Assembly (NCBI RefSeq): GCF_003610255.1
Contig: NZ_RAPS01000001.1
Coordinates: 7,653,001 to 7,717,000, forward strand
DNA length: 64,000 nt
Direction of reading: 5' to 3'
DNA from: Streptomyces sp. TLI_171
Lineage (GTDB): Bacteria; Actinomycetota; Actinomycetes; Streptomycetales; Streptomycetaceae
Below the pieces are notes generated by a model, which made no database searches, was not told the DNA's origin, and worked only from the letters and a program-made list of their open reading frames with translations. Below are positions 1 through 64,000 of the stretch, one piece after another. Each line of letters begins with the position of its first letter. Within the stretch, counting starts at the first letter, position 1. Position numbers and translations under genes: made by a program.

Positions 1-1297
1 GCGGGGCGGCGCCAGCGTCGCGCTGGAGGATGCGGGTGGCGCCGGTGACCGACCACAGGTCGGTCGGGTATCCGCTGACGGGGCTCCCGGGGAGGGTGAG
101 GGCGAGGAAGTCCTCGGCGAGCCGGTCGGGGAGCAGCGGTTCGAGCACGTGGGCGCCCGCCGGGTCGGTGGGCGGGTAGTGCACGGCGTGCGCGGTCAGC
201 GCGCGGTCGGCCGGGATCCGCAGCAGGAGGCGGTCCAGCAGCGGGCGGGCGGCGTCGCGGCGCAGCGGGCCGGTGAGGACGGCGGTGAAGACGGTGCGGG
301 CGAGGTCCAGGCCGCGGCGGTGCTCGGCGGCGGCGTCCGCGACCCGGGCGCCCGGGTCGCCCCGGTCGCGCGCGTCGGGGCGGCGCCAGTTCTCGTGCTC
401 GCGGTCGAGCAGGTAGGCGGTCATCCCGGCGAGGTCCCCGGGTGGTTCCCGGCCGGCGGCGCGGGCGTCGACGGCGGTGAGCGCGGCCATGTGGACGGCG
501 AGGGTCAGCCCGAAGTCCGGGCGGGCGAGGTCCCGGTGGGGCGGGCGGACGGCTTCGAGGGCGCCCGGGTCCGGGTAGTGGGCGGCGAAGCCCCGGCGGG
601 CGGCCTCGAACATCCGGGCGCGTTCCCCCCGCCGGCCGGAGTCGGCCAGCGGAGGGAGCGGCTGGTCGGAGAGATCGGTGGGGACCCGCCGGCGGGCGAG
701 CTGCGCGCGCAGGGCCGGCCAGGGCCGCACCGAGCGGGCGATGAGCAGGACCCGCGCCGGGACTTCGCCGTTCAGGAGACCGTTGTGGAAGAGCCAGGCA
801 AGATGGGCGTCCGGCCAGCGGTCGGCGTAGTCGACGAGGATCAGCACCCCGGCGCGGCGGTCGGTGCGCAGGTCCTGGCTGCCCTCGGCGGGCGGGTGGG
901 TGTCGGTGCCGTGCACGGCGTCCACGACGAGCCAGCCGGCGGCGGCGCACTCGGCGGCGAACCGGGCCGCGAGGCGGGACTTGCCGGCGCCGCCCGGTCC
1001 GTGCAGCCACCGCACGGCCGTCCGCCCGGGCTGGTCGCGCCAGGCGCGGAGCCGGTCCAACTCCGCCGCGCGGCCGGTGAACTCCACGATCTCGCTGCGG
1101 GCGTCGAGCATCCGACTGGGCTGGGCGCGCAGCCACGCGGAGTCCCGCCGCAGGGCGGCGGCGCGGGGGAGGTCGCGGGCGTACAGCAGGTAGACGGGCG
1201 TGCCGTCGCCGAAGACGTGGATGTCGGCGCCGACCGCACCGTAGGCGAAGCCGGCGACGGCGCGCACCTGCTGGTGGACCTCGTCGGGGAGGTCCAC
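1..1297 (-). CDS. P-loop NTPase, STAND-like (C-terminus cut by window edge)
   Basis: A minus-strand open frame runs from a GTG at 1297 off the left edge, so only about 432 N-terminal residues are visible. The start of the readable homology is FTGRAAELDRLRAW (about residue 70), followed by a Walker A motif GPGGAGKSR at about 99-107 and a Walker B-like VLILVDYAD at about 149-157. This spacing fits AAA-type/STAND ATPases that begin with an effector or adaptor segment and continue into sensor repeats, which would lie outside the window. The GTG lies 2 nt downstream of the stop of the preceding small gene, so the two are almost certainly co-translated. Cytoplasmic signalling or defence function is inference; only nucleotide binding is supported by motifs. 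Confidence 0.75.
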   Translation of the reverse strand, partial: MDLPDEVHQQVRAVAGFAYGAVGADIHVFGDGTPVYLLYARDLPRAAALRRDSAWLRAQPSRMLDARSEIVEFTGRAAELDRLRAWRDQPGRTAVRWLHGPGGAGKSRLAARFAAECAAAGWLVVDAVHGTDTHPPAEGSQDLRTDRRAGVLILVDYADRWPDAHLAWLFHNGLLNGEVPARVLLIARSVRPWPALRAQLARRRVPTDLSDQPLPPLADSGRRGERARMFEAARRGFAAHYPDPGALEAVRPPHRDLARPDFGLTLAVHMAALTAVDARAAGREPPGDLAGMTAYLLDREHENWRRPDARDRGDPGARVADAAAEHRRGLDLARTVFTAVLTGPLRRDAARPLLDRLLLRIPADRALTAHAVHYPPTDPAGAHVLEPLLPDRLAEDFLALTLPGSPVSGYPTDLWSVTGATRILQRDAGAAP

Positions 1298-1299
1298 GG

Positions 1300-1773
1300 T
1301 CAGCCGGTTCCGCCCGCGCCGTCCTCGTCCGCGGGCGGCGGTACCTGTCCCTCGGGCGCCTGGTGGTAGTGCAGGCTGCCGCCCTGCACGGCGAACACGG
1401 TGCCGTGGTCGCGGGCGGTGTTCGACTGCGTCCACACCTGGCGTCCGGCGGGCAGGCCGTCCTGCACGCGGGCGACGAGGTCCCGCAACTCGTCCTCGGA
1501 GTCCGGGTGTTCCTCCAGCAGCAGGAGCAGTCGCCGCCGCCACACCGGCAGCAGGTCGGCGCGGATCCCGTCCGCGTCGGCCGGCTCGGCGCGGGCGATC
1601 AGCACGGCGTCCTCGTCGAGCTGCGCACCGATCGCCTCCCCGCGGGCCTCGCCGCCCCGCCCGAAGAGCCGGACGACCCCGCCGCGCGCGCCCTGCCACA
1701 GGTCGGTGGCCATGGCTCCGATCAGCGCGCTGGCCCCCGCGCCGGCGAGCGCCGTCAGTGACTCCGCCAACAT
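1300..1773 (-). CDS. Small hypothetical protein coupled to the NTPase
   Basis: Encodes 157 residues from ATG 1773; an upstream in-frame start at 1818 adds a proline/glycine-rich stretch that I consider leader. The N-terminus is a small-residue hydrophobic helix (LTALAGAGASALIGAMATDL, about 5-24) that could be membrane-inserting or a self-assembly helix. The middle is charged and helical, and the C-terminus has the pattern VFAVQGGSLHYHQ. Such proteins with a short hydrophobic N-terminus and a Q-G-x-H-x-H tail recur next to actinobacterial NTPases, from memory. Its stop is 2 nt from the NTPase start, which argues for a functional pair. No enzyme motif is visible and function is unknown. Confidence 0.7.
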   Translation of the reverse strand: MLAESLTALAGAGASALIGAMATDLWQGARGGVVRLFGRGGEARGEAIGAQLDEDAVLIARAEPADADGIRADLLPVWRRRLLLLLEEHPDSEDELRDLVARVQDGLPAGRQVWTQSNTARDHGTVFAVQGGSLHYHQAPEGQVPPPADEDGAGGTG

Positions 1774-1943
1774 CCGTCCTCCCGACTCCGGTCCGGCAGG
1801 CAGGCCCGGGAGGCCCAACTCCGCCCGTCCCGAACCAGGTTAGCCGGGTCCGAGCCGGTCGTGGCGGTGAACGGGGTCACCGCTGGTGGAGGTCGTGAGC
1901 AAGCGGGGGTCGTTCGGTGGCGGTGCCGGTGACGGCGCGTCGG

Positions 1944-2402
1944 TCACCGGGACGGCTCGGCCAGGTAGCGGGCCAGGCACTCGGTGACCAGCAGGTGGTC
2001 GTCCAACTGCGGCAGGCCGGAGACGGTGACCGTGCCCACCATTCCCGTCCCGCACACCAGCAGCGGGAAGGACCCGCCGTGCGCGGCGTAGCGCGCCGGG
2101 TCGAGGTCGAACTCCCGCCCCCTGGCGCGGTAGCGCTCACCCACCAGGTACGAGGCCTCGCCGAACCGCCGTACCACCGCGGCCTTGCGGCTGATCCAGT
2201 CGTCGTTGTCCGCGCTCGTGCCCGGCAGCGCCGCATGGAAGACCTGCTGTTCGCCGTGCCGAAGGTCGACCGTCACCGCGAGACGGCGTTCCCGGGCCAC
2301 CTCGACGATCAGCGACCCCAACCGCCAGGCGTCCGTCAGGTCGACCGAAGGCAGCTGCAACTCCCGGTGCTGGCGCTCCAGTTCCTCGATGGTGACGCTC
2401 AC
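1944..2402 (-). CDS. Heme-degrading-domain / UPF0303 family protein
   Basis: A 152-residue protein of the GlcG/HbpS-like fold (PF03928), UPF0303 subfamily. Recognisable signatures are RHGEQQVFHAALPG (about 50-63), DNDDWISRKAAVVRRFG (about 67-83), and AAHGGSFPLLVCGTGMVG followed by VSGLPQLDDH near the C-terminus; the family is normally 155-165 residues, so it is complete. The GTG start at 2402 overlaps the TGA of the upstream oxidoreductase by 4 nt (GTGA), so the frame that reads further upstream is not used. Family members bind heme or small ligands in the cytoplasm, but no substrate is assured. Coupling to an oxidoreductase suggests a shared sugar or redox pathway. Confidence 0.85.
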   Translation of the reverse strand: MSVTIEELERQHRELQLPSVDLTDAWRLGSLIVEVARERRLAVTVDLRHGEQQVFHAALPGTSADNDDWISRKAAVVRRFGEASYLVGERYRARGREFDLDPARYAAHGGSFPLLVCGTGMVGTVTVSGLPQLDDHLLVTECLARYLAEPSR

Positions 2403-3460
2403 AGCTCCACCGCCTGTCCGGTCCGGGCGGAGCGCTGCGCCGCCTCCAGCACACGCAGTGCCGCCACCGCGTCGGCCGCCTCGACCGGGACCGGCCCCAG
2501 GCCGCGCAGGGCGCGTGCGAGGCCCGCGTAGTAGTCCTGGTAGCTGCCGGGCAGGGTCGCCACCGGCTCGACCACCTCGCCGGCCCGGAACGAGCCCCAG
2601 TGCTCGGGTGCGCAGACGCCCCACTCCGGATCCGCGGGCGTCCCGCCCTCGCGCAGCGCGTCCTCCTGACCGTCCAGCCCGTGCACCACGTACGCGCCCG
2701 CCGAGCCCAGCACCCGGAACCGGGGCCCGAGGTCGCCCGCCGTCGCGCTCATCCACAGGTGCGAACGGGTGCCGTCGGCGTGGGTGAGCGCGAGGAAGCT
2801 GTCGTCGTCGGTCTGCGCGCCGTCCCGGCGCACGTCCACCTCCGCGTACACCCGGACCGCCGGGCCGAACAGCACCAGCGCCTGGTCGACCAGGTGCGCG
2901 CCGAGATCGTAGAGCACGCCGCCGACCTCCGCCGGGTCGGCCAACTCGCGCCAGCCGCCCTTGAGTTCGGGCCGCCACCGTTCGAACCGCGACTCGAAGC
3001 GGTTGACCCGGCCCAGCCGGCCCGAGGCGACCAGCTGCTGAACGGTGCGGAAGTCGCCGTCCCAGCGGCGGTTCTGGAAGACGCTGAACAGCAGCCCCCG
3101 CTCCCGCGCCAGCTCGGCCAGCTGCTCGCCCTCGGCGGCGGTGCCGGCCAGCGGCTTGTCCACCACCACCGGCAGCCCGGCCCGCAGGGCGGCCGTGGCC
3201 AGCGGGACGTGCGTGCGGTTGGGGGAGGCGACCACCACCAGGTCCAGGCCCAGCTCCGGCGCCGCCGCCAGCAGGGCGTCGGCGTCCGCGAACAGTGCCG
3301 CCTGCGGATGGCGCTCGGCCACCTGCTCGCGGCGGACGGGGTCGGAGGTCACGACGGCCGCGAGGCGCAGGCCCGGCGTGGTGCTGATCAGGGGCGCGTG
3401 GAAGACCGCACCGGCGATGCCGTAGCCGATGAGTCCCACGTTGAGCTGCTGGGAGTCCAT
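2399..3460 (-). CDS. Gfo/Idh/MocA family NAD(P)-dependent oxidoreductase
   Basis: 353 residues starting at ATG 3460 (MDSQQLNVGLIGYG); the ORF extends upstream to 3496 but that extension lacks family similarity. The N-terminal Rossmann fold shows GLIGYGIAGAVFHAP, then VVVASPNRTHVPLA and the hallmark VVVDKPLAGT (family EKP motif, here DKP with Lys near residue 97). FSVFQNRRWDGDF follows, typical of the YvaA/YhhX-like subfamily. It should oxidise a sugar, inositol or related polyol in the cytoplasm; the exact substrate cannot be told. It is first in a two-gene operon with the heme-degrading-domain gene and is divergent from a ROK regulator, which is the likely controller through the shared 53-bp intergenic region. 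Confidence 0.92.
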   Translation of the reverse strand: MDSQQLNVGLIGYGIAGAVFHAPLISTTPGLRLAAVVTSDPVRREQVAERHPQAALFADADALLAAAPELGLDLVVVASPNRTHVPLATAALRAGLPVVVDKPLAGTAAEGEQLAELARERGLLFSVFQNRRWDGDFRTVQQLVASGRLGRVNRFESRFERWRPELKGGWRELADPAEVGGVLYDLGAHLVDQALVLFGPAVRVYAEVDVRRDGAQTDDDSFLALTHADGTRSHLWMSATAGDLGPRFRVLGSAGAYVVHGLDGQEDALREGGTPADPEWGVCAPEHWGSFRAGEVVEPVATLPGSYQDYYAGLARALRGLGPVPVEAADAVAALRVLEAAQRSARTGQAVEL

Positions 3461-3513
3461 GGAACAAGTTAAACAACAGCGTGTAGTAACCCGCAAGCTC
3501 GCATAATCGACAG
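3461..3513. promoter_or_regulatory. Divergent promoter/operator region, oxidoreductase versus ROK regulator
   Basis: Only 53 bp separate the oxidoreductase start (3460, minus) and the ROK start (3514, plus). The segment is strikingly AT-rich for this genome, including AAGTTAAACAACAG and GCATAATCGACAG just before the ROK GTG. No Shine-Dalgarno sequence precedes that GTG, so the regulator may be leaderless, with CATAAT near 3501-3508 as the -10. A single bound regulator would control both directions. Confidence 0.5.
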
Positions 3514-4659
3514 GTGACCTCCTACCCCGGCCCCCGCGACCTCCCGCCCGGCTCGCCGGACGCTCCCGGCACTCCCGGTGTTTCCGGCGCGTCCGGCTCC
3601 GGTCGTGGCGCGCTCAACCTCGCGCTGCTCCGCGACCGGAACGACGCCGCCGTGCTGCGCGCCGTCCGCTCCGCCGCCGAGAACGGGACCAGCCGGGTCG
3701 AACTGGCCAACCGCACCGGGCTCACCGCGCAGGCCATCAGCAAGATCACCGCACGGCTGCTCGCCGAAGGACTCCTCACCGAAGCCGGCCGCGAACGCGT
3801 CGCCGGACAGACCGGCAAGCCCCGGACCCTGCTGCGCCTCGTCCCGCAGGCCCGCGTGGCGCTCGGCGCCGAGCTGGGCCGCCACGAACTGCGCCTGATC
3901 CAGGTCGACCTCACCGGCGCCGTCACCGCGCAGACCCGCACACCGATCGACCCGGACGGCGAACCCGGCCCGGTCCTCGACCGGCTCGCCGCGCAGGTCC
4001 GCGAACTGACGGCCCGGCACGGCGCCGACCGGGTCCTCGGCCTCGGCCTCGCCTGCCCCGGCCCGCTCGACACCCGGGACGGCATCCTCCACCAGGTCAC
4101 CGGCATGCCCCGCTGGCACGGCCTGCCCCTGCGCGACGCCGTCCAGGCCCGCACCGACCTCCCGGTGCTGGTCGAGAAGAACACCACCGCCGCCGTCCTC
4201 AGCCGCCTCGGGCCCGAGAACCGCGCCTTCGTCTACCTCGGCGACGGCGTCGGCGCCGGCCTGGTCCTCGGCGGCCGCGTCCAGCGCGGAGCCCGCACCA
4301 ACGCCGGCGAGTTCGGCCACCAGTGCCTCGACCCCGCCGGCCCGCGGTGCGCCTGCGGCGCGCGCGGCTGCCTGGAAGCGATCTGCCTCGCCGCCCTCCG
4401 CGCCGGGCGCACCGCCGAAGCCGCCACGGCCCTCGCCCTCGGCGTCACCAACCTGGTCCGCCTCCTCGACGTGGAGGAGATCACCCTCGGCGGCCCCACC
4501 CTGCTCGCCGACCCGACCCCGTACGAGACCGCCATCCGCACCGAACTCGCCACCCGCCTGCCCGACCCCGCCTGGCAGCCCGTCACCCTCACCCGCGCCA
4601 CCCCGCTCGCGATCCCCCAGGGCGCCGCCGCCCTCGCCCTCGGACGGCTCTTCGACTGA
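3514..4659 (+). CDS. ROK family transcriptional regulator
   Basis: 381 residues from GTG 3514. An N-terminal winged helix-turn-helix (NRTGLTAQAISKITARLL, about 69-86) precedes a ROK sugar-kinase-like domain. GLACPGPLD and ENRAFVYLGDGVGAGLVLGG are ROK signatures, and EFGHQCLDPAGPRCACGARGCLE (about 266-288; given here as its family pattern GH-x-CxCGxxGCxE) is the zinc site. The phosphate-binding DxGxT segment is replaced by GAELGRHELR, so kinase activity is not expected. Family members such as NagC, Mlc and XylR bind a sugar or sugar phosphate to control DNA binding. Divergent position next to the oxidoreductase operon suggests local control. Confidence 0.9.
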   Translation: MTSYPGPRDLPPGSPDAPGTPGVSGASGSGRGALNLALLRDRNDAAVLRAVRSAAENGTSRVELANRTGLTAQAISKITARLLAEGLLTEAGRERVAGQTGKPRTLLRLVPQARVALGAELGRHELRLIQVDLTGAVTAQTRTPIDPDGEPGPVLDRLAAQVRELTARHGADRVLGLGLACPGPLDTRDGILHQVTGMPRWHGLPLRDAVQARTDLPVLVEKNTTAAVLSRLGPENRAFVYLGDGVGAGLVLGGRVQRGARTNAGEFGHQCLDPAGPRCACGARGCLEAICLAALRAGRTAEAATALALGVTNLVRLLDVEEITLGGPTLLADPTPYETAIRTELATRLPDPAWQPVTLTRATPLAIPQGAAALALGRLFD

Positions 4660-4723
4660 TCGGAGAGGGCCGGCGGGCCGGGTGGGGCGTCCGCCGGAGC
4701 GTCGGCGTGCGGCTGCTCGGGCG

Positions 4724-5911
4724 TCAGGCCAGCCAGGTGACCGGGGAGACCTGGCGGAGGTGGAGGAGCACGTCGAAAGCCTCGGGGAGGGAGGCGACGG
4801 CCAGGTGTTCGGCGGCGTCGCGTTCGGGGGTGTAGATGCCGCTGATGACGCGGGCCTTCGCCGGTCCGTCCCAGTGGCGGCGCACGTCCTCCCGGCGCAG
4901 GTCCAGCCAGCGGGCGGGCAGGTTCGTCGCGCCGAGCCGCGCGTCGACCAGGTCCGCGGCCGGCGCCGGGACGACCGCCACGCCGAGGTCGCCGTGGTGG
5001 AAGCCGACCGCCACGGACACGTACCGCGCGCCGTAGCGGGCGCGCAGCACGCTGCCGACGGTGGGCCGGGTGCCGCGCCCCGAGGCCACGCCCAGCGTTG
5101 CCCCGGCCGCGGAGGTGTGGGCGATGCCGTCCCAGTAGACGGTGCGCTGTCCGGTGCGGTCGTGGTGGTCGGCAATGGCCTCCGCCCACGCCTCGGCCTC
5201 GCCCGCGTAGCTGCCGCGGCCGGCGACGCTGCGCTCGTGGAACTCCACGATCAGCCGCATCCGTTCGGCCACCTCCGCCGCGCCGGGCACCGGCTCCAGC
5301 AACGCGCGCGCGTCGCGGGCGTGTTCGGCGAACGGCCGGCCCGGGTGGACGCCGCGGGCGCGCTGGACGTGCTCGTCGAGCTGGTGGGCGGTGCGGATCG
5401 GGTCCAGGTGGGCCGCCAGCGAGGCGAGCCGCTCCGGCGCCGCCACCCGCACGTGCTCCAGGACGGCGTCGTAGTCGGCGGGCCCCGCCTGGACCGGCTT
5501 CACCCCGAAGATCCGGACCGGGTCCGCCGGATGCTCCCGGTTGAACGCCCGGATCCACTCCAGGGAGTCGGCCATCTCGGCGGTGCGCCACGGCCGCCAG
5601 GCACCGGCCAGCGCGGACTCGGCGGTCCCGTCGCCACCGCGGACGAGGGCGTCGAGGGCTGCGCCGACGTCCGCCGTGTCCTGCAGGGCCAGCGCACGGA
5701 AGCCGTGGTCCCGGACCAGCCGGCGGAACAGCTGATCCCGCGCCACGAAGGTCTCGCGGGCGAAGCGGGTGGACTCCCCGGTACCGACGATCTCGGCCCC
5801 GGCGGCCAGGTCCCCGGCGATCTCGTCGAGCACTGCGGCAGCGAACCGACTATCGGTCAAATTTGTCGTGGCGTGGGCGAAGTGACGGTCTTCAGCGGTG
5901 TTGTTCGGCAT
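4724..5911 (-). CDS. Erythromycin esterase-like protein with altered catalytic motif
   Basis: 395 residues from ATG 5911 (MPNNTAED), the start closest to family length. The fold is recognised from GTGESTRFARETFVARDQLF (about 43-62), DSLEWIRAFNRE, the central WDGIAHTS segment and the C-terminal PAADLVDARLGATNLPARWLD. Ere-type esterases hydrolyse the macrolide lactone and use a Glu-x-x-His pair in a GExxH motif; here Glu46 is kept but the His position is Arg49. The second His segment is present as GIAHTS. The protein could therefore be a divergent hydrolase of other substrate, and resistance should not be assumed. Monocistronic, convergent with the ROK gene. Confidence 0.8.
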   Translation of the reverse strand: MPNNTAEDRHFAHATTNLTDSRFAAAVLDEIAGDLAAGAEIVGTGESTRFARETFVARDQLFRRLVRDHGFRALALQDTADVGAALDALVRGGDGTAESALAGAWRPWRTAEMADSLEWIRAFNREHPADPVRIFGVKPVQAGPADYDAVLEHVRVAAPERLASLAAHLDPIRTAHQLDEHVQRARGVHPGRPFAEHARDARALLEPVPGAAEVAERMRLIVEFHERSVAGRGSYAGEAEAWAEAIADHHDRTGQRTVYWDGIAHTSAAGATLGVASGRGTRPTVGSVLRARYGARYVSVAVGFHHGDLGVAVVPAPAADLVDARLGATNLPARWLDLRREDVRRHWDGPAKARVISGIYTPERDAAEHLAVASLPEAFDVLLHLRQVSPVTWLA

Positions 5912-5990
5912 GTCGATCAGTCTGTGACTTGAAGCCGACTTGAAGTCAAGCGGTCCTTCGGGGTGCCCGGGAAGCCGGTGCGGCGCAGGG

Positions 5991-6788
5991 TCAACAGCAA
6001 CGGCCCGCCGCCTCGGTGGCGGTGAAGTCACCCGCCGCGAAGGCCTTCGCCGGGACGGTGAAGTACAGCGATCCTGCGTCGCCCCAGCCCCATCCGAGTT
6101 CGGTGTCCTCGGCGAGCTGGAGCAGGTGGACCGCGGGCCCGTCGGCGTCCCGGGTGGTCACCGCGGTCGCGTAGGAGGTGTCGGGCCAGCCGAAGGCAGC
6201 GTGCTGCCCAGCGGTGTTCCCGTCAAAGTCGTCCAGCGCGTTGAGGATCAGCGACGGCGCACCCCAGTGCACGTCCCGGTCGAACTCGAAGTCGTCGTCC
6301 TCGACGTCCCAGGCGTCCGGCAGCATGAACGACCCGGCCGCGTGGACGGGCCGCGACGGGTACCTCCTCGCCGGCCGGGGCGCGACCGTCGCGACCGCCC
6401 GCGCGGAGTCGGCGGCAACCACCCGGTACATCCGGGGGCTGGACGTGTCGAGTCGCCGGTACTCCTCGTACGGGACGTCCGGATCGAGCTGGAAGAAGTT
6501 CAACAGCCCGGGCCGGGTGGGAAGTTCACTGCCGAGCCAGTCGGCGAGGGCGTCGGTGTCGAGGACGGCGAGCAGGGACAGCGGCATGCCGTCGAGCTCG
6601 GGCCACGCCGTGCCCGGTTCGAGCAGCGCCGGGCCACCGAGCCGACACCTCCCGGAGGCGGGCACGTCAGCGGTGGACGGCACCAGGCGAAAACCGCGGC
6701 GGGCCATCGCCGCGAACCGGGGCCCGGCACTCTCCCCGAGCCGTTCGACGCAGAGGCGGTGCATGGTGGCGGGGTCGTCGAATTCCAT
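5991..6788 (-). CDS. DUF1963 (YwqG-like) domain protein
   Basis: 265 residues from ATG 6788. It has the DUF1963 plan: RLGGPALLEPGTAWPELDG (about 44-62) followed by PLSLLAVLDTDALADW, LNFFQLDPDVPYEE, a central beta-rich part, and near the end HAAFGWPDTSYAT and LLQLAEDTELGWGWGDAGS. This ending (water/acid-rich GDAG-x-LYFTVP) is the family signature. Members are cytoplasmic proteins of unknown biochemical role, often encoded as single genes in Streptomyces. Complete in length; no operon partner within 140 bp. Confidence 0.85.
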   Translation of the reverse strand: MEFDDPATMHRLCVERLGESAGPRFAAMARRGFRLVPSTADVPASGRCRLGGPALLEPGTAWPELDGMPLSLLAVLDTDALADWLGSELPTRPGLLNFFQLDPDVPYEEYRRLDTSSPRMYRVVAADSARAVATVAPRPARRYPSRPVHAAGSFMLPDAWDVEDDDFEFDRDVHWGAPSLILNALDDFDGNTAGQHAAFGWPDTSYATAVTTRDADGPAVHLLQLAEDTELGWGWGDAGSLYFTVPAKAFAAGDFTATEAAGRCC

Positions 6789-6928
6789 GCGCGCATCCTT
6801 CCAACCCCCCGGCCGCAGCCGAGCTCGGGCCCCGGGCAGGCCAGCTGACGGAGCGTCGCCCGCTCCACGGCGGTGCGAGCGCTTACCCGCCGGTTCCGGC
6901 CTCGCCGGCCGCGCGGCCCCGTTCGGGG

Positions 6929-7345
6929 TCAGTGGTGGGAGGCCTGCTCGATGTCGCGTACGACCGTGGGGTCCGGGGTGGGGTTGCGCTCGGTGCGGCG
7001 CTGGGCGGCCCAGTCGCGCATGCGTTGGACGGCTTCCGGGTTGCTGGCGGCGGCGGTGTCCAGCACGGTGGTCGCGCCGTCGCCCAGGTCGATCACCTGG
7101 TGCTCCATCGTGCCGGTGGCGACGATGGACAGGACCGCGAGGAGCTCGTCCTTCAGCTCGCCGGTGAGGTACTTCCGGTCGGCGTCCGCGATGTCGATGA
7201 CGTGGTCGGCGCCCGGGGCGGCGAGGGAGGCGACCGCACCGGTCAGGAGCCGGCCCAGCACGCGGAACTCCTCGGGGTCCATCCGGGTGGCCAGGGTGTC
7301 GAGGTACAGGCGGACCCGGTCGGCCCGGGTGGGTTCGTCGTCCAT
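6929..7345 (-). CDS. Conserved small helical protein, unknown function
   Basis: 138 residues starting MDDEPTRADRVRLYLDTLA at ATG 7345; the longer frame upstream of this start has poor codon use. The protein is mostly charged helix (DPEEFRVLGRLLTGAVASL, then DRKYLTGELKDELLAVLS) with a C-terminal QRMRDWAAQRRTERN stretch. No signal peptide, membrane helix or metal motif is seen. I do not recognise the family. It is transcribed in the same direction as the DUF1963 gene with a 140-bp gap, so an operon is possible but not shown. Confidence 0.6.
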   Translation of the reverse strand: MDDEPTRADRVRLYLDTLATRMDPEEFRVLGRLLTGAVASLAAPGADHVIDIADADRKYLTGELKDELLAVLSIVATGTMEHQVIDLGDGATTVLDTAAASNPEAVQRMRDWAAQRRTERNPTPDPTVVRDIEQASHH

Positions 7346-8252
7346 CCGGCCATCCTGCCAGCCGTCCGGGACGGCACGGCGAGCCGGGGCCGGACAGCGG
7401 ATGCCCGGCCGCTGTACGGCTGCTGCGGAGCCACGCATCGGCGGCCGGGACCCCGCCGCGGGTCCCACGGTGCGACGGCGGGGACACCGCTCCCGTGGGA
7501 GTGGTGGGAGGTCTCGACGCTCGGGGTGAACGCGATCCGCCCGCCCGACGGCACCGTCACCGTGGGGCCGCTGGCACCCCTCGCACGGCGCCCGGCTGGT
7601 CCGGGCGAGGGCCCGTGGCTGCTGGCACCGGACAGCGAGCAGCGGATCAAGCGCCGATCCGCACCGCAGCTCGCGGACGCCGGTGGCGGCGCCAGGACGA
7701 AGCCTTCAGGCGGCGCACAGATCTGAGGCTGCAGCTGGTTCGATCATGCCGCGCGATCAAAGGCTCGATGCCCGCTTCCACTCCGAGGGCCCGGACATGC
7801 GAGCCGTCCGCGGCGCAGTCGCCCGGGCCCAACGGTTCCGCGCGGCGGAGCTCGGCTGGCAGGGCGGCGCGGCCGTCGCCCCGGCGCAGCCCACGGTCTC
7901 CACCGGGACGTCGCGCCGGGCAACTCGGTCCGCAGCACGAACAGAACTCCGGCGAGCGCCGCCCGGTCGGGAGCACACGGCCGCCAGGGATGTCGGCGGG
8001 GTGCGCGGCACGATCCTACGGATCGGGCCTGGTGCCCGTCGTCGACGGCGGCACGGGTGGAACGGAGCCCCGCAGCGCGTTGCCCGCTGCTGCGGGGGTA
8101 TGAGGGCGGCTGAGGCGAGAGGTTGAGCTGACGGGACGTCAGGTGGGCCCGGGGCCGTAGCGGGGTTCAACCCGGTGCGGGATGAGCGGCGGCCGTCCGG
8201 CGACCTAGGTTCTGTGGTGTCCCCGACAGACCACGAACCTTCCGGAGCGATC
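7346..8252. other. Long interval without an intact gene
   Basis: About 900 bp separate two plausible genes. Open frames here have no consistent third-position bias and switch frame often. The only recognisable content is the transposase remnant at about 7735-7955 on the minus strand. The last 80 bp should contain the promoter of the secreted protein at 8253. Confidence 0.6.
7735..7955 (-). pseudogene. IS5-family-type transposase remnant, internally deleted
   Basis: Three conserved transposase pieces occur in the right order on the minus strand but in broken form. First FVLRTELP (about 7950-7916) matches the N-terminal ILFVLRTGLPW box of IS5-like actinobacterial transposases. Next, in another frame, LPAELRRAEPLGPGDCAADGSHVRAL (positions about 7870-7793; key residues DGSHVRA, containing the first catalytic Asp) is found. 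Directly after it comes GVEAGIEPLIARHD (about 7795-7742), which normally lies over 100 residues downstream. An internal deletion plus a frameshift are therefore inferred. No inverted terminal repeats were identified. Confidence 0.65.
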
Positions 8253-8795
8253 ATGCGTCTGCTCAACTCCCGTGCGACCACCCTGCTGGCCACCGCCGCG
8301 GCGGCCCTGCTCCTCGGCGGTCTGACCGCCGCGCCCGCCTCGGCCAGCAACAGCTACAACGGCGCCGCCTACATCAACGGCAGTGGGGACGCGGTCGACG
8401 ACCTCTACGACGAGGGCGTGCTGTCCACCACTCAGAACGCGCGGTCGAACGCCACCTGCTTCTGGCAGATGATCCTGTGGGCCAACGACATGGGCGTCTT
8501 CAAGGACCACAAGGAGCGCGTGGACGGCGTCTTCGGATCGGACACGGCCGCCGCCACGCGGCAGTTCCAGAGCGCCTACGGCCTGAACGCCGACGGCGCC
8601 GTCGGCAAGGCCACCTTCAAGGCCGCCGAGGACGGCGACAAGGGCATGTTCCCCTCGTACGGCAGCACCCCCACCACGTACGCGGGCACCACCCACTCGT
8701 TCTGGGTCACCCGCGACAGCAGCGGCCACTACCACTTCAAGGACCGCACGGGCGCGGACCGCGCGGCCGGCTACGACTACCTCACCTGCGCCTGA
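8253..8795 (+). CDS. Secreted peptidoglycan-binding-domain protein
   Basis: 180 residues. A Sec signal peptide (MRLLNSRATTLLATAAAALLLGGLTAAPASA, cleavage after about residue 31) is followed by a PG_binding_1-type segment: QMILWANDMG, then VDGVFGSDTAAATRQFQ and NADGAVGKATF, the usual D-G-x-F-G-xx-T and D-G-x-V-G-xx-T repeats. The remaining C-terminal ~50 residues (THSFWVTRDSSGHYHFKD) contain no known catalytic motif. A ribosome site CCGGAGCG precedes ATG 8253. The product should act in the cell wall as a binding or modulating protein. It ends at a strong hairpin shared with the convergent DUF4097 gene. Confidence 0.85.
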   Translation: MRLLNSRATTLLATAAAALLLGGLTAAPASASNSYNGAAYINGSGDAVDDLYDEGVLSTTQNARSNATCFWQMILWANDMGVFKDHKERVDGVFGSDTAAATRQFQSAYGLNADGAVGKATFKAAEDGDKGMFPSYGSTPTTYAGTTHSFWVTRDSSGHYHFKDRTGADRAAGYDYLTCA

Positions 8796-8809
8796 CCCGC
8801 CGACCGGCG

Positions 8810-8857
8810 CGGTCCCGGCCCGGAAGCTGACGAGGAGTCGGCTCCGGGCCGGGACCG
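8810..8857. terminator. Bidirectional hairpin terminator
   Basis: Perfect 15-bp inverted repeat, arms CGGTCCCGGCCCGGA at 8810-8824 and its complement at 8843-8857, loop 18 nt. It lies between the convergent stops at 8795 (plus) and 8860 (minus), so it can serve both genes. No T-tract, as is common in this group. Confidence 0.75.
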
Positions 8858-8859
8858 GT

Positions 8860-9528
8860 TCAGGCGGTGCGGGCGGTGATGTCGCCCATGGCGGTGGTGG
8901 CGTGGATGGTGACGGCGGGGGTGTCGTCGGTGTTGCGCAGGGCGTTGTGGATGCGGCCGAGTGCGGTGCCGGCGTCGAGGGAGGCGGAGGTGCCGCGGGC
9001 GACGCCGACGGTGATGGACCCGGACTGGGTGGTGAGGCGGAGGGCGCCGCGGGTGGCTTCGGTGACGGTGAGGTCGCCGCGCGTGGTGGTGAGGTCGGCG
9101 GGGCCGGTGAGGCGGCCGATCTCGATGCTGCCGTCCTGGAGGGTGAGGGTGGCGCCGGCGGCTTCGTCGAGCTTGACGGTGCCGCGGGCGGTGTCGAGGG
9201 TGACCTCGCCGAGGCGTCCGACGCCGCGGAGTTCGGTGTCGGCGGTCTTGGCCTCGACGCGGGAGCCGAGGGGGAGTTGGACGGTGACTTCGAGGGCGCC
9301 GGGGTGGCCGAGGATGCGGTTCTTCGGCGGGGCGGTGGCGATGCGCAGGACGCCGTCGGTGAAGGTGACCTCGGTCTGTTCGGCGGTCTGGACGTCGCGG
9401 CTCTTGTTGGGGTTGGCGGGGCGGACCTCGACGACGGCGTCGGTGCGGTCGGCGGCGATCAGCCGGATGTGGCCGGCGGGGATGTCGAGGACGGTGGTGA
9501 CGGCGGTGGTGGTGGCGAACTTCGGCAC
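8860..9528 (-). CDS. DUF4097 beta-strand-repeat protein
   Basis: 222 residues from GTG 9528, preceded by AAGGAG. The sequence is a right-handed beta-repeat of short strands and turns: IPAGHIRLIAADRTDAVVEVRP, then ELRGVGRLGEVTLDTARGT, and repeated G-x-I/L-T-V-x-x-A-x-G patterns such as DGSIEIGRLTG and SGSITVGVARG. No signal peptide or membrane helix, so it is likely cytoplasmic. The family (adhesin-like DUF4097/DUF4098) is found near regulators; here the upstream DNA carries several operator-like repeats but no regulator gene is adjacent. Function unknown. Confidence 0.85.
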   Translation of the reverse strand: MPKFATTTAVTTVLDIPAGHIRLIAADRTDAVVEVRPANPNKSRDVQTAEQTEVTFTDGVLRIATAPPKNRILGHPGALEVTVQLPLGSRVEAKTADTELRGVGRLGEVTLDTARGTVKLDEAAGATLTLQDGSIEIGRLTGPADLTTTRGDLTVTEATRGALRLTTQSGSITVGVARGTSASLDAGTALGRIHNALRNTDDTPAVTIHATTAMGDITARTA

Positions 9529-9558
9529 GGTGTGCTCCTTGGCTGTTTCTTGCCCGCT

Positions 9559-9708
9559 GCGTTTCTGACGATGGAAACGCTACGTTGCGTTCAGGGAAGT
9601 GGCAACGGCCTTGTTGCACCGGACATACATATGCGCAGGTGGGAGCCGATAAATCGTTGCAATGGTTCTGAAACTAACGCAACGTCAGGGGTGTGGCCGT
9701 TGCAATGG
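9559..9708. promoter_or_regulatory. Repeat-rich regulatory region upstream of DUF4097 gene
   Basis: Just upstream of the GTG at 9528 is an inverted repeat GCGTTTC (9559-9565), 8 nt, GAAACGC (9574-9580). Further on, CGTTGCGTT at 9583-9591 is the exact inverse of AACGCAACG at 9676-9684, and CGTTGCAATGG occurs as a direct repeat at 9655-9665 and 9698-9708. GGCAACGG and TTGTTGCACC add related pieces. The density of CGTTGC/GCAACG words suggests cooperative binding by one regulator. Confidence 0.55.
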
Positions 9709-9801
9709 AATGCCGGTGAACGCTCTCTGCCCGTTCCCGGGGCCGACCTGGCGGGCGCTAGTTTGTCCGTGGACGCAGGTTTCGCCGAGCAGGAGGTCCC
9801 C

Positions 9802-9864
9802 ATGTCGCACCGCCCCGTAGCCGGATGGTCGCCGCGCCGCGGATGCGCCGAGGTCACCCGATGA
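9802..9864 (+). CDS. 20-residue leader ORF overlapping the SDR start
   Basis: A short frame, MSHRPVAGWSPRRGCAEVTR, begins at ATG 9802 behind an excellent ribosome site (AGGAGGT, 6 nt before the ATG). Its TGA (9862-9864) overlaps the SDR start codon at 9861 as ATGA. The SDR itself has no Shine-Dalgarno sequence of comparable quality, so translation by re-initiation from this leader is likely. Whether the peptide matters or only its translation does is unknown. Confidence 0.5.
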   Translation: MSHRPVAGWSPRRGCAEVTR

Positions 9865-10622
9865 GGGCCGTGCTGGTGACCGGCGGTTCGCGCGGCATCG
9901 GCCGGGCCGTGGCCCTGGAGTTCGCCCGCGGCGGAGACCGGGTCGGGGTGCAGTACGCGGCCAACCGCGCCGACGCCGAGGAGACCCTGCGTCAACTGCC
10001 CGGCGAGGGCCACGTCCTGTTGCAGGCCGAGCTCGGCGAGCCGGACGCCGCTGAACGGCTGGTCTCCCGGGCGGTCGCCGAGCTCGGTGCGGTGGACGTC
10101 CTGGTCAACAACGCCGCGGTGGCGCCGACCGAGGCCAACCGCCACCTCGTCGCCGACACGCCCCTCGCGGAGTGGCAGCGGGTGTGGCGGCGCATGGTCG
10201 ACGTGAACCTGCTGGCCCCGGCCGACCTGTGCTGGGCCGTCGCCCACCACCTGATCGGCCGCGCCGCGGGAGGCGCGATCGTCAACGTCGGCTCCCGCGG
10301 CGCGTTCCGGGGCGAGCCGGACTTCCCCGCTTACGGAACGACCAAGGCCGCCCTGCACGCACTCGGCCAGTCCCTGGCCGTCGCGCTGGCGCCGCACGGC
10401 ATCGCGGTCACCTCGGTCGCCCCCGGGTTCGTGGCGACCGAGCGCCAGGCGGCGAAGCTGACCGGAGCGGAAGGCGAACGCCTGCGCGCGCAGAGCCCGT
10501 TCGGCAGGGTCGGCACGCCGGAGGAGATCGCCGCCGCCGTGCACTTCCTGGCGTCGCCCGCCGCGATCTGGGCCTCGGGCACCGTCGTGGACCTCAACGG
10601 CGCGTCCCACCTGAGGATCTGA
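9861..10622 (+). CDS. Short-chain dehydrogenase/reductase (classical SDR)
   Basis: 253 residues. The cofactor loop TGGSRGIG (7-14), NNAA motif in VDVLVNNAAVAP, and catalytic Ser145, Tyr158 and Lys162 (in NVGSRGAF and YGTTKAA) are all present, followed by APGFVATER and the family ending ASGTVVDLNGASH. The basic residue in the glycine loop and after strand 2 suggests NADP(H). It should reduce a carbonyl or oxidise an alcohol in the cytoplasm; substrate unknown. Translation appears coupled to the 20-codon leader ORF that overlaps its ATG at 9861. It ends before a strong hairpin at 10648-10683. Confidence 0.92.
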   Translation: MRAVLVTGGSRGIGRAVALEFARGGDRVGVQYAANRADAEETLRQLPGEGHVLLQAELGEPDAAERLVSRAVAELGAVDVLVNNAAVAPTEANRHLVADTPLAEWQRVWRRMVDVNLLAPADLCWAVAHHLIGRAAGGAIVNVGSRGAFRGEPDFPAYGTTKAALHALGQSLAVALAPHGIAVTSVAPGFVATERQAAKLTGAEGERLRAQSPFGRVGTPEEIAAAVHFLASPAAIWASGTVVDLNGASHLRI

Positions 10623-10647
10623 CCGCGGTCCACTGGGCGCGGCAGCG

Positions 10648-10683
10648 CCGCCGGGGGCACGGTGCGTGCGGCCCCCGGCGGCG
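10648..10683. terminator. Bidirectional hairpin terminator
   Basis: Perfect 12-bp arms GCCGCCGGGGGC (10648-10659) and GCCCCCGGCGGC (10672-10683) with a 12-nt loop, between the convergent SDR and ThuA-ricin genes. Confidence 0.75.
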
Positions 10684-10694
10684 TGCCGGCGGAA

Positions 10695-10754
10695 CAGGGC
10701 TGTGCGGTCAGGACCGCCGGGTCAGGGCTGTGCGGTCAGGGCTGTGCGGTCAGG
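10695..10754. repeat. Triplicated 14-bp unit at the ThuA-ricin gene end
   Basis: GCTGTGCGGTCAGG occurs three times: ending at about 10712, at 10740 and at 10754. The unit encodes (minus strand) the last codons and the stop of the neighbouring gene (L-T-A-Q-P-stop), so the two outer copies are duplicated ends lying beyond the true stop. Slippage during replication is the simplest origin. Confidence 0.7.
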
Positions 10755-12046
10755 CGGAAGCTCTGGGCGGCCGAGTTGTCGCAGGTGCGCTGGACGAGTT
10801 GGACGGAGTTGGTCGCCGCGGTGGTGGCGACGGTGAGGCACTTGCCGCTGTGGCGGGCGACGAAGTGCTGGGCGCCGTTGGCCTCCGCGACCGGGCGCCA
10901 CTGCTGGTTGGCGCCGCCGCCGTAGGCCCACAGCTGGAGCGGTGCGTTGTCGGCGGTCGAGACCCCGGTGACGTCGACGACCTGGTCGGGGTTGTTGCGG
11001 GCGGCCAGTCGCACGTATCCGCTGTCGGTGGCGGTGAGGCGGAAGTGCTGGGCCGTGGTGCCGTTGCAGGAGTACTGCTGGATCGCGGTGCCGTTGGCGG
11101 TGGCGGCGGCGCGGGCGTCCACGCACAGCCCGTTGGCCTGCGAGGTGAGGCTGTACCAGGGGTCGGAGGTGGCCGGGGCGTTGCCCAGCCACTTCAGCGC
11201 GTCGACCAGCATCCGGTTCTGGGTGGCGGAGGCGAAGGTGGAGGACGTGCGGGTGTTGGTGCTGTAGTTCATGGCGTTGTGGCCGAAGTTGGCGTACAGC
11301 ATGCGGTACTGCGTGTTGGTCCAGATGATCGGGTAGTCGCCGCTGTACCAGGCCTGGTCGGGGTCACTGCCGAGCGGGAACGAAGCCGGGTCCACGGAGG
11401 CCAGGACCTTGATCGACGGGTTGGCCCGCAGGTTGTTCGACCAGGCGTACCACTCGCTGACCGCGGAGGTCCAGGTCGCCGGCAGCGAGGCCGCGGCGGG
11501 GTGGGTGCCGTTCTCGGTGCGCAGCAGCGCGGTGGTGGGACCCCAGGTGTTGGAGCGGAAGTTCCCGCTGCCGAGGAACTGGTTGTAGTACCAGTCCCAG
11601 CTCGAGGCGTCGGTGGTGAACGCCGAGACGTGGAAGCCGAGCCAGGCGCCGCCGCCGCGCATGTACCGCTCGAAGCCGGCGCGCTGGGCGCTGGTCTGCG
11701 GGGCGTCGTCGAGGAACAGGACGACGTCGTAGGCATCGACGCCACCGTTGGCGAGCAGGTCCCAGTTGGTGGTGGCGGTGTAGGTGAAGTTGTTCGCCGC
11801 CGCGGTCTTCGGGAACCAGTCGTTGGCTTCCTTGTCGAAGTCGATGTGGGCGGCGTCCCAGGTGCCGCTGTAGAACGCGATCACCCGGAAGTCGGGGGCG
11901 GCGGCTGCGGCGTGGGAAGCGGGGGCGGTGGTGCCGAGCAGGAGCGCGATCACGGCCAGAGCACTGGTCAGCACGCGTTTCAGGGCGGTGGTGGCGGCGG
12001 GGCGCAGCGGCAGGCGTCCGCTGCCCCGGCGGGGGCCAGGGAGCAT
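10736..12046 (-). CDS. Secreted ThuA-like protein with ricin-type lectin domain
   Basis: 436 residues with an N-terminal signal (cleavage after ASHAAA, about residue 48). Residues about 50-290 form a ThuA-like, class-I-amidotransferase-like domain: FRVIAFYSGTWDAAHIDF, DVVLFLDDAPQTSAQRAGFERYM, GGGAWLGFHVSAF, and the late YPIIWTNTQYRMLYANFGHN. A beta-trefoil ricin-type domain follows (LTSQANGLCVDARAA, AIQQYSCNG, QHFRLT, NQQWRP, SGKCLTV, VQLVQRTC). ThuA relatives act on sugars or as accessory proteins of trehalose and xylan use; the secreted lectin-linked form suggests polysaccharide binding. Divergent from a LacI regulator, which probably controls it. Confidence 0.88.
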   Translation of the reverse strand: MLPGPRRGSGRLPLRPAATTALKRVLTSALAVIALLLGTTAPASHAAAAAPDFRVIAFYSGTWDAAHIDFDKEANDWFPKTAAANNFTYTATTNWDLLANGGVDAYDVVLFLDDAPQTSAQRAGFERYMRGGGAWLGFHVSAFTTDASSWDWYYNQFLGSGNFRSNTWGPTTALLRTENGTHPAAASLPATWTSAVSEWYAWSNNLRANPSIKVLASVDPASFPLGSDPDQAWYSGDYPIIWTNTQYRMLYANFGHNAMNYSTNTRTSSTFASATQNRMLVDALKWLGNAPATSDPWYSLTSQANGLCVDARAAATANGTAIQQYSCNGTTAQHFRLTATDSGYVRLAARNNPDQVVDVTGVSTADNAPLQLWAYGGGANQQWRPVAEANGAQHFVARHSGKCLTVATTAATNSVQLVQRTCDNSAAQSFRLTAQP

Positions 12047-12157
12047 GGGGGATCCTCTCGACAGGCGGGACTCTCGGCGGTGGGCGCGGAGCGGCGAGGG
12101 CCGAGCGTGGTGGCGCGCCGGGTTCGAGGCCCGTGGGCCTCGCTCGTCCGAGCCGGG

Positions 12158-12186
12158 AACCTAAAGGTCTGAACCAGACCCGTCAA
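12158..12186 (-). promoter_or_regulatory. Promoter of the ThuA-ricin gene with operator in the spacer
   Basis: On the minus strand TTGACG (12186-12181), a 17-nt spacer and TAGGTT (12163-12158) form a good sigma-70-type promoter. The spacer is filled by the palindrome GGTCTG-AAC-CAGACC (12166-12180), so a bound repressor would block RNA polymerase directly. The palindrome also resembles a DasR dre site (11 of 16 positions to ACTGGTCTAGACCAGT by my count). Confidence 0.65.
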
Positions 12187-12209
12187 GAGCCCGCGCATTC
12201 GGCTCTTGA
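12183..12209. promoter_or_regulatory. Inverted repeat upstream of the ThuA-ricin promoter
   Basis: TCAAGAGCC (12183-12191) and GGCTCTTGA (12201-12209) are perfect 9-bp arms 9 nt apart, overlapping the -35 element of the promoter above. It may be a second operator or an RNA hairpin. Confidence 0.45.
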
Positions 12210-12311
12210 AGGCTCAAGTCGCCGAGACCGCTTGATCTTTGACGATACGTCGGTTTCGGTTCGAAGTCTTGACGGTGGGGTCGGCCGGGCGGTTGACTCG
12301 GTCCCGTCCCT

Positions 12312-12327
12312 CCGGAACCGGTTCCGG
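12312..12327. promoter_or_regulatory. LacI-type operator CCGGAACCGGTTCCGG
   Basis: A perfect 16-bp palindrome with the central CG step typical of LacI/GalR operators, 36 bp before the LacI-family start codon at 12363. Autoregulation by that protein is the obvious reading. Confidence 0.7.
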
Positions 12328-12362
12328 GCCGGGTCGCCAACGGGTGGGGAAGGTCTTGCCGG

Positions 12363-13337
12363 ATGCCGGTCACGATCTCTGACGTCGCACGTCAGGCGGG
12401 GGTCAGCAAGACCACTGTGTCGCGGGTGCTGAACGCCGGCGCGGACGTCGACGCGGCGACCGCCGCCCGCGTTCGAGAAGTGATCGCTGCGCTCGGCTAT
12501 GTGCCGCGCCTCGGCGCGGTCCAGCTGGCCCGGGGCAGGAGTCGGACCGTCGCGATGTTCGCCCCTTCGGTCACCTGGCCGTGGATGGGCGAGGTCCTCC
12601 AGGGCGTCGCCGACACCGTCGAGGCGGCCGGCTACGCGCTGATGCTCTTCACCTCCGGCGGGGGTCCCGCCTCGATGGCGCACTTCACGGCGCAGGTCTC
12701 GGCCCGGGTCTGCGACGGTCTGCTGGCGATCGTGCCCGAGCGCTGCCTGCCCGCCGTGGCGGAGCTGGCCCGGCGCGGCACGCCTGTCGTCCTGATCGAC
12801 GACCACGGCCACCGTCGGCCCGCCCTGCCCTCCGTCGGGACCACCAACCGGGCCGGCGGCGCCCAGGCCGGTGCCCACCTGCGCGCCGTGGGCCGCAGCC
12901 GGCCGCTGGTGATCACCGGTCCGCCGCGGTTCGGCTGCGTGGGGCAGCGGTTGGAGGGCTTCCGGGAGCAGCTCCCGCCCACCCTGGTGCTGGAGGGCGA
13001 GTTCACCGAACGCACCGGACGCGACGCCGTCGAGCACGCCCTCGCGCAGGGGGTGGACTTCGACGCGGTCTTCGCGCACAACGACCAGATCGCGGCCGGC
13101 GCCCTGCGCGCGCTGCGGGCCGCCGGTCGCACCGTCCCCGACGATGTCGCCGTCGTCGGCTTCGACGACCTGCCGATGGCCCGGAGCACCGACCCGGCGC
13201 TCACCACGGTGCGTCAGCCGATGCGGGAGATGGGCGGTGCGGCCGCCAGCCTGCTGCTGGCCGGGCTCGGCGGCACACCGCTGCCGGACGGCTCCCTCGT
13301 CATCCCCACCGACCTGGTGGTCCGCGACTCGGCCTGA
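12363..13337 (+). CDS. LacI/GalR family transcriptional regulator
   Basis: 324 residues. The N-terminal helix-turn-helix and hinge are classical: TISDVARQAGVSKTTVSRVL (4-23) and GYVPRLGAVQLARGRSRTVA. The periplasmic-binding-protein-like sensor domain shows MLFTSGGGPASMA, GTPVVLIDDHG, FDAVFAHNDQIAAGAL and VAVVGFDDLPMARSTDPALTTVRQP. It should bind a sugar effector and repress secreted hydrolase genes. The perfect palindrome at 12312-12327 lies immediately upstream and the divergent ThuA-ricin gene is the likely target. The length is normal and no defect is seen. Confidence 0.93.
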   Translation: MPVTISDVARQAGVSKTTVSRVLNAGADVDAATAARVREVIAALGYVPRLGAVQLARGRSRTVAMFAPSVTWPWMGEVLQGVADTVEAAGYALMLFTSGGGPASMAHFTAQVSARVCDGLLAIVPERCLPAVAELARRGTPVVLIDDHGHRRPALPSVGTTNRAGGAQAGAHLRAVGRSRPLVITGPPRFGCVGQRLEGFREQLPPTLVLEGEFTERTGRDAVEHALAQGVDFDAVFAHNDQIAAGALRALRAAGRTVPDDVAVVGFDDLPMARSTDPALTTVRQPMREMGGAAASLLLAGLGGTPLPDGSLVIPTDLVVRDSA

Positions 13338-13415
13338 GCCCGCCGAACTCCACCGCCCTCGGGCCCGCAGCTCCCGCGGTGGCCGGGCCGGTCCGTTCGA
13401 ACAACGGCCGCCGGG

Positions 13416-13604
13416 TTACCCGTCGCCGTCCCCGTCCCCTGCGGCGTCGGCGAACCCGTCGGCTCCGGTGTCGGCGTCGGTGTCCGGTTCGTGGTCCTCC
13501 GCGGTCCGGTCGCCGGGGCCGGGCGCCTCGGGCCCCGGCGGCAGTTCGGCGCCTGGGTCCGGATCGTCCTTGGCCGACGGCTTGTTCGCCTGGTGGGGTG
13601 CCAC
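13416..13604 (-). CDS. Small acidic disordered protein
   Basis: 62 residues from GTG 13604, chosen because AAGGAGG lies 6 nt upstream. The protein is rich in Pro, Asp, Glu and Gly (VAPHQANKPSAKDDPDPGAE at the start, DTDADTGADGFADAAGDGDG at the end) and has no hydrophobic core. The opening resembles short Streptomyces proteins beginning MAPxQxNKPSAKDDP, from memory. Function unknown; probably cytoplasmic and soluble. Confidence 0.55.
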   Translation of the reverse strand: MAPHQANKPSAKDDPDPGAELPPGPEAPGPGDRTAEDHEPDTDADTGADGFADAAGDGDGDG

Positions 13605-13843
13605 GGGTTCCTCCTTGGGTGCGGGATGCGTCCTCCCTCCATCACCTCTCGTGGCGGGGTGTCCGGCAAGCCGGACCGGGCCGGCCGGCCTCTCGGGGCG
13701 GGTGGGGATCGGGTGTTGACCGAGCAGCAATCAGCCGATCGCGCCGAATTCATCTGCTGAGGTCTACCCGTGTAGCGCCCTGAAGGAGTGTCATGGACGC
13801 GTTCTCGGCGGGCCCCGCCGAGCCCTGTGTCCCGGGAGGCACC

Positions 13844-14374
13844 ATGCGTTCGATCACTCGGATACCGGCCGCGGCCGGTTCGGCCGTGGCGCTGGCGTTC
13901 AGCGGTCTCATCCTCGGCCTCGGCGCCGGCACCGCGCACGCCAGCACCTGCTCGCAGGCCTACCTGCCGCTGCCCGACCCGAGTTGCACGCCCGGCGTGT
14001 ACAACCCGGACGTCACCCAGTCGACGATCCACTCCACCATCTGCGTCTCCGGCTGGACGGCGACCGTCCGCCCGCCCACGTCCTACACCAACCCGCTCAA
14101 GGTCCAGGGCATCGCCGACTACGGCTACTCGAACACCTCCACCTCCGCTTACGAGGAGGACCACTTCATCCCGCTGGAGCTCGGCGGCTCCCCGCGCGAC
14201 CCCAGGAACCTCTGGCCGGAGCCGTACTCGGGCACCAAGACCGCCACCACCAAGGACGGCGTCGAGACCAAGCTGAAGAACGCCGTCTGCGACGGCCGGA
14301 TCACCCTGTCCGCCGCGCGCGCCGCCATCAAGAACAACTGGACCACGGCCCTCAGCGTCACCGGCATCGGCTGA
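13844..14374 (+). CDS. Secreted HNH-like endonuclease-fold protein
   Basis: 176 residues from ATG 13844, which gives a normal signal peptide (MRSITRIPAAAGSAVALAFSG, cleavage after TAHA about residue 33). An in-frame ATG at 13793 with its own ribosome site would add 17 residues before the signal and cannot be excluded. The mature part has paired cysteines and the motif DHFIPLELGGSPRDPRNLWPEP, the DH-x2-PL-x-LGG-x5-N-W core of actinobacterial secreted HNH-type proteins. The His is the expected general base and the Asn a metal-site residue. Extracellular nuclease or toxin-like activity is inference. Confidence 0.75.
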   Translation: MRSITRIPAAAGSAVALAFSGLILGLGAGTAHASTCSQAYLPLPDPSCTPGVYNPDVTQSTIHSTICVSGWTATVRPPTSYTNPLKVQGIADYGYSNTSTSAYEEDHFIPLELGGSPRDPRNLWPEPYSGTKTATTKDGVETKLKNAVCDGRITLSAARAAIKNNWTTALSVTGIG

Positions 14375-14515
14375 CCGCCTCCCCGGCCGACCGGCAGGCC
14401 GGAGGGCGTCGGACCGGGCGGATCGTGACCGGGGCGTGCGGTAACCGCACCGCGCGCCCCGGCGCCGCACACCGGATCTTTCCAAGCGGATGGGAGATCA
14501 TTAGGGTGTGCGGCT

Positions 14516-15322
14516 GTGACCGAACATGAGTCCAGCGACGCCCTGTGGGAAGAGTTCGTTCGCGAATTCGAGAAGAACAACGCCCAGCACGAGCCCAGCG
14601 CGGCCGAGCGGGCCCGGCCGCCCAAACCGCGTCGCCGGTCGCGGTCCTGGGTGGTCCCGCTCATGGTCGGACTGGTCGTGGCCGCCGGTGTGGCGGGGTA
14701 CCGGCTCCAGCAGCCGTCGAAGCCCGCGGCACCCGCCGCCGCGCGGCCGGTGGCCTCCGCCTCCGCGTCCCCTTCCGCCGCCGACGGTTCGGCCGTGCCG
14801 TCCGACGGACCGTCGTCGAAGGCGGCCGCCGCCGGTGCGACCGCCACCCAGGCCGTGCCGCTGTCGGTCTTCCCGCAACAGGTCAAGGGCTACACGCTGG
14901 TGGCGGCCGTGACGAACGCGGACTGCACCGGAGCGGACACCGTGGGACCGATCCTGGCCGGGAAGATCACCCAGAGCGGCGGCTGCCTCGGCGTCGACCT
15001 GGCGCTCTACAGGGATGCCGACGGCAACCAGTACAACCTGGCGCTGTTCACCATGAAGGACCCGATGGACGCCATGCACCTGGTGACGTTCCTCGCCGCC
15101 GACCCGATGGACTACGAGGTCGTCGTGCAACTCCCGCCGAAGGACTCGGGCCTGCGCGAACTGCCCGCCGACAGCGGCATGGTGCAGGACTTCACCAGCT
15201 ACGGGCAGGGGATGCTCGTGGGCATGGCCCAGTGGTCCGACGGCCGGACCGCCGACTTCAATGCGCTCGTCGACCGGCTCAGCCCCCTCACCAAGGCCGT
15301 CATCACGCGCGTCCCCGTCTGA
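14516..15322 (+). CDS. Membrane-anchored hypothetical protein
   Basis: 268 residues from GTG 14516. A cytoplasmic acidic then basic N-terminus (KPRRRSRSW) is followed by a single transmembrane helix (VVPLMVGLVVAAGVAGYRL, about 46-64), an Ala/Pro/Ser linker, and a soluble extracellular domain of about 150 residues (VFPQQVKGYTLVAAVTNADC, then DLALYRDADGNQYNLALFTM). Two cysteines (in NADC and GGC) could form a disulfide. The architecture is shared by many streptomycete envelope proteins of unknown role. No catalytic motif seen. Confidence 0.75.
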   Translation: MTEHESSDALWEEFVREFEKNNAQHEPSAAERARPPKPRRRSRSWVVPLMVGLVVAAGVAGYRLQQPSKPAAPAAARPVASASASPSAADGSAVPSDGPSSKAAAAGATATQAVPLSVFPQQVKGYTLVAAVTNADCTGADTVGPILAGKITQSGGCLGVDLALYRDADGNQYNLALFTMKDPMDAMHLVTFLAADPMDYEVVVQLPPKDSGLRELPADSGMVQDFTSYGQGMLVGMAQWSDGRTADFNALVDRLSPLTKAVITRVPV

Positions 15323-15396
15323 GGCGTCCCCTTGCGGAGCGAGCGGGCCGGGAAAAGACCTTCAGTTCGCGCGGTCCATGGACCATGATCGCCGGC

Positions 15397-15735
15397 ATGG
15401 AGATCCTTCGGCACGTCTTCCTGGTGTTCCACCTGTTCGGCTTCGCCGCACTGCTGGGCGGCGTCTTCTATCAACTGCGGGGCAAGGACCCCGTGACGGG
15501 CAGTTACATGGTGACCAGCGCGGTCGTCCAACTGGTCACCGGCGCCGGCCTCATCTGGACGCGCACAGCGCAGGACCTGCCGGTGTCGTACCCCAAGATG
15601 GGCGTGAAGCTGGCGCTCGACGTCCTGGTCGCGGTGACCGCCCTGATCGGTATGCGCAACAAGCAGCAGTGGGCCTTCTTCGCGGTGGCGACGTTCACGG
15701 CGGCCGCGGCCGTGGTGGCCGTCGCATGGACGTAG
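15397..15735 (+). CDS. Small integral membrane protein
   Basis: 112 residues from ATG 15397 (an ATG 12 nt earlier is also possible). Four hydrophobic segments are visible: ILRHVFLVFHLFGFAALLGG, TSAVVQLVTGAGLIW, LALDVLVAVTALIG and FFAVATFTAAAAVVAVAW. The pattern with His in helix 1 and a short KMGVKLALD loop resembles small DUF2269/CopD-like membrane proteins, from memory. Function unknown. It ends 44 bp before a perfect hairpin. Confidence 0.75.
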   Translation: MEILRHVFLVFHLFGFAALLGGVFYQLRGKDPVTGSYMVTSAVVQLVTGAGLIWTRTAQDLPVSYPKMGVKLALDVLVAVTALIGMRNKQQWAFFAVATFTAAAAVVAVAWT

Positions 15736-15778
15736 CGGCGGCCCTGACCGGCACGTCGATCCGGCGCCGTGCGGCCGG

Positions 15779-15814
15779 GGAGGCCGCCACCCCGTGGTGC
15801 GGGTGGCGGCCTCC
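15779..15814. terminator. Bidirectional hairpin terminator
   Basis: Perfect 14-bp arms GGAGGCCGCCACCC (15779-15792) and GGGTGGCGGCCTCC (15801-15814), loop 8 nt, between the convergent membrane-protein and sedolisin genes. Confidence 0.8.
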
Positions 15815-15840
15815 TGCCGGTGACGGCCCCTGACCGGGCG

Positions 15841-17085
15841 TCAGCCCTTGAAAGCGGTGGTGCCGTTCGGGGTGCCCAGGCCGGTGGGACCGTCGTAGCC
15901 GGTGCCGGCCTTGCACAGGTAGGCGGGGGAGCAGGAGCCGTTGGAGCCGGTGGTCACGTCGAACAGCGAGGTGGTGTGGGCGTAGGGGAACGACGCCGGG
16001 CTGGAGCCGGCACTCGGGGTGCCGGCCAGCGCATAGACGCCGGCGATGATCGGGGCGGAGGCGCTGGTCCCGCCGTAGACGGCCCAGCCGCTGCCGCCGT
16101 AGGTCTGGTAGACCGCGACGCCGGTGGCCGGGTCGGCGACCGCGGAGACGTCCGCGATGGTGCGCTTGGTGCAGCCGGTGTCCTTCTGCCAGGTCGGCTT
16201 GGCGTCGTACTTGGAGCAGCCGGAGCCGGTGCCCTCGGTGGAGTTGGTGAGCCAGACGCTCTCGGACCAGCCGCGGGTGCTGGAGTCCTTCTTGAGCGCG
16301 GTGCCGCCGACCGCGGTCACGTACTTGGAGGCCGCCGGGTACTGGGCGCCGTACGCGGAGTCGCCGGAGGAGACGGTGATGGCGACGCCGGGGTGGTTGA
16401 AGTAGGAGCTGTCGTACGAGGTGTCGGCGGAGGACTCGGAGCCGCCGTAGCTGTTGGAGACGAACTTGGCGCCGAGGCTGACCGCGGTGTTCACCGAGGT
16501 GCCGAGGTTGGCCATGGTGGCGCTGCTGGCCTCCACCAGGATGATCTTGGCGTTGGGGGCGACCGCCGAGACCATGTCGAGGTCGAGCGAGATCTCGCCC
16601 GCCCACCCGGAGTTGTTCGCCGGCAGCGAGGAACCGCCGGTCTGGTTCACCTGCTTGAAGCAGCCGCTGGCCTTCGTGCAGGCCGGCAGCCCGTACTGGG
16701 CCCGGTAAGTGGCCATGTCCGACTCGGCGTTCGGGTCGTTGTAGGCGTCCACGATCGCGATGGTCATCCCGGCGCCCCCGTTGGCCGCCAGTTTGTACGC
16801 GCTGCGCAGATCGGCCGGGCCGAGGCCGGACGGGGTCAGGTTCGGGGTGACGCCGAGCGGCTGCACGGCCTCCACCGTGCTGGTCACGCGCAGCGCGTGG
16901 CAGGCCATGGTGTCGCCCTTGGCGAGCGTGTCGCACGCCCTGACCCAGGACGTGCCGTCCTTGGAGTGGACCTCCGGCGCGGTCGCCGCGCCGGCCGGTC
17001 CGGCGGTGGCGAAGGCGGAGAGGGCGAGGGCGGCGGCGCCCGTGACGGCGAGGCCCGTCCGGCGGGCGGCGGCGGAAATGCGCAT
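15841..17085 (-). CDS. Secreted sedolisin-like (S53) serine protease
   Basis: 414 residues from ATG 17085. A signal peptide (MRISAAARRTGLAVTGAAAL, cleavage after PAGA about residue 34) precedes the protease. Sedolisin catalytic elements are visible: Glu and Asp in GWAGEISLDLDM (about 160-171), the substrate-side YGGSE and VSSGDSAYG (oxyanion Asp), and the nucleophile Ser in YGGTSASAP (about 342). The calcium-binding end GTGYDGPTGLGTPNG is present. Unlike many S53 enzymes there is almost no N-terminal prodomain (about 60 residues). It should degrade proteins outside the cell. Upstream is a remarkable 48-bp palindrome. Confidence 0.88.
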   Translation of the reverse strand: MRISAAARRTGLAVTGAAALALSAFATAGPAGAATAPEVHSKDGTSWVRACDTLAKGDTMACHALRVTSTVEAVQPLGVTPNLTPSGLGPADLRSAYKLAANGGAGMTIAIVDAYNDPNAESDMATYRAQYGLPACTKASGCFKQVNQTGGSSLPANNSGWAGEISLDLDMVSAVAPNAKIILVEASSATMANLGTSVNTAVSLGAKFVSNSYGGSESSADTSYDSSYFNHPGVAITVSSGDSAYGAQYPAASKYVTAVGGTALKKDSSTRGWSESVWLTNSTEGTGSGCSKYDAKPTWQKDTGCTKRTIADVSAVADPATGVAVYQTYGGSGWAVYGGTSASAPIIAGVYALAGTPSAGSSPASFPYAHTTSLFDVTTGSNGSCSPAYLCKAGTGYDGPTGLGTPNGTTAFKG

Positions 17086-17233
17086 GGGGGATTGCCTCCT
17101 GTGGCTGGGGTGACCGGAAGCGTGCACGCCTCGCCGTGCGGGCGGATGGGTGTCCGGGCGCACGGCGGGGCAGGCTCGGCGGCGAGGATGGGGCCGCCGC
17201 CGGGCCGGGTGAGTCCGCGGAGCCCGAGGACTG

Positions 17234-17281
17234 GCGTTCGACGCTAGCCGGGCATGCACATGCCCGGCTAGCGTCGAACGC
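17234..17281. promoter_or_regulatory. Perfect 23-bp inverted repeat with 2-nt loop
   Basis: The arm GCGTTCGACGCTAGCCGGGC+ATG (17234-17256) is followed by CA and then its exact complement (17259-17281). Each arm contains a TAGCGT or its mirror, which resembles a streptomycete -10 box pointing outward, so a symmetrical divergent promoter/operator between the sedolisin (minus, start 17085) and Spo0M (plus, start 17486) genes is possible. A cruciform or bidirectional terminator is an alternative. Confidence 0.6.
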
Positions 17282-17485
17282 GGATCCGAACCAGCCCTTT
17301 ACCCCGCACCGCTGACCCTTGGTCAGCCGTCGCCGATTCGGCTGGGGAGTGTTTGCCTCCGCTTGCCGGTCCCCGGCGCTGACGGGCGGTCACGCCGCTG
17401 CGGGGGTCCGCCGATCGGTGGCAAAGCGGAGGCAAAGTACGATCGGTGCGCTCGCGACCCCGAACTCTGTGAGGAGAGACCCCGG

Positions 17486-18250
17486 ATGGTGTTCAAGCGG
17501 CTTCTCGGCGCCCTGGGCGTCGGCGGACCCACCGTCGACACGGTGCTGTCCACCCCGACCGTCCACCCCGGCGGCACCGTGCACGGCCAGGTCAACCTGG
17601 TCGGCGGCGACCGCGACGCCGAGATCAACGGCATCACGCTCTGCCTGGCCGCCCGGGTCGAGGTCGAGTACGAGGACAGCGAGGGCCACACCACCAAGGA
17701 GTTCGCCCGCGTCCAGGTCTCCGGCCCGCTCCGGCTGGCCGCGGGCGAGCAGCGTGCCGTCCCGTTCGCCTTCCCCGTCCCGTGGGAGACGCCGCTGACC
17801 GCGATCGGCGGCCACCACCTCGCGGGCATGGTGCTGGGCGTCCGCACCGACGTCGACATCGCCGGCCAGCTGGACCGCGGCGACACCGACCCGCTCGCGG
17901 TGCAGCCGCTCCCGGTGCAGCAGCGGGTGCTCGAAGCGCTGGGCGCACTCGGCTTCCACTTCCACCGGGCCGACCTGGAGGCCGGCCGGATCCACGGCAC
18001 CGGCCAGACGCTGCCCTTCTACCAGGAGATCGAGTACAAGGCGGCGCCGCAGTTCGCCCACCGCTGCAACGAGATCGAGCTGTCCTTCGTCACCGACCCG
18101 CACCGGGTCGAGGTGGTCCTGGAGTTCGACAAGCGCGGCATGTTCCGCAGCGGCGACTCGGTCCGCACCTTCGTCCTCGACCACGCGGCCGGCCAGCACG
18201 ACCTGACCGGCACGGTGGACGGCTGGATCCGCAGCGTGCTCGGCCACTGA
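17486..18250 (+). CDS. Spo0M-like sporulation-control protein
   Basis: 254 residues starting MVFKRLLGALGVGGPTVDTVL, the characteristic Spo0M/SpoOM opening, with GAGGAGAG upstream of ATG 17486. The arrestin-like beta fold shows HPGGTVHGQVNLVGG (about 29-43), FPVPWETPLTA, and a C-terminal VVLEFDKRGMFRSGDS segment ending with the EFDKR pattern. In Bacillus Spo0M affects sporulation signalling and cytoskeletal or membrane processes; in streptomycetes it is common and cytoplasmic. Full length, monocistronic, ended by a hairpin at 18272-18292. Confidence 0.92.
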   Translation: MVFKRLLGALGVGGPTVDTVLSTPTVHPGGTVHGQVNLVGGDRDAEINGITLCLAARVEVEYEDSEGHTTKEFARVQVSGPLRLAAGEQRAVPFAFPVPWETPLTAIGGHHLAGMVLGVRTDVDIAGQLDRGDTDPLAVQPLPVQQRVLEALGALGFHFHRADLEAGRIHGTGQTLPFYQEIEYKAAPQFAHRCNEIELSFVTDPHRVEVVLEFDKRGMFRSGDSVRTFVLDHAAGQHDLTGTVDGWIRSVLGH

Positions 18251-18271
18251 GCCGTGCTGCCCGGGCGCGAA

Positions 18272-18292
18272 CCGGCCGGCCCGCCCGGCCGG
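18272..18292 (+). terminator. Hairpin terminator after Spo0M
   Basis: CCGGCCGG (18272-18279), 5-nt loop, CCGGCCGG (18285-18292), 21 bp after the Spo0M stop. Confidence 0.55.
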
Positions 18293-18320
18293 GAGGATCG
18301 TCCGGCTGACGGCCGCACGG

Positions 18321-18968
18321 TCAGTGGCGGGCCGTCAGGTGGGCGGCGGCCGTTCGCCAGGCCGCGGTCACGGCGGCGCGGGCCTGGCGGGTGGCCGTCT
18401 CCACGTCGCCGTCGAGCGTCACGGGCGCCCCGATGTGGACGTGGACCGCAGGCCGGCGGAGGGGGGCGGTGACCAGGCCCGCGAGTTGTTTGGCGGTGGA
18501 CCCCGAGCTGATGCGGCGGGCGCCGGACTGGCCGAGCGGGACGACCGGCGCGCCGTCGGCCGCGAGCCGGGCCAGTCCGGTGCGGAAGGGGCCGGGCGCG
18601 CTGTCGGCGGCGTCCACCCGGCGGGGGAGTCGGCCCTCGGGGTAGATGACGACCACCCGACCGGCGGCCAGGGCGGCGGCCGCGTCCTCCAGCGCCCGGG
18701 CGGCCCGTTCGGTCCCGCGGTGCACCGGGATGTGGCCCTCGCGGACCAGCGCGCCGCGCAGCAGAGGGATCCGCCAGAGCCCGGCGGTCGCCAGGACGAC
18801 CGGCTCGACGCCCAGGCGGCGGACGGCGGCGAGCACCACGCCCGGGTCGACCAGCGAGGAGTGGTTGGGCGCGACGATGCTGCCCGGGGCCAGGACCGCG
18901 GACTCGTCCGTGGTCACGGTGAGCCGTCCGAGAACCGGGACGACGGTGCGGGCGACGGCGCTCAGCAT
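18321..18968 (-). CDS. 1-acyl-glycerol-3-phosphate acyltransferase family protein
   Basis: 215 residues. The PlsC acyltransferase signatures are NHSSLVDPG (HX4D catalytic His and Asp, about 36-44), a GALVREGHIPVHRG block, and YPEGRLPRR (acyl-acceptor phosphate site, about 111-119), followed by ADGAPVVPLGQSG. The enzyme would transfer an acyl chain from acyl-CoA or acyl-ACP to a lysophospholipid at the inner membrane face. Only a weak hydrophobic N-terminus (MLSAVARTVVPVLG) tethers it. It lies downstream of the TetR gene with a 150-bp gap; no partner is obvious. Confidence 0.88.
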   Translation of the reverse strand: MLSAVARTVVPVLGRLTVTTDESAVLAPGSIVAPNHSSLVDPGVVLAAVRRLGVEPVVLATAGLWRIPLLRGALVREGHIPVHRGTERAARALEDAAAALAAGRVVVIYPEGRLPRRVDAADSAPGPFRTGLARLAADGAPVVPLGQSGARRISSGSTAKQLAGLVTAPLRRPAVHVHIGAPVTLDGDVETATRQARAAVTAAWRTAAAHLTARH

Positions 18969-19118
18969 CAGGGGCCTTCAGGGGTCGGTGTCGGGTGCCG
19001 CGCAGTCGGCCGGACGCAACGGCCCGGGGCGGCACGCCCATGGTGGCGGCAGGGCGGGACGCCCGTCCTGAGTCCGGGTACTCATTCCGCCCGCACCGCC
19101 GGGCCCGCCGACGGGTGG

Positions 19119-19862
19119 TCAGCGGTCGCCGGAGGCTGAGCCTGACGAGGCCTGGAGGCGGAGGCCGGTGAGCGTCAGATCGAGCGCGGCGAGGAACTGC
19201 AGCCGGTCGTCGTGGCCGTCGAACTCGTCGACCACGTCGTGCAGGAAGGGGTATTCCTCGGCGTCGAGCGAGCGCCAGGTCTCGGCGAAGCGGCCGAGGA
19301 ACTCCTCGCGTTCCACCGTGCCGTCGATCACCGCCTGGGGCGGCTCCTGGCCGAGGTCGGCGGCGCTGCTGACCACCACGCCGACGACCGCCGTCACGGC
19401 GTGGAACCGCTGCAGCGGGGTGAGCGGGAGCCGCAGGGTCCGGCGGCCGAGTTCCTCGTAGAGCCGCAGGGAGTTGCCGGGGGCGTCGATGTTGCGCATG
19501 AAGCGCGAACCCAGCCACGGGCGGTCCACGACCGCGTCGAACAGCGTGGTGGCCATCATGCGCAGCTCCTCGATCGGGTCGCCGCTGCCGGACTGCTCCT
19601 CGATCGTGGCCAGCACCCCGGCGAGCACGTGGTCGACGGCGCGGTCGAGCAGGTCGTCCCGGCCGGAGACGTACCAGTAGATGCTGCCGACGCCGGTGCC
19701 GAGCCGGGCGGCCAGGGCGCGGAGGGTCAGGGCCGGTTCGCCCGCCTCGTCGAGCAGGGCCACGGCCGCGGTGAGGACGGTCTCGATGGAGTGCGAGGCC
19801 CGCTGACGTTCCCGGGACGGGCGGTCGGCGGGGCGCGATCGAGGACGTGTCATGGCCGACAT
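19119..19862 (-). CDS. TetR family repressor of the adjacent MFS exporter
   Basis: 247 residues from ATG 19862; a second ATG at 19853 is possible and neither has a clear ribosome site. The N-terminal DNA-binding helices read TVLTAAVALLDEAGEPALTLRALAARLGTGVGSIYWYVSGRDDLLDRAVDHVL (about 29-81; key part LGTGVGSIYWYV). The C-terminus is the TetR_C type that binds a hydrophobic ligand. It is divergent from a 14-helix MFS exporter with 88 bp between the two starts, and that interval holds a nested palindrome, so ligand-relieved repression of the pump and itself is the natural model. Confidence 0.92.
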   Translation of the reverse strand: MSAMTRPRSRPADRPSRERQRASHSIETVLTAAVALLDEAGEPALTLRALAARLGTGVGSIYWYVSGRDDLLDRAVDHVLAGVLATIEEQSGSGDPIEELRMMATTLFDAVVDRPWLGSRFMRNIDAPGNSLRLYEELGRRTLRLPLTPLQRFHAVTAVVGVVVSSAADLGQEPPQAVIDGTVEREEFLGRFAETWRSLDAEEYPFLHDVVDEFDGHDDRLQFLAALDLTLTGLRLQASSGSASGDR

Positions 19863-19880
19863 CCAATCACAATTGCAAGA

Positions 19881-19919
19881 TTATCGAACCTTGTTCTAGT
19901 CTAGAACGCAGTTCGATAA
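19881..19919. promoter_or_regulatory. Nested palindromic TetR operator
   Basis: Outer arms TTATCGAAC (19881-19889) and GTTCGATAA (19911-19919) enclose inner arms GTTCTAG (19893-19899) and CTAGAAC (19901-19907). Both are perfect and share nearly the same centre. The site lies between the divergent TetR and MFS genes and overlaps AT-rich promoter sequence, consistent with binding by two TetR dimers. Confidence 0.8.
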
Positions 19920-19950
19920 CGTGCCCACACCGTCCCGAGAGGAGGCCGCC

Positions 19951-21438
19951 ATGACCGCCACCGCTCCCGCACCCGCGGCCCAGCGCACCTATCCGTCCCT
20001 GCGCGCCGCGTGGATACCCCTGGCCGCGCTCTGCCTGGCCTTCTTCGTCGAGATGGTCGACAACACGCTGCTGTCGATCGCCCTGCCCACGATCGGCCGC
20101 GACCTCGGCAGCGGCACCACCGCACTGCAGTGGGTCACCGGCGCGTACTCGCTGACCTTCGGCGGCCTGCTGCTGACCGCCGGCTCGATGGCCGACCGGC
20201 TCGGCCGCCGGCGCGTCCTGCTGGTCGGACTCGCCGTGTTCGGCCTGCTCAGCCTGTGCGTCGTCGCCGTCACCGGCGCGGGCCAGCTCATCGCCCTGCG
20301 GGCCGGCCTCGGCATCGCCGCCGCGGCCATGGCCCCCATCACCAACTCGCTGGTCTTCCGGCTCTTCGACGACGCGGCGCTGCGGATGCGGGCGATGACC
20401 GTGATGATCGTCGTCGGCATGTCCGGCTTCGTCCTCGGCCCGCTGCTCGGCGGCACCGCGCTGGCCCACGTGAAGTGGCAGTGGCTGCTGCTCGTCAACG
20501 CCCCGATCGCCCTGATCGCGGCCATCGGCGTGCGCCTCGGCGTCCCCGCCGACCGGCCGGAGGACCTCACCCGCGACCGGCTCGACCTGCCCGGCGCCGT
20601 ACTGAGCGTCGCCGCCATCGGCCTCGCCTGCTACTCGCTGACCAGCGGCGTCGACCACGGCTGGCTCTCCGCCGCCACGATCGCGTCCGTCCTCGGCGCC
20701 GTCGCCGCGGGCATCGCGTTCGTGCGGCACGAGCGGCGCACCCCCTCACCCATGCTCGACCTGAAGCTCTTCTCCAGCGGCACCGTCCGCGGCGCCGCCA
20801 TCGCCCAGATCGGCACGGCCATCGCGATGGCCGCCGTGATGTTCGGCCTGATCCTGCACTTCCAGTACGCCTACGGCTGGAGCCCGGTCCGGGCCGGCCT
20901 CGCCAACCTGCCGATCATCGTCACCATGCTCGCCGCGACCCCGCTGTCCGAGGGGCTCGCCAAGCGCTTCGGCCACCGCGTCGCCTGCCTGGTCGGCGCG
21001 GCCTGCCTGTCCGGCTCGCTGGCCGGCCTCGCCTGGGGCGTCTCCCACGGGTACGCCGCGATCGCCGTCTGCATGGTCGTCATGACCATCGGCCTGCGCA
21101 CCGTCATGACCATCTGCGCCGTCGCCCTGGTCGAGGCGATGCCCGGCAACCGCACCTCGATCGGCACCGCCCTCAACGACACCGCGCAGGAGGTCGGCAG
21201 CAGCGTCGGCACCGCCGTCGTCGGCACCCTGTTCGCCGCCCTGGTCACCACCCGACTGCCCGGCGGCACCTGGGACACCGGCCTCGTGACGTCGTTCTTC
21301 CACGGCGAGCGGATCACCTACGCCGTGCTGGCCGTGATCGTCGGCCTGGTCACGGCCGGCGGCGCGCTCACCCTCACCGACTCGCACAGCACCGAGGAGC
21401 ACCCGGCCGAGGAAGAGCTCGTCGAAGCACTCGGCTGA
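19951..21438 (+). CDS. DHA2-family MFS drug exporter
   Basis: 495 residues from ATG 19951 (GAGAGGAGG upstream). The protein has about 14 hydrophobic helices. Conserved elements are the start LCLAFFVEMVDNTLLSIALPTI (helix 1, motif D1-like), LQWVTGAYSLTFGGLLLTAGS, GRRRVLLVG (motif A, DRLGRRR), and GTALNDTAQEVGSSVGTAVVGT in helix 11, all typical of EmrB/QacA (DHA2) pumps driven by proton exchange. It should export hydrophobic toxins or metabolites across the membrane. Control by the divergent TetR protein is strongly suggested by the operator at 19881-19919. A hairpin follows. Confidence 0.93.
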   Translation: MTATAPAPAAQRTYPSLRAAWIPLAALCLAFFVEMVDNTLLSIALPTIGRDLGSGTTALQWVTGAYSLTFGGLLLTAGSMADRLGRRRVLLVGLAVFGLLSLCVVAVTGAGQLIALRAGLGIAAAAMAPITNSLVFRLFDDAALRMRAMTVMIVVGMSGFVLGPLLGGTALAHVKWQWLLLVNAPIALIAAIGVRLGVPADRPEDLTRDRLDLPGAVLSVAAIGLACYSLTSGVDHGWLSAATIASVLGAVAAGIAFVRHERRTPSPMLDLKLFSSGTVRGAAIAQIGTAIAMAAVMFGLILHFQYAYGWSPVRAGLANLPIIVTMLAATPLSEGLAKRFGHRVACLVGAACLSGSLAGLAWGVSHGYAAIAVCMVVMTIGLRTVMTICAVALVEAMPGNRTSIGTALNDTAQEVGSSVGTAVVGTLFAALVTTRLPGGTWDTGLVTSFFHGERITYAVLAVIVGLVTAGGALTLTDSHSTEEHPAEEELVEALG

Positions 21439-21458
21439 TCCTCCGTCACGGACCGGAC

Positions 21459-21492
21459 CGCCCCGCTGGGACCTCCCCGTCCCACCGGGGCG
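21459..21492 (+). terminator. Hairpin terminator after the MFS gene
   Basis: CGCCCCG (21459-21465) pairs with CGGGGCG (21486-21492); an inner GGGAC/GTCCC pair strengthens the stem. Confidence 0.65.
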
Positions 21493-21638
21493 TTCGCGCG
21501 GTCGCGGCAGCTGTCACGGTCACGGTCACGGTCGCGGCTCAGGGGGCTCGGCTGCGGCGCCATCCGTTCCGGCGATCGGCTCCGAACAACGGACGGGCGA
21601 TCGCGGAATCGCCATCGCGGAATCGAGGAGGTCGACCG

Positions 21639-22883
21639 GTGGCCGGGAACGGATCGGTGGATGTCGTGGTGGTGGGCGCCGGCCTCGCCGGCCTGGCCTG
21701 CGCGCTGGACGTCGCAGCCGCCGGGCGGCGGGTCCGGGTCCTGGAGGCTGCGGACGCCGTGGGCGGGCGGATGCGCACCGATCCGCACCAGGGCTTCCGG
21801 CTGGACCGGGGCTTCCAGGTCTTCAACACCCGCTACCCGCAGGTGCGGCGCCGACTGGACCTGCGCCCGCTCCGCCTGCAGCCGTTCACGCCGGGCTTCG
21901 TGCTGGCGGGCTCGCGCGGCCGCTACCGGTTCGGCGACCCGCTGCGGCGGCCCGGCACGGCCGTCGACCTGCTGACCGGCCGGGTGGCACCGCCACGCGA
22001 CGCGGCGGCACTCGCCCTGCTGGGCCTGCGCGACGGCCTGCTGCCCGCCGCCACGCTCCGGCGGTCCCGGGACGTGACGACGCGCGCGGCACTGCGCGAG
22101 GCCGGGATCTCCGGCCCGACCGTCGACGGCCTGCTGCGCCCGTTCCTCGCCGGCGTGTTCCTGGAGGACGAACTGGTCACCTCCGCCCGGGTGTTCCACC
22201 TCTACTGGCGCAGCATGCTGCGCGGCACGCTCGCCCTGCCCGCCGCCGGCATCGGAGCGGTCCCGGCGGCGCTCGCCGCCGAACTGCCCGCCGGGACACT
22301 CGAACTCGGCGCGCCGGTGTCCGGCCTCACCCCGAACGGGGTCGAGCTGGCGGACGGCCGCCACCTCCCCGCCCGCCACGTGGTCGTCGCCACCGACCCG
22401 ATGACCGCGGGCACGCTGCTGCCCGGCCTGCCGGTGCCCGCGATGCGCTCGGTGACGACCTTCTACCACGCCGCCGAGCGAAGCCCGCTGGCCGAGCCGA
22501 CGCTGCTGGTCGACTCCGACCGGACCGTGCTCAACTCGGTGGTGCTGTCCGAAGTGGCGCCGGACTGTGCGCCGCCGGGCCTGTCCCTGGTGTCGACCTC
22601 GGTGCTCGGCACGACCGCCGACGAGGCCGGGGTCCGCCGCCGGCTGGCGGAACTCTACGGGTGCGACACCTCCGCCTGGCAGCCGCTGGCCGCCTACCGG
22701 ATCGCCGGCGCGCTGCCGGCGATGCCCGCGCCGCACCCGCTGACCCGGACCAGCCGGTGGGCGCCGGGCCGCTACGTGTGCGGCGACCACCGGACGACCG
22801 GCTCGGTGCAGGGCGCGCTGGCCTCGGGCGCGCGGGCGGCCCGCGAACTGCTGACGGACCTCGCCGCCCGGCCGGCGCGCTGA
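21639..22883 (+). CDS. FAD-dependent amine-oxidase/desaturase-like oxidoreductase
   Basis: 414 residues from GTG 21639 (GAGGAGG upstream). The N-terminal dinucleotide fold is VVVVGAGLAGLACALDVAAAGRRVRVLEA (about 7-35; key GAGLAG and terminal Glu), followed by VGGRMRTD and DRGFQVFNTRYPQ. The C-terminus closes the FAD site with YVCGDHRTTGSVQGALASGARAA. This is the short NAD(P)-binding flavin oxidase group near protoporphyrinogen oxidase and phytoene desaturase. Substrate unknown; likely cytoplasmic or membrane-peripheral. It stands alone behind a terminator. Confidence 0.9.
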   Translation: MAGNGSVDVVVVGAGLAGLACALDVAAAGRRVRVLEAADAVGGRMRTDPHQGFRLDRGFQVFNTRYPQVRRRLDLRPLRLQPFTPGFVLAGSRGRYRFGDPLRRPGTAVDLLTGRVAPPRDAAALALLGLRDGLLPAATLRRSRDVTTRAALREAGISGPTVDGLLRPFLAGVFLEDELVTSARVFHLYWRSMLRGTLALPAAGIGAVPAALAAELPAGTLELGAPVSGLTPNGVELADGRHLPARHVVVATDPMTAGTLLPGLPVPAMRSVTTFYHAAERSPLAEPTLLVDSDRTVLNSVVLSEVAPDCAPPGLSLVSTSVLGTTADEAGVRRRLAELYGCDTSAWQPLAAYRIAGALPAMPAPHPLTRTSRWAPGRYVCGDHRTTGSVQGALASGARAARELLTDLAARPAR

Positions 22884-23004
22884 GAGCGGCGACCGGCCTA
22901 CCGGGCCCGGCGCGGGGACCGCCTCCTCCCCGCCGACGAACGACCGCCGTACCCGCTTCCCCGCCGTCCGCACAGGCCGGTGGTCCGAACCGGCCCCGGG
23001 CAGC

Positions 23005-23252
23005 GTGGCTAGCCTGCCCGGCACGGGCTACACCACGACATTCACCGGCCGGATCGCCGTCGAACCGCCGCTCAACGAGCAGGAGACCCACTACCTGCGG
23101 AAGTTCGCCGGCACCCGGCGGACGACGCCCCGGACCGGTCCTGGTTCTTCACCCGCTGCTTCGACGCCACCGGCGCCGGGCTGCTCGCCTGCAGCGCCGT
23201 CAAGAACCAGCCGCCGAACCGGAAGTCCGCCCGACGCGCCGACGCGTCCTGA
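23005..23252 (+). pseudogene. Frameshifted remnant of a small conserved protein
   Basis: One frame reads GYTTTFTGRIAVEPPLNEQE then THYLRKFAGTRR, an opening I recall from a conserved streptomycete protein. From about 23121 the coding quality moves to another frame, DAPDRSWFFTRCFDATGAG followed by LLACSAVKNQPPNRKSARR and a stop at 23252. The two parts probably come from different regions or genes, joined by a deletion. Function of the parent is unknown. Confidence 0.5.
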
Positions 23253-23282
23253 CTGTCAGCGGCGGGCGGTAGCGTCCCGTCC

Positions 23283-23627
23283 ATGATCGACACGCGACCC
23301 GCCGCCACGTCCTGTTCGAGCGTTTCGGTCGGGGGGTGGCTGCCGTACCCGGACCCGGTGCCGCACCCGGCTCTCGGGGGGCGGCCCGTCACCCATGTCG
23401 CGGGGCCGCTGTGGCTGGGCCTGCGGGCGATGCTGCTGGGCCTGGACCCGGCGGCGGCCGAGCACGACCCCACCGCCGGGGCGTGCGACGTGCTGCGGCT
23501 GCTCGCCCTCGCCGCCCGCCCGGCGCCCGCGGGCGGCTACCTCACCGACCCGGTCGCCGACCTCGGCCACCGTCCGGTGCGGCTGCGTCCCGACGGCGCC
23601 GGCGGACTGCTGGCCGACCAGCCGTAG
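23283..23627 (+). CDS. Hypothetical 114-residue protein
   Basis: Begins ATG 23283 and reads MIDTRPAATSCSSVSVGGWL, with DVLRLLALAARPAPAGGYLT in the centre and GHRPVRLRPDGAGGLLADQP at the end. Third positions are nearly all G/C in this frame, which supports real coding, but no domain, signal peptide or partner is recognised. A clear ribosome site is lacking. It is convergent with the GH127 gene. Confidence 0.4.
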   Translation: MIDTRPAATSCSSVSVGGWLPYPDPVPHPALGGRPVTHVAGPLWLGLRAMLLGLDPAAAEHDPTAGACDVLRLLALAARPAPAGGYLTDPVADLGHRPVRLRPDGAGGLLADQP

Positions 23628-23669
23628 CCCGCGAGGAGGCCACGGCCGGGCGCGGTCGCCGAGGCAGGG

Positions 23670-26387
23670 TCAGATGAAGCGCCACAGGTGGTCGTCGGTG
23701 CCGTTGTCGTCCCACAGCACGACCTGCGCTCCCCGGGCGGTGGACATGCCGGTGACGCCGAGGACGCGGCCGCTGCTGCCGCACTGGATGCGGAAGCAGT
23801 CGGCCGAGCCGTAGCGCAGCCGCCATCGGTGGTCGGCGGCCGCGTTGTCCGTCCACTGGACGATGCGCGAGCCGTTCGCGGTCCCGCCGTTCTCGACGCC
23901 GAGGACCTTGCCGCTGTTGGCGTTGCGCAGCCGCAGGTACCCGTCGGTGTCCACGAGCGCCGTCCACTGGTGGTCGGCGGTGCCGTTGTCGTCCCACTGG
24001 ACCACCAGTCCGCCGTCCGCGGTCGACATGTTCTGCACGCCCAGGACCAGTCCGCTGGCCAGGTTCTGGATGCGGCGCGCGCCGTTCGGCACGAGCCGCC
24101 ACCGGTTGTCCGGGGCCCCGTTGTCGGGGTGCTGCACGGCCTGCGCGCCGGCGGCGGTGGAGCCGTTCAGGAGGCCGAGCAGCTTGGCGCTGTTGACGTT
24201 GCGCAGCTTGTGGGTGCCGTCGCCCGCGTCGACGATCTCCCACCGGTGGTCGGCGGTGCCGTTGTCGGCCCACTGGAGGACGGTCGCGTTGTCCGTGGTG
24301 GACATGTTCTGCACGCCGAGGACCTTGCCGCTGTTGGCGTTGCGCAGCCGTACCGCCGTGCCGTCGACCACCAGGGACCAGTTGTGGTCCGCGGTGCCGG
24401 AGTCCTGCCACTGGAGGGCGACGCCGCCGTCCGCGGTGGACATGTCCTTGATCCCGAGGACCAGGCCGCTGGCGGCGTTGACCAGGCGGAAGTCGGCGCC
24501 GGTGTTCCAGTAGACGGTGTAGTTGTAGCCCTGCGCGTCGTAGAACGGGGCCAGGTTGACGCTCGCTCCGTCGGCGGTGGCGGTGAAGGCGAGCGCGGTG
24601 CTGCTGCTCCGGGTCACGGACGCGACGGCCAGCGACGGCAGCGCCGTCAGGGCGGTGTTGCCGTAGTTCCCGCACAGCACGGTCGGCCCGTAGGTCAGGG
24701 CGGTGACGCTCGGATTGTCGTTGGCCGGCGCGAGGACCACCTTCATCGGCAGCTTGACCGTGACGACGTCGCCGGAGGACCAGGAGCGCGTCAGGACGGC
24801 GTAGCTGCCGGGGGAGACCGCGATGCCCTGCACGGCGCCGTTGACGGCGACGGTGGCCCCGGAGGCCCAGGCGGGGATGCGGATGCGCATCGACCAGGTG
24901 CCCGCGGCGCTGCCGGTGACGGTCAGCGTCGTGGTGTCGCCCACCGGGTAGTCGGTGCTCTGGGTGACGGTGATCCCCCGCTGGGTCCAGCTCAGGACCG
25001 AGGGCAGGAACAGGTTCACCGTCAGGGTGGTGCCGCTGTAGAAGTAGATCGAGTCCATCAGCTTGGTGTTGGACTCCAGCGCGGTGCCCTGGCAGCACCA
25101 GAAGGAGTCGTAGTCGGTGCTCCAGGTGCCGCCGCCCCAGGCCGGCCCGACACCGCGCCGCCCGCCGGCCCTGAGCGGGGTGAAGTAGGTGATGTGCCCG
25201 TGCGGGTCGGCGGGGTTCTGGCCGCCGATGGTGTGGTTGTACAGGTCCCGCTCGTAGAAGTCGAAGTACCCGGACCGGTCGGGGTCGAGCAGCCACAGTT
25301 CGCGGGTCAGCTTCAGCATGTTGTACGAGTTGCACAGCTCGCAGGTGTCGTTGGTCAGGTAGGCGGCGATCGCGTTCGCGGCCCGGAAGTGCTCGGCCTG
25401 GCTGTTGCCGCCGATCGCGTAGCTGTGCGCTCCCGTGGTCAACGCCCAGGCGTTGACGGCGATGTCGCGGTAGCGCGTGGTGCCGGTCGCCTTGTACGCG
25501 CGGGCGGCGCCGATCCACTTGGGCACCTGCGTGTTGGCGTGCAGGCCGTTGAGCTGGTCCTGGTTCGCGGCCAGCGGGTCGAGGACCGCGGCGTGGTCGA
25601 ACCGCTGGGCGACCGTCAGCCAGCGGGAGTCGCCGGTCTGCAGGGCGAGGTCGGCCAGCACCTCGCCCATGCCGCCGAACTCGGTTCCCAGCAGCGCCTG
25701 CATCTGATTGCGGCTCAGGGCGGCGGTGCGCCGGTCGACCCAGCCGGCCATGGCCAGCAGGACGTCGCGGGCCTGGGTGCTCTCCAGCAGGCGCCACACG
25801 TCGAGCAGACCGGCCATGGTCTTGTGCACGCAGTAGTACGGCACGTTGCCGTTGGACAGCGTGCCGGCCTCCAGCGCGGCGAAGTCCGACTCGGGGAAGC
25901 CCGACAGGTAGCCGGTGGAGAAGCCGGCGGCCGCGTTGTTGGCCTGGCACTTGGCCAGCTCGGCGACCACGGCCGCCGCCTTGTCCCGGCAGACGGTGTC
26001 GCCGAGCGCGGCGTACGCCTGGGCCCACGCGGAGAGGAAGTGGCCCTGCACGTGGCTGCGGAAGGGGAACCCGGGAGCGTCCCAACCACCGTTCGCCGCT
26101 GCGCCGTTGGTGGAGAGCCTGTGGTTGGCGCGGAACACGTACAGCAGCCGGTCGACGTCGATGAAGCGCAGGTAGGCCAGCGTGCGGCCCTGGTTGTCGG
26201 CCCAGCGGCTGCTGGTCAGCCTGACCTGGCCGAGGGCGAACGGGTACGTCGAGACGCCGGTCTCCGCCTGGACGGGAGGGACGGCGGCCACGGCGGAGCG
26301 ACCGAGCAGCGGGGTCGCGGCAGCGGCCGCGACGAGGGCGCCGGCAGCGCGGAGGACGCTGCGGCGGGTGGGCACGGAGGAGGGCAT
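23670..26387 (-). CDS. Tat-exported GH127-family glycosidase with ricin-type lectin repeats
   Basis: 905 residues from ATG 26387. A twin-arginine signal (TRRSVLRAAGALVAAAAATP, about 7-26) precedes a GH127/DUF1680 alpha/alpha toroid beginning with FALGQVRLTSSRWADNQGRT. The zinc-cysteine catalytic centre of beta-L-arabinofuranosidases is recognisable as CELCNSYNMLKL (Glu about 350 with Cys) and FWCCQGTALES (two Cys about 430). A beta-sandwich follows, then two or more ricin B-type trefoils with repeats such as SGKVLGVQNMSTTDNATVLQ and ADHRW. It should release L-arabinofuranose or a related sugar from plant glycans outside the cell. A LacI-type operator sits 71 bp upstream. Confidence 0.9.
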   Translation of the reverse strand: MPSSVPTRRSVLRAAGALVAAAAATPLLGRSAVAAVPPVQAETGVSTYPFALGQVRLTSSRWADNQGRTLAYLRFIDVDRLLYVFRANHRLSTNGAAANGGWDAPGFPFRSHVQGHFLSAWAQAYAALGDTVCRDKAAAVVAELAKCQANNAAAGFSTGYLSGFPESDFAALEAGTLSNGNVPYYCVHKTMAGLLDVWRLLESTQARDVLLAMAGWVDRRTAALSRNQMQALLGTEFGGMGEVLADLALQTGDSRWLTVAQRFDHAAVLDPLAANQDQLNGLHANTQVPKWIGAARAYKATGTTRYRDIAVNAWALTTGAHSYAIGGNSQAEHFRAANAIAAYLTNDTCELCNSYNMLKLTRELWLLDPDRSGYFDFYERDLYNHTIGGQNPADPHGHITYFTPLRAGGRRGVGPAWGGGTWSTDYDSFWCCQGTALESNTKLMDSIYFYSGTTLTVNLFLPSVLSWTQRGITVTQSTDYPVGDTTTLTVTGSAAGTWSMRIRIPAWASGATVAVNGAVQGIAVSPGSYAVLTRSWSSGDVVTVKLPMKVVLAPANDNPSVTALTYGPTVLCGNYGNTALTALPSLAVASVTRSSSTALAFTATADGASVNLAPFYDAQGYNYTVYWNTGADFRLVNAASGLVLGIKDMSTADGGVALQWQDSGTADHNWSLVVDGTAVRLRNANSGKVLGVQNMSTTDNATVLQWADNGTADHRWEIVDAGDGTHKLRNVNSAKLLGLLNGSTAAGAQAVQHPDNGAPDNRWRLVPNGARRIQNLASGLVLGVQNMSTADGGLVVQWDDNGTADHQWTALVDTDGYLRLRNANSGKVLGVENGGTANGSRIVQWTDNAAADHRWRLRYGSADCFRIQCGSSGRVLGVTGMSTARGAQVVLWDDNGTDDHLWRFI

Positions 26388-26457
26388 GGGGGACTCCCGG
26401 AAGCCTGGTGAATGAGGTGGGGAGGCGCGGCGGAGCGGACTGCGGAGCGGCGGCGAC

Positions 26458-26479
26458 GGATTGTTAGCGCTAACAATCC
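26458..26479. promoter_or_regulatory. Perfect 22-bp LacI-family operator upstream of the GH127 gene
   Basis: The core TTGTTAGCGCTAACAA (26461-26476) is extended on both sides to a perfect 22-bp palindrome with central GC. The arms fit LacI/GalR-type operators found before arabinoside and xyloside genes. No LacI gene lies next to it; the nearest in this window (12363) has a different operator, so an unlinked regulator is likely. Confidence 0.8.
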
Positions 26480-26720
26480 GGCCCAAAAGCAAGGTGCCAC
26501 GACTGACCCGCACATCCCTGGAGGGAGTGCAGGGTCGAAAGTGACACCGCCTGTTACGTTCGGGTTACTTTATAGCCGGGGCCGCCGGCGCTGTCCAGGC
26601 TCGCGGCGGGGCCCGCACCGCGCCCGGCGAGGACCGGACGGGGCCGCTGACCCGGTTCCGCGGCCCGGCGGCCGGAGAAAACGCCTTGCCGTCCCCCCGG
26701 TGTCCGGGCAGCCTGACCGG

Positions 26721-28103
26721 GTGTCAAGAGTGCCCTACCCCTTCCGGCTGGCCTGGGAGGACGTCGACCCCGCCGGCCATCCCTTCGACCCCGACCGAGT
26801 CGCCCAGGTCGTTCACACCGTGGGACCGGCGCGGCGAGTGCCGTCCCGGACGGATCCGGACCTGGACCTGACCCGGGTCAACTGGGCGTGGGACGTGGCG
26901 GGCCCCTGGGCCGACGCCATGACGTACGTGCTGGTCCAGCACTACGGCCCGTGGATCTCCGGATGGCGCTGGTCGCGCGGCGAAGGGGACATCGACGGCG
27001 GACCGGTCGGCAACTGGTGCTGCGCCTCGCACTCCATCACCACCGAGCAGGAGACCCTCGACCGGGTCGTGGCGGCGGTGCGCGAGTGGCGTGAGTGGCT
27101 GGAACGACTCGCGGCGCGGTTCGAGGCCTACCCCCTCGACCCCGAGGACTTGGCGAGCGACCCCGTCCTGTGGGAGCGCACGGCCCACCACCTGATCCTC
27201 CAGGTGGCGGACTTCACCGGCGCCGAGAGCGGCTGGTACGGCCACTGCGAGCAGGTCCTGGGCTGGTTCCTCACGTACTGGGGCGTCGCCCCTGAGCGGG
27301 CCGCGCAGCTGGTGGACCGAGCAGTCGGCGGCCGGTTCAAGAGCTGGACCGCGCCCGACGCCGCCCTGGTGGAGGACATCGCGCAGCGGCTCGTCGGACC
27401 GCTGCGGCCGGCGGACGCCCGCCGGCACCGCGAGCCGGCTCGGACCCCCGACGAGGACGAGGCCGCCGAACTCCCCGACCACCTGGAGCGCTGGCTCGCG
27501 ACGCGCGACAGCGTGCCGTGGCCGGAGCACCAGGACACCGCGGACAACGGTCCGGTGGCGCCCGCCCGGGACGGAGCCGTCCAGGAGTTCCGCGCCTTCG
27601 ACGCGGCGGTGGACACCGCCCGCGCAGCCGGCCTGCTCGCCGCACTCGAACTGGTGCGCGCCGACGCCGCACGCGGCGCCACCCTGGACTTCGAGCTGAT
27701 CCGCAGCTGGCAGCGGCACGTCCTCGCCACCCCCGGGGCGCCGCCGATGCGCACCCACCCCGCCTTCGCCAAGGGCGGCGCCGAACGCTACGGGATCGGC
27801 CCCGACACCCGCGCCCGCCTCGACGCCTGCCTGGCGCAGGCGGACGACGGCCGCCTCTCGCTCGCCGCCCGAGCGGCCCGGGCCCACCTGGACGTCTGCT
27901 TCTTCCACCCGTTCGACGACGGCAACGCCCGTGCCGCCCTGCTCACCCTGCTGTTCGTGCTGGCCCGGGAAGGCGTCACCCTCGAATCGGTGGTGCTGAT
28001 CCGGCGGTTCAGCCACCGGGCCGACGACCCGCGGGACGCGCTCGGCCTGTGCTCCTCCGTCGAGCACCACATCGGGTGGAGCCGCGCCGCGCACGCGAAG
28101 TAG
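26721..28103 (+). CDS. Fic-domain protein with long N-terminal region
   Basis: 460 residues from GTG 26721 (a GTG three codons later is equally possible). The C-terminal ~170 residues form a Fic/Doc fold, with the active-site loop FFHPFDDGNARAALL: His396 and the anion-binding loop DGNAR (consensus HPFxxGNGRxxR; here the second Gly is Ala and the last Arg is absent). Residues 1-230 (PYPFRLAWEDVDPAGHPFDP, then WAWDVAGPWADAMTYVLVQH) are an uncharacterised acidic, Trp-rich domain. Fic proteins transfer AMP or another phosphate group to target proteins. No antitoxin gene with an inhibitory S/TxxxE(G/N) helix is adjacent, so self-inhibition or weak activity is possible. Confidence 0.8.
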   Translation: MSRVPYPFRLAWEDVDPAGHPFDPDRVAQVVHTVGPARRVPSRTDPDLDLTRVNWAWDVAGPWADAMTYVLVQHYGPWISGWRWSRGEGDIDGGPVGNWCCASHSITTEQETLDRVVAAVREWREWLERLAARFEAYPLDPEDLASDPVLWERTAHHLILQVADFTGAESGWYGHCEQVLGWFLTYWGVAPERAAQLVDRAVGGRFKSWTAPDAALVEDIAQRLVGPLRPADARRHREPARTPDEDEAAELPDHLERWLATRDSVPWPEHQDTADNGPVAPARDGAVQEFRAFDAAVDTARAAGLLAALELVRADAARGATLDFELIRSWQRHVLATPGAPPMRTHPAFAKGGAERYGIGPDTRARLDACLAQADDGRLSLAARAARAHLDVCFFHPFDDGNARAALLTLLFVLAREGVTLESVVLIRRFSHRADDPRDALGLCSSVEHHIGWSRAAHAK

Positions 28104-28211
28104 TCGTCCATCCGCGTTGCCCGGCGCGGCAGTTCGAGGGCGCGTGGGCCGTGCAGCCGAGCTGCCGGTCCAGGTCGAGCCGGGGCCGCTGCCACCCATG
28201 ACGGGGGACCG

Positions 28212-28376
28212 CTAGTGCGGGGCGGACGCTTCCCGGGCCGGGGTCGGGATCGGCGGGGCTTCGCAGCCTCTGGGCGGGGGGAGGTCGGGCAGGAGCCGCG
28301 CCGGACGGCGTGGCGGCCTTCCCGGGAGGGGTGGTGCCGGGGGCAGTGGTGCGGTCGCCGCAGAGACGGTGGTCAT
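28212..28376 (-). CDS. Proline-rich small ORF
   Basis: 54 codons from ATG 28376 with AGAGGAGAG upstream. The product (MTTVSAATAPLPPAPPLPGR at the start) is Pro/Arg-rich and disordered. Apart from the good ribosome site there is no support, and it may be spurious. Confidence 0.25.
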   Translation of the reverse strand: MTTVSAATAPLPPAPPLPGRPPRRPARLLPDLPPPRGCEAPPIPTPAREASAPH

Positions 28377-28476
28377 GCCGGTCAACTCTCCTCTTCGCTC
28401 GTCCCCGCCCGCAGCGTCGCCTACCCGGATCCGCCGCCGCCACGCAGCGGCCGGGCCCCGCCGTGACACGGCTGTC

Positions 28477-28968
28477 CTACTCGGTGGACTCGTCCGGTCG
28501 GTCGGGGACGACGTGCACGGCGGCCTCCTCGGCGCCCGCCGCACCGCCGTCGATGCCGGCGTCGGACGCGACCAGGTCCTTCTCCGTGTCCGGCCGGGCG
28601 CCCTCGTCCGGGGCCACCAGGCGCCCGGCGCGACGGGCGCCTGCGGCCTGCGGGTCGAAGGGCTCGCCCGCCCCGCCGGGAAGGTCGCCGATCCCGTCGC
28701 CGTCGCCGTCGGGCTCGTCGGAGGGGAGGTCGGGCACCTCCTGGGCGAGGCGCTGGTCGAGCGTCTCGCCGTCGCGCTGTTCGGCGGGCGTCACCCCGAC
28801 CTTGTCCACGCCCAGCGGTTTCTCCGGCGGCGAGTAGCCCTCGTCCAGCAGGTCGTCGTAGTCGCGTTCGTCCACGGCGTCCTCCAGGTCCAGGGGAGCC
28901 GCGTCCGCCTGCTCCTCCATGTCCCCGGTGGGCTGGTAGACGTCGTCGCCCATCGCTTCGTCGCTCAT
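28477..28968 (-). CDS. DUF5709 family protein
   Basis: 163 acidic residues from ATG 28968. Typical features are MSDEAMGDDVYQPTGDMEEQ, the DLEDAVDERDYDDLLDEGYSPPEKP core (about 27-51; key DDLLDEGYSPPEKP), GVTPAEQRDGETLDQRL (about 57-73) and the later AGARRAGRLVAPDEG. The family is restricted to actinobacteria, is mostly disordered and of unknown function; DEGYSPPERP is its hallmark. No signal or membrane segment. Followed on the 5' side by about 370 bp without a recognised gene (28969-29340). Confidence 0.88.
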   Translation of the reverse strand: MSDEAMGDDVYQPTGDMEEQADAAPLDLEDAVDERDYDDLLDEGYSPPEKPLGVDKVGVTPAEQRDGETLDQRLAQEVPDLPSDEPDGDGDGIGDLPGGAGEPFDPQAAGARRAGRLVAPDEGARPDTEKDLVASDAGIDGGAAGAEEAAVHVVPDRPDESTE

Positions 28969-29340
28969 GTCCCCACGCTCTCCGTCGTTCTCGCGCCACT
29001 GCGCGCGCCGGCCGTCGTTCGGCTCCCGGCCGGCTGTCGGTCGTCCCCGCCGGTGGTCTCGGCTCCTCCTCGTCCTGCCGGGGCGGGGGCGCGGCTCCGG
29101 GCCGCGTCCCCACGCGTACCCGGCCACTCGCGGTGAAACCTCGCGGAGCGGCACTGCCACCACGGACCCGCCCTTCCAGCCTCGCACCCCGGGCGGGGGC
29201 CCGCGCCCCGGCAGCGCCGGCCGCGGAGCGAGGGAGCGCGGGGGGCGAGGTCGCTGGGAAGCGGAGCGGCGGGGCCGGAGCCTTCGGACGAGCGCAGGGC
29301 CCGAGGCCGCCGGAGCACGGTCCCGGGCCCTGACGATCCG
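28969..29340. other. Interval without recognised gene
   Basis: Between the DUF5709 start (28968) and the NlpC/P60 stop (29341), both minus strand. It should hold the DUF5709 promoter and the end of the NlpC/P60 transcript. No frame reads as protein. Confidence 0.5.
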
Positions 29341-30564
29341 TCAGCAGTCGGGGATCACCGTGCCGTTGTTGTCCTTGGCGACGTCGTTGCCCCAGCGGGA
29401 GAGGTAGAAGGCGGAGACCCATTGGCCGCCGGGTCCGACGTCGGGGTCGGTCTTCAGCCACCAGTGGTTGTAGGAGGAGCCGCTGGCGATCTCGCGTCCC
29501 CAGGCCTTGCAGAAGACGTAGTTGGTGCCCTGGTACAGCGTGCCGGTCTGCGCGGTGCCGGTCGGCGAGCTGTAGACCGAGGCGTTGGCGAAGGTGTCCA
29601 CCCAGTACTTGCCGGTGCTGGGCGGGGCGCCGCCGCCCGGGCAGTCGGGGATCACCGTGCCGTTGTTGTCCTTGGCGACGTCGTTGCCCCAGCGGGAGAG
29701 GTAGAAGGCGGAGACCCATTGGCCGCCGGGTCCGACGTCCGGGTCGGTCTTCAGCCACCAGTGGTTGTAGGAGGAGCCGCTGGCGATCTCGCGTCCCCAG
29801 GCCTTGCAGAAGACGTAGTTGGTGCCCTGGTACAGCGTGCCGGTCTGCGCGGTGCCGGTCGGCGAGCCGAAGGCGGGCGCGTTCGCGAAGGTGTCCACCC
29901 AGTACTGGCCGCCGGAGGACGGCGGCGGGGTCGTGCTGCCGCCGCCCGGACCGTAGAGGCGGATCGCGCCGTAGTAGTCGCCGTGCGAGGACAGGGTGGC
30001 GACCTGGACGTAGCCGCCGGAGTACGGGGCCTCGACGATGTAGCCGTTGCCGAGGTACAGGGCGACGTGGTGGATGGTGGAGGCGGTGTTGCCGTAGAAC
30101 ACCAGGTCGCCGGGGAGCAGCGGGGCCGTCCCGTCCGAGCGGTAGTAGCGGGCGACGGCGCGTGAACTCGGCCACTGGGTGTAGGTGGTGCCGTTGATCA
30201 CGTCGGCGCCGACCGCGAGGTAGTAGGCGTAACGGACCAGGCCCGAGCAGTCGAGGCCGCGGACGTGGCAGTCGTTGGGGGCGCCGTTGGAGGCGTCGCA
30301 GCTGCCGTAGCTGGGGCCGGGGGCGGAGCCGTGGCCGCCGCCCCAGGAGTAGGGGGTGCCGATCTGGCCGCAGGCCGCGTTGACGGCGGCGGCGGCCTGG
30401 GGAGCGGCGCCCGGGGCGAGGACTCCGCAGGCGGGGGCTGCCTGCGCGGGCTGGGCGCCGACGCCGGCGAAGAAGACCGCGAGGGAGGCCAGTACGGAGA
30501 GGATCGCCGCACAGCGCAGCGGTGCGAACATCCACCGCGACACGGGGTTTACGCGCGTAGTCAC
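29341..30564 (-). CDS. Secreted NlpC/P60 hydrolase with two duplicated C-terminal modules
   Basis: 407 residues from GTG 30564 (VTTRVNPVSRWMFAPLRCAA). A signal peptide ends after QPAQA (about residue 44). The NlpC/P60 domain has the catalytic Cys106 in GLDCSGLVRYAYYLA, His in IHHVALYLGNG and the usual LLPGDLVFYG. Two 99-residue SH3-like modules follow (YWVDTFANAP, GTAQTGTLYQGTNYVFCKAW, NNGTVIPDC). They differ at one nucleotide over 227 bp. The enzyme should cut peptide crosslinks of peptidoglycan. The linker GGGSTTPPPSSGG separates the domains. Monocistronic; AT-rich upstream DNA (30744-30790) likely contains its promoter. Confidence 0.92.
   Translation of the reverse strand: MTTRVNPVSRWMFAPLRCAAILSVLASLAVFFAGVGAQPAQAAPACGVLAPGAAPQAAAAVNAACGQIGTPYSWGGGHGSAPGPSYGSCDASNGAPNDCHVRGLDCSGLVRYAYYLAVGADVINGTTYTQWPSSRAVARYYRSDGTAPLLPGDLVFYGNTASTIHHVALYLGNGYIVEAPYSGGYVQVATLSSHGDYYGAIRLYGPGGGSTTPPPSSGGQYWVDTFANAPAFGSPTGTAQTGTLYQGTNYVFCKAWGREIASGSSYNHWWLKTDPDVGPGGQWVSAFYLSRWGNDVAKDNNGTVIPDCPGGGAPPSTGKYWVDTFANASVYSSPTGTAQTGTLYQGTNYVFCKAWGREIASGSSYNHWWLKTDPDVGPGGQWVSAFYLSRWGNDVAKDNNGTVIPDC
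29344..29867. repeat. Near-identical tandem coding repeat in the NlpC/P60 gene
   Basis: 29344-29570 and 29641-29867 (offset 297 bp, 99 codons) match with a single difference that I can find (G at 29443, C at 29740). Synonymous positions are conserved too, so the duplication is recent or kept alike by gene conversion. Confidence 0.85.
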
Positions 30565-30793
30565 AGGCGTGTCCTGAACTGTCGTGGGGCTTTGGATTGG
30601 TGGCGGACATTCAAGCACCGTGCCCGCGCCGCCCGGTAGCCCTCTGACGCACCCTCACTGATCCGCCCACCGTCTCCGCCTCCTGCCCCGCCAGTCGTCG
30701 ATGCTGGCCGTCGGGGGTTTGCAGACCGTCGGCTGCAGAGAGTCACCGCTCCATTAACGTAGGTTATTTATGTAAGGGAGTACTGAAAAGCTC

Positions 30794-30823
30794 TTGACCT
30801 GGTCTGATCCAGCTGCCTAGCCT
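30794..30823 (+). promoter_or_regulatory. Promoter with dre-like palindrome in the spacer
   Basis: TTGACC (30794-30799), 18-nt spacer, TAGCCT (30818-30823). The spacer begins TGGTCTGATCCAGCTG, in which CTGG and CCAG are inverted arms (30799-30812). It points toward the resolvase-like gene at 30930, about 100 bp downstream. The motif is close to that in the ThuA-ricin promoter. Confidence 0.55.
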
Positions 30824-30929
30824 GAAATGGCATCTCGGCCTCCGGCTACGGTGAGTTGGCGCTGCGGCGGTGGTTGTCGAGGAGGCGCAGGGGAGGGGCT
30901 TCGGATCCTCCGACGGCAAGGAGTCGGCC

Positions 30930-31316
30930 ATGAGTACGCCATCCGCTCGCACCATCGGCCCGATCGGCGCGGTCTACCTGCGCTGCTACCCGTTCGACAC
31001 CTGGGAGATGGCGAGCCACCAGGCCGCGATCCGCGCCTTCGCACGCACTCGCGGCTACTGGGACCCGGAGGTCTTCCTCGACAACGGCCGTCGGTCGGGT
31101 GTCGCCCTGCCGCAACTCGATGCGCTGTCCGCGCTGGTGGGGGCGGGGTGGTGCGAGGTGGTGTTCGTGCCGGGCCTCTGGGTGTTCTCGGTGGACGACG
31201 GGGACGCGCGGGCCACGGCCGAGCGGCTGAAGCGCCTGGGCGGGCGGGTGGAGGAGGTGCCGGATCCGCGCCGCGCGGCGCGATCCCGGCCGCTGCTGCG
31301 CAGCGGGACCGGCTGA
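30930..31316 (+). CDS. Resolvase-like N-terminal-domain protein, probably non-catalytic
   Basis: 128 residues from ATG 30930 (AAGGAG upstream). The fold resembles the N-terminal domain of serine recombinases: GAVYLRCYPFDTWEMASHQA (about 13-32), then FARTRGYWDPEVFLDNGRRSG and CEVVFVPGLWVFS. Recombinases use an active Ser in YxRVSTxxQ; here the site reads YLRCYPFDTWEM, so strand transfer is not expected. No DNA-binding helix-turn-helix follows. Proteins of this form are frequent in streptomycetes as single genes of unknown, perhaps regulatory, role. Confidence 0.6.
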   Translation: MSTPSARTIGPIGAVYLRCYPFDTWEMASHQAAIRAFARTRGYWDPEVFLDNGRRSGVALPQLDALSALVGAGWCEVVFVPGLWVFSVDDGDARATAERLKRLGGRVEEVPDPRRAARSRPLLRSGTG

Positions 31317-31449
31317 CGTGGGCGGCCGGGGCCCGGGCGGCGGGCGACCGGGCAGGTGCGGCGCCTCCGGCGTCCGGTCCGCGACCGCCCGCCGCGCGGC
31401 GACGACCGACGCGGGCCGCGGGCGCGTAGCGCTCCGGGGGGTGCGAGTG

Positions 31450-32652
31450 TCAGGTCGTGGCCGCGGAGCGGGACAGTGGTGCGAAGGCGTCACGGTTCAG
31501 CGGCCGGCCGGACCTGGCGGGCTGCGTCTGCGGGGCGGGTGCGGCCGTGCCGACGTTCGCTCCGAACAGGGCGTCGTTCAGGTGGTCCAGCGCCATCCGG
31601 GCGGCGCCCAGTGCGACCGCCTCGATCCCGAGTGCGGAGGCGTCGACCTGCGGTGCGTCGAGGCAGAGCTGGTCGAGGTGGGCGCGGATCGGGCCGACCA
31701 TGACTTCGCCGGCCCGGGCCAGCCCGCCGCCGATGATCACCAGGTCGGGGTTGACGGTCAGCACCATGGCGGCGATTCCCTGCGCCACGGTGCGGGCGAA
31801 CCGGTCGACCTTGCCCGCGGCTTCGCTGTCGCCCGCCTGGGCGTCCGCGAAGAGCTTGGCGCTGTCCGCGGCCTCCCGGATGTCGGTCATGCTGGAGCTC
31901 TCCCAGCCGAGTACGGCGAGCGCGCCGATCTCGCCCGCGGCGCCGCCGCGGCCGCGGTGCAGCCGCCCGCCCAGCATCATCCCCGCGCCGGTGCGGTGGC
32001 CGGCGATGACGTGGATGAAGTCGTCCGCGTGCCGGGCGGCCCCCAGCCAGTGCTCGGCGAGGGCGGCCAGGTTGGCGTCGTTCTCCGCGTAGGCGGGGCA
32101 GTCGAACCAGGTGCTCGCCGCGCCGGCGAGGTCGAGACCGTTCCACTCCGGCAGGGGGGTCGACAGGCGGACCGTGCCGTGCGCGTCGAGGATGCCCGGT
32201 ATGCCGAGGCAGAGCGCCCGCAGGCGGATGCCCGGGTGGCGGGCCAGGAACTCCTGGGCCCCGGCGCGGACAGCCTCCAGCCGGGCGCTGCCGCCGAGGC
32301 CCTCCGGGACCGCGGCCTGGTCGGAGGCGATCACCGTTCCGTCGAGGTCGGTGAGGACCAGCCGCAGGCCGGTGGCGCCGACGTCGATGCCGAGGACGTG
32401 GCCGGCCTCCGCGCGGAACCGGTAGCGGCGGGCGGGCCTCCCGATGCCGCGCTCGGGCGCGACCTCCTCGATCCAGCCGCCGTCGGTGAGTTCGGCGATC
32501 ACCGCGTCGACGGTCTGGCGCGACAGCGACGCCGCACGGCCGATCAGGGTGAGCGTCATCGGGTCCGCGTTGCGCAGCACGCCGAGAACGGCCTCGGTGT
32601 TCAGGCGGCGCAGCAGCGCGGGGTCGCCACCGCTGAGCGCTGGGCTGTTCAC
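31450..32652 (-). CDS. ROK family regulator of the sugar ABC operon
   Basis: 400 residues from GTG 32652. Winged helix-turn-helix: LIGRAASLSRQTVDAVIAEL (about 36-55), with RGIGRPARRYRF following, as in NagC/Mlc. The ROK domain has GIDVGATGLRLVLTDL, LCLGIPGILD, PAYAENDANLAALAEHW, GHRTGAGMMLGGRL and IIGGGLARAGE. The CxCGxxGCxE zinc motif is missing. The phosphate loop DVGAT is intact, so sugar binding is likely. It is divergent from the sugar-uptake operon with about 200 bp between, containing a strong promoter and the palindrome TTACGTAA, so it should repress uptake until the inducer appears. Confidence 0.93.
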   Translation of the reverse strand: MNSPALSGGDPALLRRLNTEAVLGVLRNADPMTLTLIGRAASLSRQTVDAVIAELTDGGWIEEVAPERGIGRPARRYRFRAEAGHVLGIDVGATGLRLVLTDLDGTVIASDQAAVPEGLGGSARLEAVRAGAQEFLARHPGIRLRALCLGIPGILDAHGTVRLSTPLPEWNGLDLAGAASTWFDCPAYAENDANLAALAEHWLGAARHADDFIHVIAGHRTGAGMMLGGRLHRGRGGAAGEIGALAVLGWESSSMTDIREAADSAKLFADAQAGDSEAAGKVDRFARTVAQGIAAMVLTVNPDLVIIGGGLARAGEVMVGPIRAHLDQLCLDAPQVDASALGIEAVALGAARMALDHLNDALFGANVGTAAPAPQTQPARSGRPLNRDAFAPLSRSAATT

Positions 32653-32709
32653 GGCACCTCGCTTCCCGGGCCGCCCTGCGCGTCCCTGCTCTCATCTTAC
32701 GCGAACCAC

Positions 32710-32765
32710 TTACGTAACAGTATGGCATAACGTCCTTGACCGACGTTGCAGGCCACTCCTAGCAT
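32710..32765 (+). promoter_or_regulatory. Promoter and possible operator of the sugar ABC operon
   Basis: TTGACC (32736-32741), 18-nt spacer and TAGCAT (32760-32765) face the binding-protein gene. Upstream, TTACGTAA (32710-32717) is palindromic, and TTACG occurs again at about 32697 and TCGTAA at 32775-32780, on either side of the promoter, as would suit a ROK dimer. Confidence 0.6.
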
Positions 32766-32853
32766 TCGATCAGTTTCGTAACACCGCGCCATATAGGTTG
32801 CGGAGACTCTCGTACCGCCCCCAGGATCCCGTGTCCTGGTGTGAGGAGCCCCC

Positions 32854-34187
32854 GATGTCCGCAAGAACCCCCGCCGCACCGCCCGCACCGCCGCGACGTG
32901 CGCGCTGCTCGTCGCCGCCACCACCGGACTGACCGCCTGTGGCGGCCTCACCCCCGGCGGCGGCAAGAGTGCGCCGTCCTCCGGCCCGGTGTCCACCACC
33001 CTGCCCGCCGGGAACGCCACACTGACCATCGTGAGCTCCGAGAACTCCGGCACCACCAAGGCTCTGGCCGAGGCGTTCCACGCCAAGCACCCGAACGTCA
33101 CCGTCGACTTCCAGTACACCGGGCCGGACGACTACGACAAGAGCCTGAACCTCAAGCTCTCCTCCGACCGGGCGCCCGACCTGGCGCTGCTCAACAAGCT
33201 CGGCACCACCGTCAAGGCGAACCTGGTCCGCAGCCTCGACGACTACGCCCAGGCCTACGGGTGGGGCGCCAAGTACCCGTCCACCGAGCTGGACCAGTGG
33301 CGGGCGTCGGACGACGGCAAGCAGCTCGGCGCCGGCCACCTGTGGGCCGCCCCGGCCGGCTTCTCGGTGGTCGGCGTCTACTACAACAAGGAGATCGCGG
33401 CCCAGCTCGGCATCCAACCCCCCAGCACCCGGGCCGAGTTCGACGCAGCACTCGCCAAGGCCAAGGCTGCCGGCGAGGTGCCGGTCCAGCTCGGCAACCT
33501 GCAGGGCCATTCCTCCTTCATCGTCCAGTCGATCGTCGACGCCACCGACGGCGCCGCCCGCGCCGGCGACTGGGTCAACGGCAGGGCCGGCGCCACCATC
33601 AAGACCGCCGGCGGCAGCGCCGCCGCGGCGACGCTCACGGACTGGGCCAAGAAGGGCTACCTGCCCGAAGGGGCCAACGGCACCGACCTGCCGGGCGCGG
33701 TCGCCGAGTTCGCCAAGGGCCACGGTCTGTTCCTGTTCGACGGCTCCTGGGACGCCCAGAAGATCGACAAGGCGGCGCCGGGGAAGACCGGCTTCCTGAC
33801 CTTCCCCGGCCAGAGCGGCAAGGCCACCGGCATCGGCACCTCCGTCGCCTACGCCATCCCCGCCAAGGCCAAGAACCCCGACCTCGCGGCCGCGTTCCTC
33901 GACTTCATGAACACCCCGAGGCCGCCCAGATCCAGTTCGACACCGGATTCCTCCCGGTCGCCCACGCGGACGCGGTGAAGAGTTCCGACGGCAGCGTCAT
34001 GAACGAGGTCGCCAAGGGCTGGGCCGCCGTCAACAAGGACAACGGACTGGTCAACTTCTTCGCCAACACCGACGCCACCATGAACGACACCCTCACGTCG
34101 CAGGGCCAGCAGCTCATCGGCGGAAAGACCGGCCCCGAGCAGTACCTCGACGCCCTGCAGAACGACTGGACCAAGGGCCACCAGTGA
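32854..34187 (+). pseudogene. Sugar ABC transporter binding lipoprotein with two apparent frameshifts
   Basis: Starting at ATG 32854 (GTGAGGAGC upstream) the frame stops after 25 codons. The lipobox frame (ALLVAATTGLTACGG, Cys about 32930) has no start codon of its own; one extra C in the CCCCC run near 32867 would join them. The main body is clean from there (TLTIVSSENSGTTKALAEAF, WAAPAGFSVVGVYYNKEI, FDGSWDAQKI) until about 33917, where AACACCCCGAGG needs one more G to give NTPEAAQIQFDTGFLPVAHA in the next frame, ending at 34187. Both changes are single-base losses. Sequencing error or true decay cannot be told; the homologue at 39460 is intact. Confidence 0.85.
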
Positions 34188-35170
34188 CCAGCGCCCCCCT
34201 CCACCCGCACCAGCCCGCGGCACGGCGGCCGGCCCCGTTGCCGGACGACGGCCGGCGCGCCCCGCGGGCCGCGGCGCCGGCGCGCACCCTGCGCGCCGGG
34301 CCCCGCCGGCCCCGCTCCCACCGGGCCGCCTACCTCTACCTCGCGCCCGCCCTCGCCCTGTACACCGCGTTCGTCGCGCTGCCCTGGCTGCACACCATGT
34401 GGCTGTCGCTCTTCACCTGGGACGGCGTCACCCCCGGCACCTGGGCCGGCCTGGACAACTACCGCCAGGTCCTGACCGACCCGGCCCTGCGGTCCTCGAT
34501 CCTGCACGCGCTCGGCTTCATCGGCTTCTACTCGCTGCTGCCGATCGCCATCGGCCTGCTGCTCGCGGCCGTCATCGGCGGGCGCGGCGGCCGGCGGTAC
34601 CCGGTCAGCCGCACCGTCCTGTTCCTGCCGCAGGTCGTCCCGCTGGTCGCGGTCGGCGTCACCTGGAAGTGGATGTACTCCACCGACGGCGTCGTCAACC
34701 AGGCCCTGCGCGCGGTCGGCCTGGGCTCGGTGACCCGCGCCTGGCTGGGCGACTTCACCTGGGCCTACGTCGCGGTCGGCCTGGTCGGCACCTGGGTGAT
34801 GCTCGGCCTGTGCCTGATCGTGTTCCAGGCCGGCATCCAGAAGATCGACACCAGCCTCTACGAAGCCGCTCGGCTCGACGGCGCCGGCCCCGTGCGCGAG
34901 TTCCTCGCCGTCACCCTGCCCGGGCTGCGGGCCGAGATCGGGGTGGCCCTGACCATCACGGTGATCTCCGCGCTCGCCAGCTTCGACGTCGTCTACGTCA
35001 CCACCGGCGGCGGTCCCGGTGACTCCACCACCGTCCCCGGCGTGCTGATCTACCGGCTCGCCTTCACCAACGGCGAGGTGGGCTCGGCCTGTGCCCTGGC
35101 CGTGGTGCTCAGCGCCCTGATCACCCTGGTCGTCCTCGCGATCAGCCGGATCACCCGGGAGAAGCACTGA
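34184..35170 (+). CDS. Carbohydrate ABC transporter permease (MalF/UgpA type)
   Basis: 328 residues from GTG 34184, overlapping the binding-protein stop (GTGA). After a basic, Pro-rich cytoplasmic N-terminus there are six membrane helices, the first YLYLAPALALYTAFVALPWL (about 47-66). The EAA loop that docks the ATPase is EAARLDGAGPVREFLAVTLPGLRAE (about 226-250; key EAA-x3-G-x9-I/L-x-LP). It forms the channel with the next gene and receives sugar from the binding lipoprotein. No ATPase gene is linked, so a shared MsmK-like ATPase is inferred. Confidence 0.93.
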   Translation: MTSAPLHPHQPAARRPAPLPDDGRRAPRAAAPARTLRAGPRRPRSHRAAYLYLAPALALYTAFVALPWLHTMWLSLFTWDGVTPGTWAGLDNYRQVLTDPALRSSILHALGFIGFYSLLPIAIGLLLAAVIGGRGGRRYPVSRTVLFLPQVVPLVAVGVTWKWMYSTDGVVNQALRAVGLGSVTRAWLGDFTWAYVAVGLVGTWVMLGLCLIVFQAGIQKIDTSLYEAARLDGAGPVREFLAVTLPGLRAEIGVALTITVISALASFDVVYVTTGGGPGDSTTVPGVLIYRLAFTNGEVGSACALAVVLSALITLVVLAISRITREKH

Positions 35171-35991
35171 TGAACCGACGCTTCGAAGGTCTCGCCGGCC
35201 GGGCCGTGATGGCCGCGTTCTGCCTCGCCGTGATCGTGCCGTTCGCCGGCATCGTGCTCGCCGCGCTGAACCCGCCCGGCACCGTCGTCGGCGGCATCTC
35301 CTGGCCGGAGCACCCCACCCTGGCGAGCTTCGGCCGGGCCTGGTCGGACGCCGGCTTCGGCCAGCTGCTGCGCAACAGCACCGTCGTCGCGGCGGGCGTC
35401 GTCCCGCTCGCCCTGGTCTGCGCCTCGCTCGCCGGGTACGCGTTCGCGCTGATGGAGTTCCGCGGCCGGAAGGTGCTGTTCGCCTTCCTGATGCTGGGGC
35501 TGGCCCTGCCTTACGAGGCCGCCGTCGTCCCGCTCTACTACGACCTGCGCTCCCTCGGACTGACCGACACCCCGCTCGCCCTGATCCTCGCCCTGGTCGG
35601 CCTGTTCATGCCGTTCGGCGCGTTCTGGATGCGCGAACAGTTCCTGGCCCTGCCCAAGGAGATGACCGAGGCCGCCGCCGTCGACGGCGCCGGAAGCTGG
35701 ACCGTGCTCTGGAAGGTGCTCCTGCCCTGCGCCCGGCCCGCCCTGATCACCCTCGGGCTGCTCTACTTCCTGTGGGCCTGGAACCAGTTCCTCCTCGCGC
35801 TGATCCTGATCCAGAACCCCGCCGGGCGCACCGCCCCCGCCGGCCTCGGCTTCTTCGTCGGCGCGCACAACATCGACGTCCCGCTGCTGTCCGCGGCCAC
35901 GCTGATCGTCATCGCACCGGTCGTCGCCGTCTACCTGTTCTTCCAGCGGCACTTCATCGCCGGGATGCTCGCCGGCGCCGTCAAGGGCTGA
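35170..35991 (+). CDS. Carbohydrate ABC transporter permease (MalG/UgpE type)
   Basis: 273 residues; ATG 35170 overlaps the preceding TGA by one base (TGATG), so the two permeases are translationally coupled. Six helices, beginning AFCLAVIVPFAGIVLAALNP. The EAA loop reads EAAAVDGAGSWTVLWKVLLPCARPAL (about 171-196; key EAAAVDGAG and LLP). MalG-type permeases pair with MalF-type ones in carbohydrate uptake (CUT1) systems. The substrate is probably an oligosaccharide released by the GH16 enzyme encoded downstream. Confidence 0.94.
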   Translation: MNRRFEGLAGRAVMAAFCLAVIVPFAGIVLAALNPPGTVVGGISWPEHPTLASFGRAWSDAGFGQLLRNSTVVAAGVVPLALVCASLAGYAFALMEFRGRKVLFAFLMLGLALPYEAAVVPLYYDLRSLGLTDTPLALILALVGLFMPFGAFWMREQFLALPKEMTEAAAVDGAGSWTVLWKVLLPCARPALITLGLLYFLWAWNQFLLALILIQNPAGRTAPAGLGFFVGAHNIDVPLLSAATLIVIAPVVAVYLFFQRHFIAGMLAGAVKG

Positions 35992-36042
35992 CCCCACCGC
36001 GCCCCGACACCTCTCCCTCCTCGTCCTGAAGGACACACCGCC

Positions 36043-37332
36043 ATGAGCCATGCCCTCGTACCCGCCGCCACCCCGGCGCGCACCCCCGCCCAACCGCTGC
36101 GCCTGCTGCTGGTCGGCGCCGGCGGCCGCGGCACCACCTACGCCGACTACGCCGCCACCACCGGCCGCGCCCGCGTCGTCGCCGTCGCCGAGCCGAACCC
36201 CGCACGCGCCGCCGCCGCGCTGCGCCGCCACCCCGACGCCGCCCTGTACGGCGACTGGCGGACCCTCGCCGAGCTCGCCCCCGACGCCGACGCCGTCATC
36301 ATCGCCACCCAGGACGCCGAGCACCGCGAACCGGCCGTCCGCTTCGCCGGACTGGGCTACCACATCCTGCTGGAGAAGCCGATGGCCACCAGCGAGGACG
36401 ACGCCCGGCAGATCGCCGAGGCGGTCGAGAAGGCGGGCGTCATGCTCGCGGTCTGCCACGTCCTGCGCTACACCCCGTACACCCAGGGTGTGAAAGCGAT
36501 CGTCGACTCCGGCGTCCTCGGCGACGTCATGACCGTCGAACACCTGGAACCGGTCGGCTGGTGGCACCAGGCCCACTCCTACGTGCGCGGCAACTGGCGG
36601 CGCGAGAACGAGGCCACCCCGATGCTGCTCGCCAAGTCCTCGCACGACCTGGACTGGCTGTCCTACGTCGTCGGCTCGCGGGTCACCAAGGTCTCCTCCT
36701 TCGGCGCGCTCAGCCACTTCCGCCCGGAGAACCGGCCGGCCGCCGCCGCCGACAACTGCCTCGACTGCCCGGTGGAGGCCGCCTGCCCCTACTCCGCGCC
36801 CCGCCTGTACCTGGGCTGCCTCGGCAACCCCGACCGCGAACGCTGGCCGCTGAACGCCGTCACCGACGCGCGAACCCCCGAAGGCGTCGTCGAGGCGCTG
36901 CGCGAAGGGCCCTACGGGCGCTGCGTGTACGCGTGCGACAACGACGTGGTGGACCACCAAGTGGTCAACCTGGAGTACGCGAACGGCGCGACCGCCTCGT
37001 TCACGATGACCGCGTTCACCCCGTTCACCCACCGCAAGACCCGGATCTTCGGCAGCCGCGGCTCGCTCGACGGCGACGGCGTGAACGTCGTGGTCACCGA
37101 CTTCGTCACCGGACACGAGGAGACCGTGGTCCTCGGGGTGGACGGCCCCGACGCGGGCAGCGGGCACGGGGGAGGCGACGAGCGGCTGGTGGACGCCTTC
37201 CTCGACGCCCTGGCCACCGGTGACCCGGCGCACATCCTCTCCGACCCCGCCACCAGCCTGGAGAGCCACCTGGTGGCCTGGGCGGCCGAACGGGCCCGCC
37301 ACACCGACACCGTGCAGACCCTCACCCCTTGA
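36043..37332 (+). CDS. Gfo/Idh/MocA oxidoreductase with cysteine cluster
   Basis: 429 residues, ATG 36043 behind GAAGGA. The Rossmann segment LLLVGAGGRGTTYADYAATT (about 16-35) leads to the family motifs VIIATQDAEHREPAVRFA and LLEKPMATSEDDA (EKP). At about 239-251 an insertion CLDCPVEAACPYS with a further GC at about 260 forms a four-cysteine set likely to bind zinc or an iron-sulfur cluster; this marks a subfamily associated with sugar ABC operons, from memory. It should oxidise or epimerise the imported sugar in the cytoplasm. The gene follows the permeases by 51 bp and is presumably co-transcribed. Confidence 0.92.
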   Translation: MSHALVPAATPARTPAQPLRLLLVGAGGRGTTYADYAATTGRARVVAVAEPNPARAAAALRRHPDAALYGDWRTLAELAPDADAVIIATQDAEHREPAVRFAGLGYHILLEKPMATSEDDARQIAEAVEKAGVMLAVCHVLRYTPYTQGVKAIVDSGVLGDVMTVEHLEPVGWWHQAHSYVRGNWRRENEATPMLLAKSSHDLDWLSYVVGSRVTKVSSFGALSHFRPENRPAAAADNCLDCPVEAACPYSAPRLYLGCLGNPDRERWPLNAVTDARTPEGVVEALREGPYGRCVYACDNDVVDHQVVNLEYANGATASFTMTAFTPFTHRKTRIFGSRGSLDGDGVNVVVTDFVTGHEETVVLGVDGPDAGSGHGGGDERLVDAFLDALATGDPAHILSDPATSLESHLVAWAAERARHTDTVQTLTP

Positions 37333-37423
37333 TCGCACGGTCCGCCGACCGGCTCCGGGCACGTCATCAGCCCGGAGCCCGCCCGGCACCCCCACCCCCA
37401 CTCCCTCCAGAAGGGCAAGCGCC

Positions 37424-38737
37424 ATGGCATCTCGACCCGGCACCGGAACCGGAGCCCCCACCCGGCGGCACAGGCCGCTGATCCACAGCCTCCTGGCGTG
37501 CGCGACCGCGGCAGCAGCGGTGCTGCTGCCGACCCAGGGCGCCCGGGCGGCCGACTTCCCGCCGAACCCCACCGCCAAGTCCGGCTACACGCTGGACTTC
37601 GACGAGGAGTTCGACGGTCCCGGTCTGAACTCCGCCAAGTGGCTGGACTCCTACCTGCCGCACTGGACCTCCACGCCCGCCAACGCGAAGGCCCGGTACA
37701 CCATCGCCAACGGCGTCCTCACCGAGCGCCTGGACCCTGACACCCCCGCGTGGAACGCCCAGTACGACAGCACGGTGAAGATCTCCAGCATCCAGTCCTA
37801 CGAGAAGGACTGGTGGCACCGCTTCAACTCCTCGATGCCCAACGACCACCACGAGCCGGACTTCAACGGCTACTCCACGAAGTACGGGTACTTCGAGATC
37901 CGGGCGAAGAACTCCGCCGTCGGCGGAGGCGGCCACCAGGCGTTCTGGCTGGTCGGCACCGGCGACACCACGAGCACCAACGCCAACTCCGAGATCGACA
38001 TGATCGAGACGTTCTTCGCCAAGCCGAACAACTGGCGCATCGCCGCCTACGGCTGGAACGACCCCGACTTCCTGTCCAGCTGGTACCTCTCCGACCAGGC
38101 CGTGCCCAGCGGCAGCCCCACCACCGAGTACCACGTGTACGGGATGGACTGGACACCCACCCAGCTGAACTTCTACTACGACAACCAGCTCTACAAGACG
38201 ATCAACGACGCCCCGAACTCGCCGATGGGCATGATCCTCGGGCTCTACACCGACGCCGGCTCCGGCGTCCACAACGACACCTGGCCGAAGACCTGGAACG
38301 TCGACTACGTGCGGGTCTTCAAGAACAACGCCGGCTACCCCGAGGGCTACCAGCGGATCAAGAACCGCCAGACCGGCCAGTACCTCAACATCGAGGGCAA
38401 GACCGGCAACGTCCAGTACGGCAACGTGCCCGCGACGTACTGGAGCTCCCAGTGGGCGAAGGAGAGCACCGGCGACGGCTACACCCGCTACCGCAACCGC
38501 TGGACCGGCGAATACCTGAACACCACCGCCGCGGACGCGATCGTCCACTACGGAAGCCTCCCCGCCACCGACCCGACCGGTCAGTGGACCGAGGAGACCG
38601 CGGACGGCTACAAGCGGCTGAAGAACCGCTCCACCGGTACCTACGCGCACACCGAGAACCTCACCGGGAACCTCCAGCACGGCGCCGCCCCCAGCACCTG
38701 GTGGACCAGCCAGTGGAGCTTCGAACCGGCCTCCTGA
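37424..38737 (+). CDS. Secreted GH16 glycosidase with C-terminal trefoil-like domain
   Basis: 437 residues from ATG 37424 (AGAAGGG upstream). Signal peptide MASRPGTG to GARAA (about 40). The GH16 jelly-roll begins with YTLDFDEEFDGPGLNSAKW and has the catalytic motif SEIDMIET (nucleophile Glu190, Asp192, acid/base Glu195). The last 130 residues contain three repeats of the form YQRIKNRQTGQYLNIEG, YTRYRNRWTGEYLNTT and YKRLKNRSTGTYAHTE, a ricin-like beta-trefoil lectin. GH16 enzymes cut beta-1,3 or beta-1,4 glucans or galactans. Its place in the ABC operon suggests that its products are what the transporter imports. A hairpin follows the gene. Confidence 0.92.
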   Translation: MASRPGTGTGAPTRRHRPLIHSLLACATAAAAVLLPTQGARAADFPPNPTAKSGYTLDFDEEFDGPGLNSAKWLDSYLPHWTSTPANAKARYTIANGVLTERLDPDTPAWNAQYDSTVKISSIQSYEKDWWHRFNSSMPNDHHEPDFNGYSTKYGYFEIRAKNSAVGGGGHQAFWLVGTGDTTSTNANSEIDMIETFFAKPNNWRIAAYGWNDPDFLSSWYLSDQAVPSGSPTTEYHVYGMDWTPTQLNFYYDNQLYKTINDAPNSPMGMILGLYTDAGSGVHNDTWPKTWNVDYVRVFKNNAGYPEGYQRIKNRQTGQYLNIEGKTGNVQYGNVPATYWSSQWAKESTGDGYTRYRNRWTGEYLNTTAADAIVHYGSLPATDPTGQWTEETADGYKRLKNRSTGTYAHTENLTGNLQHGAAPSTWWTSQWSFEPAS

Positions 38738-38751
38738 GCCGCTGACCCGCC

Positions 38752-38778
38752 GCGGGCCGCCCCCGCCGGGCGGCCCGC
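38752..38778 (+). terminator. Hairpin after the GH16 gene
   Basis: Perfect 11-bp arms GCGGGCCGCCC (38752-38762) and GGGCGGCCCGC (38768-38778), 5-nt loop. It may end or attenuate the operon before the lipoprotein and second binding protein. Confidence 0.7.
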
Positions 38779-38804
38779 ACCACCCGATCCCCACAGGAAC
38801 CGCC

Positions 38805-39428
38805 ATGCTCCGCAGGACCGCCCCGCTGCTCGCCGCCGTCGTCCTGTCCGTCGCAGCGTGCACCGCCCAGCACCCGGCACCCGCCGCCACGACCGGGCCC
38901 CGGGCTCCCGACCACTCCGGCCAGAGCCTGTGGCACGTCATCGACGCCGACGGGCGGACCACCGCCCAACTGCCCGACGACGACCCGGTCGTCACGGCCG
39001 TCCGCAAGACCGTCGCGCTGCACTCCGGTGTCGTCGACAACCGGGACGAGCACAGCATCGGCGACCGCACCGCGCAGGAATTCGCGCTCTACGCGTCCGA
39101 GTTCGCCGACGAGTTGCGCGCGCAGCACTACGACACCAAGGTCGCCGAGCTGTTCGGCGCCAACCACCTCGCCACCAAGCAGGTGAGCCTCGCCTGGTAC
39201 GTGTCCACCTTCCCCGAGGACATGACCACCGCGAACGTCGAGATGGACAGCACCATCGAGTTCACCACGGCCGCACCCGGCTACCTGGAGAAGAACGGCT
39301 TCGCGCTCAACACGCCGTACACCCAGCACCGCACGGTGAGCCTCGCCCGCTCCGGCGACGCCTGGAAGATCACCGCGATCCGGAAGAACCCCCTGGAATC
39401 CGGGGCCCCACCGAGCCCTGCCCCCTGA
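38805..39428 (+). CDS. Hypothetical lipoprotein
   Basis: 207 residues from ATG 38805 (CAGGAACC upstream). Lipobox LSVAAC with Cys at about residue 19. The mature part is a NTF2-like or SnoaL-like alpha+beta fold by appearance: HVIDADGRTTAQLPDDDPVV, an alpha-rich centre (AQEFALYASEFADELRAQHY), and closing strands SLARSGDAWKITAIRKNPLE. No catalytic residue can be assigned. It lies between the GH16 gene and the second binding protein, 31 bp before the latter, so it probably works with sugar capture at the outer membrane face. Confidence 0.8.
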   Translation: MLRRTAPLLAAVVLSVAACTAQHPAPAATTGPRAPDHSGQSLWHVIDADGRTTAQLPDDDPVVTAVRKTVALHSGVVDNRDEHSIGDRTAQEFALYASEFADELRAQHYDTKVAELFGANHLATKQVSLAWYVSTFPEDMTTANVEMDSTIEFTTAAPGYLEKNGFALNTPYTQHRTVSLARSGDAWKITAIRKNPLESGAPPSPAP

Positions 39429-39459
39429 TCCCGCGAGCTGCCCACAGCCAGGAGACCCC

Positions 39460-40737
39460 GTGCCGATGTCCGCCGCGGCCGACCGAACGGCCGTACTGGC
39501 CCTCGCCGCCGCCCTCGTCCTCGGATCCGCGGCCTGTGACGCCGCCGCGCCGTCCGAGGGACCGCCCAGCTACACCACGCTCACGATCGCCACGTCCGAG
39601 AGCTCCGGGATGACCGCGGTCCTCGCGGCCGCGTTCCACACCCACCACCTCGACGTCGTCGTGGAGGTCCGCTCCAACCCCCGGGACGTCCACGACCGGG
39701 AGCTGCCCGGACTGCTCGCGTCCGACGCCGCGCCCGACCTCGTCCTGCTCAACTCCCTGGGCCTCGCACCACCGGGCAGCATCCGCAGCCTCGACGACCA
39801 CGCCCGCCAGTACGGCTGGACGCGGACCTACCCCGCCAGCCTCCTCGACCAGTGGCGCGCCTCCGACGACGGGCACCAGCTCGGCGGCGGCCACCTGTGG
39901 GCCGCGCCCGCCGGTTTCTCGCTCGTCGGCGCCTACTACAACAAGGAACTGGCGAGCAGGCTCGGCATCACCGCGGCGGCCGGCAGCCGGCAGCTCGACG
40001 CGGCCTGCACCCGCGCGAAGGCCGCCGGCGTCCTGCCCATCCAGCTCGGCAACGAGCAGGGCCACGCCTCCCTGCTGTTCCAGTCGCTCACCGACAGCGC
40101 CGACGGAGCAGCCAGGGCCACCGACTGGGTCAACGGGAGGACCGGCACCACCCTCCAGCAGGGCGGCCGGCACGCAGCGGAGGCCCTGGCCGAGTGGGCC
40201 GGCCGCGGCTGCTTTCCCGCCGACGCCAACACCGTCGACCTGCCCGGAGCCGCCGCCGCGTTCGGCGCCGGAGCCGGCCTCTACCTCGTCGACGGCTCCT
40301 GGGACGCCCAGCCGATCGACCGGGCGATGCACGGCAAGGTCGGCTTCCTGCCGTTCGTGGGCGACAACGGCCGGGCCACCGGCATCGGCACCTCCGTCGC
40401 CTACGCCGTCCCGGCCCGGGCCCGGCACCCCGACGCCGCCGCAGCCTTCCTGGACTTCCTGAACAGCCCGGAAGCCGCTCAGATCGAATTCAACGCGGGT
40501 TTCCTGCCCGTCGCCCACGCCGACCAGGTCACTACCGACCCGGGAAGCGTCATGAACGACATCGCCCGGGCCTGGGCCCGGGTCAACGAGGACGACGGCC
40601 TCGTCAACTTCTTCAACAACAGCACCGCCACCATGAACACCACCCTGACCGAGCAGACCCAGCGCCTGCTCGCCCGGCAGACCAGTCCGACCGCGTTCCT
40701 GACGGCCGTTCAGGAGGACTGGGAACGCGCCCACTGA
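39460..40737 (+). CDS. Second sugar ABC binding lipoprotein (intact)
   Basis: 425 residues from GTG 39460 (CCAGGAGACC upstream). Lipobox VLGSAACD, Cys about residue 27. It is a close homologue of the frameshifted binding protein at 32854, sharing blocks such as QWRASDDG, GHLWAAPAGFS, YYNKE, DGSWDAQ and GIGTSVAYA, so the intact form shows what the other gene should encode. Extra divergence in the N-lobe (RSNPRDVHDRELPGLLASDA) may alter ligand choice. No permeases follow; it probably shares the pair at 34184-35991. A duplication of the binding protein within one locus is unusual. Confidence 0.93.
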   Translation: MPMSAAADRTAVLALAAALVLGSAACDAAAPSEGPPSYTTLTIATSESSGMTAVLAAAFHTHHLDVVVEVRSNPRDVHDRELPGLLASDAAPDLVLLNSLGLAPPGSIRSLDDHARQYGWTRTYPASLLDQWRASDDGHQLGGGHLWAAPAGFSLVGAYYNKELASRLGITAAAGSRQLDAACTRAKAAGVLPIQLGNEQGHASLLFQSLTDSADGAARATDWVNGRTGTTLQQGGRHAAEALAEWAGRGCFPADANTVDLPGAAAAFGAGAGLYLVDGSWDAQPIDRAMHGKVGFLPFVGDNGRATGIGTSVAYAVPARARHPDAAAAFLDFLNSPEAAQIEFNAGFLPVAHADQVTTDPGSVMNDIARAWARVNEDDGLVNFFNNSTATMNTTLTEQTQRLLARQTSPTAFLTAVQEDWERAH

Positions 40738-40799
40738 CCGGCGCACACCGCCGCAGCATGCCGCTCCCCGTCCGGCCGGCGTCCGACCAGCAGACCCGT

Positions 40800-41200
40800 C
40801 CGAGGACCCATGGACCGCAGACGTTCTCTCTCTTCGACCAGGACCAGGTCGACCCGCTGCCGCTCACCCTCCGGTCCACCCTCGCCGGGCCGGCGGTGAC
40901 CTCGCCCGTCACCAGTCCCGCCGCCTGGCGGCCGGTCCACGCCGACAGCGAGGAGACCGTGGGCGAGGACGGGCGCGCCACCGGATCGACCTCGGGGCAC
41001 GCCACGCCGTCGACTCCCTGTCCTGCACGCCGCGCCAGGGCGGCAGCCCCAATTAACGGATCGGCCGGTCCGAGATCTACCTCTCGGCCAGCGCGACCGT
41101 GTGGGGCGGCCCGGTGGTGAGCAGCGCGTTCGCCGACAACCGCGGACCGTGGACCAGCACGAGCGAGATCGCCCGCACCGGCGTGCTGCTCCGACCGCAC
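40800..41200 (+). pseudogene. C-terminal remnant of a secreted enzyme with CBM32 (F5/8 type C) domain
   Basis: From 40808 one frame reads HGPQTFSLFDQDQVDPLPL, then WRPVHADSEETVGEDGRAT, the usual linker and start of an F5/8 type C domain. Coding then passes to another frame, HRIDLGARHAVDSLSCTPRQ, with GGSPN followed by an in-frame TAA at about 41053-41055, after which the same frame goes on as RIGRSEIYLSASATVWGGPV and SSAFADN. The order and motifs (DLGA, PRQ, GRI, YLS) match CBM32 closely. A deletion plus a nonsense change are inferred. The catalytic part is absent. Confidence 0.7.
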
Positions 41201-41228
41201 CGCCCGGCGTGCGCGGCCGCGGGCGGGG

Positions 41229-43535
41229 TCAGGTGAGCTGCCAGGTCTGCAGGGCCCCGCCGGTGGGGGCCTGCTGGCTGACCGGGGCGCCGTCTGCGGT
41301 GGAGGCGGTGGTGAGGACCAGGCCGCTCTTCCTGTTGGTGACGGTGTATCCGCTGCCGGCCGCGGTGAGCTGCCAGTGCTGGCTGTCGGAGCCGGTGCAG
41401 GCGGCCTGGACGACGGCGGCTCCGGCGGTGGTGGACCCTCCGGTGACGTCCATGCAGAGGTGCGAGGCGCCGTTCAGCAGCGTGTGGGTGCCGTCGCTGT
41501 TCGGGGAGAGCTGCCACTGCTGGTTCGGGCCGCCGTGCGGGGTCCAGGTGATCAGCTGGGTGCCGGAGGTGGTGGAGGAGGCCGGGTCGTCCAGCGCCTT
41601 CCCGCTCGCGGTGAGGGTGTGGGTGCCGCTCAACGAACCTCCGTACACCTCGAATTCGTAGAGGGAGTAGCCGTAGCCGGTGCCGCGCTGGGTGGCGTAC
41701 ATCCGGATGTAGCGGCCGGAGCCGGCCAGGCCGGTGAGGTCCTGGACGCCGCCCGCGCCGGTGGTGGTCGTGTAGACGGTGCGCCAGGCGGTGGTGTCGT
41801 CGGAGACCTGGATCTGGAAGGACTTGCCGTACGCGGCCTCCCAGCGCAGCACCACCCGGTCGACGCTCTGCTTCGAGCCCAGGTCGACCTGCAGCCACTG
41901 CGGGTCGCTGTAGGCGCTGGACCAGCGGGTGGCGCCGTCGCCGTCGGTGGCGGAAGCGGCGGGGAAGGAGGCCGTCTCGGTACTGGAGGCGGTGGTGGGA
42001 CGGTTGCGGGCGAGGTTGCCGGGCTGGGCGAGGCCGGGCCAGGCCGGGTTGTGGCCGACGGCGGCGACGACCGGGGTGAACCCGGCGTACGTGGCGGCGG
42101 GCTTGGGGGAGCCCCAGGTCTGCTGGGCGAGTCCGCGCAGCGGGTACATGAGGCCGGCGGCGATCTGGTCCTCGGTCTCCGCGGTCGGGTTGTCGCACCA
42201 GACGTGGATCAGCGAACCGGGGTTGCGGGTGGGGTCGGTCAGGGTGTTGCCGCCCTGGAAGAGGTCGGGCGTCCAGGTCTCGTACATCCACTTGGTGTCG
42301 GGCTTCGCGCCGCCGAGGACGTAGTACGTGGGCGTCCACGACTCGTTGGCGACGGTGTGTCCGGCCGCGGCCAACTGCTGGGGCGTCAGGCCGTAGTTGT
42401 ACCAGTACTCCACCAGGATGTCGGCGTTCGGGCTGACGGTGCCGTCACCGGACTTGATGCCGTCGTTCCACATCCGGGTGGTCTTGCCGGCCGCCCGGAC
42501 CAGGGCGTCGGACCAGTTGACGAAGCCGTAGTAGGTGTCCTTGGCGGTGGCGTTCGCGCCGTAGTGGGCGCGGGCGTACGTCAGCAGCTGCGGGTACTGG
42601 CTGTAGTCGGTGACGTACTCGTCCGCGCCGATGTGCCAGTAGGGCGCGGGGAAGAGCGGCAGGTACTCGGTGATCAGGTCCTTGACCAGGGTGTAGGTGC
42701 CGGGCAGCGAGAGGTCGACGAACTCGGCGCTGGCCGAGCCGGAACTGTTCTTCAGTTTCAGCTCCGGGTGGGCGGCGAGGATCGCGTTCATGTGCCCCGG
42801 GGTGTCGATCTCGGGGACGATGGTGACGTGGTACTTCTGACCGAGGGTCACCAGGTCGGCGATGTCCTGCTTGGAGTAGTGGTCGGTGGAGACGATCTCC
42901 GGGTGGGTCGAACTCTCCAGGCGGAAGCCGAAGGTGTCCGACAGGTGGAAGTGGAAGTAGTTGAGCTTGAGGTAGGCCAGCTCCTTGATGTGCTGCTTCA
43001 CCCAGTCGACGGTGAAGAACTTCCGGCCCTGGTCGATCATCAGGCCGCGCTCGGACTTGGTCGGCCAGTCCACGGCGGTCCCGGCCGGCACGGTGGCCGA
43101 CTGGTGGAGGAGTTGGAGCAGCGTCCGGGTCCCGTAGAAGGCGCCGGTGTCGGTGGCTGCGGTGATCGCGACGGCGGCCCCGACGGTCATCCGGTAGCCC
43201 TCGGCGGGCAGCGAGCCGTCACCGAGGGCGAGCGAGATGTCCCCGGCGGCGGCCGTACCGGTGACCACGCTCACCGTGCGGCCCTGCAAGGCGCCGAGAT
43301 CGTCGGCGAACGTCGCTGCCTCGTCGGCGAGTTGGGTGCTGAAGGCGGGGTCGACGACGATCCGGGTGGCGGCGGTGGCCGTGAACGTGCCGCTCCCCGC
43401 CGTCCACTGGCGCAGCGCGGGAACGGTCTGCGGGGTGCTGCTCGCGGCCAGGGCGGGTGGCGCGGTGGCGAGGGTGGGCAGCACCAGGGCGGCCGCGGTG
43501 CAGAGGGTGGCGAGCAGGAGTCTGAGCAGGCGCAT
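41229..43535 (-). CDS. Secreted GH20 beta-N-acetylhexosaminidase with F5/8 C and ricin-type modules
   Basis: 768 residues from ATG 43535. Signal peptide MRLLRLLLATLCTAAALVLP, cleavage near PPALAA. A GH20b N-domain (ATRIVVDPAFSTQLADEAA) precedes the catalytic barrel: RGLMIDQGRKFFTVDWVKQ, FHFHLSDTFGFRLES, PEIDTPGHMNA, and the Asp-Glu pair in YWHIGADEYV (about 302-305). Then an F5/8 type C module (WSSAYSDPQWLQVDLGSKQS) and a ricin-type trefoil (CMDVTGGSTTAGAAVVQAAC). The enzyme removes terminal GlcNAc or GalNAc from chitooligosaccharides or glycans using substrate-assisted catalysis. A dre-like site upstream suggests DasR control. Confidence 0.94.
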   Translation of the reverse strand: MRLLRLLLATLCTAAALVLPTLATAPPALAASSTPQTVPALRQWTAGSGTFTATAATRIVVDPAFSTQLADEAATFADDLGALQGRTVSVVTGTAAAGDISLALGDGSLPAEGYRMTVGAAVAITAATDTGAFYGTRTLLQLLHQSATVPAGTAVDWPTKSERGLMIDQGRKFFTVDWVKQHIKELAYLKLNYFHFHLSDTFGFRLESSTHPEIVSTDHYSKQDIADLVTLGQKYHVTIVPEIDTPGHMNAILAAHPELKLKNSSGSASAEFVDLSLPGTYTLVKDLITEYLPLFPAPYWHIGADEYVTDYSQYPQLLTYARAHYGANATAKDTYYGFVNWSDALVRAAGKTTRMWNDGIKSGDGTVSPNADILVEYWYNYGLTPQQLAAAGHTVANESWTPTYYVLGGAKPDTKWMYETWTPDLFQGGNTLTDPTRNPGSLIHVWCDNPTAETEDQIAAGLMYPLRGLAQQTWGSPKPAATYAGFTPVVAAVGHNPAWPGLAQPGNLARNRPTTASSTETASFPAASATDGDGATRWSSAYSDPQWLQVDLGSKQSVDRVVLRWEAAYGKSFQIQVSDDTTAWRTVYTTTTGAGGVQDLTGLAGSGRYIRMYATQRGTGYGYSLYEFEVYGGSLSGTHTLTASGKALDDPASSTTSGTQLITWTPHGGPNQQWQLSPNSDGTHTLLNGASHLCMDVTGGSTTAGAAVVQAACTGSDSQHWQLTAAGSGYTVTNRKSGLVLTTASTADGAPVSQQAPTGGALQTWQLT

Positions 43536-43588
43536 GGATGCCCCTGGGGTGTGAGACGGACGTGAGGGATTTTTCGGCAGGTCGGCCC

Positions 43589-43678
43589 ATTGGTATGGAC
43601 CTGTCCGGATTGTGAGCCAACTGCGCACCAGTGCAGCCTAGTTGGGGATTCATGTCAATAGCTGCTCGGATTGAGCAG
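43589..43678 (-). promoter_or_regulatory. dre-like site and palindrome upstream of the GH20 gene
   Basis: ATTGGTATGGACCTGT (43589-43604) matches the DasR consensus ACTGGTCTAGACCAGT at 12 of 16 positions by my count. Further upstream CTGCTC (43662-43667) and GAGCAG (43673-43678) form an inverted repeat beside TTGACA (minus strand, about 43659-43654) and TAGGCT, which are promoter-like. DasR is the GntR regulator of GlcNAc and chitin use, fitting a hexosaminidase. Confidence 0.5.
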
Positions 43679-44580
43679 TTTGTGCGCAGGAATGAGCATA
43701 TGGCTGGGTGGGGGTGGGGGTGCGTGATCGCCCGGCAGGTCCACAGCTTGTCGCTGAGCGTTCGAGTGCGGTTCGGAGTGGAGGTGCCGGGGCATGTGCC
43801 TGCGGGATGCCGCGCAGGGTGCCCGAAGCGGCAGCAGGTCCTTCACGGAGTCAGCGGTTCGGGCCTCGTGGGCACGCACGGCGCGGCTGGCCGGTACCGC
43901 CGGCCGACCCGGCTGTGGTCGAGTCGGCGCAGGCCGAGATGGGCTTGCCGTTCCCGGTGTCGTCCGCGCCGAGACGGCCGGCCGGCACCGCCATGACGGT
44001 GATGGTGTGATCCCGTCGGCCGAGGGTGAAACTGCGGTACGTCCCCCGGGTGGCACCCGCCGCCCAGTCGCCGACGGGCAGGTCCACGGGGCTCCGGCCA
44101 CCGATGTAAGGCCCGATGCGTTGCAGCGACTCCTCCGAATCCCCGTGCTTGCCGATCCAGGATCACGGCGTGCACGCCTGTGGGCGATGCCGTCAGGCCG
44201 TCCCGGGGCGGGGCCGCCCAGCTCGGTGGGTGGCCGCATCCGTGCGCACGGCCCCCTCGGCCGGCAATCCGCGGTGCCCGGCGAGCAGCTCCGATCCCTT
44301 CTCGTCGGGGTGCCCTGCCGGTTGGGGACCCTGCGGCAGGCCGGGCGGAGGCGCGATCAACGGCGGTTCGGGTGCGGTGGTGCGAGGGGTGGCAGGTGAG
44401 CGGTGGGGGACTCGCTGGGGTAGGCGGCGGTGCGGATGTGCTGGAGAGCGTGGCGGGGAGGTCCATTGCAACGTTGGAAGGGGTGCCCGGAACGGCATGC
44501 AACCACCGACGGCCGCCGCTGTCCAGGCTCCTGGCGGAAGTCCCTGGTTGCTCCGGCAGGGCTGCGGATCGGGCGCGGTG
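43679..44580. other. Gene-poor interval
   Basis: About 900 bp upstream of the GH16 promoter with no intact gene. Codon bias is absent in most of it; the only candidate is the fragment at 43851-44155. Confidence 0.5.
43851..44155 (-). pseudogene. Possible gene fragment of unknown family
   Basis: A minus-strand frame reads RIGPYIGGRSPVDLPVGDWA, then TRGTYRSFTLGRRDHTITVM and AVPAGRLGADDTGNGKPISA before losing coding character and stopping at 43851. It has no start codon or ribosome site at its upstream end and is out of register with surrounding frames. I do not recognise it; it could be a fragment or chance. Confidence 0.25.
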
Positions 44581-44587
44581 CGCAGTC

Positions 44588-44616
44588 TTGACGGCATTGG
44601 TTCAGTCCAATATGTT
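44588..44616 (+). promoter_or_regulatory. Promoter of the second GH16 gene with palindrome in the spacer
   Basis: TTGACG (44588-44593), 17-nt spacer, TATGTT (44611-44616). The spacer and -10 edge contain ATTGG-N6-CCAAT (44596-44611), with TGGTTCAGTCCA at its core. Transcription would start near 44623, leaving an unusually long untranslated leader of about 250 nt before ATG 44872. Confidence 0.65.
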
Positions 44617-44871
44617 CACCGCGCAGAATTCCACACGGACCAACTCGTCTGCTTCGCCCACGCATTGACGCCCCATCACGCGGATCCTGGAGAGCATCCG
44701 CGGCGCTGCGCGTCATGCCGCCGTCGCGCGCCGGGCACGTGCGCGGTCGTCGAAGGCGCGACGGGCGGCAGTCGCTCCGCCAGCAGCCCCGTGCCGGCCC
44801 GGCGATGACGGTGCGGTCAGCAATTCCGTATCGACCCCACGCGATCAGATCCTTCTTCGGAGGTTGGACAC

Positions 44872-46602
44872 ATGCGACTCACGCTGGCATGGACGCGACA
44901 CCAGAGGTGGAGGAGAGCGCTCTCGGTGATCCCCGCCCTCGCCCTCACGGTGGCGGCCACCATGACTGCGGCGACGGACGCCGCCGTGGCGGCACCCGCG
45001 CCGCCGGCCGGCTTCTCGCTCACCTGGAGCGACGACTTCAACGGCGCCGCCGGGACGGGCATCGACCAGAGCCTGTGGAAGTACGACACCGGGCCGGGCA
45101 GCAACTTCGGCACCGGTGAGATCGAGACCATGACCAGCAGCACCTCGAACGTCTACTACGACGGCCAGGGCCACCTGGTGCTCCAGGCACTGCACTCCGG
45201 GTCCGACCCGCGGGCCGGCTGGACCTCGGGGCGAGTGGAGACCCAGTCGGCGGCCTTCGGCGCCCCGGCCGGCGGGGTGGTGCGGATGGAGTCGGTCCTG
45301 CAGCAGCCCAACGTCAACACCTCCAACGGGGCAGGCTACTGGCCGGCGTTCTGGATGCTCGGCGCGCCGCTGCGCGACGGGGTGACCTGGCCGAAGTCCG
45401 GCGAGGTCGACATCATGGAGGACATCAACGGCCGCAGCTCGGTCTTCAGCACCATCCACTGCGGGGTGAACCCGGGCGGCCCGTGCAACGAGTCGACCGG
45501 CATCGGCTCGGGCGAGCGCGCCTGCCCGGGCTGCCAGACCGGCTTCCACGACTACGCGGTGGAGATCGACCGCTCGGTGTCGCCGGAGCAGATCCGTTTC
45601 TACCTGGACGGGAGCAACTTCTACACCGTCAACGCCAACCAGGTCGACGCGACGACCTGGGCCAACGCGATCGACCACCCGTTCTTCATCATCTACGACC
45701 TGGCGATCGGCGGCGGCTTTCCCGACGCCTTCGGCGGCGGCCCGAACGCGGCCACCGTCTCGGGCGGCAAGCTGATCATCGACTCCGTCGCCGTGTACAA
45801 CAAGGGCCCCGGCTCCGGCGGCGGTGGCGGCGGCACCGTCACGGGCCAGACGATCACCGGTCCGGGCGGCAAGTGCGTGGACGTGGCCGGGGACGACACG
45901 GGCAGCGACGGCACCGCCGTGCAGCTGTGGGACTGCCAGTCCGGCGCCAAGGACCAGCACTGGACCTGGAGCGGCCAGACCCTGCAGACCCTCGGCAAGT
46001 GCCTGGACATCGCGGGCGGCAACAGCGCCGCGGGCACCAAGCTGCAACTGGCCACCTGCAACAGCGGCGGCTACCAGAGCTGGGTGCGCCAGAGCGACGG
46101 CACCCTGCGCAACCCGACCAGCGGCCGCTGCATCGACTCCCCGTCGGGAGCGACCGCCAACGGCACCCGCCTCCAGATCTGGGACTGCAACGGCTCCGGC
46201 GCCCAGCAGTTCGCCATCGGCACCCCGATCTACGGCCCCGGCGGCAAGTGCGTGGACGTGGCCGGGGACGACAACGGCGGCGACGGCACCGCCGTGCAGC
46301 TGTGGGACTGCCAGCAGGCCACCTCGCTCGACCAGAAGTGGACCTGGAGCGGCCAGACCCTGCGCACCCTCGGCAAGTGCCTGGACATCGCGGGCGGCAA
46401 CAGCGCCGCCGGGACCAAGCTCCAACTCGCCACCTGCAACGGCGGCGGCTACCAGAACTGGGTCGCCAACGGCGACGGCTCGATGTCGAACCCGACCAGC
46501 GGCCGCTGCATCGACTCCCCGTCGGGAGCGACCGCCAACGGCACCCGCCTCCAGATCTGGGACTGCAACGGCTCCGGCGCCCAGAAGTTCACCCTCGCCT
46601 GA
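44872..46602 (+). CDS. Secreted GH16 beta-glucanase with duplicated ricin-type lectin modules
   Basis: 576 residues. Signal peptide to about residue 41 (TDAAVAAPA). GH16 domain: SLTWSDDFNGAAGTGIDQSL, WPAFWMLG, and the catalytic GEVDIMEDI (nucleophile Glu178, Asp180, acid/base Glu183), the signature of endo-beta-1,3-glucanases and related enzymes. A Gly linker (SGGGGGG) leads to two ricin-type trefoils with GGKCVDVAGDD, LGKCLDIAGGN and SGRCIDSPSGA in each. The two copies are 126 residues apart and share a 96-bp stretch that is identical in DNA (46111-46206 and 46489-46584). It should attack fungal or plant cell-wall glucan. A hairpin ends the transcript. Confidence 0.94.
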   Translation: MRLTLAWTRHQRWRRALSVIPALALTVAATMTAATDAAVAAPAPPAGFSLTWSDDFNGAAGTGIDQSLWKYDTGPGSNFGTGEIETMTSSTSNVYYDGQGHLVLQALHSGSDPRAGWTSGRVETQSAAFGAPAGGVVRMESVLQQPNVNTSNGAGYWPAFWMLGAPLRDGVTWPKSGEVDIMEDINGRSSVFSTIHCGVNPGGPCNESTGIGSGERACPGCQTGFHDYAVEIDRSVSPEQIRFYLDGSNFYTVNANQVDATTWANAIDHPFFIIYDLAIGGGFPDAFGGGPNAATVSGGKLIIDSVAVYNKGPGSGGGGGGTVTGQTITGPGGKCVDVAGDDTGSDGTAVQLWDCQSGAKDQHWTWSGQTLQTLGKCLDIAGGNSAAGTKLQLATCNSGGYQSWVRQSDGTLRNPTSGRCIDSPSGATANGTRLQIWDCNGSGAQQFAIGTPIYGPGGKCVDVAGDDNGGDGTAVQLWDCQQATSLDQKWTWSGQTLRTLGKCLDIAGGNSAAGTKLQLATCNGGGYQNWVANGDGSMSNPTSGRCIDSPSGATANGTRLQIWDCNGSGAQKFTLA

Positions 46603-46619
46603 CCCATGGCCCGACCCCC

Positions 46620-46650
46620 GCGGAGCCCCGCCCCCACGGCGGGGCTCCGC
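46620..46650 (+). terminator. Hairpin terminator after the GH16-lectin gene
   Basis: Perfect 13-bp arms GCGGAGCCCCGCC (46620-46632) and its complement (46638-46650), 5-nt loop, 18 bp after the stop. Confidence 0.85.
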
Positions 46651-47087
46651 TCGGCGTGCCCCGCGGCGCGGGGCCACACGCCATCAGCTGGCGTGCGACG
46701 AGCAGGAGTTGCACCGACCGGCCGCGGCGTACCGGCGGCGAGTGCCAGCCGAGGCAGGAGCTGGGGGGTCGGGTTGTCGGGCGTCGCCGGGGACTGCCGG
46801 CGAGGCGGGTCGGGGAGGCCGGGTGCTGCGGTCCGACGACACCGCGGGCACACGTGCGGAGGAGGCGCTCGGTCTCGGAGCGGAGCGCGGGCCGGCGCAC
46901 CGGTGCTCGGGCGGCGGAGCGTGCGGCCACCGGTGCGGCTCGGGTGGCCGGAGTGGAGCTGGATGCGTGCGGTGGTCGGTCGGTGGCTGCTCAGGTCGCG
47001 ACCTCGGCACACGGGTTGAGCAGCCGTTCGGTCGTCCTGGCCCCGCTCCTGCCGGTGCCGCCGAACCCGGCCGTGAGGCCGTGCCGG
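46651..47087. other. Interval without recognised gene
   Basis: About 440 bp between the terminator and the convergent TetR stop. Frames here lack consistent codon bias and I see no domain or RNA element. Confidence 0.45.
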
Positions 47088-47714
47088 TCAGGCGGGGGGA
47101 CGTAGGGCGGCCGCGACGAGGTCGAGGAGGGGGCCGGTCAGCTCGGGGTCGTTGGTGGCGGTGGTGGAGAGGAAGACGCCGAGGAGCATCATCGTGACCG
47201 TCTCGGCGGGCACGTCGGCGCGCAGCGATCCGGCCTTCGCGCCGGCGGCGAGGATCAGGTCGATCGCGGCGGTGAGCCGCTCCCGGGTGGCCGGGGTCGC
47301 GATGGAACCGGAGGCCCAGCCGGCCCGGAGGGTCTCGGAGATGCCGCGCTTGGCCGCGAAGAACGCGGCGTAGCGGTCCATCCAGGCGCGCAGTGCCGCT
47401 TCGGGCGGGAGTTCGGCGAGCAGGGCGGGTGCGCTGCTGACCACGGCGTCGAGTTCGGTCGCGTAGATGGCCTCGACGAGTGCTTCGCGGGTGGGGAAGT
47501 GGCGGTAGAGCGTGCCGATGCCGACGCCCGCCTCGCGGGCGATGGCGTCGAGGGTGGCCGTTCCGTCGGTCGCGGCGAAGGCGTCCCGGGCGACGGTGAG
47601 CAGCCGCGCGCGGTTGCGCAGCGCGTCGGCGCGGGCCGGGCGCGCGGCGGGGGAGGAGCCCGGGGCGGGAGAGTCGGCGGAGTCGGCGGAGTCGGCGGAG
47701 TCGGCGGAAGTCAA
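47088..47714 (-). CDS. TetR family regulator with N-terminal ADS repeats
   Basis: 208 residues if translated from TTG 47714, which has GGAGG 9 nt upstream. The N-terminus MTSADSADSADSADSPAPGS comes from four copies of a 9-bp unit (47676-47710). Helix-turn-helix: TLDAIAREAGVGIGTLYRHFPTREALVEAIY (about 54-84; key GVGIGTLYRHF). The ligand domain is of the TetR_C type seen with small redox enzymes. It is divergent from an aldo-keto reductase, and two matching operators lie in the 85-bp gap, one over its own ribosome site, so autorepression is expected. Confidence 0.9.
   Translation of the reverse strand: MTSADSADSADSADSPAPGSSPAARPARADALRNRARLLTVARDAFAATDGTATLDAIAREAGVGIGTLYRHFPTREALVEAIYATELDAVVSSAPALLAELPPEAALRAWMDRYAAFFAAKRGISETLRAGWASGSIATPATRERLTAAIDLILAAGAKAGSLRADVPAETVTMMLLGVFLSTTATNDPELTGPLLDLVAAALRPPA
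47676..47710. repeat. 9-bp tandem repeat in the TetR coding start
   Basis: GAGTCGGCG (plus strand) is repeated about four times, encoding Ala-Asp-Ser units. Slippage could change the number without shifting the frame. Confidence 0.8.
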
Positions 47715-47767
47715 AACGGAGTCCCTCCGGTTAGTGCTACGGTGGTCGATAACGGAGTTCCTCCGTT
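47715..47767. promoter_or_regulatory. Two operators between TetR and aldo-keto reductase
   Basis: AACGGAG-TCC-CTCCGGTT (47715-47732) and AACGGAG-TTC-CTCCGTT (47751-47767) are matching inverted repeats, centres about 35 bp apart. The first covers the regulator's ribosome site, the second the probable promoter of the reductase. Confidence 0.8.
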
Positions 47768-47799
47768 TACCTCCATCGTCTCACGGGAGCGAGATCGCC

Positions 47800-48732
47800 A
47801 TGCCCTCCACGGTCGGATCTCCGCAGTTCACCGCCGCCGGTGCCGAACGGGCCGGCGGGCCCGGCGCCCTGGCCGGCCGCACCGTCTCCCGCGTCGGCTT
47901 CGGCGCCATGCAGCTGCGCCGCCTGGACCACGCCGCCGCGGTCGCCCTGCTGCGCACCGCCGTCGAGCTGGGCATCGACCACGTCGACACCGCCCAGTTC
48001 TACGGGGCGGGTTCCGTCAACGAGGCGATCGGCGCCGCACTCGGCGCGGCGGACGACGTCCTGGTGGCCAGCAAGGTCGGCGCCGAACCCGCAGCCGGCC
48101 CGATCCCGCTGCGACTGGCCCAGCGCCCCGAACAGCTCCGCGCCGGCGTCGAGGACAACCTCCGCAGCCTCGGCCGGGAGACCATCCCGCTCGTCAACCT
48201 GCGCCGCGCCGGCCACGGCCCCGGGCTGCGCGCCGAGGGCGACCAGGTGGTCGATCTGGACGACCAGCTCGCCGTGCTGATCGAGCTGCGGGACGCCGGC
48301 AAGATCGGCTCGCTCGGCCTGAGCAGCGTCGGCGCCGATGAACTGCGCCGGGCCCTCCCGGCGGGCATCGCCTGCGTGCAGAACGCCTACAGCCTGGTGT
48401 CGCGCGACGACGAGGACGTCCTGCAGCTCTGCCGCGCCGAGGGCATCGCCTGGGTCCCGTACTTCCCGCTCGGCGGCGAGTTCGCGGGCCTGCCGAAGGT
48501 CGCCGACGAGCCCGCCGTCCTCGCCGCGGCGCACGCGCTCGGCGTCTCCCCCGCCCAGGTCGGGCTGGCCTGGCTGCTCCACCACGCCCCCAACACGCTC
48601 CTCATCCCCGGCACCGCCGACCCGGAGCACCTGCGGGCGAACGCCGCAGCGGGCGCGGTCGTCCTCGACGAAGCCACCCTGGCAGCCTTGGACGCCGTCC
48701 CCTCGCGGTCCGGCGACATCGAACACGACTGA
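47800..48732 (+). CDS. Aldo/keto reductase
   Basis: 310 residues from ATG 47800 (ACGGGAGC upstream). TIM-barrel reductase with the catalytic Asp and Tyr in HVDTAQFYGAGSVNEAIG (about 64-81), Lys in VLVASKVGAE, and NADPH-site ends GSLGLSSVG, VQNAYSLVSRDDEDVLQLC and LLIPGTADPEHLRAN. The usual catalytic His is replaced within VNLRRAG, as in the YdhF/oxidoreductase subgroup with NLRR. It reduces aldehydes or ketones with NADPH in the cytoplasm. Regulation by the divergent TetR through paired operators is likely. Confidence 0.92.
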   Translation: MPSTVGSPQFTAAGAERAGGPGALAGRTVSRVGFGAMQLRRLDHAAAVALLRTAVELGIDHVDTAQFYGAGSVNEAIGAALGAADDVLVASKVGAEPAAGPIPLRLAQRPEQLRAGVEDNLRSLGRETIPLVNLRRAGHGPGLRAEGDQVVDLDDQLAVLIELRDAGKIGSLGLSSVGADELRRALPAGIACVQNAYSLVSRDDEDVLQLCRAEGIAWVPYFPLGGEFAGLPKVADEPAVLAAAHALGVSPAQVGLAWLLHHAPNTLLIPGTADPEHLRANAAAGAVVLDEATLAALDAVPSRSGDIEHD

Positions 48733-48757
48733 CCCGCGCGGCCGTCTCGCGGAACGG

Positions 48758-49894
48758 TCAGTGGTCCGGCCGGTCGTCGCCGTGGTGCGGTTCGTCGGAG
48801 AGCAGGCCTTCGGCGGCGCCGTCGAGGAGGCGCTGCAGGTCGGCGGAGCGGGGCAGCATGGTCGCTTCGTAGGCGCGGACGGCGGCGGCGACGGTGTCGT
48901 GTTCGGCGAGGGCGAGGGCGAGTTCGCAGGCGTCGAGCATCGCGAGGTTGACGCCGACGCCGAGCGGGGGCATGAGGTGGGCCGCGTCGCCGAGCAGGGT
49001 GGCGGTGGGGCTGTGCTCCCAGGTGTGCGGGACGGGCAGGGCGTGGATCGGCCGGTCGACGTAGTGGCCGTCGTTGTCGGTGAGCAGGCGCCGCAGGGCC
49101 GGCGACCAGTCGCCGTAGCGCTCCAGCAGGAGGGCACGGAGCGCGTCGGTGTCCTGGACGGTGTGGCCGGCGGCGGCGATCCAGTCGGCGGGGACGCGCT
49201 GGATCAGGTAGGCGCGGATGTGATCGCCGTTGTTGCGCTGGGCGAACAGGCCGCGTTCGCCGTCGGCCGCGGCGGCGCTGCCGGGGCCGACGAGGGCGGC
49301 GACGTCGGGGTGCCGGTGCTCGACGTCGTGGAACCAGGCCTCCAGGAAGCTGATGCCGGTGTACCGGGGCGTGGCGGGGGAGAGGGTGCGGCGGACCGTG
49401 GACCAGGCGCCGTCGGCGCCGATGACGAGGTCGGCCTCGACGGCGGCGCCGTCGGCGAAGCGCAGGCGGCGGGGGCCCGCGGTCGGTCCTTCGACCGAAC
49501 GCAGGCTGCGGCCCCAGTGCACGGTGCCCGGGGCGAGCGAGTCGAGCAGCAGGTCGCGCAGCTGGCCGCGGTCGATCTCGGGCTTGCACCGCTCCCCCTC
49601 CTCGGGGACGTGATGGAACCCCAACTCGCAGGTCTTTGCGTCGAGTTGGCGCATCTCCTGCCCTTCGGGCCGGGCCAGGCGGAAGAAGTCGTCCAGCAGT
49701 CCGGCTTCGCGCAGGGCGATCTGGCCGTTGTCCTCGTGCAGGTCGAGCGTGCCGCCCTGGTTGCGGGCCTCGGGGCCGTGCTCGCGGTCGTACACGGTGA
49801 CGGCGATGCCGTGGCGCTGCAGGATGCGGGCGCAGGTGAGGCCGCCGGGGCCGGCGCCGATGACGGCGATGCGGGGGTCGATCGGGGTGGGCAT
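48758..49894 (-). CDS. FAD-dependent monooxygenase (TetX/PHBH-like)
   Basis: 378 residues from ATG 49894; an upstream in-frame start at 49966 would add a basic, unrelated stretch. FAD-binding IAVIGAGPGGLTCARILQRH (about 9-28), the DG motif in ADLVIGADGAWSTVRRTLS, and the second FAD motif LLGDAAHLMPPLGVGVNLAM (about 310-329) are complete. Between them, FHDVEHRHPDVAALVGPGS fits the substrate domain of TetX-type enzymes. It would hydroxylate an aromatic or polyketide substrate with NADPH and O2. Divergent from a TetR gene. Tetracycline inactivation is possible but not shown by sequence. Confidence 0.9.
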   Translation of the reverse strand: MPTPIDPRIAVIGAGPGGLTCARILQRHGIAVTVYDREHGPEARNQGGTLDLHEDNGQIALREAGLLDDFFRLARPEGQEMRQLDAKTCELGFHHVPEEGERCKPEIDRGQLRDLLLDSLAPGTVHWGRSLRSVEGPTAGPRRLRFADGAAVEADLVIGADGAWSTVRRTLSPATPRYTGISFLEAWFHDVEHRHPDVAALVGPGSAAAADGERGLFAQRNNGDHIRAYLIQRVPADWIAAAGHTVQDTDALRALLLERYGDWSPALRRLLTDNDGHYVDRPIHALPVPHTWEHSPTATLLGDAAHLMPPLGVGVNLAMLDACELALALAEHDTVAAAVRAYEATMLPRSADLQRLLDGAAEGLLSDEPHHGDDRPDH

Positions 49895-49972
49895 GGTGGT
49901 GCTCCCTTCGAGGACGGCGCGCGAGGTGCCGCGCAGCCGGGGCAGGTGCCGTCCAGAAGAGCACAACGACTA

Positions 49973-49997
49973 CAAAAGTGCAACGAGTCAACTTTTG
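49973..49997. promoter_or_regulatory. Operator between monooxygenase and TetR
   Basis: CAAAAGT (49973-49979), 11 nt, ACTTTTG (49991-49997) is a perfect inverted repeat in an AT-rich pocket. CAACGA(C/G) is also repeated directly around it. It sits 33 bp before the TetR start. Confidence 0.7.
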
Positions 49998-50029
49998 AAA
50001 CGAGTGAACCCACGGGGTAGGCTGCTCCC

Positions 50030-50707
50030 ATGGCTGACCCCGCCCCCCGGAACGACACCCCGCCGCCCCCGCCGCCACCTCCCCCACCGCCGCCCGCCCC
50101 GCCGGGGCGCCGCGAGCGCAAGAAGGCCGCCACCCGGCAGGCCATCGCCGACGCCGCGCTGGCGCTGTTCCTGGAACGCGGCTACGACGACGTCGGCATC
50201 CGGGAGATCGCGGACGCCGCGGACGTCTCCACCACCACCCTGTTCAAGCACTTCCCGGTCAAGGAGGCACTCGTCTTCGACGAGGAGGCCGACCTGGAGG
50301 CCGACCTGCTGGCCGCCGTCCGCGAGCGCCCTCCCGGCCGGTCCGTCCCGGCCGCCCTGTGCGACCACGCGCTGCGCCACCGCAGGGCCGCGACCGACGG
50401 CGACCCCGGGTTCACGGCCTTCGCCGCCCTGGTGAACTCCACGCCGGCCCTGCGCGACTACCAGCAGGCCATGTGGCTGCGCCACACCGACGCGCTCGCC
50501 GCGGTCATCGCCGAGCAGAGCGGCCTGCCCGCGGACGACGCCGCCTGCACCGCACTGGCCCACTTCGCCCTGGAGGCACCCCGCGCCGCCCTGTCCCACG
50601 ACGACGTCCGGGCCGCCCTGGTCCGCGCCTTCGACCTGCTCGACCACGGCTGGAGCGCCCTCGCCGGACCGGGCCGAGCACGCCGTGACCCGGCCGAGCG
50701 CACCTGA
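50030..50707 (+). CDS. TetR family regulator with polyproline N-terminus
   Basis: 225 residues from ATG 50030. The N-terminus has a run of 12 prolines (about 11-22) before APPGRRERKKAATRQAIADA, a basic arm that often contacts DNA. Helix-turn-helix: REIADAADVSTTTLFKHFPVKEALV (about 58-82). The rest is helical and ligand-binding, with AFAALVNSTPALRDYQQAMW. The gene is divergent from the FAD monooxygenase and the palindrome at 49973-49997 lies between them. No ribosome site is obvious, so the transcript may be nearly leaderless. Confidence 0.9.
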   Translation: MADPAPRNDTPPPPPPPPPPPPAPPGRRERKKAATRQAIADAALALFLERGYDDVGIREIADAADVSTTTLFKHFPVKEALVFDEEADLEADLLAAVRERPPGRSVPAALCDHALRHRRAATDGDPGFTAFAALVNSTPALRDYQQAMWLRHTDALAAVIAEQSGLPADDAACTALAHFALEAPRAALSHDDVRAALVRAFDLLDHGWSALAGPGRARRDPAERT

Positions 50708-50743
50708 CGGCCGGTCACTCCGCCCGGCCCGCCCCCGCCGTGC

Positions 50744-50917
50744 TCACGCGTCGTCCGCCGCTTCCCGGACGTCGACCACGGCCTCCCCGGGCGTCCGCGC
50801 CCAGTCGGCCAGGGCGGCGATCGGCCCGGCGGTCAGGCCGCCCACGTGCTGGTGATGATCTCGACGGCCGGTCGGGCCGGGCAGTCGGCGAGGAAGGCGT
50901 CTCCGGCCGAGTCGCGC
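50744..50917 (-). pseudogene. HxlR-type regulator remnant with internal deletion
   Basis: On the minus strand, 50917 down to about 50838 reads RDSAGDAFLADCPARPAVEI and ITSTWA, the N-terminal FLADCPAR-x-A-x-x-x-I-x-x-x-W box of HxlR regulators (redox Cys included). In a different frame, GGLTAGPIAALADWARTPGE then AVVDVREAADDA to the stop at 50744 matches their C-terminal LTPxG-xx-L-xx-P-x-x-AL-xx-W part. About 60 residues containing the recognition helix are missing. The intact operator palindrome beside it now may answer to another regulator or none. Confidence 0.7.
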
Positions 50918-50921
50918 CCGG

Positions 50922-50951
50922 GCCGACAGGTACCTGCAGGTACCTGTCGGC
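50922..50951. promoter_or_regulatory. Perfect 30-bp palindrome before the alpha/beta hydrolase
   Basis: Half-site GCCGACAGGTACCTG (50922-50936) is followed directly by its complement (50937-50951). Each half contains the sub-palindrome AGGTACCT. GTAC-containing dyads are typical of HxlR operators. It lies 18 bp before the hydrolase ATG at 50970. Confidence 0.8.
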
Positions 50952-50969
50952 TCGTTAGCGTCCAGTGCC

Positions 50970-51758
50970 ATGACCACACCGCGAACGGAAACCTTCGTCC
51001 TCGTCCACGGCGCCTGGCACAGCGGGCGCGTCTGGGACCGGGTGACGCCGCTGCTGGCCCGGGCCGGGCACCGGGTCCTCACCCCCTCGCTCACCGGCCA
51101 CGGCGAGCGGCAGCACCTGCTCGGTCCGCACGTGGGCCTCGACACGCACATCGCGGACGTCGTCGCCCTCCTGCGCGACGAGGACCTCACCGACGTGGTG
51201 CTGGTCGGGCACAGCTACGCCGGAATGGTCGTCTCGGGAGTGACCGACCAAGTCCCGGAGCGGATCGCCGCGCTGGTCCACCTCGACGCGATGGTCCCGG
51301 CCGACGGCGAGAGCGTGCTCGACGTCCTGCCCGCGACCAGGCACCTGCTCGACCTCGCCGCGGCCACCGACACCCCCTGGCGGATCCCGCCGATGCTCCC
51401 CGCGCCGGACGGGCCTACCCCCGCCGGCCTGTTCGGCGTCACCGACCCGGCGGACACGGCCTGGCTGCGCACCCTGCTCTCAGACCAGTCCGCGCTGTGC
51501 TTCCGGCAGCCGGTCCGGCTGGCCAACCCCGCCGCGGCCGCCGTGCCACGGACCCACATCCACTGCGTCGGCGGCGCACCGGAGGCCGTCCCCCGCCGTC
51601 CCGTCCCCGCGGTGCAGCCCAACGGCGCCCCGTCGCGGGTGTGGGAACTGCGCAGCGGCCACGACTGCATGGTCATCGCGCCGGACCGACTGGCCGAACT
51701 CCTGCTGCGGGTCACCGCCGCCACCGGGCCCACCGAGCCGGCGGGCACGCCCTCCTGA
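50970..51758 (+). CDS. Alpha/beta hydrolase
   Basis: 262 residues from ATG 50970. The fold opens with TFVLVHGAWHSGRVWDRVTP (about 8-27) and has the nucleophile Ser82 in LVGHSYAGMV, an Asp/acid segment in ALVHLDAMVPADGES, and the late His in LRSGHDCMVIAPDRLAELLL. This matches small esterases of the salicylate-esterase/hydroxynitrile-lyase-like type. Cytoplasmic; substrate unknown. The strong palindrome overlaps its promoter region and an HxlR remnant lies divergently upstream, so control of this enzyme may now be lost. A terminator follows. Confidence 0.9.
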   Translation: MTTPRTETFVLVHGAWHSGRVWDRVTPLLARAGHRVLTPSLTGHGERQHLLGPHVGLDTHIADVVALLRDEDLTDVVLVGHSYAGMVVSGVTDQVPERIAALVHLDAMVPADGESVLDVLPATRHLLDLAAATDTPWRIPPMLPAPDGPTPAGLFGVTDPADTAWLRTLLSDQSALCFRQPVRLANPAAAAVPRTHIHCVGGAPEAVPRRPVPAVQPNGAPSRVWELRSGHDCMVIAPDRLAELLLRVTAATGPTEPAGTPS

Positions 51759-51790
51759 CGGCGGCTCATGAGCCGCCGCTCGACGGCGAG

Positions 51791-51821
51791 AAGGCCCCTC
51801 CCGCGGAACGGGAAGGGCCTT
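51791..51821. terminator. Bidirectional hairpin terminator
   Basis: AAGGCCCCTCCCG (51791-51803) pairs with CGGGAAGGGCCTT (51809-51821) with one mismatch, loop 5 nt, between the convergent hydrolase and chaplin genes. The A-start/T-end gives a short U-tract on either strand. Confidence 0.8.
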
Positions 51822-51869
51822 CGCACTGCCTTGACGGGCCGCGGAGCGGACCCGTCGGCGGGGGATCGG

Positions 51870-52112
51870 TCAGCCGATGTTGGCGCAGGAGTTGCCGGCC
51901 GCCGGGTTCAGCGCGCCGATCAGGTTGATGCTGTTGCCGCACACGTTGACCGGAATGTGCACGGGGATCTGGATCAGGTTGCCCGACAGGACGCCGGGCG
52001 AACCGACGGCCACGCCCTGGGCGCCGGCGGACGCGGACGCCACTCCGGCCGTGCCGAGCACAGCGGTGGCGGCCAGGGCGACGGCGGCGAGGTACGTGCG
52101 GGTGCGGGACAT
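51870..52112 (-). CDS. Short chaplin
   Basis: 80 residues from ATG 52112 (AAGGAG upstream). Signal peptide MSRTRTYLAAVALAATAVLG ending at ASA (about 28), then a single chaplin domain with GVLSGNLIQIPVHIPVNVCG and NSINLIGALNPAAGNSCANI. The two Cys (58 and 76) mark the disulfide-forming short chaplins (ChpE-H group). Chaplins are secreted, form amyloid fibrils and coat aerial hyphae, lowering surface tension. No LPxTG sorting signal. It shows that the organism forms aerial hyphae. Single gene with a convergent terminator. Confidence 0.95.
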   Translation of the reverse strand: MSRTRTYLAAVALAATAVLGTAGVASASAGAQGVAVGSPGVLSGNLIQIPVHIPVNVCGNSINLIGALNPAAGNSCANIG

Positions 52113-52629
52113 GTCGACTCCTTGGTTCCATGCGGGGCGCCGCCCCGGGTGGGGCGGCACCGGTGATTCGGGGTGCGCGTGCCGGCGGCGTGCCCGACGG
52201 GGTGCAGAATCACCCCGACGAGTGCGTCCCGGCACGGGATCAGGGGACGGGCGCCTCCACGGGCGCCCGGAACGGGCCGGCGGCCACGGCCCGGGGCGGA
52301 CCGGTGCGCAGGCGACGAAGCAGGATCACCAGCGGTCTCCGATTCCCATGGCTCAGCAGCGACGGCCCGTATCCGTCCGAGAGCGGCGGGCGGGGGATGC
52401 CCGTCCGACACTTCGGCCGACACGAACTGTCCCCCGCCGCCGCCCGCGATCCACGGTGAACCCGCCCTGGGCGTGCCCCGGCCACCCGTGCGGCCCAGTG
52501 TGATCACCTGTCCGGCCGCGCGGCACGGCCCTGCCCGGCGGCGCCCGCTGCCGTCCGTCGGCCGCGGCGGCGACGCCACCCGGCAGCTCACGGACCGTCA
52601 GACGCCTTGGCAGGGCCGTCGGTCACCCC
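52113..52629. other. Interval without recognised gene, upstream of the chaplin
   Basis: Contains the chaplin promoter region near 52113-52230 and otherwise unbiased DNA up to the M23 remnant. No RNA element recognised. Confidence 0.45.
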
Positions 52630-53026
52630 GCCCGTCCCGCAGATCGAGGAAACCGTCGGCAACCACGTCACCCTGGAGGTCGGGCCGGGCCCGCTACCTG
52701 CTCCACGCCCACCTGGAGGCCGGCTCGCTCGACGTCCGGGAGGGCGACTGCGTCGAACCCGGCCAGGTCCTGGGGCTGATCGGCAACAACGGAAACCCCG
52801 CCACGCCGCACCTGCCCTTCCAGGTGATGACCACGGCCGGGTTCTTACCGACCGCCAGCCCGCCCTTCGCCTTCCGCCGGTTCCGCGTCCTCGGACAGGT
52901 CGAACCCCGGCTCTGGGACGACAACCTGGGCCTCCGGCCCACCGGCTTCCTCCCGATCACCCCTAGCCGTACGAGGGCCAGCACCGCGCGCAGTACCCGC
53001 TCGACCGCGAGGTGCTGGAGCTCTGA
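52630..53026 (+). pseudogene. M23-family peptidase remnant
   Basis: Three segments in three frames follow the order of lysostaphin-type (M23) peptidases: PQIEETVGNHVTLEVG (about 52639-52686), then YLLHAHLEAGSLDVREGDCV with EPGQVLGLIGNNGNPATPHL directly followed by PFQV (about 52693-52830), and finally PYEGQHRAQYPLDREVLEL ending at TGA 53026. The metal-binding HLHF motif reads HLPF, so a zinc ligand is also lost. No start, signal peptide or N-terminal half remains. Parent function would be cell-wall peptide hydrolysis. Confidence 0.75.
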
Positions 53027-53133
53027 GTACCGGTCGTCGATCCGCCGGCCGGCGTTAGACCTGGTCAGGAGGCGAACAGGGTCCAGGGGCCCCGGTTGCC
53101 GACGTCGCCCGGATCCTTGCGAAGATCCTCGGT

Positions 53134-53754
53134 ATGACCCCATCTCCCGCTGACGGCAACGGCTCCGACGATCCGTTCGTCGAGATAGGCGATCCTGTCG
53201 TGGCCGTCGCAGACAAGCGGAGACGCGTGGTTGCCGTGGCCGGCGCGCGCGAGCACGACGAGGCCAACACGGTCGGCGTCTTCCACGTCACCGATCGCGC
53301 CCGCCGGCGCTGGCTCCTGAGGTCGCACCACCCGGTGAACGCGATGGCGTTCCACCCGACCCTCCCTTTGCTCGCGGTGGGATCCGGCGAGTATGACGGC
53401 GGCTATTTCTTCGCGGGGGAACTCCTGCTCGTCCACCTGGAGACCGGCACCGCGCTGTCGCTCATCGAGCACCACCTCGGGCGCCAGGTCCTGGGACTGG
53501 AGTGGCTGAACCATCAGGACCTTCGCGTCCTGATGGCGCCACCCGACGACTGGCAGGACCGAAAGGCCCACGTGGAAGGACATATCGCCGTGGTGCGCCG
53601 TGCCGACTGGACCGCGGTCGGCGCCAAGTCGCTCACCGGCCGTGACCTGGCCGGCCCCCGGGGGCCGGCCCCGCGCCCGGACCACCGCGAAGCAGCCCGG
53701 CAGACCGTTGCCCGACTGGCCTCGCCGCGGACGGCCCGGCACCACACCAACTGA
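53134..53754 (+). CDS. Truncated beta-propeller-like (WD40-type) protein
   Basis: 206 residues from ATG 53134. The frame has good codon use: DPVVAVADKRRRVVAVAGAR (about 20-39), SHHPVNAMAFHPTLPLLAVG, YDGGYFFAGELLLVHLETGT and LEWLNHQDLRVLMAPPDDWQ. These are WD40-like blades (about three). Homologues that I remember go on for roughly 200 more residues, whereas here similarity fades after ARQTVARL and the last 11 residues look random. It is probably a 3'-truncated gene. Role unknown, cytoplasmic. Confidence 0.6.
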   Translation: MTPSPADGNGSDDPFVEIGDPVVAVADKRRRVVAVAGAREHDEANTVGVFHVTDRARRRWLLRSHHPVNAMAFHPTLPLLAVGSGEYDGGYFFAGELLLVHLETGTALSLIEHHLGRQVLGLEWLNHQDLRVLMAPPDDWQDRKAHVEGHIAVVRRADWTAVGAKSLTGRDLAGPRGPAPRPDHREAARQTVARLASPRTARHHTN

Positions 53755-54012
53755 CCACGCGGGTGGAAGTCGCTCGCGCCGGTCCGGACCGGGCTGCTCG
53801 GGGCGGCCGATCCTGTTCGGCCCGACTCGTCGTTCTGACGGACGGACCCGGGGAGTCTCCGGCATCATCGGGTCGGAGACGGTGCCGCGGAACAGCCTGC
53901 CGGGCGGTCAGCGGCCGTGGGGCCGTGGTCACCGGACAGCACCGCGGGGCGGACCGGGACCGCGTGGTGTCCGCCACTCTGAGACACAGGTACTGACGAG
54001 ACGTCGGGCCGA
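53755..54012. other. Interval without recognised gene
   Basis: About 260 bp downstream of the truncated beta-propeller gene; no coding frame or clear element up to the hairpin at 54013. Confidence 0.4.
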
Positions 54013-54054
54013 CCCGGGTGGGCGGCGATCGGCTCGGACCGCCGCCCACCCGGG
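54013..54054. terminator. Hairpin terminator of the alpha-amylase gene
   Basis: Perfect 15-bp arms beginning CCCGGGTGGGCGGC (54013-54027) and ending with its complement (54040-54054), loop 12 nt, 20 bp beyond the amylase stop. Confidence 0.8.
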
Positions 54055-54074
54055 AGGCCGTTCGCGGGTGGGCG

Positions 54075-55520
54075 TCAGCCGCCCGCGCCCGCGTACAGGG
54101 CCACCGCGTCACCCGCGCCGACCGTTGCGGTGAAGGTGCCGTTGGCCGCGACGGTGTACTTGGGCCCGCTGCAGCCGCCGCCGGCGCTCGGGTCGCCGTG
54201 CTGGACGTCGCAGTAGCTTCCGGCGGGCAGCGAGGTCTGGAAGGTCCGGGTCAGTGCGGTGGTCTCGTGGTTGATGGCCACGTAGCCCTTGGAGCCGCGG
54301 CCGAAGGCGATCGCGTTGTTGCCGTTGGACCACCAGTTGGTGACCGCGGTGCCGTTCACGGCGTTCCGGAAGCCGACCATGTTGGCGATCTGCCGCCAGG
54401 CGTGCTGGCACTTCCAGCCGTTCTGGTAGCAGGCGCTGACGGTCCCCCCGTTCGGCGGGCCGGCGTCGATGTCGCTGAACTCGTAGCCCGAGTACACGTT
54501 GGGCGAGCCGTACGGCCAGGCCAGCAGGTAGACGTTGGCCAGCGTGTAGGTGTTGCCGTACTTGTAGTTCAGCGTGGAGCCGTTGCGCTCGGTGTCCCAG
54601 TTGTCGGTGAAGGTCCGGGAGTTGGCGCTCGGCAGGTAGCCCGCTCCCCAGGAGTCGTTCCAGTTGTTCAGGTAGGCGAGCTTCTCGCTGGTGAAGATCC
54701 GCTTCAGGTCGTAGGCGCCCATGAACGCGTCGACGTCACCGGTGCCGGTGTACTCGCCGGGCTGGACGGCCTCGCCCGAGCCGTAGATGACCTCCTGCAC
54801 CCAGTAGATGCCGGGATTGCTCAGCTTGGCCTTGATCGCGGCGAGATCACCGGAGGCGATGTGCTTGGCGGCGTCGATCCGGAAGCCGTCGACGCCCTTG
54901 GCGATCAGGCTGTTGAGGTAGGCGGCGATGGTGGAGCGGACGTAGTCGCTGCCGGTGTCGAGGTCCGCCAGGCCGGAGAGCTGGCAGTTCTGCACGTTGG
55001 CGCGGTCCGCGTAGTTGGAGATGTCGGTGCGGCAGGAGTGGAAGTCCCAGTCCTGGTAGTAGCCCGGGTAGTTGTACTTGGTGTAGACCGTCCCGCCCGT
55101 TCCGGTGCCGGAGCCCGCGCTCATGTGGTTGACCACGGCGTCCGCGACCACCTTCACCCCCGCGGCGTGGCAGGTGCTGACCATCGCGCCGAAGGCGGTC
55201 GCGTCGCCCAGCCGTCCGGCGATCTTGTAACTGACCGGCTGGTAGGACGTCCACCACTGGCTGCCCTGGATGTGCTCCTGCGGCGGCGACACCTCGACGT
55301 AGCCGTAGCCCTTGGGCCCCAGGACGTTGGTGCACTCCTTCGCCACCGAGGAGTAGGACCACTCGAACAGGGTGGCCGTCACGCTCTTGCTGCCCGGGGT
55401 GGCCGCGACGGCCGAGGTGGGGGCGGTCGCCAGGCCGGCTGCCGCGGTGGCCACGGCCAGGGCGGTGGCGGTGAACGGGACGCGGCGTCGGCGGCGGGGC
55501 GCCGGGGAGGGGTGGTCCAC
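54075..55520 (-). CDS. Secreted alpha-amylase (GH13)
   Basis: 481 residues from GTG 55520 (GGAGACC upstream). Signal peptide [20 protein letters not shown] to SAVAA (about 37). GH13 motifs: [10 protein letters not shown] (region I), [10 protein letters not shown] (nucleophile Asp about 216), WVQEVIYG (acid/base Glu about 243) and [11 protein letters not shown] (Asp about 306; the usual His is Trp). [15 protein letters not shown] and the small C-domain ending [12 protein letters not shown] complete the enzyme. No starch-binding domain follows. It hydrolyses alpha-1,4 bonds of starch outside the cell. Upstream repeats suggest control by a MalR-type LacI regulator. Confidence 0.95.
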
Positions 55521-55580
55521 GGAGGTCTCCTGGTGGGGTGGGAGCCGAGGGTGCGCGGGTGGCTGCCGCCGGTGATGTTT

Positions 55581-55608
55581 CTGCAAACTCCCTGAAAGTT
55601 GCCGGAAA
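55581..55608 (-). promoter_or_regulatory. Phased repeats upstream of the amylase gene
   Basis: CTGCAAA (55581-55587), CTGAAAG (55592-55598) and CCGGAAA (55602-55608) recur about one helical turn apart; TTTGCGG follows at 55611. Similar CTTGCAG/CTTTCAG words precede Streptomyces amylase genes controlled by MalR/Reg1, from memory. Confidence 0.5.
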
Positions 55609-55706
55609 CATTTGCGGCAGCGCAGAACGTACGGCCCGCCGCCGAGGCCGTCAAGGGGTCCCGCACCGGCGCCCGAACCCGGCCGCACGGCGCCGGTGCC
55701 GCGGGG

Positions 55707-56381
55707 TCAGCGGGGGGTGGTGCGGTGGGGGCCGAGGCGGTGGAGGACGTCGGCGAGTTGTTCGGGTCGGAGGGTGGGGGAGGGGAGGGCGTGGTGGCCG
55801 GGTGAGCTGCGGAAGCCGTCGATGAGGAGCGCCAGCGGGCGCCGCCAGGCGTCGGGGCCGGCGGTTTCGGTGAGCGCGGGGACGGTGCGGCCGAGGGCGG
55901 CGAGGGCGAGCAGGACGTCCTCGGGGGTGAGGTCGGGACGGACGGCGCCGAGGTCGCGACCGCGGGACAGGAGCAGGTCGACGGTCTGTCGGTTGTGCGC
56001 GTGGACGGCCTGCAGGGCCCGGCTGTCCGGAAGTTGAGCGGTCATCAGGTCGTTGCTGCCGCGGTCGGCGGCGAGCGCGGTGAAGACGTACTCCAGGTAC
56101 CGGGTCAGGCCCTCCCACGGGTCCTGCGCGCCGCGCGCCTGCTCGCCCGCGGCCGAGGTCGCGGCGAGGCGGTCCCCGAAGACCGCGTCGACCAGCTCCG
56201 CGCGGCTGGGGAAGTGGCGGTAGAGGGTGGCGTTGCCGACGCCCGCGCGACGGGCGATCACATCGAGCGGGGCGTCCAGTCCCTGCTCGGCGAAGGTCTG
56301 CCGGGCGGCGTCCACCAGGAGGTCCCGGTTGCGCCGCGCGTCGCGGCGCCGCGGCGGTGCGGTGTCGTTGGTGTCGGTCAT
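55707..56381 (-). CDS. TetR family regulator of the patatin gene
   Basis: 224 residues from ATG 56381. Helix-turn-helix: APLDVIARRAGVGNATLYRHFPSRAELVDAVF (about 38-69; key GVGNATLYRHF). The C-terminal ligand domain has the SBD-type pattern DPWEGLTRYLEYVFTALAAD and LLSRGRDLGAVRPDLTPEDV. It is divergent from a patatin-like gene; the 114-bp gap holds two operators with identical 6-bp arms, one next to each start. Repression of both genes is expected, relieved by a small hydrophobic ligand. Confidence 0.92.
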   Translation of the reverse strand: MTDTNDTAPPRRRDARRNRDLLVDAARQTFAEQGLDAPLDVIARRAGVGNATLYRHFPSRAELVDAVFGDRLAATSAAGEQARGAQDPWEGLTRYLEYVFTALAADRGSNDLMTAQLPDSRALQAVHAHNRQTVDLLLSRGRDLGAVRPDLTPEDVLLALAALGRTVPALTETAGPDAWRRPLALLIDGFRSSPGHHALPSPTLRPEQLADVLHRLGPHRTTPR

Positions 56382-56398
56382 GCCTGCCTCCGGGGAAG

Positions 56399-56461
56399 CG
56401 GGGAGCGATCCCCGGTACTGGTGGTATCGTCCCACAGCAGTAAAGCGGGGAATGGTCCCCG
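56399..56461. promoter_or_regulatory. Paired TetR operators before the patatin gene
   Basis: CGGGGA-GCGA-TCCCCG (56399-56414) and CGGGGA-ATGG-TCCCCG (56446-56461) have identical arms and 4-nt centres, 47 bp apart. The second also has AAG/TTT flanks. Confidence 0.82.
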
Positions 56462-56495
56462 TTTCTCTGGTCTCCACGGCGGAGAGGGGAGTTCC

Positions 56496-57329
56496 GTGCA
56501 CGACACCGCACTGGTCCTGGGCGGCGGCGGACCCGTCGGCGGCGCCTGGACGCTCGGCGTGCTCGCCGGCCTCGCCGAGGCCGGCGTCGACCCGGCCGCG
56601 GCCCGCACCGTCATCGGCACCTCCGCCGGAGCCGTCCACGGCACCCGGCTCGCCTGCGGCCAGGACGTCCGCGACCTGTACGAGCGTCAACTCGCCGGCC
56701 TGGACGGCGTCGCGATGGACGTCACCCTCGCGCAGACCGCCCGCTTCCTGTGGGCGGCCCTGCCCACCCGCGACCCGGAACGCTCGATCCGACGCCTCGC
56801 CCGCGCCGCCCGCACCGCACGGCCCACGCCCGACCGCGACCTGCACGACACCGTGCGGGACCTGCTGGGCGGCCACACCGCCTGGCCCGACCGCCCCCTG
56901 CGGATCGCCGCCGTCGACGCCGCCACCGGACAGGTCGAGGCGTTCCACGCCGGAACCGGACTCGACCTGGTCGACGCCGTCGCCGCCAGCTGCGCCGTGC
57001 CGCTGCTCTGGCCACCCGTCACCGCCCTGGGCCGGCAGTGGATCGACGGCGGGACCCGCTCCACCGGCAACCTCCAGCTGGCCGCCGACCACCGGCGGGT
57101 CCTGGCGATCACCCCCATGCCCGCCGCCGTCGGCCCGCACCCCGACGCCCGCACCCAGGCCGCCGAACTCCGCGCCGCCGGCACCCGCACCACCCTGGTC
57201 GTCCCCGACCGCGAGGCCCGCCGCGCGATGGGCCGCGACCTGACCGCCGACACCCGCCGCCCGGCCGCGGCCCGGGCCGGCCACCGCCAGGGCGCCGCCG
57301 TCGCAGCCGCCCTCACCGACCTCCGCTGA
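56496..57329 (+). CDS. Patatin-like phospholipase
   Basis: 277 residues from GTG 56496 (GGAGAGGGGAG upstream). Patatin catalytic dyad: oxyanion loop LVLGGGGPVGGAW (about 6-18), nucleophile Ser43 in IGTSAGAVHGTRLA, and Asp about 184 in WIDGGTRSTGNL. ASCAVPLLWPPV matches the family segment before the DGG. It should deacylate a lipid, inside the cell as there is no signal peptide. The divergent TetR and paired operators suggest induction by a lipid-like or toxic compound. No partner gene. Confidence 0.92.
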   Translation: MHDTALVLGGGGPVGGAWTLGVLAGLAEAGVDPAAARTVIGTSAGAVHGTRLACGQDVRDLYERQLAGLDGVAMDVTLAQTARFLWAALPTRDPERSIRRLARAARTARPTPDRDLHDTVRDLLGGHTAWPDRPLRIAAVDAATGQVEAFHAGTGLDLVDAVAASCAVPLLWPPVTALGRQWIDGGTRSTGNLQLAADHRRVLAITPMPAAVGPHPDARTQAAELRAAGTRTTLVVPDREARRAMGRDLTADTRRPAAARAGHRQGAAVAAALTDLR

Positions 57330-57634
57330 CCCAGGCGTCCGGTCCGGCGGGCATGTGGTGCCGGTGCGGCGTGGTGGCGAGTAGGCCGAACGCCGCATCG
57401 CGTCGCGACCTCGCCGACGGCCGCCGAAGCTTGGTGGGACGCGTGGCCGCGCGTGGCTCGGGCACCACGGTCGGGATTCGGGACGGGTGCTCCGCCGCGA
57501 AGGGGGCAGGCGGTCGTCGGCAGCCGCGGTGCGGGGGCCGCGCCGCCCGGGCCGGTCGGCTCGCCGTCGGCCGCGTGAATGCAACCGCCCTGTCCAACGC
57601 TGTTGGCCGGGCCGCTGTTCGAACCGGAGGACCA
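57330..57634. other. Catalase upstream region
   Basis: About 300 bp without a gene between the patatin stop and the catalase start. GGAGG precedes the catalase ATG. No clear operator found. Confidence 0.4.
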
Positions 57635-59890
57635 ATGAGTGAGTCGAACCCTGTGCGCAAGGTCGTGGACGCCGTGGCCGAGGCGGTGTCCGATCTGACG
57701 GGCCGTGACCGGCCGGAGGTGCCGGGTGCGCCCGGCGTGGAGGCGCCGCCGGTGGCGGAGCCGACCGAGCCGCGCGCTCCGCTACCGCCCAAGCCCGACC
57801 AGGACGGACCCGGCGTGGTGTCGGCGACCGGTCGGAGCAGCGGCGCGGCCGCGGACCTGCGGGCGCAGAGCGGCGGATACCTGACCACCGCCCAGGGTGT
57901 CCGCCTGGCGGACAGCGACCACTCCCTCAAGGCGGGTCCGCGCGGGCCGGTCCTGCTCCAGGACCACCACCTCCGCGAGAAGATCACGCACTTCGACCAC
58001 GAGCGGATCCCGGAGCGGGTCGTGCACGCCCGGGGGGCGGCGGCGCACGGCGTCTTCCGCGGCTACGGCACCGCCGCCGGGGTCACCAAGGCGGCGTTCC
58101 TCGCGGACGGTGTCGAGACGCCGGTCTTCGTGCGGTTCTCCACCGTCCTGGGGTCGCGGGGCTCGGCCGACACCGTGCGCGACACCCGGGGCTTCGCGAC
58201 CAAGTTCTACACCGGTGAGGGCGTTTTCGACCTCGTCGGCAACAACATCCCGGTGTTCTTCATCCAGGACGCGATCAAGTTCCCCGATGTCGTGCACGCC
58301 GCCAAGCCGCACCCGGACCGGGAGATCCCGCAGGCGCAGTCCGCGCACGACACCTTCTGGGACTTCGTCTCGCTGCACACCGAGGCCACCCACCACACCA
58401 TCTGGAACATGTCCGACCGGGGCATCCCGCGCTCGTACCGGATGATGGAGGGCTTCGGCGTCCACACCTTCCGCCTGGTCAACGCCGACGGCGCGAGCAC
58501 ACTGGTCAAGTTCCACTGGAAGCCCAAGCTCGGCGTCCACTCCCTGGTCTGGGAGGAGGCCCAGCTGATCAACGGCATGGACCCCGACTTCCACCGCCGC
58601 GACCTGGCGGACGCGATCGAGGCCGGGGCCTTCCCGCAGTGGGAGCTCGGCATCCAGACCTTCCCGGACACGCCGGACCAGACCTTCGAAGGCATCGACC
58701 TGCTCGACCCGACGAAGATCGTCCCCGAGGAGCTGGCGCCGGTCCGGCCGATCGGGCTGATGACGCTCAACGCCAACCCGACGAACTACTTCGCCGAGAC
58801 CGAGCAGGTCGCCTTCCACCCGGGCCACCTGGTCCCCGGCATCGACATCACCGACGACCCCCTGCTGTCCGGCCGGCTGTTCTCCTACCTCGACACCCAG
58901 ATCACCCGGCTCGGCGGCCCGAACTTCGCGCAGATCCCGATCAACCGCACCCACGCGCCGGTCAACGACATGCTCCGCGACGGCTTCCACCAGGACGCGG
59001 TGCACACCGGCGTCGCCCCCTACAAGCCGAACTCGCTCGACGGCGGCTGCCCGTTCTTCGCCGGCGCCGGTGAGCACGCCTTCGTTGAGTACCCGACGCC
59101 GATCGCCGCCGCCGCCAAGGTCCGGGCGGCGCCGGCCTCGTTCGACGACCACTTCGGCCAGCCCCGGCTGTTCTGGCGCAGCCTCACCCCGGTCGAGCAG
59201 CAGCACGTGATCGCCGCCTACACCTTCGAACTGTCGAAGGTCTACGAACCGGCGATCAGGGAGCGGATGCTCGGGGTGCTGGCCAACATCGACGCCGACC
59301 TGTGCGCCGAGGTCGCGGCCGGGCTCGGCCTGCCGGCCCCGGCCGCCACGGTCCAGGTCGAGCCGTCCACGCCGAGTCCCGCGCTGTCACAGCTGGCCGG
59401 GAGCTGGCCGGTCGACGGGCGCGTCGTCGGCATCGTCGCGGACCCGGACGGCGACGCCGGGCTCGTGCGGGCGGCCCGTGACGCGGTGCGCGGCACCGGG
59501 ATGACGGCCCTGGTCATCGCGCCCACCGGCGCCCCGCTGGCCGACGGCCTCACCGTCCAACGCACCTTCGGCGCGGCCCGATCGGTGGAGTTCGACGCGC
59601 TGGTCGTCCTCGCGTCCGTCCCGCCCGCGACCGACGACCGCGGCGCGCGCGACGCCAAGTCCAACGGCCCCTCGACGGTCGACTCGCGTCTCGCCCTGCT
59701 CGTCAACGAGGCCTACCGGCACGCCAAACCGATCGGAGGCCACCCGGCGGCGCGGGCCGTGTGGGCCGCGGCGGGCATCGACCCGCAGGCCCCCGGCGTC
59801 CTGACGGGGGAGAACATGGACGAGGTGCTGGCCGGCATCGTCGGCTTCCTCGGCGCCCACCGGGTGTGGGACCGGTTCCCGGCCGCCTGA
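57635..59890 (+). CDS. katE: Large-subunit heme catalase (HPII/KatE type)
   Basis: 751 residues from ATG 57635 (CCGGAGG upstream). The opening is disordered and Pro-rich to about residue 80. The heme catalase core has the active-site His131 in ERVVHARGAAAHG, Asn in VGNNIPVFFIQDAIKFPD and the heme-ligand Tyr418 in RLFSYLDTQITRLGGPNF. After a linker (about 590-610) comes a C-terminal DJ-1/amidotransferase-like flavodoxin domain (GRVVGIVADPDGDAGLVRAA, LLVNEAYRHAKPIGGHPAAR), the mark of HPII. It breaks H2O2 into water and oxygen in the cytoplasm. Monocistronic and followed by a very strong hairpin. Confidence 0.95.
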   Translation: MSESNPVRKVVDAVAEAVSDLTGRDRPEVPGAPGVEAPPVAEPTEPRAPLPPKPDQDGPGVVSATGRSSGAAADLRAQSGGYLTTAQGVRLADSDHSLKAGPRGPVLLQDHHLREKITHFDHERIPERVVHARGAAAHGVFRGYGTAAGVTKAAFLADGVETPVFVRFSTVLGSRGSADTVRDTRGFATKFYTGEGVFDLVGNNIPVFFIQDAIKFPDVVHAAKPHPDREIPQAQSAHDTFWDFVSLHTEATHHTIWNMSDRGIPRSYRMMEGFGVHTFRLVNADGASTLVKFHWKPKLGVHSLVWEEAQLINGMDPDFHRRDLADAIEAGAFPQWELGIQTFPDTPDQTFEGIDLLDPTKIVPEELAPVRPIGLMTLNANPTNYFAETEQVAFHPGHLVPGIDITDDPLLSGRLFSYLDTQITRLGGPNFAQIPINRTHAPVNDMLRDGFHQDAVHTGVAPYKPNSLDGGCPFFAGAGEHAFVEYPTPIAAAAKVRAAPASFDDHFGQPRLFWRSLTPVEQQHVIAAYTFELSKVYEPAIRERMLGVLANIDADLCAEVAAGLGLPAPAATVQVEPSTPSPALSQLAGSWPVDGRVVGIVADPDGDAGLVRAARDAVRGTGMTALVIAPTGAPLADGLTVQRTFGAARSVEFDALVVLASVPPATDDRGARDAKSNGPSTVDSRLALLVNEAYRHAKPIGGHPAARAVWAAAGIDPQAPGVLTGENMDEVLAGIVGFLGAHRVWDRFPAA

Positions 59891-59915
59891 CACAGCTCGC
59901 CGCCGTGCGATCCCC

Positions 59916-59951
59916 GGCCGTCGGAGCCAGGCCGCCCTGGCTCCGACGGCC
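59916..59951 (+). terminator. Hairpin terminator after the catalase gene
   Basis: Perfect 15-bp arms GGCCGTCGGAGCCAG (59916-59930) and its complement (59937-59951), loop 6 nt. Confidence 0.85.
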
Positions 59952-60027
59952 GCAGGCACAGCAGAGGTGACCCGACGGCGCGGGTGAAGCCCTGGTCGAG
60001 GGTCAGCCGGCGGCGCTCGGCGCCCGC

Positions 60028-60320
60028 TTAGCGTCCCGCGGGCGGGATCTCGAACGGCTGGTCATACATCCGTACGTCGCGCGCAGTTGTCAGCGGCATC
60101 AGCCGGGCCGCGCCGATCTCGCGGAAGTGGTCGGCGGCGCGGTGAGCCGCGAATGCCGCCGGGTCGACGTACTTCTCGATGCTCACGTACCGCTCGGGTG
60201 AGCCCTCGGAGCGGAACACCTCGTAGGAGAGACAACCCGGTTCCTCGCGACACCCTGTGGCCGCTGCCGCCGAAGGCTCGTTGGAGTGCCTTGATGAGGC
60301 CCAGCCGCACCGCGACGCAC
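60028..60320 (-). pseudogene. Antibiotic-biosynthesis-monooxygenase (ABM) domain remnant
   Basis: The minus-strand C-terminal part is well kept: EEPGCLSYEVFRSEGSPERY (about 60243-60184), then VSIEKYVDPAAFAAHRAADHF and MPLTTARDVRMYDQPFEIPP to the stop at 60028. Upstream the frame changes; VAVRLGLIKALQRA (about 60322-60281), the likely N-terminal strand, is in another frame. A single frameshift near 60260 would restore about 97 residues, the family length. YgiN-like ABM proteins oxidise quinols or polyketides as dimers. Confidence 0.6.
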
Positions 60321-60471
60321 GGCCCGCGCGGCAGACCGGGCAGGATGGCCTGGTGCCCCACGCGCCGAGGTCGAAGCCGACCGTACGAGCCCGTACCGGT
60401 GCGCCCGAGTACGCCAGGGCGCCCGGCAGGCCGCCATCGTTGACCTCGACCAGGACGACAGGAACACACCC

Positions 60472-61353
60472 TTGACGGACACGGCGTCCTTCCTGCTCCA
60501 ACGCCTGCACGCGGCCGGCCTGACCGACGTCGCCGCGGTCGAGCCGGCCACCGGAGGCCTCGCCGCGACCGCGGGTCTGGCGCGCCGCGATGACGGCACG
60601 TCGGTCTTCGTCAAGGCGTTCGACGAGCCGCCGTCGGACGACGTCTTCGCCGCGGAAGCCGAAGGGCTGACCGTGCTGCGCGAGGCGGGCGTCGCCACGC
60701 CCGAGATCGTCCTCGCCGACCGCGACGTCCTCGCGCTGACCCTGCTGCGGCCCCGTCCGGGCACCGAGGCCTTCTGGGAGCAGCTCGCGCATGCGCTCGC
60801 CCGCCTGCACACCACCACGCGGTACCCGCGGTTCGGATGGCACCGGGACAACTGGCTCGGCCGTCGACGGCAGGTCAACACCTGGGACGACGACGGGTTC
60901 GCGTTCTTCGCCCAGCACCGCCTGCTGCGCTGGCTCGGCGAGCGGCGCGTCCAGGGGGCGCTGGACGCCGGGGACCGGGCCGCGCTGGAGCGGCTGTGCG
61001 ACCGGCTGCCCGAGCTCCTGCCGGTCAGGCCCGCGTGCCTGACCCACGGCGACCTGTGGGCGATGAACGTCATGGTCACCCCCGACGGGCGGCCCGCCCT
61101 GATCGACCCGGCCGTGTCCTACACCTGGGCCGAGGTCGACCTGGCCCACCTGTGGACGACGGCGCCGCCCCCCGAGGCACACGTGTTCTTCGACCGCTAC
61201 GCCGAGCTGACCGGGCTCGACAGCGACTGGCGCGAACGCATGCCGATCCTCCAACTGCGCCAGCACCTGGCCGTGATCGCCCAGTTCGACCCGGACTGGG
61301 GCGCCGCCGATCTCGTGCGCGCCACGCTCGCCCCTTTCCGGAAGCGGCCCTGA
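60472..61353 (+). CDS. Fructosamine-kinase-family protein
   Basis: 293 residues from TTG 60472 (GACAGGA upstream). Kinase-like fold of the aminoglycoside phosphotransferase/FN3K superfamily: phosphate-binding start (GGLAATAGLARRDDGTSVFV, Lys in FVKAF), GWHRDNWLGRRRQ, catalytic loop LTHGDLWAMNVMV (His192, Asp194) and the metal site ALIDPAVSYTWAEVDLAHL. GWHxDNxLG and HGDLWxGN-like elements are the FN3K signature. It would phosphorylate sugar adducts on proteins (deglycation) or a free ketosamine, in the cytoplasm. The TTG start would give modest expression. No operon partner. Confidence 0.9.
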   Translation: MTDTASFLLQRLHAAGLTDVAAVEPATGGLAATAGLARRDDGTSVFVKAFDEPPSDDVFAAEAEGLTVLREAGVATPEIVLADRDVLALTLLRPRPGTEAFWEQLAHALARLHTTTRYPRFGWHRDNWLGRRRQVNTWDDDGFAFFAQHRLLRWLGERRVQGALDAGDRAALERLCDRLPELLPVRPACLTHGDLWAMNVMVTPDGRPALIDPAVSYTWAEVDLAHLWTTAPPPEAHVFFDRYAELTGLDSDWRERMPILQLRQHLAVIAQFDPDWGAADLVRATLAPFRKRP

Positions 61354-61447
61354 GCGCGGCCGAACAGCCTCTCACCTCGGCCGGGAGCAAGCTGGGTGGG
61401 ATCATCCTTGCGGGTCGTGAACCCCGAGTGGCTCTTGGGCCGGGCCA

Positions 61448-62407
61448 TCACCGGCCACCCTGCCTCTCCAGCTCCGCCAACCGTGCCTGTTGCCGGTCGA
61501 GGTCCTCGCGGGTCCTGCCGGTCGCGACGGCGGCTTCGGCTGCCCGCTTCCGGGCCGTCGCGTGTTCGTCGCGCCGGGCCTTCTCGGCGGCGCGGGCGGA
61601 CGCGAGGTGCTGCTCGGCCCGCTCCAGGGCGGCCCGGGCCCGCTCGGCGCGTTCGGCTGCTGTGGCGGTGTCGGCGGCCAGGCGCTCGACCTCCTCGCCC
61701 AGTCGCGTGGCCTCGCGGTCGGCGGCCTGCTGCACGTCCTCGGCCCCGGCCAGGGCCGCCTTCGCCTCGGCTACCCGGCCTTCCGCTTCCTGTCGGGCGG
61801 ATGCCCGGTGGATCGCCCCCTCGGACCTCCCGGCCTGCACCGCCTTCCCTCTCCGTGGCGGTCCGGCCTTTCGTGCGGGTGCCGTCCTCGCCATGCCGCC
61901 CACCCGGAGCCCGGGCGGGGCACCGTCGGACGCCGGTGGCAGAGCGCCCGCCTCCTCCAACGCCGCACTGAGCCGGCCCGCCGCCAACGCCACGGCGGCG
62001 TGTTCGTCGGCGAGTGCGGCCCGCAGGGTCTGCTCCACCTCGCGCAACTGCGCCTCGCCGAGGTGCTCGCCCGCGTCGGCGGCCGACCGGCGGGCCTGCT
62101 GCGTCAGCGCCGCGACCAGCCGGTGTCGCTGTGCGGACAGCGCCCGCAACTCGGCTCCGGCGAGCCGGTCCTGCGCCTCGCGCAGGGCACGGCCGAGCTC
62201 CAGCAGCGGCCCGACCTCCGCGCCGTGGCGGCGCACCAACTGGTTGACCGCGAACGCGGCGAGGGTCGGCTTCCGCAGCGCCTTGACCTGAGCGGCGAGC
62301 TCCCGGTCGCCGGCCTGCCGGGCCTCGGCCGCCGCCTGGTCGCGCGCCGCGGTGAACTCGCCCGGACGCACGGCGTAGAGGCCGTCCGCGACCTGCTCGA
62401 ACTCCAT
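61448..62407 (-). CDS. Coiled-coil protein of unknown function
   Basis: 319 residues from ATG 62407 (MEFEQVADGLYAVRPGEFTA). The N-terminal half contains FTAARDQAAAEARQAGDREL and LRKPTLAAFAVNQLVRRHGA, an opening seen in a conserved actinobacterial family of unknown role. From about residue 200 the protein is Ala/Arg/Glu-rich and heptad-like (AEGRVAEAKAALAGAEDVQQ, then RAERARAALERAEQHLASAR), so it should be a long coiled coil. No membrane segment. The codon pattern is uniform, and the longer upstream frame is not convincing. Divergent from the STAS gene. Confidence 0.75.
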   Translation of the reverse strand: MEFEQVADGLYAVRPGEFTAARDQAAAEARQAGDRELAAQVKALRKPTLAAFAVNQLVRRHGAEVGPLLELGRALREAQDRLAGAELRALSAQRHRLVAALTQQARRSAADAGEHLGEAQLREVEQTLRAALADEHAAVALAAGRLSAALEEAGALPPASDGAPPGLRVGGMARTAPARKAGPPRRGKAVQAGRSEGAIHRASARQEAEGRVAEAKAALAGAEDVQQAADREATRLGEEVERLAADTATAAERAERARAALERAEQHLASARAAEKARRDEHATARKRAAEAAVATGRTREDLDRQQARLAELERQGGR

Positions 62408-62600
62408 CACCGCCTCCGCGATCTTCCGGTCCGTCCCTTCGATTCGCTCACCCGCGGCCGCGGACCGCACGCCCGAGTGGGCCGACGGGCAGGTGGGCGC
62501 TCTGCCCGGGGTGTCTCCGGTGCCCGGGCCCGGGGGCGGGGCGTAGCGTGAAGTGGTGCGGGTGCGGAGGTCGTTTGTGCTCGTGGGCGAGGAGGCCGTG

Positions 62601-62978
62601 GTGTCGGGACACCGGTTGAAGGCGAGCACGCGCCGGGTGGGGCCGATGGTGGTGTGCAGCTTCAGCGGGGACGTGGTGCAGGAGGCCGCCGCCGTCGCCG
62701 AGAACGTCCTGGACAAGGCGCTCGCGGAGGAGCCGGCTGTCCTGGGGGTGGACCTGAGCGGGGTGGGGCTGTTCACCTCGACGGGCTTGAACGTGCTGAT
62801 CCAGGTCCGTAAGAGGGCCGCGGCGACGGAGATCCCGCTGGTGCTGATCGCTCCGAGTCTCGGGGTGCGCAGGGTCCTCGAGCTCACCGAGACCGGGTTC
62901 CTGTTCCCCGCCTTCGACACCGCCGAGCAGGCGGTGAGCGGCCTGGACGGCCTGACCGGCGGCCGCGGCGCGGTGTAG
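62601..62978 (+). CDS. STAS-domain anti-sigma-factor antagonist
   Basis: 125 residues if started at GTG 62601 behind GAGGAGG; a GTG at 62598 is adjacent and earlier GTGs (62553) lack a ribosome site. STAS fold: VCSFSGDVVQEAAAVAENVL, core VLGVDLSGVGLFTSTGLNVL with the usual phosphorylatable Ser/Thr region (LFTSTGLN), then LVLIAPSLGVRRVLELTETG and LFPAFDTAEQAV. Such proteins bind a HATPase anti-sigma kinase and release a sigma factor when unphosphorylated. The HATPase-type gene 27 bp downstream is the evident partner. Confidence 0.9.
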   Translation: MSGHRLKASTRRVGPMVVCSFSGDVVQEAAAVAENVLDKALAEEPAVLGVDLSGVGLFTSTGLNVLIQVRKRAAATEIPLVLIAPSLGVRRVLELTETGFLFPAFDTAEQAVSGLDGLTGGRGAV

Positions 62979-63004
62979 CGGCCGGGCCGGGGGGCACACG
63001 CGCC

Positions 63005-63463
63005 GTGACAGGTTTCCGCCGACCAGGGCACACGGGATCCGCTATGGCACCGGCCCACGACCAGCACCGCCACCTCAACATGTTCCCCGGGGACCGCACC
63101 GCGGCGGCACTGGCCTTCGCGCGCCGCACCCTGGCCGACTGGCGCCTGAGCGACCCGGGCGCCGCCACCGACGTGCTGCTGGTCGCGGCCGAACTCCTCG
63201 CCAACGCCGCCCAGCACACCCCCGGCCCCCGCCGGCTCGACCTCGATCTGGACCGGGACCTGGACCGGCTCACCCTCACCGTCACCGACCCCTCGTCCGA
63301 TCCGCCGCGCCTGCGCCGCCCGCACCGCCCCGAGCTGCCCCACGGGCACGGCCTGGTGATCGTCGACCGGCTCGCCCTCGCCTGGGGGCACCGCCCCACC
63401 CCAACGGGAAAGGCCGTCTGGGCGACCCTGCCGGCGCCCGCGCCGTGGCACGGCCCGCGGTGA
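63005..63463 (+). CDS. HATPase-type anti-sigma factor/serine kinase
   Basis: 152 residues from GTG 63005. GHKL ATPase motifs: N-box ELLANAAQHTPG (about 61-72), G1-like LTVTDPSSDPPRLR (about 90-103) and G2-like HGHGLVIVDRLALAWG (about 112-127), ending GKAVWATLP. This is the RsbW-like form common in Streptomyces. It may bind and phosphorylate the STAS protein encoded just upstream and sequester a sigma factor; no sigma gene is nearby. A second in-frame ATG at 63044 would remove 13 uncertain residues. Confidence 0.88.
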   Translation: MTGFRRPGHTGSAMAPAHDQHRHLNMFPGDRTAAALAFARRTLADWRLSDPGAATDVLLVAAELLANAAQHTPGPRRLDLDLDRDLDRLTLTVTDPSSDPPRLRRPHRPELPHGHGLVIVDRLALAWGHRPTPTGKAVWATLPAPAPWHGPR

Positions 63464-63708
63464 CGGCGGCCGGTTCCGGGCGACGCCCCGAACGGCCCGC
63501 TGCCGCGAGCGGTCCCCGTTCCTGACCGGGCACCGGGAGGGCGGCGGGGGAGTGGCGGGCTTCGTCCGTTCGGCGGCCACCCGTTCGGCCATCGGAGGGC
63601 CGCGGGCGGGGCCGTCCGAGGGGATGCCAGCGCGTCGTGGGTTCGCGGACGAGGGGTCGTGACGAGACTCGGGCGTCTCATCGTTCGCACTCGCCGGAAG
63701 GACCCAGG

Positions 63709-64000
63709 TGGCAGCAGATCAGCGTGTGTCGCCCGCACGGACAAGACGATGGCTGGGCCGAATGCTGAGCGCCGGCCTCGCCGCGACGCTCGTGCCGTTC
63801 GGACTGGCCGGTGTCGGCCCCGGCGCCTGGGCGGCCGGGCTTCCCGGCGGTCTCGGGCCGTGCCTGGGGGCGGAATGCCCGGCGACGTTCCCGCCGGTGA
63901 ACAACGGGCCCTTCGCCGGCCGCGACGCCAACATCAACGTGTTCGTCGGCGGCGACTTCAACGTCACCGGCTCGGCCGCGGAGGCCGAGGGCCGAGTGGT
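63709..64000 (+). CDS. Choice-of-anchor-A secreted protein (cut by window edge)
   Basis: 97 codons visible from GTG 63709 (GGAAGGA upstream). A signal peptide with a twin-arginine-like start ([20 protein letters not shown], cleavage near GAWA about 44) precedes [20 protein letters not shown] and [12 protein letters not shown], the opening block of the choice-of-anchor-A domain. These are large surface or secreted beta-rich proteins, often with a C-terminal anchor that would lie beyond the edge. Role in surface structure or adhesion is inference. Confidence 0.85.

Follow-up and report, generated by a model that had tools for sequence, protein, structure and literature searches.

Within the window (the whole 64-kb stretch of DNA that we analyzed), an intact gene for an alpha/beta hydrolase stands back to back with the broken remains of an hxlR regulator gene, and a perfect palindrome lies between the two (Table 1). 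The palindrome covers 30 bp with 15 of 15 pairs matching (halves GCCGACAGGTACCTG and CAGGTACCTGTCGGC) and contains two GGTACC cores with 4 bp between them. A gap of 18 bp (50952 to 50969) separates it from the hydrolase ATG (50970), and the preliminary description of a perfect 30-bp palindrome with GTAC centers at this distance upstream of an alpha/beta hydrolase was accurate. The remnant is adjoined on its other side by a divergent pair encoding a TetR protein with a proline-rich N terminus (50030 to 50707, plus strand) and an FAD-binding protein (48758 to 49966, minus strand).

Table 1. Features of the hydrolase-hxlR region, in window coordinates
Feature	Position	Strand	Remarks
hxlR remnant, C-terminal (GPIAALADWARTPGEAVVDVREAADDA plus stop)	50744..50835	-	Other frame; inner end approximate
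Deletion junction CGGCC, approximate	50836..50840	-	From alignment to L024
hxlR remnant, N-terminal (RDSAGDAFLADCPARPAVEIITSTW..)	50841..50916	-	Without start codon; ends at stop
Lost hxlR start codon	50917..50919	-	GGG here, ATG or GTG in relatives; by alignment
Orphan HxlR-type operator	50922..50951	.	Two GGTACCTGTCGGC half-sites, 4-bp spacer TGCA
Lost hxlR -10	50927..50932	-	TACCTG in the left half-site; TANNNT in 18 of 19 intact loci; by alignment
Probable hydrolase -10 box TAGCGT	50956..50961	+	8 nt 5' of ATG; predicted leaderless
Alpha/beta hydrolase gene, intact	50970..51758	+	262 aa; GHSYAG motif

No other perfect palindrome in the window is as long, the runner-up measuring 24 bp; given the composition, about 0.0011 perfect 30-bp palindromes are expected per 64 kb. 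Elsewhere in the window, a perfect 24-bp palindrome at 26457 to 26480 (CGGATTGTTAGCGCTAACAATCCG) presumably resembles a LacI-type operator. When the genome was searched for the same palindrome, as had been proposed, the 24-base pattern GACAGGTACN6GTACCTGTC matched exactly only at the window operator in 8.46 Mb, and just one other place came within three mismatches, having all three. We also searched 394 genomes of the family, an even draw from a larger group, with a 26-base form of the operator with an N4 spacer. This form was found free of mismatches in two genomes (the window genome and G029) and with two mismatches in two more (G069 and G197), and the reversed-pattern control gave no match in the same 394 genomes. 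With two GGTACC-like half-sites, a 4-bp spacer and a place between divergent starts, the site has the layout of this subfamily's operators, and it sits where 19 relatives with an intact hxlR carry an imperfect one. In the titles and abstract openings that we consulted, mainly of the open literature, we found no description of a GGTACC operator of HxlR in actinobacteria.

The hydrolase matched PF12697 (E = 1.8e-21; 78.3 bits against a cutoff of 26.3) and carries the GxSxG nucleophile motif in the form GHSYAG, which places this putative enzyme in the alpha/beta hydrolase family. Among solved structures, its best sequence relative is the alpha/beta hydrolase 6tj2, with hydroxynitrile-lyase- and esterase-like proteins ranking next. 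Orthologues occur at 62 to 82% identity in eight further genomes of the genus. The dN/dS ratio against the three nearest relatives was 0.47 to 0.78, an imprecise estimate that is no proof of strong constraint. The TAGCGT box probably acts as the hydrolase -10; read by eye, TAG[CT]GT also precedes the gene in 22 other loci displayed. Just 3' of the hydrolase, the window encodes a small protein that looks secreted and has a ChpA-C (chaplin) domain (51870 to 52235, minus strand).

Both ends of the hxlR gene could still be recognized. The N-terminal remnant scored 31.4 bits against an HxlR model (model positions 2 to 28) and the C-terminal remnant, in a different frame, 26.9 bits (positions 84 to 119). 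The identification of the remnants rests on this model, which was built from five orthologous proteins; a Pfam search of the two short remnant open reading frames gave no family at E <= 10. A homology search, which could have contradicted an HxlR origin of the fragments, upheld it with this model. In alignment to the intact locus L024 of genome G022, 184 nt are gone in one block, with 3 nt more. In L024, CGGCC stands at either end of this block, which fits a deletion between short repeats. The loss (about 185 bp, or about 61 central codons) takes the recognition helix with it and shifts the frame, so that model matches and alignment together bear out the preliminary description of a gene deprived of its central part. 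The loss of the start codon comes on top of what had been noticed before. What remains offers neither the complete winged-helix domain of PF01638 with its recognition helix nor a start codon and promoter (GGG at the start; TACCTG for TANNNT), and the homology of its two ends to HxlR, at the orthologous position and in the orthologous orientation, identifies it as an HxlR-derived pseudogene. Having lost its start codon, its -10 box and about 61 codons from its middle, hxlR yields no local repressor.

The hydrolase is found in 9 of the 70 genomes of the genus at E <= 1e-70, the window genome included. Six of the eight others keep a divergent HxlR, G029 has the operator only, and G054 has neither. 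We then scanned 48 hydrolase loci from the genus genomes and named records, which left 19 intact loci and 3 operator loci without a regulator after the exclusion of three duplicates (L052, L056 and L057), one fragment match (L085), 12 loci whose HxlR is distant (scores of 73 to 79) and 10 loci, including L027, without an HxlR match or an operator of the hydrolase type. The comparison with intact relatives that had been recommended thus found hxlR complete at the same place in 19 loci. The third regulator-less operator locus, L059, belongs to Streptomyces sp. NRRL F-6676; upstream of its hydrolase lies a half-site-like GTACCCGTCGGACCG, a near-tandem repeat at the former hxlR start.

The rpoB tree shows G029 and G069 as sisters (99.5% identical), joined by G022 and then by the window genome, and in the hydrolase tree the window genome pairs with G022 (97/84) and G029 with G069 (100/99). 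Genomes with an intact hxlR separate the window genome from G029 in both trees. The G029 remnant also differs from that in the window, only about its first dozen codons being alignable. By these comparisons, G029, another Kitasatospora, lost hxlR independently of the window genome. At the former place of hxlR in G029 (L022), we read by eye from the DNA a small hydrophobic frame (..ITLGVVLLLIGLIAGIPVLW..). Because hxlR is still present in G022 and G069, near relatives that carry the hydrolase, the loss is lineage specific. The divergence of the remnants from the nearest intact genes is about the same as that of the intact hydrolase, which together with the intact copies in near relatives indicates a fairly recent loss; the dN/dS values of hydrolase and remnants are too imprecise to date it.

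The window genome contains 18 matches to the HxlR domain, and the search for other HxlR proteins that had been suggested turned up one with the same recognition helix, here called HxlR-2 (C1:178475-178846). It is 72% identical to the HxlR of G069 over 116 residues, and its neighborhood holds the operator AGGTACCTCCAGGTAACC and a DoxX-like gene. Its family membership is clear (PF01638, 95.5 bits against a cutoff of 20.8), and it matches the solved chains of YybR (4a5m; 1.3e-20), YodB and HxlR. HxlR-2 is present at 93 to 100% identity in 17 of the 70 genomes of the genus, the window genome among them, and the operator AGGTACCTCCAGGTAAC stands beside it in 16 of the 17. In the winged-helix dimer, helices 4 and 4' are described as the ones that bind DNA (PMC7835342). 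HxlR-2 shares the helix SRKVLTQTLRR with all but one of the 10 hydrolase-linked HxlR proteins displayed; in the exception, L054, the helix ends in LRK. SRKVLTQTLRR was seen in none of the other HxlR proteins of the window genome in a helix comparison that covered 16 of the 18 matches; no helix was extracted from L012, L013 and L016, and their sequences, as well as those of L017 and L018, differ from SRKVLTQTLRR. The HxlR proteins L188 to L191 from other genomes and L014 from the window genome carry the helix S[SPA]KVLTETLRR and have different upstream sequences, such as GGCACCATTCGGTACGTGACC (L190 and L014), so helix and operator appear to go together in this small sample. A paralogue that could in principle capture the site, as had been supposed, does therefore exist: HxlR-2 has the same helix and a similar operator.

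G029 also has HxlR-2 (94%), and the genome of L059 has another same-helix HxlR, located by a gene that by eye resembles a quinone oxidoreductase. Such a protein is thus encoded elsewhere in all three orphan-operator genomes, and also in G054; G054 lost hxlR and operator despite it, so a paralogue alone does not keep the site. G022, G033 and G036, in which hxlR is present, have no second copy at E <= 1e-30. Scored with a matrix of 16 HxlR-2 operators, the window site reached 29.0 bits (the maximum of 200,000 random 28-mers was 3.5) and ranked above only 5 of the 11 operators of intact hydrolase loci put through the same matrix (9.1 to 43.9). With a pooled half-site matrix, its score of 36.9 was unremarkable (intact loci, 16.8 to 40.0). 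The matrix test showed no shift of the window site toward the HxlR-2 operator. A takeover of the window operator by HxlR-2 in trans is possible on these similarities.

Other candidate regulators and sites were less convincing. L016 (C1:283773), which lies by a 40%-identical hydrolase, was rejected as the capturing regulator, being only 27% identical to the G069 HxlR and having an upstream pattern that is not of the GGTACC operator type. The genome has a second exact GGTACC-N4-GGTACC site at C1:6779195 (L127, 1501 to 1516), 67 bp 5' of a zinc-type oxidoreductase gene, which could not be established as an HxlR-2 target. None of the 29 upstream regions of orthologues displayed contains the exact motif (L219 being cut at a contig end). 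The looser form G(C or T)TAC(C/T)-N4-(G/A)GTA(C/T)C occurs at the same place in 10 of the 29, twice as GTTACC-N4-GGTACC, and only three of these 10 genomes (G037, G059 and G027) have HxlR-2, so the oxidoreductase motif does not follow HxlR-2. Genome-wide, operator sites with one mismatch numbered 19 in the forward pattern and 8 in the reversed-pattern control. Among 15 such loci inspected (L136 and L137 show the same site), some were intragenic and some had no called gene nearby, and no regulon was derived from them.

We next looked at the operator from the side of hxlR. Read on that strand, most intact loci have GGTAACCTTCGG or GGTACCCTTCGG as their left half, and the start codon comes a few bases after it. 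The sequence TANNNT, which is the -10 consensus reported for Streptomyces lividans (PMC6742748), ends 5 to 9 nt upstream of the regulator's start codon in 18 of the 19 intact hydrolase loci and in all 17 HxlR-2 loci, and is absent from all three operator loci without a regulator. The difference between 18 of 19 and 0 of 3 (Fisher's P = 0.0026) is indicative only, since the loci are related. The box lies within the half-site in 17 of the 18 loci and is displaced in one (L024). The sole intact locus without it, L081, forms a long branch in the hydrolase tree; a further intact locus, L231 of G197, has a TACCCT box and an imperfect operator. Leaderless transcripts are a described class in Streptomyces (PMC6742748), and the spacing suggests that hxlR of the intact relatives is probably leaderless, with the half-site doubling as its -10. 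In L024, the inner arms are mirrored, and the -10 has moved out of the half-site of an intact hxlR. A similar displacement is seen in the HxlR loci L184 to L187, which lie by another gene.

In the intact relatives, an HxlR dimer of the MarR/DUF24 type would sit on two GGTACC half-sites between back-to-back, probably leaderless promoters and act as a divergent, self-regulating repressor of the hydrolase. The left half-site would usually be the hxlR -10, and the right half would lie just upstream of the hydrolase -10. In the window genome, hxlR is dead, with the hydrolase and its predicted promoter intact; the operator is most likely still bindable and may be occupied in trans by HxlR-2, failing which the hydrolase would simply be derepressed. 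We consider it likely that the local repressor decayed and that its operator persists, where HxlR-2 may bind it in trans or, if not, the hydrolase would be derepressed. For binding in trans itself, the chances seem about even.

Plain derepression, with the operator as a relic kept by the promoter overlap of its right half and by the recency of the loss, is a rival reading that we rate somewhat below an even chance. It agrees with a dead local regulator, with remnants that have diverged about as much as the hydrolase and with a window site that has not shifted to the HxlR-2 operator. It accounts less well for the left half, which hxlR no longer needs and which is still a full half-site and an exact mirror in the window genome and G029, or for the same-helix HxlR in all three orphan-operator genomes (although G054 has one, too).

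The symmetry of the operator itself calls for an explanation. The 12-bp arms have 1 to 4 mismatches in the 19 intact loci, 3 to 7 in the 17 HxlR-2 loci and 4 in L059; none are found only in the window genome and G029, both without hxlR. The preliminary description had read the perfect operator as a sign of recent loss. A fairly recent loss is supported, but its perfection is no sign of it, as all 19 intact relatives are imperfect. Mirrored arms in only the two regulator-less genomes argue that perfection is derived and not ancestral. Both genomes carry the same two bases that abolish the hxlR -10 (TACCTG versus TACCCT in G069), and these are the only 2 of 12 arm positions at which G069 is not mirrored. 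Between G029 and G069, four of the 30 operator bases are different, every one of them in the left arm or the spacer, versus a synonymous difference of about 2.4% in the hydrolase; the chance of at least four changes in 17 sites at that rate is 0.0006, a figure chosen post hoc, and at 4% it is 0.004.

Template switching between arms is reported to turn imperfect palindromes into perfect or more perfect ones (PMC7202029), and PMC8604942 likewise describes it making them more perfect. The order of events might then be reversed: a template switch would have copied the right arm onto the left and killed the hxlR -10, whereupon the gene decayed, and the same would have happened independently in G029. 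We regard this as unlikely but worth considering. The known mutation class (PMC7202029), the shared change from TACCCT to TACCTG and operator differences between G029 and G069 beyond the synonymous rate of the hydrolase all point that way, as does G022, in which the left half mirrors 10 inner bases and hxlR is intact with its -10 apart from the half-site. Against it, the sequences of today do not tell this order from the opposite one, in which hxlR died first and freed the half-site; copying of an arm leaves two of the four changes in G029 (spacer TT to CC) unexplained; the operator of L059, where hxlR was also lost, is unsymmetrical (mismatches at 4 of 12 positions); and there are two cases only. 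The general form of the idea, that an operator with an embedded -10 is kept imperfect and that palindrome correction silences the regulator and leaves a perfect site for a paralogue, is a shade more doubtful still; if true, the operator's own sequence would be a built-in, repeatable route to regulator death. That the palindrome is unrelated to HxlR, as a terminator hairpin or another regulator's site, is very improbable: a perfect inverted repeat could fold and the TetR gene ends upstream of it, but the loop would be zero and a T-run is absent, 19 intact loci have an HxlR-type operator at this place, and a similar one precedes HxlR-2.

The decay of the local repressor with retention of its operator is an ordinary kind of event with an informative twist and not a new kind of system. 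The twist is that the local repressor was lost repeatedly with the operator retained and that perfect symmetry is seen only where the embedded promoter box and the repressor are gone. Among the relatives compared, a perfect site only with a lost repressor hints at how switches die or get taken over. One genus holds intact switches, one switch with a displaced promoter box, two in which the regulator is dead and the operator perfect, and one from which regulator and operator are both gone, which makes a compact natural experiment on a bacterial gene switch coming apart. It can be tested whether an operator-embedded promoter enforces asymmetry, whether palindrome correction silences the regulator and whether a paralogue inherits the orphan site.

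Quasi-palindrome template-switch mutation in Escherichia coli reporters (PMC7202029) shares with our case the passage from imperfect to perfect or more perfect repeats; here, the repeat is a natural operator, the change is deduced by comparison, and it may have had a regulatory consequence. Closest at hand is the HxlR-2/DoxX-like locus, which resembles the window locus in its divergent gene pair, in a half-site overlapping TANNNT by the start and in the same helix, and differs from it in being intact, with an asymmetric operator (5 of 12 arm mismatches) and a DoxX-like neighbor. HxlR/MarR-DUF24 regulators are known for cysteine-based sensing. With the Bacillus subtilis members HxlR, YodB and HypR (which we take to be synonymous with YybR), the remnant and its intact orthologues share the family likeness of an N-terminal DCPAR segment; unlike these regulators, the window copy is a pseudogene without its DNA-binding helix.
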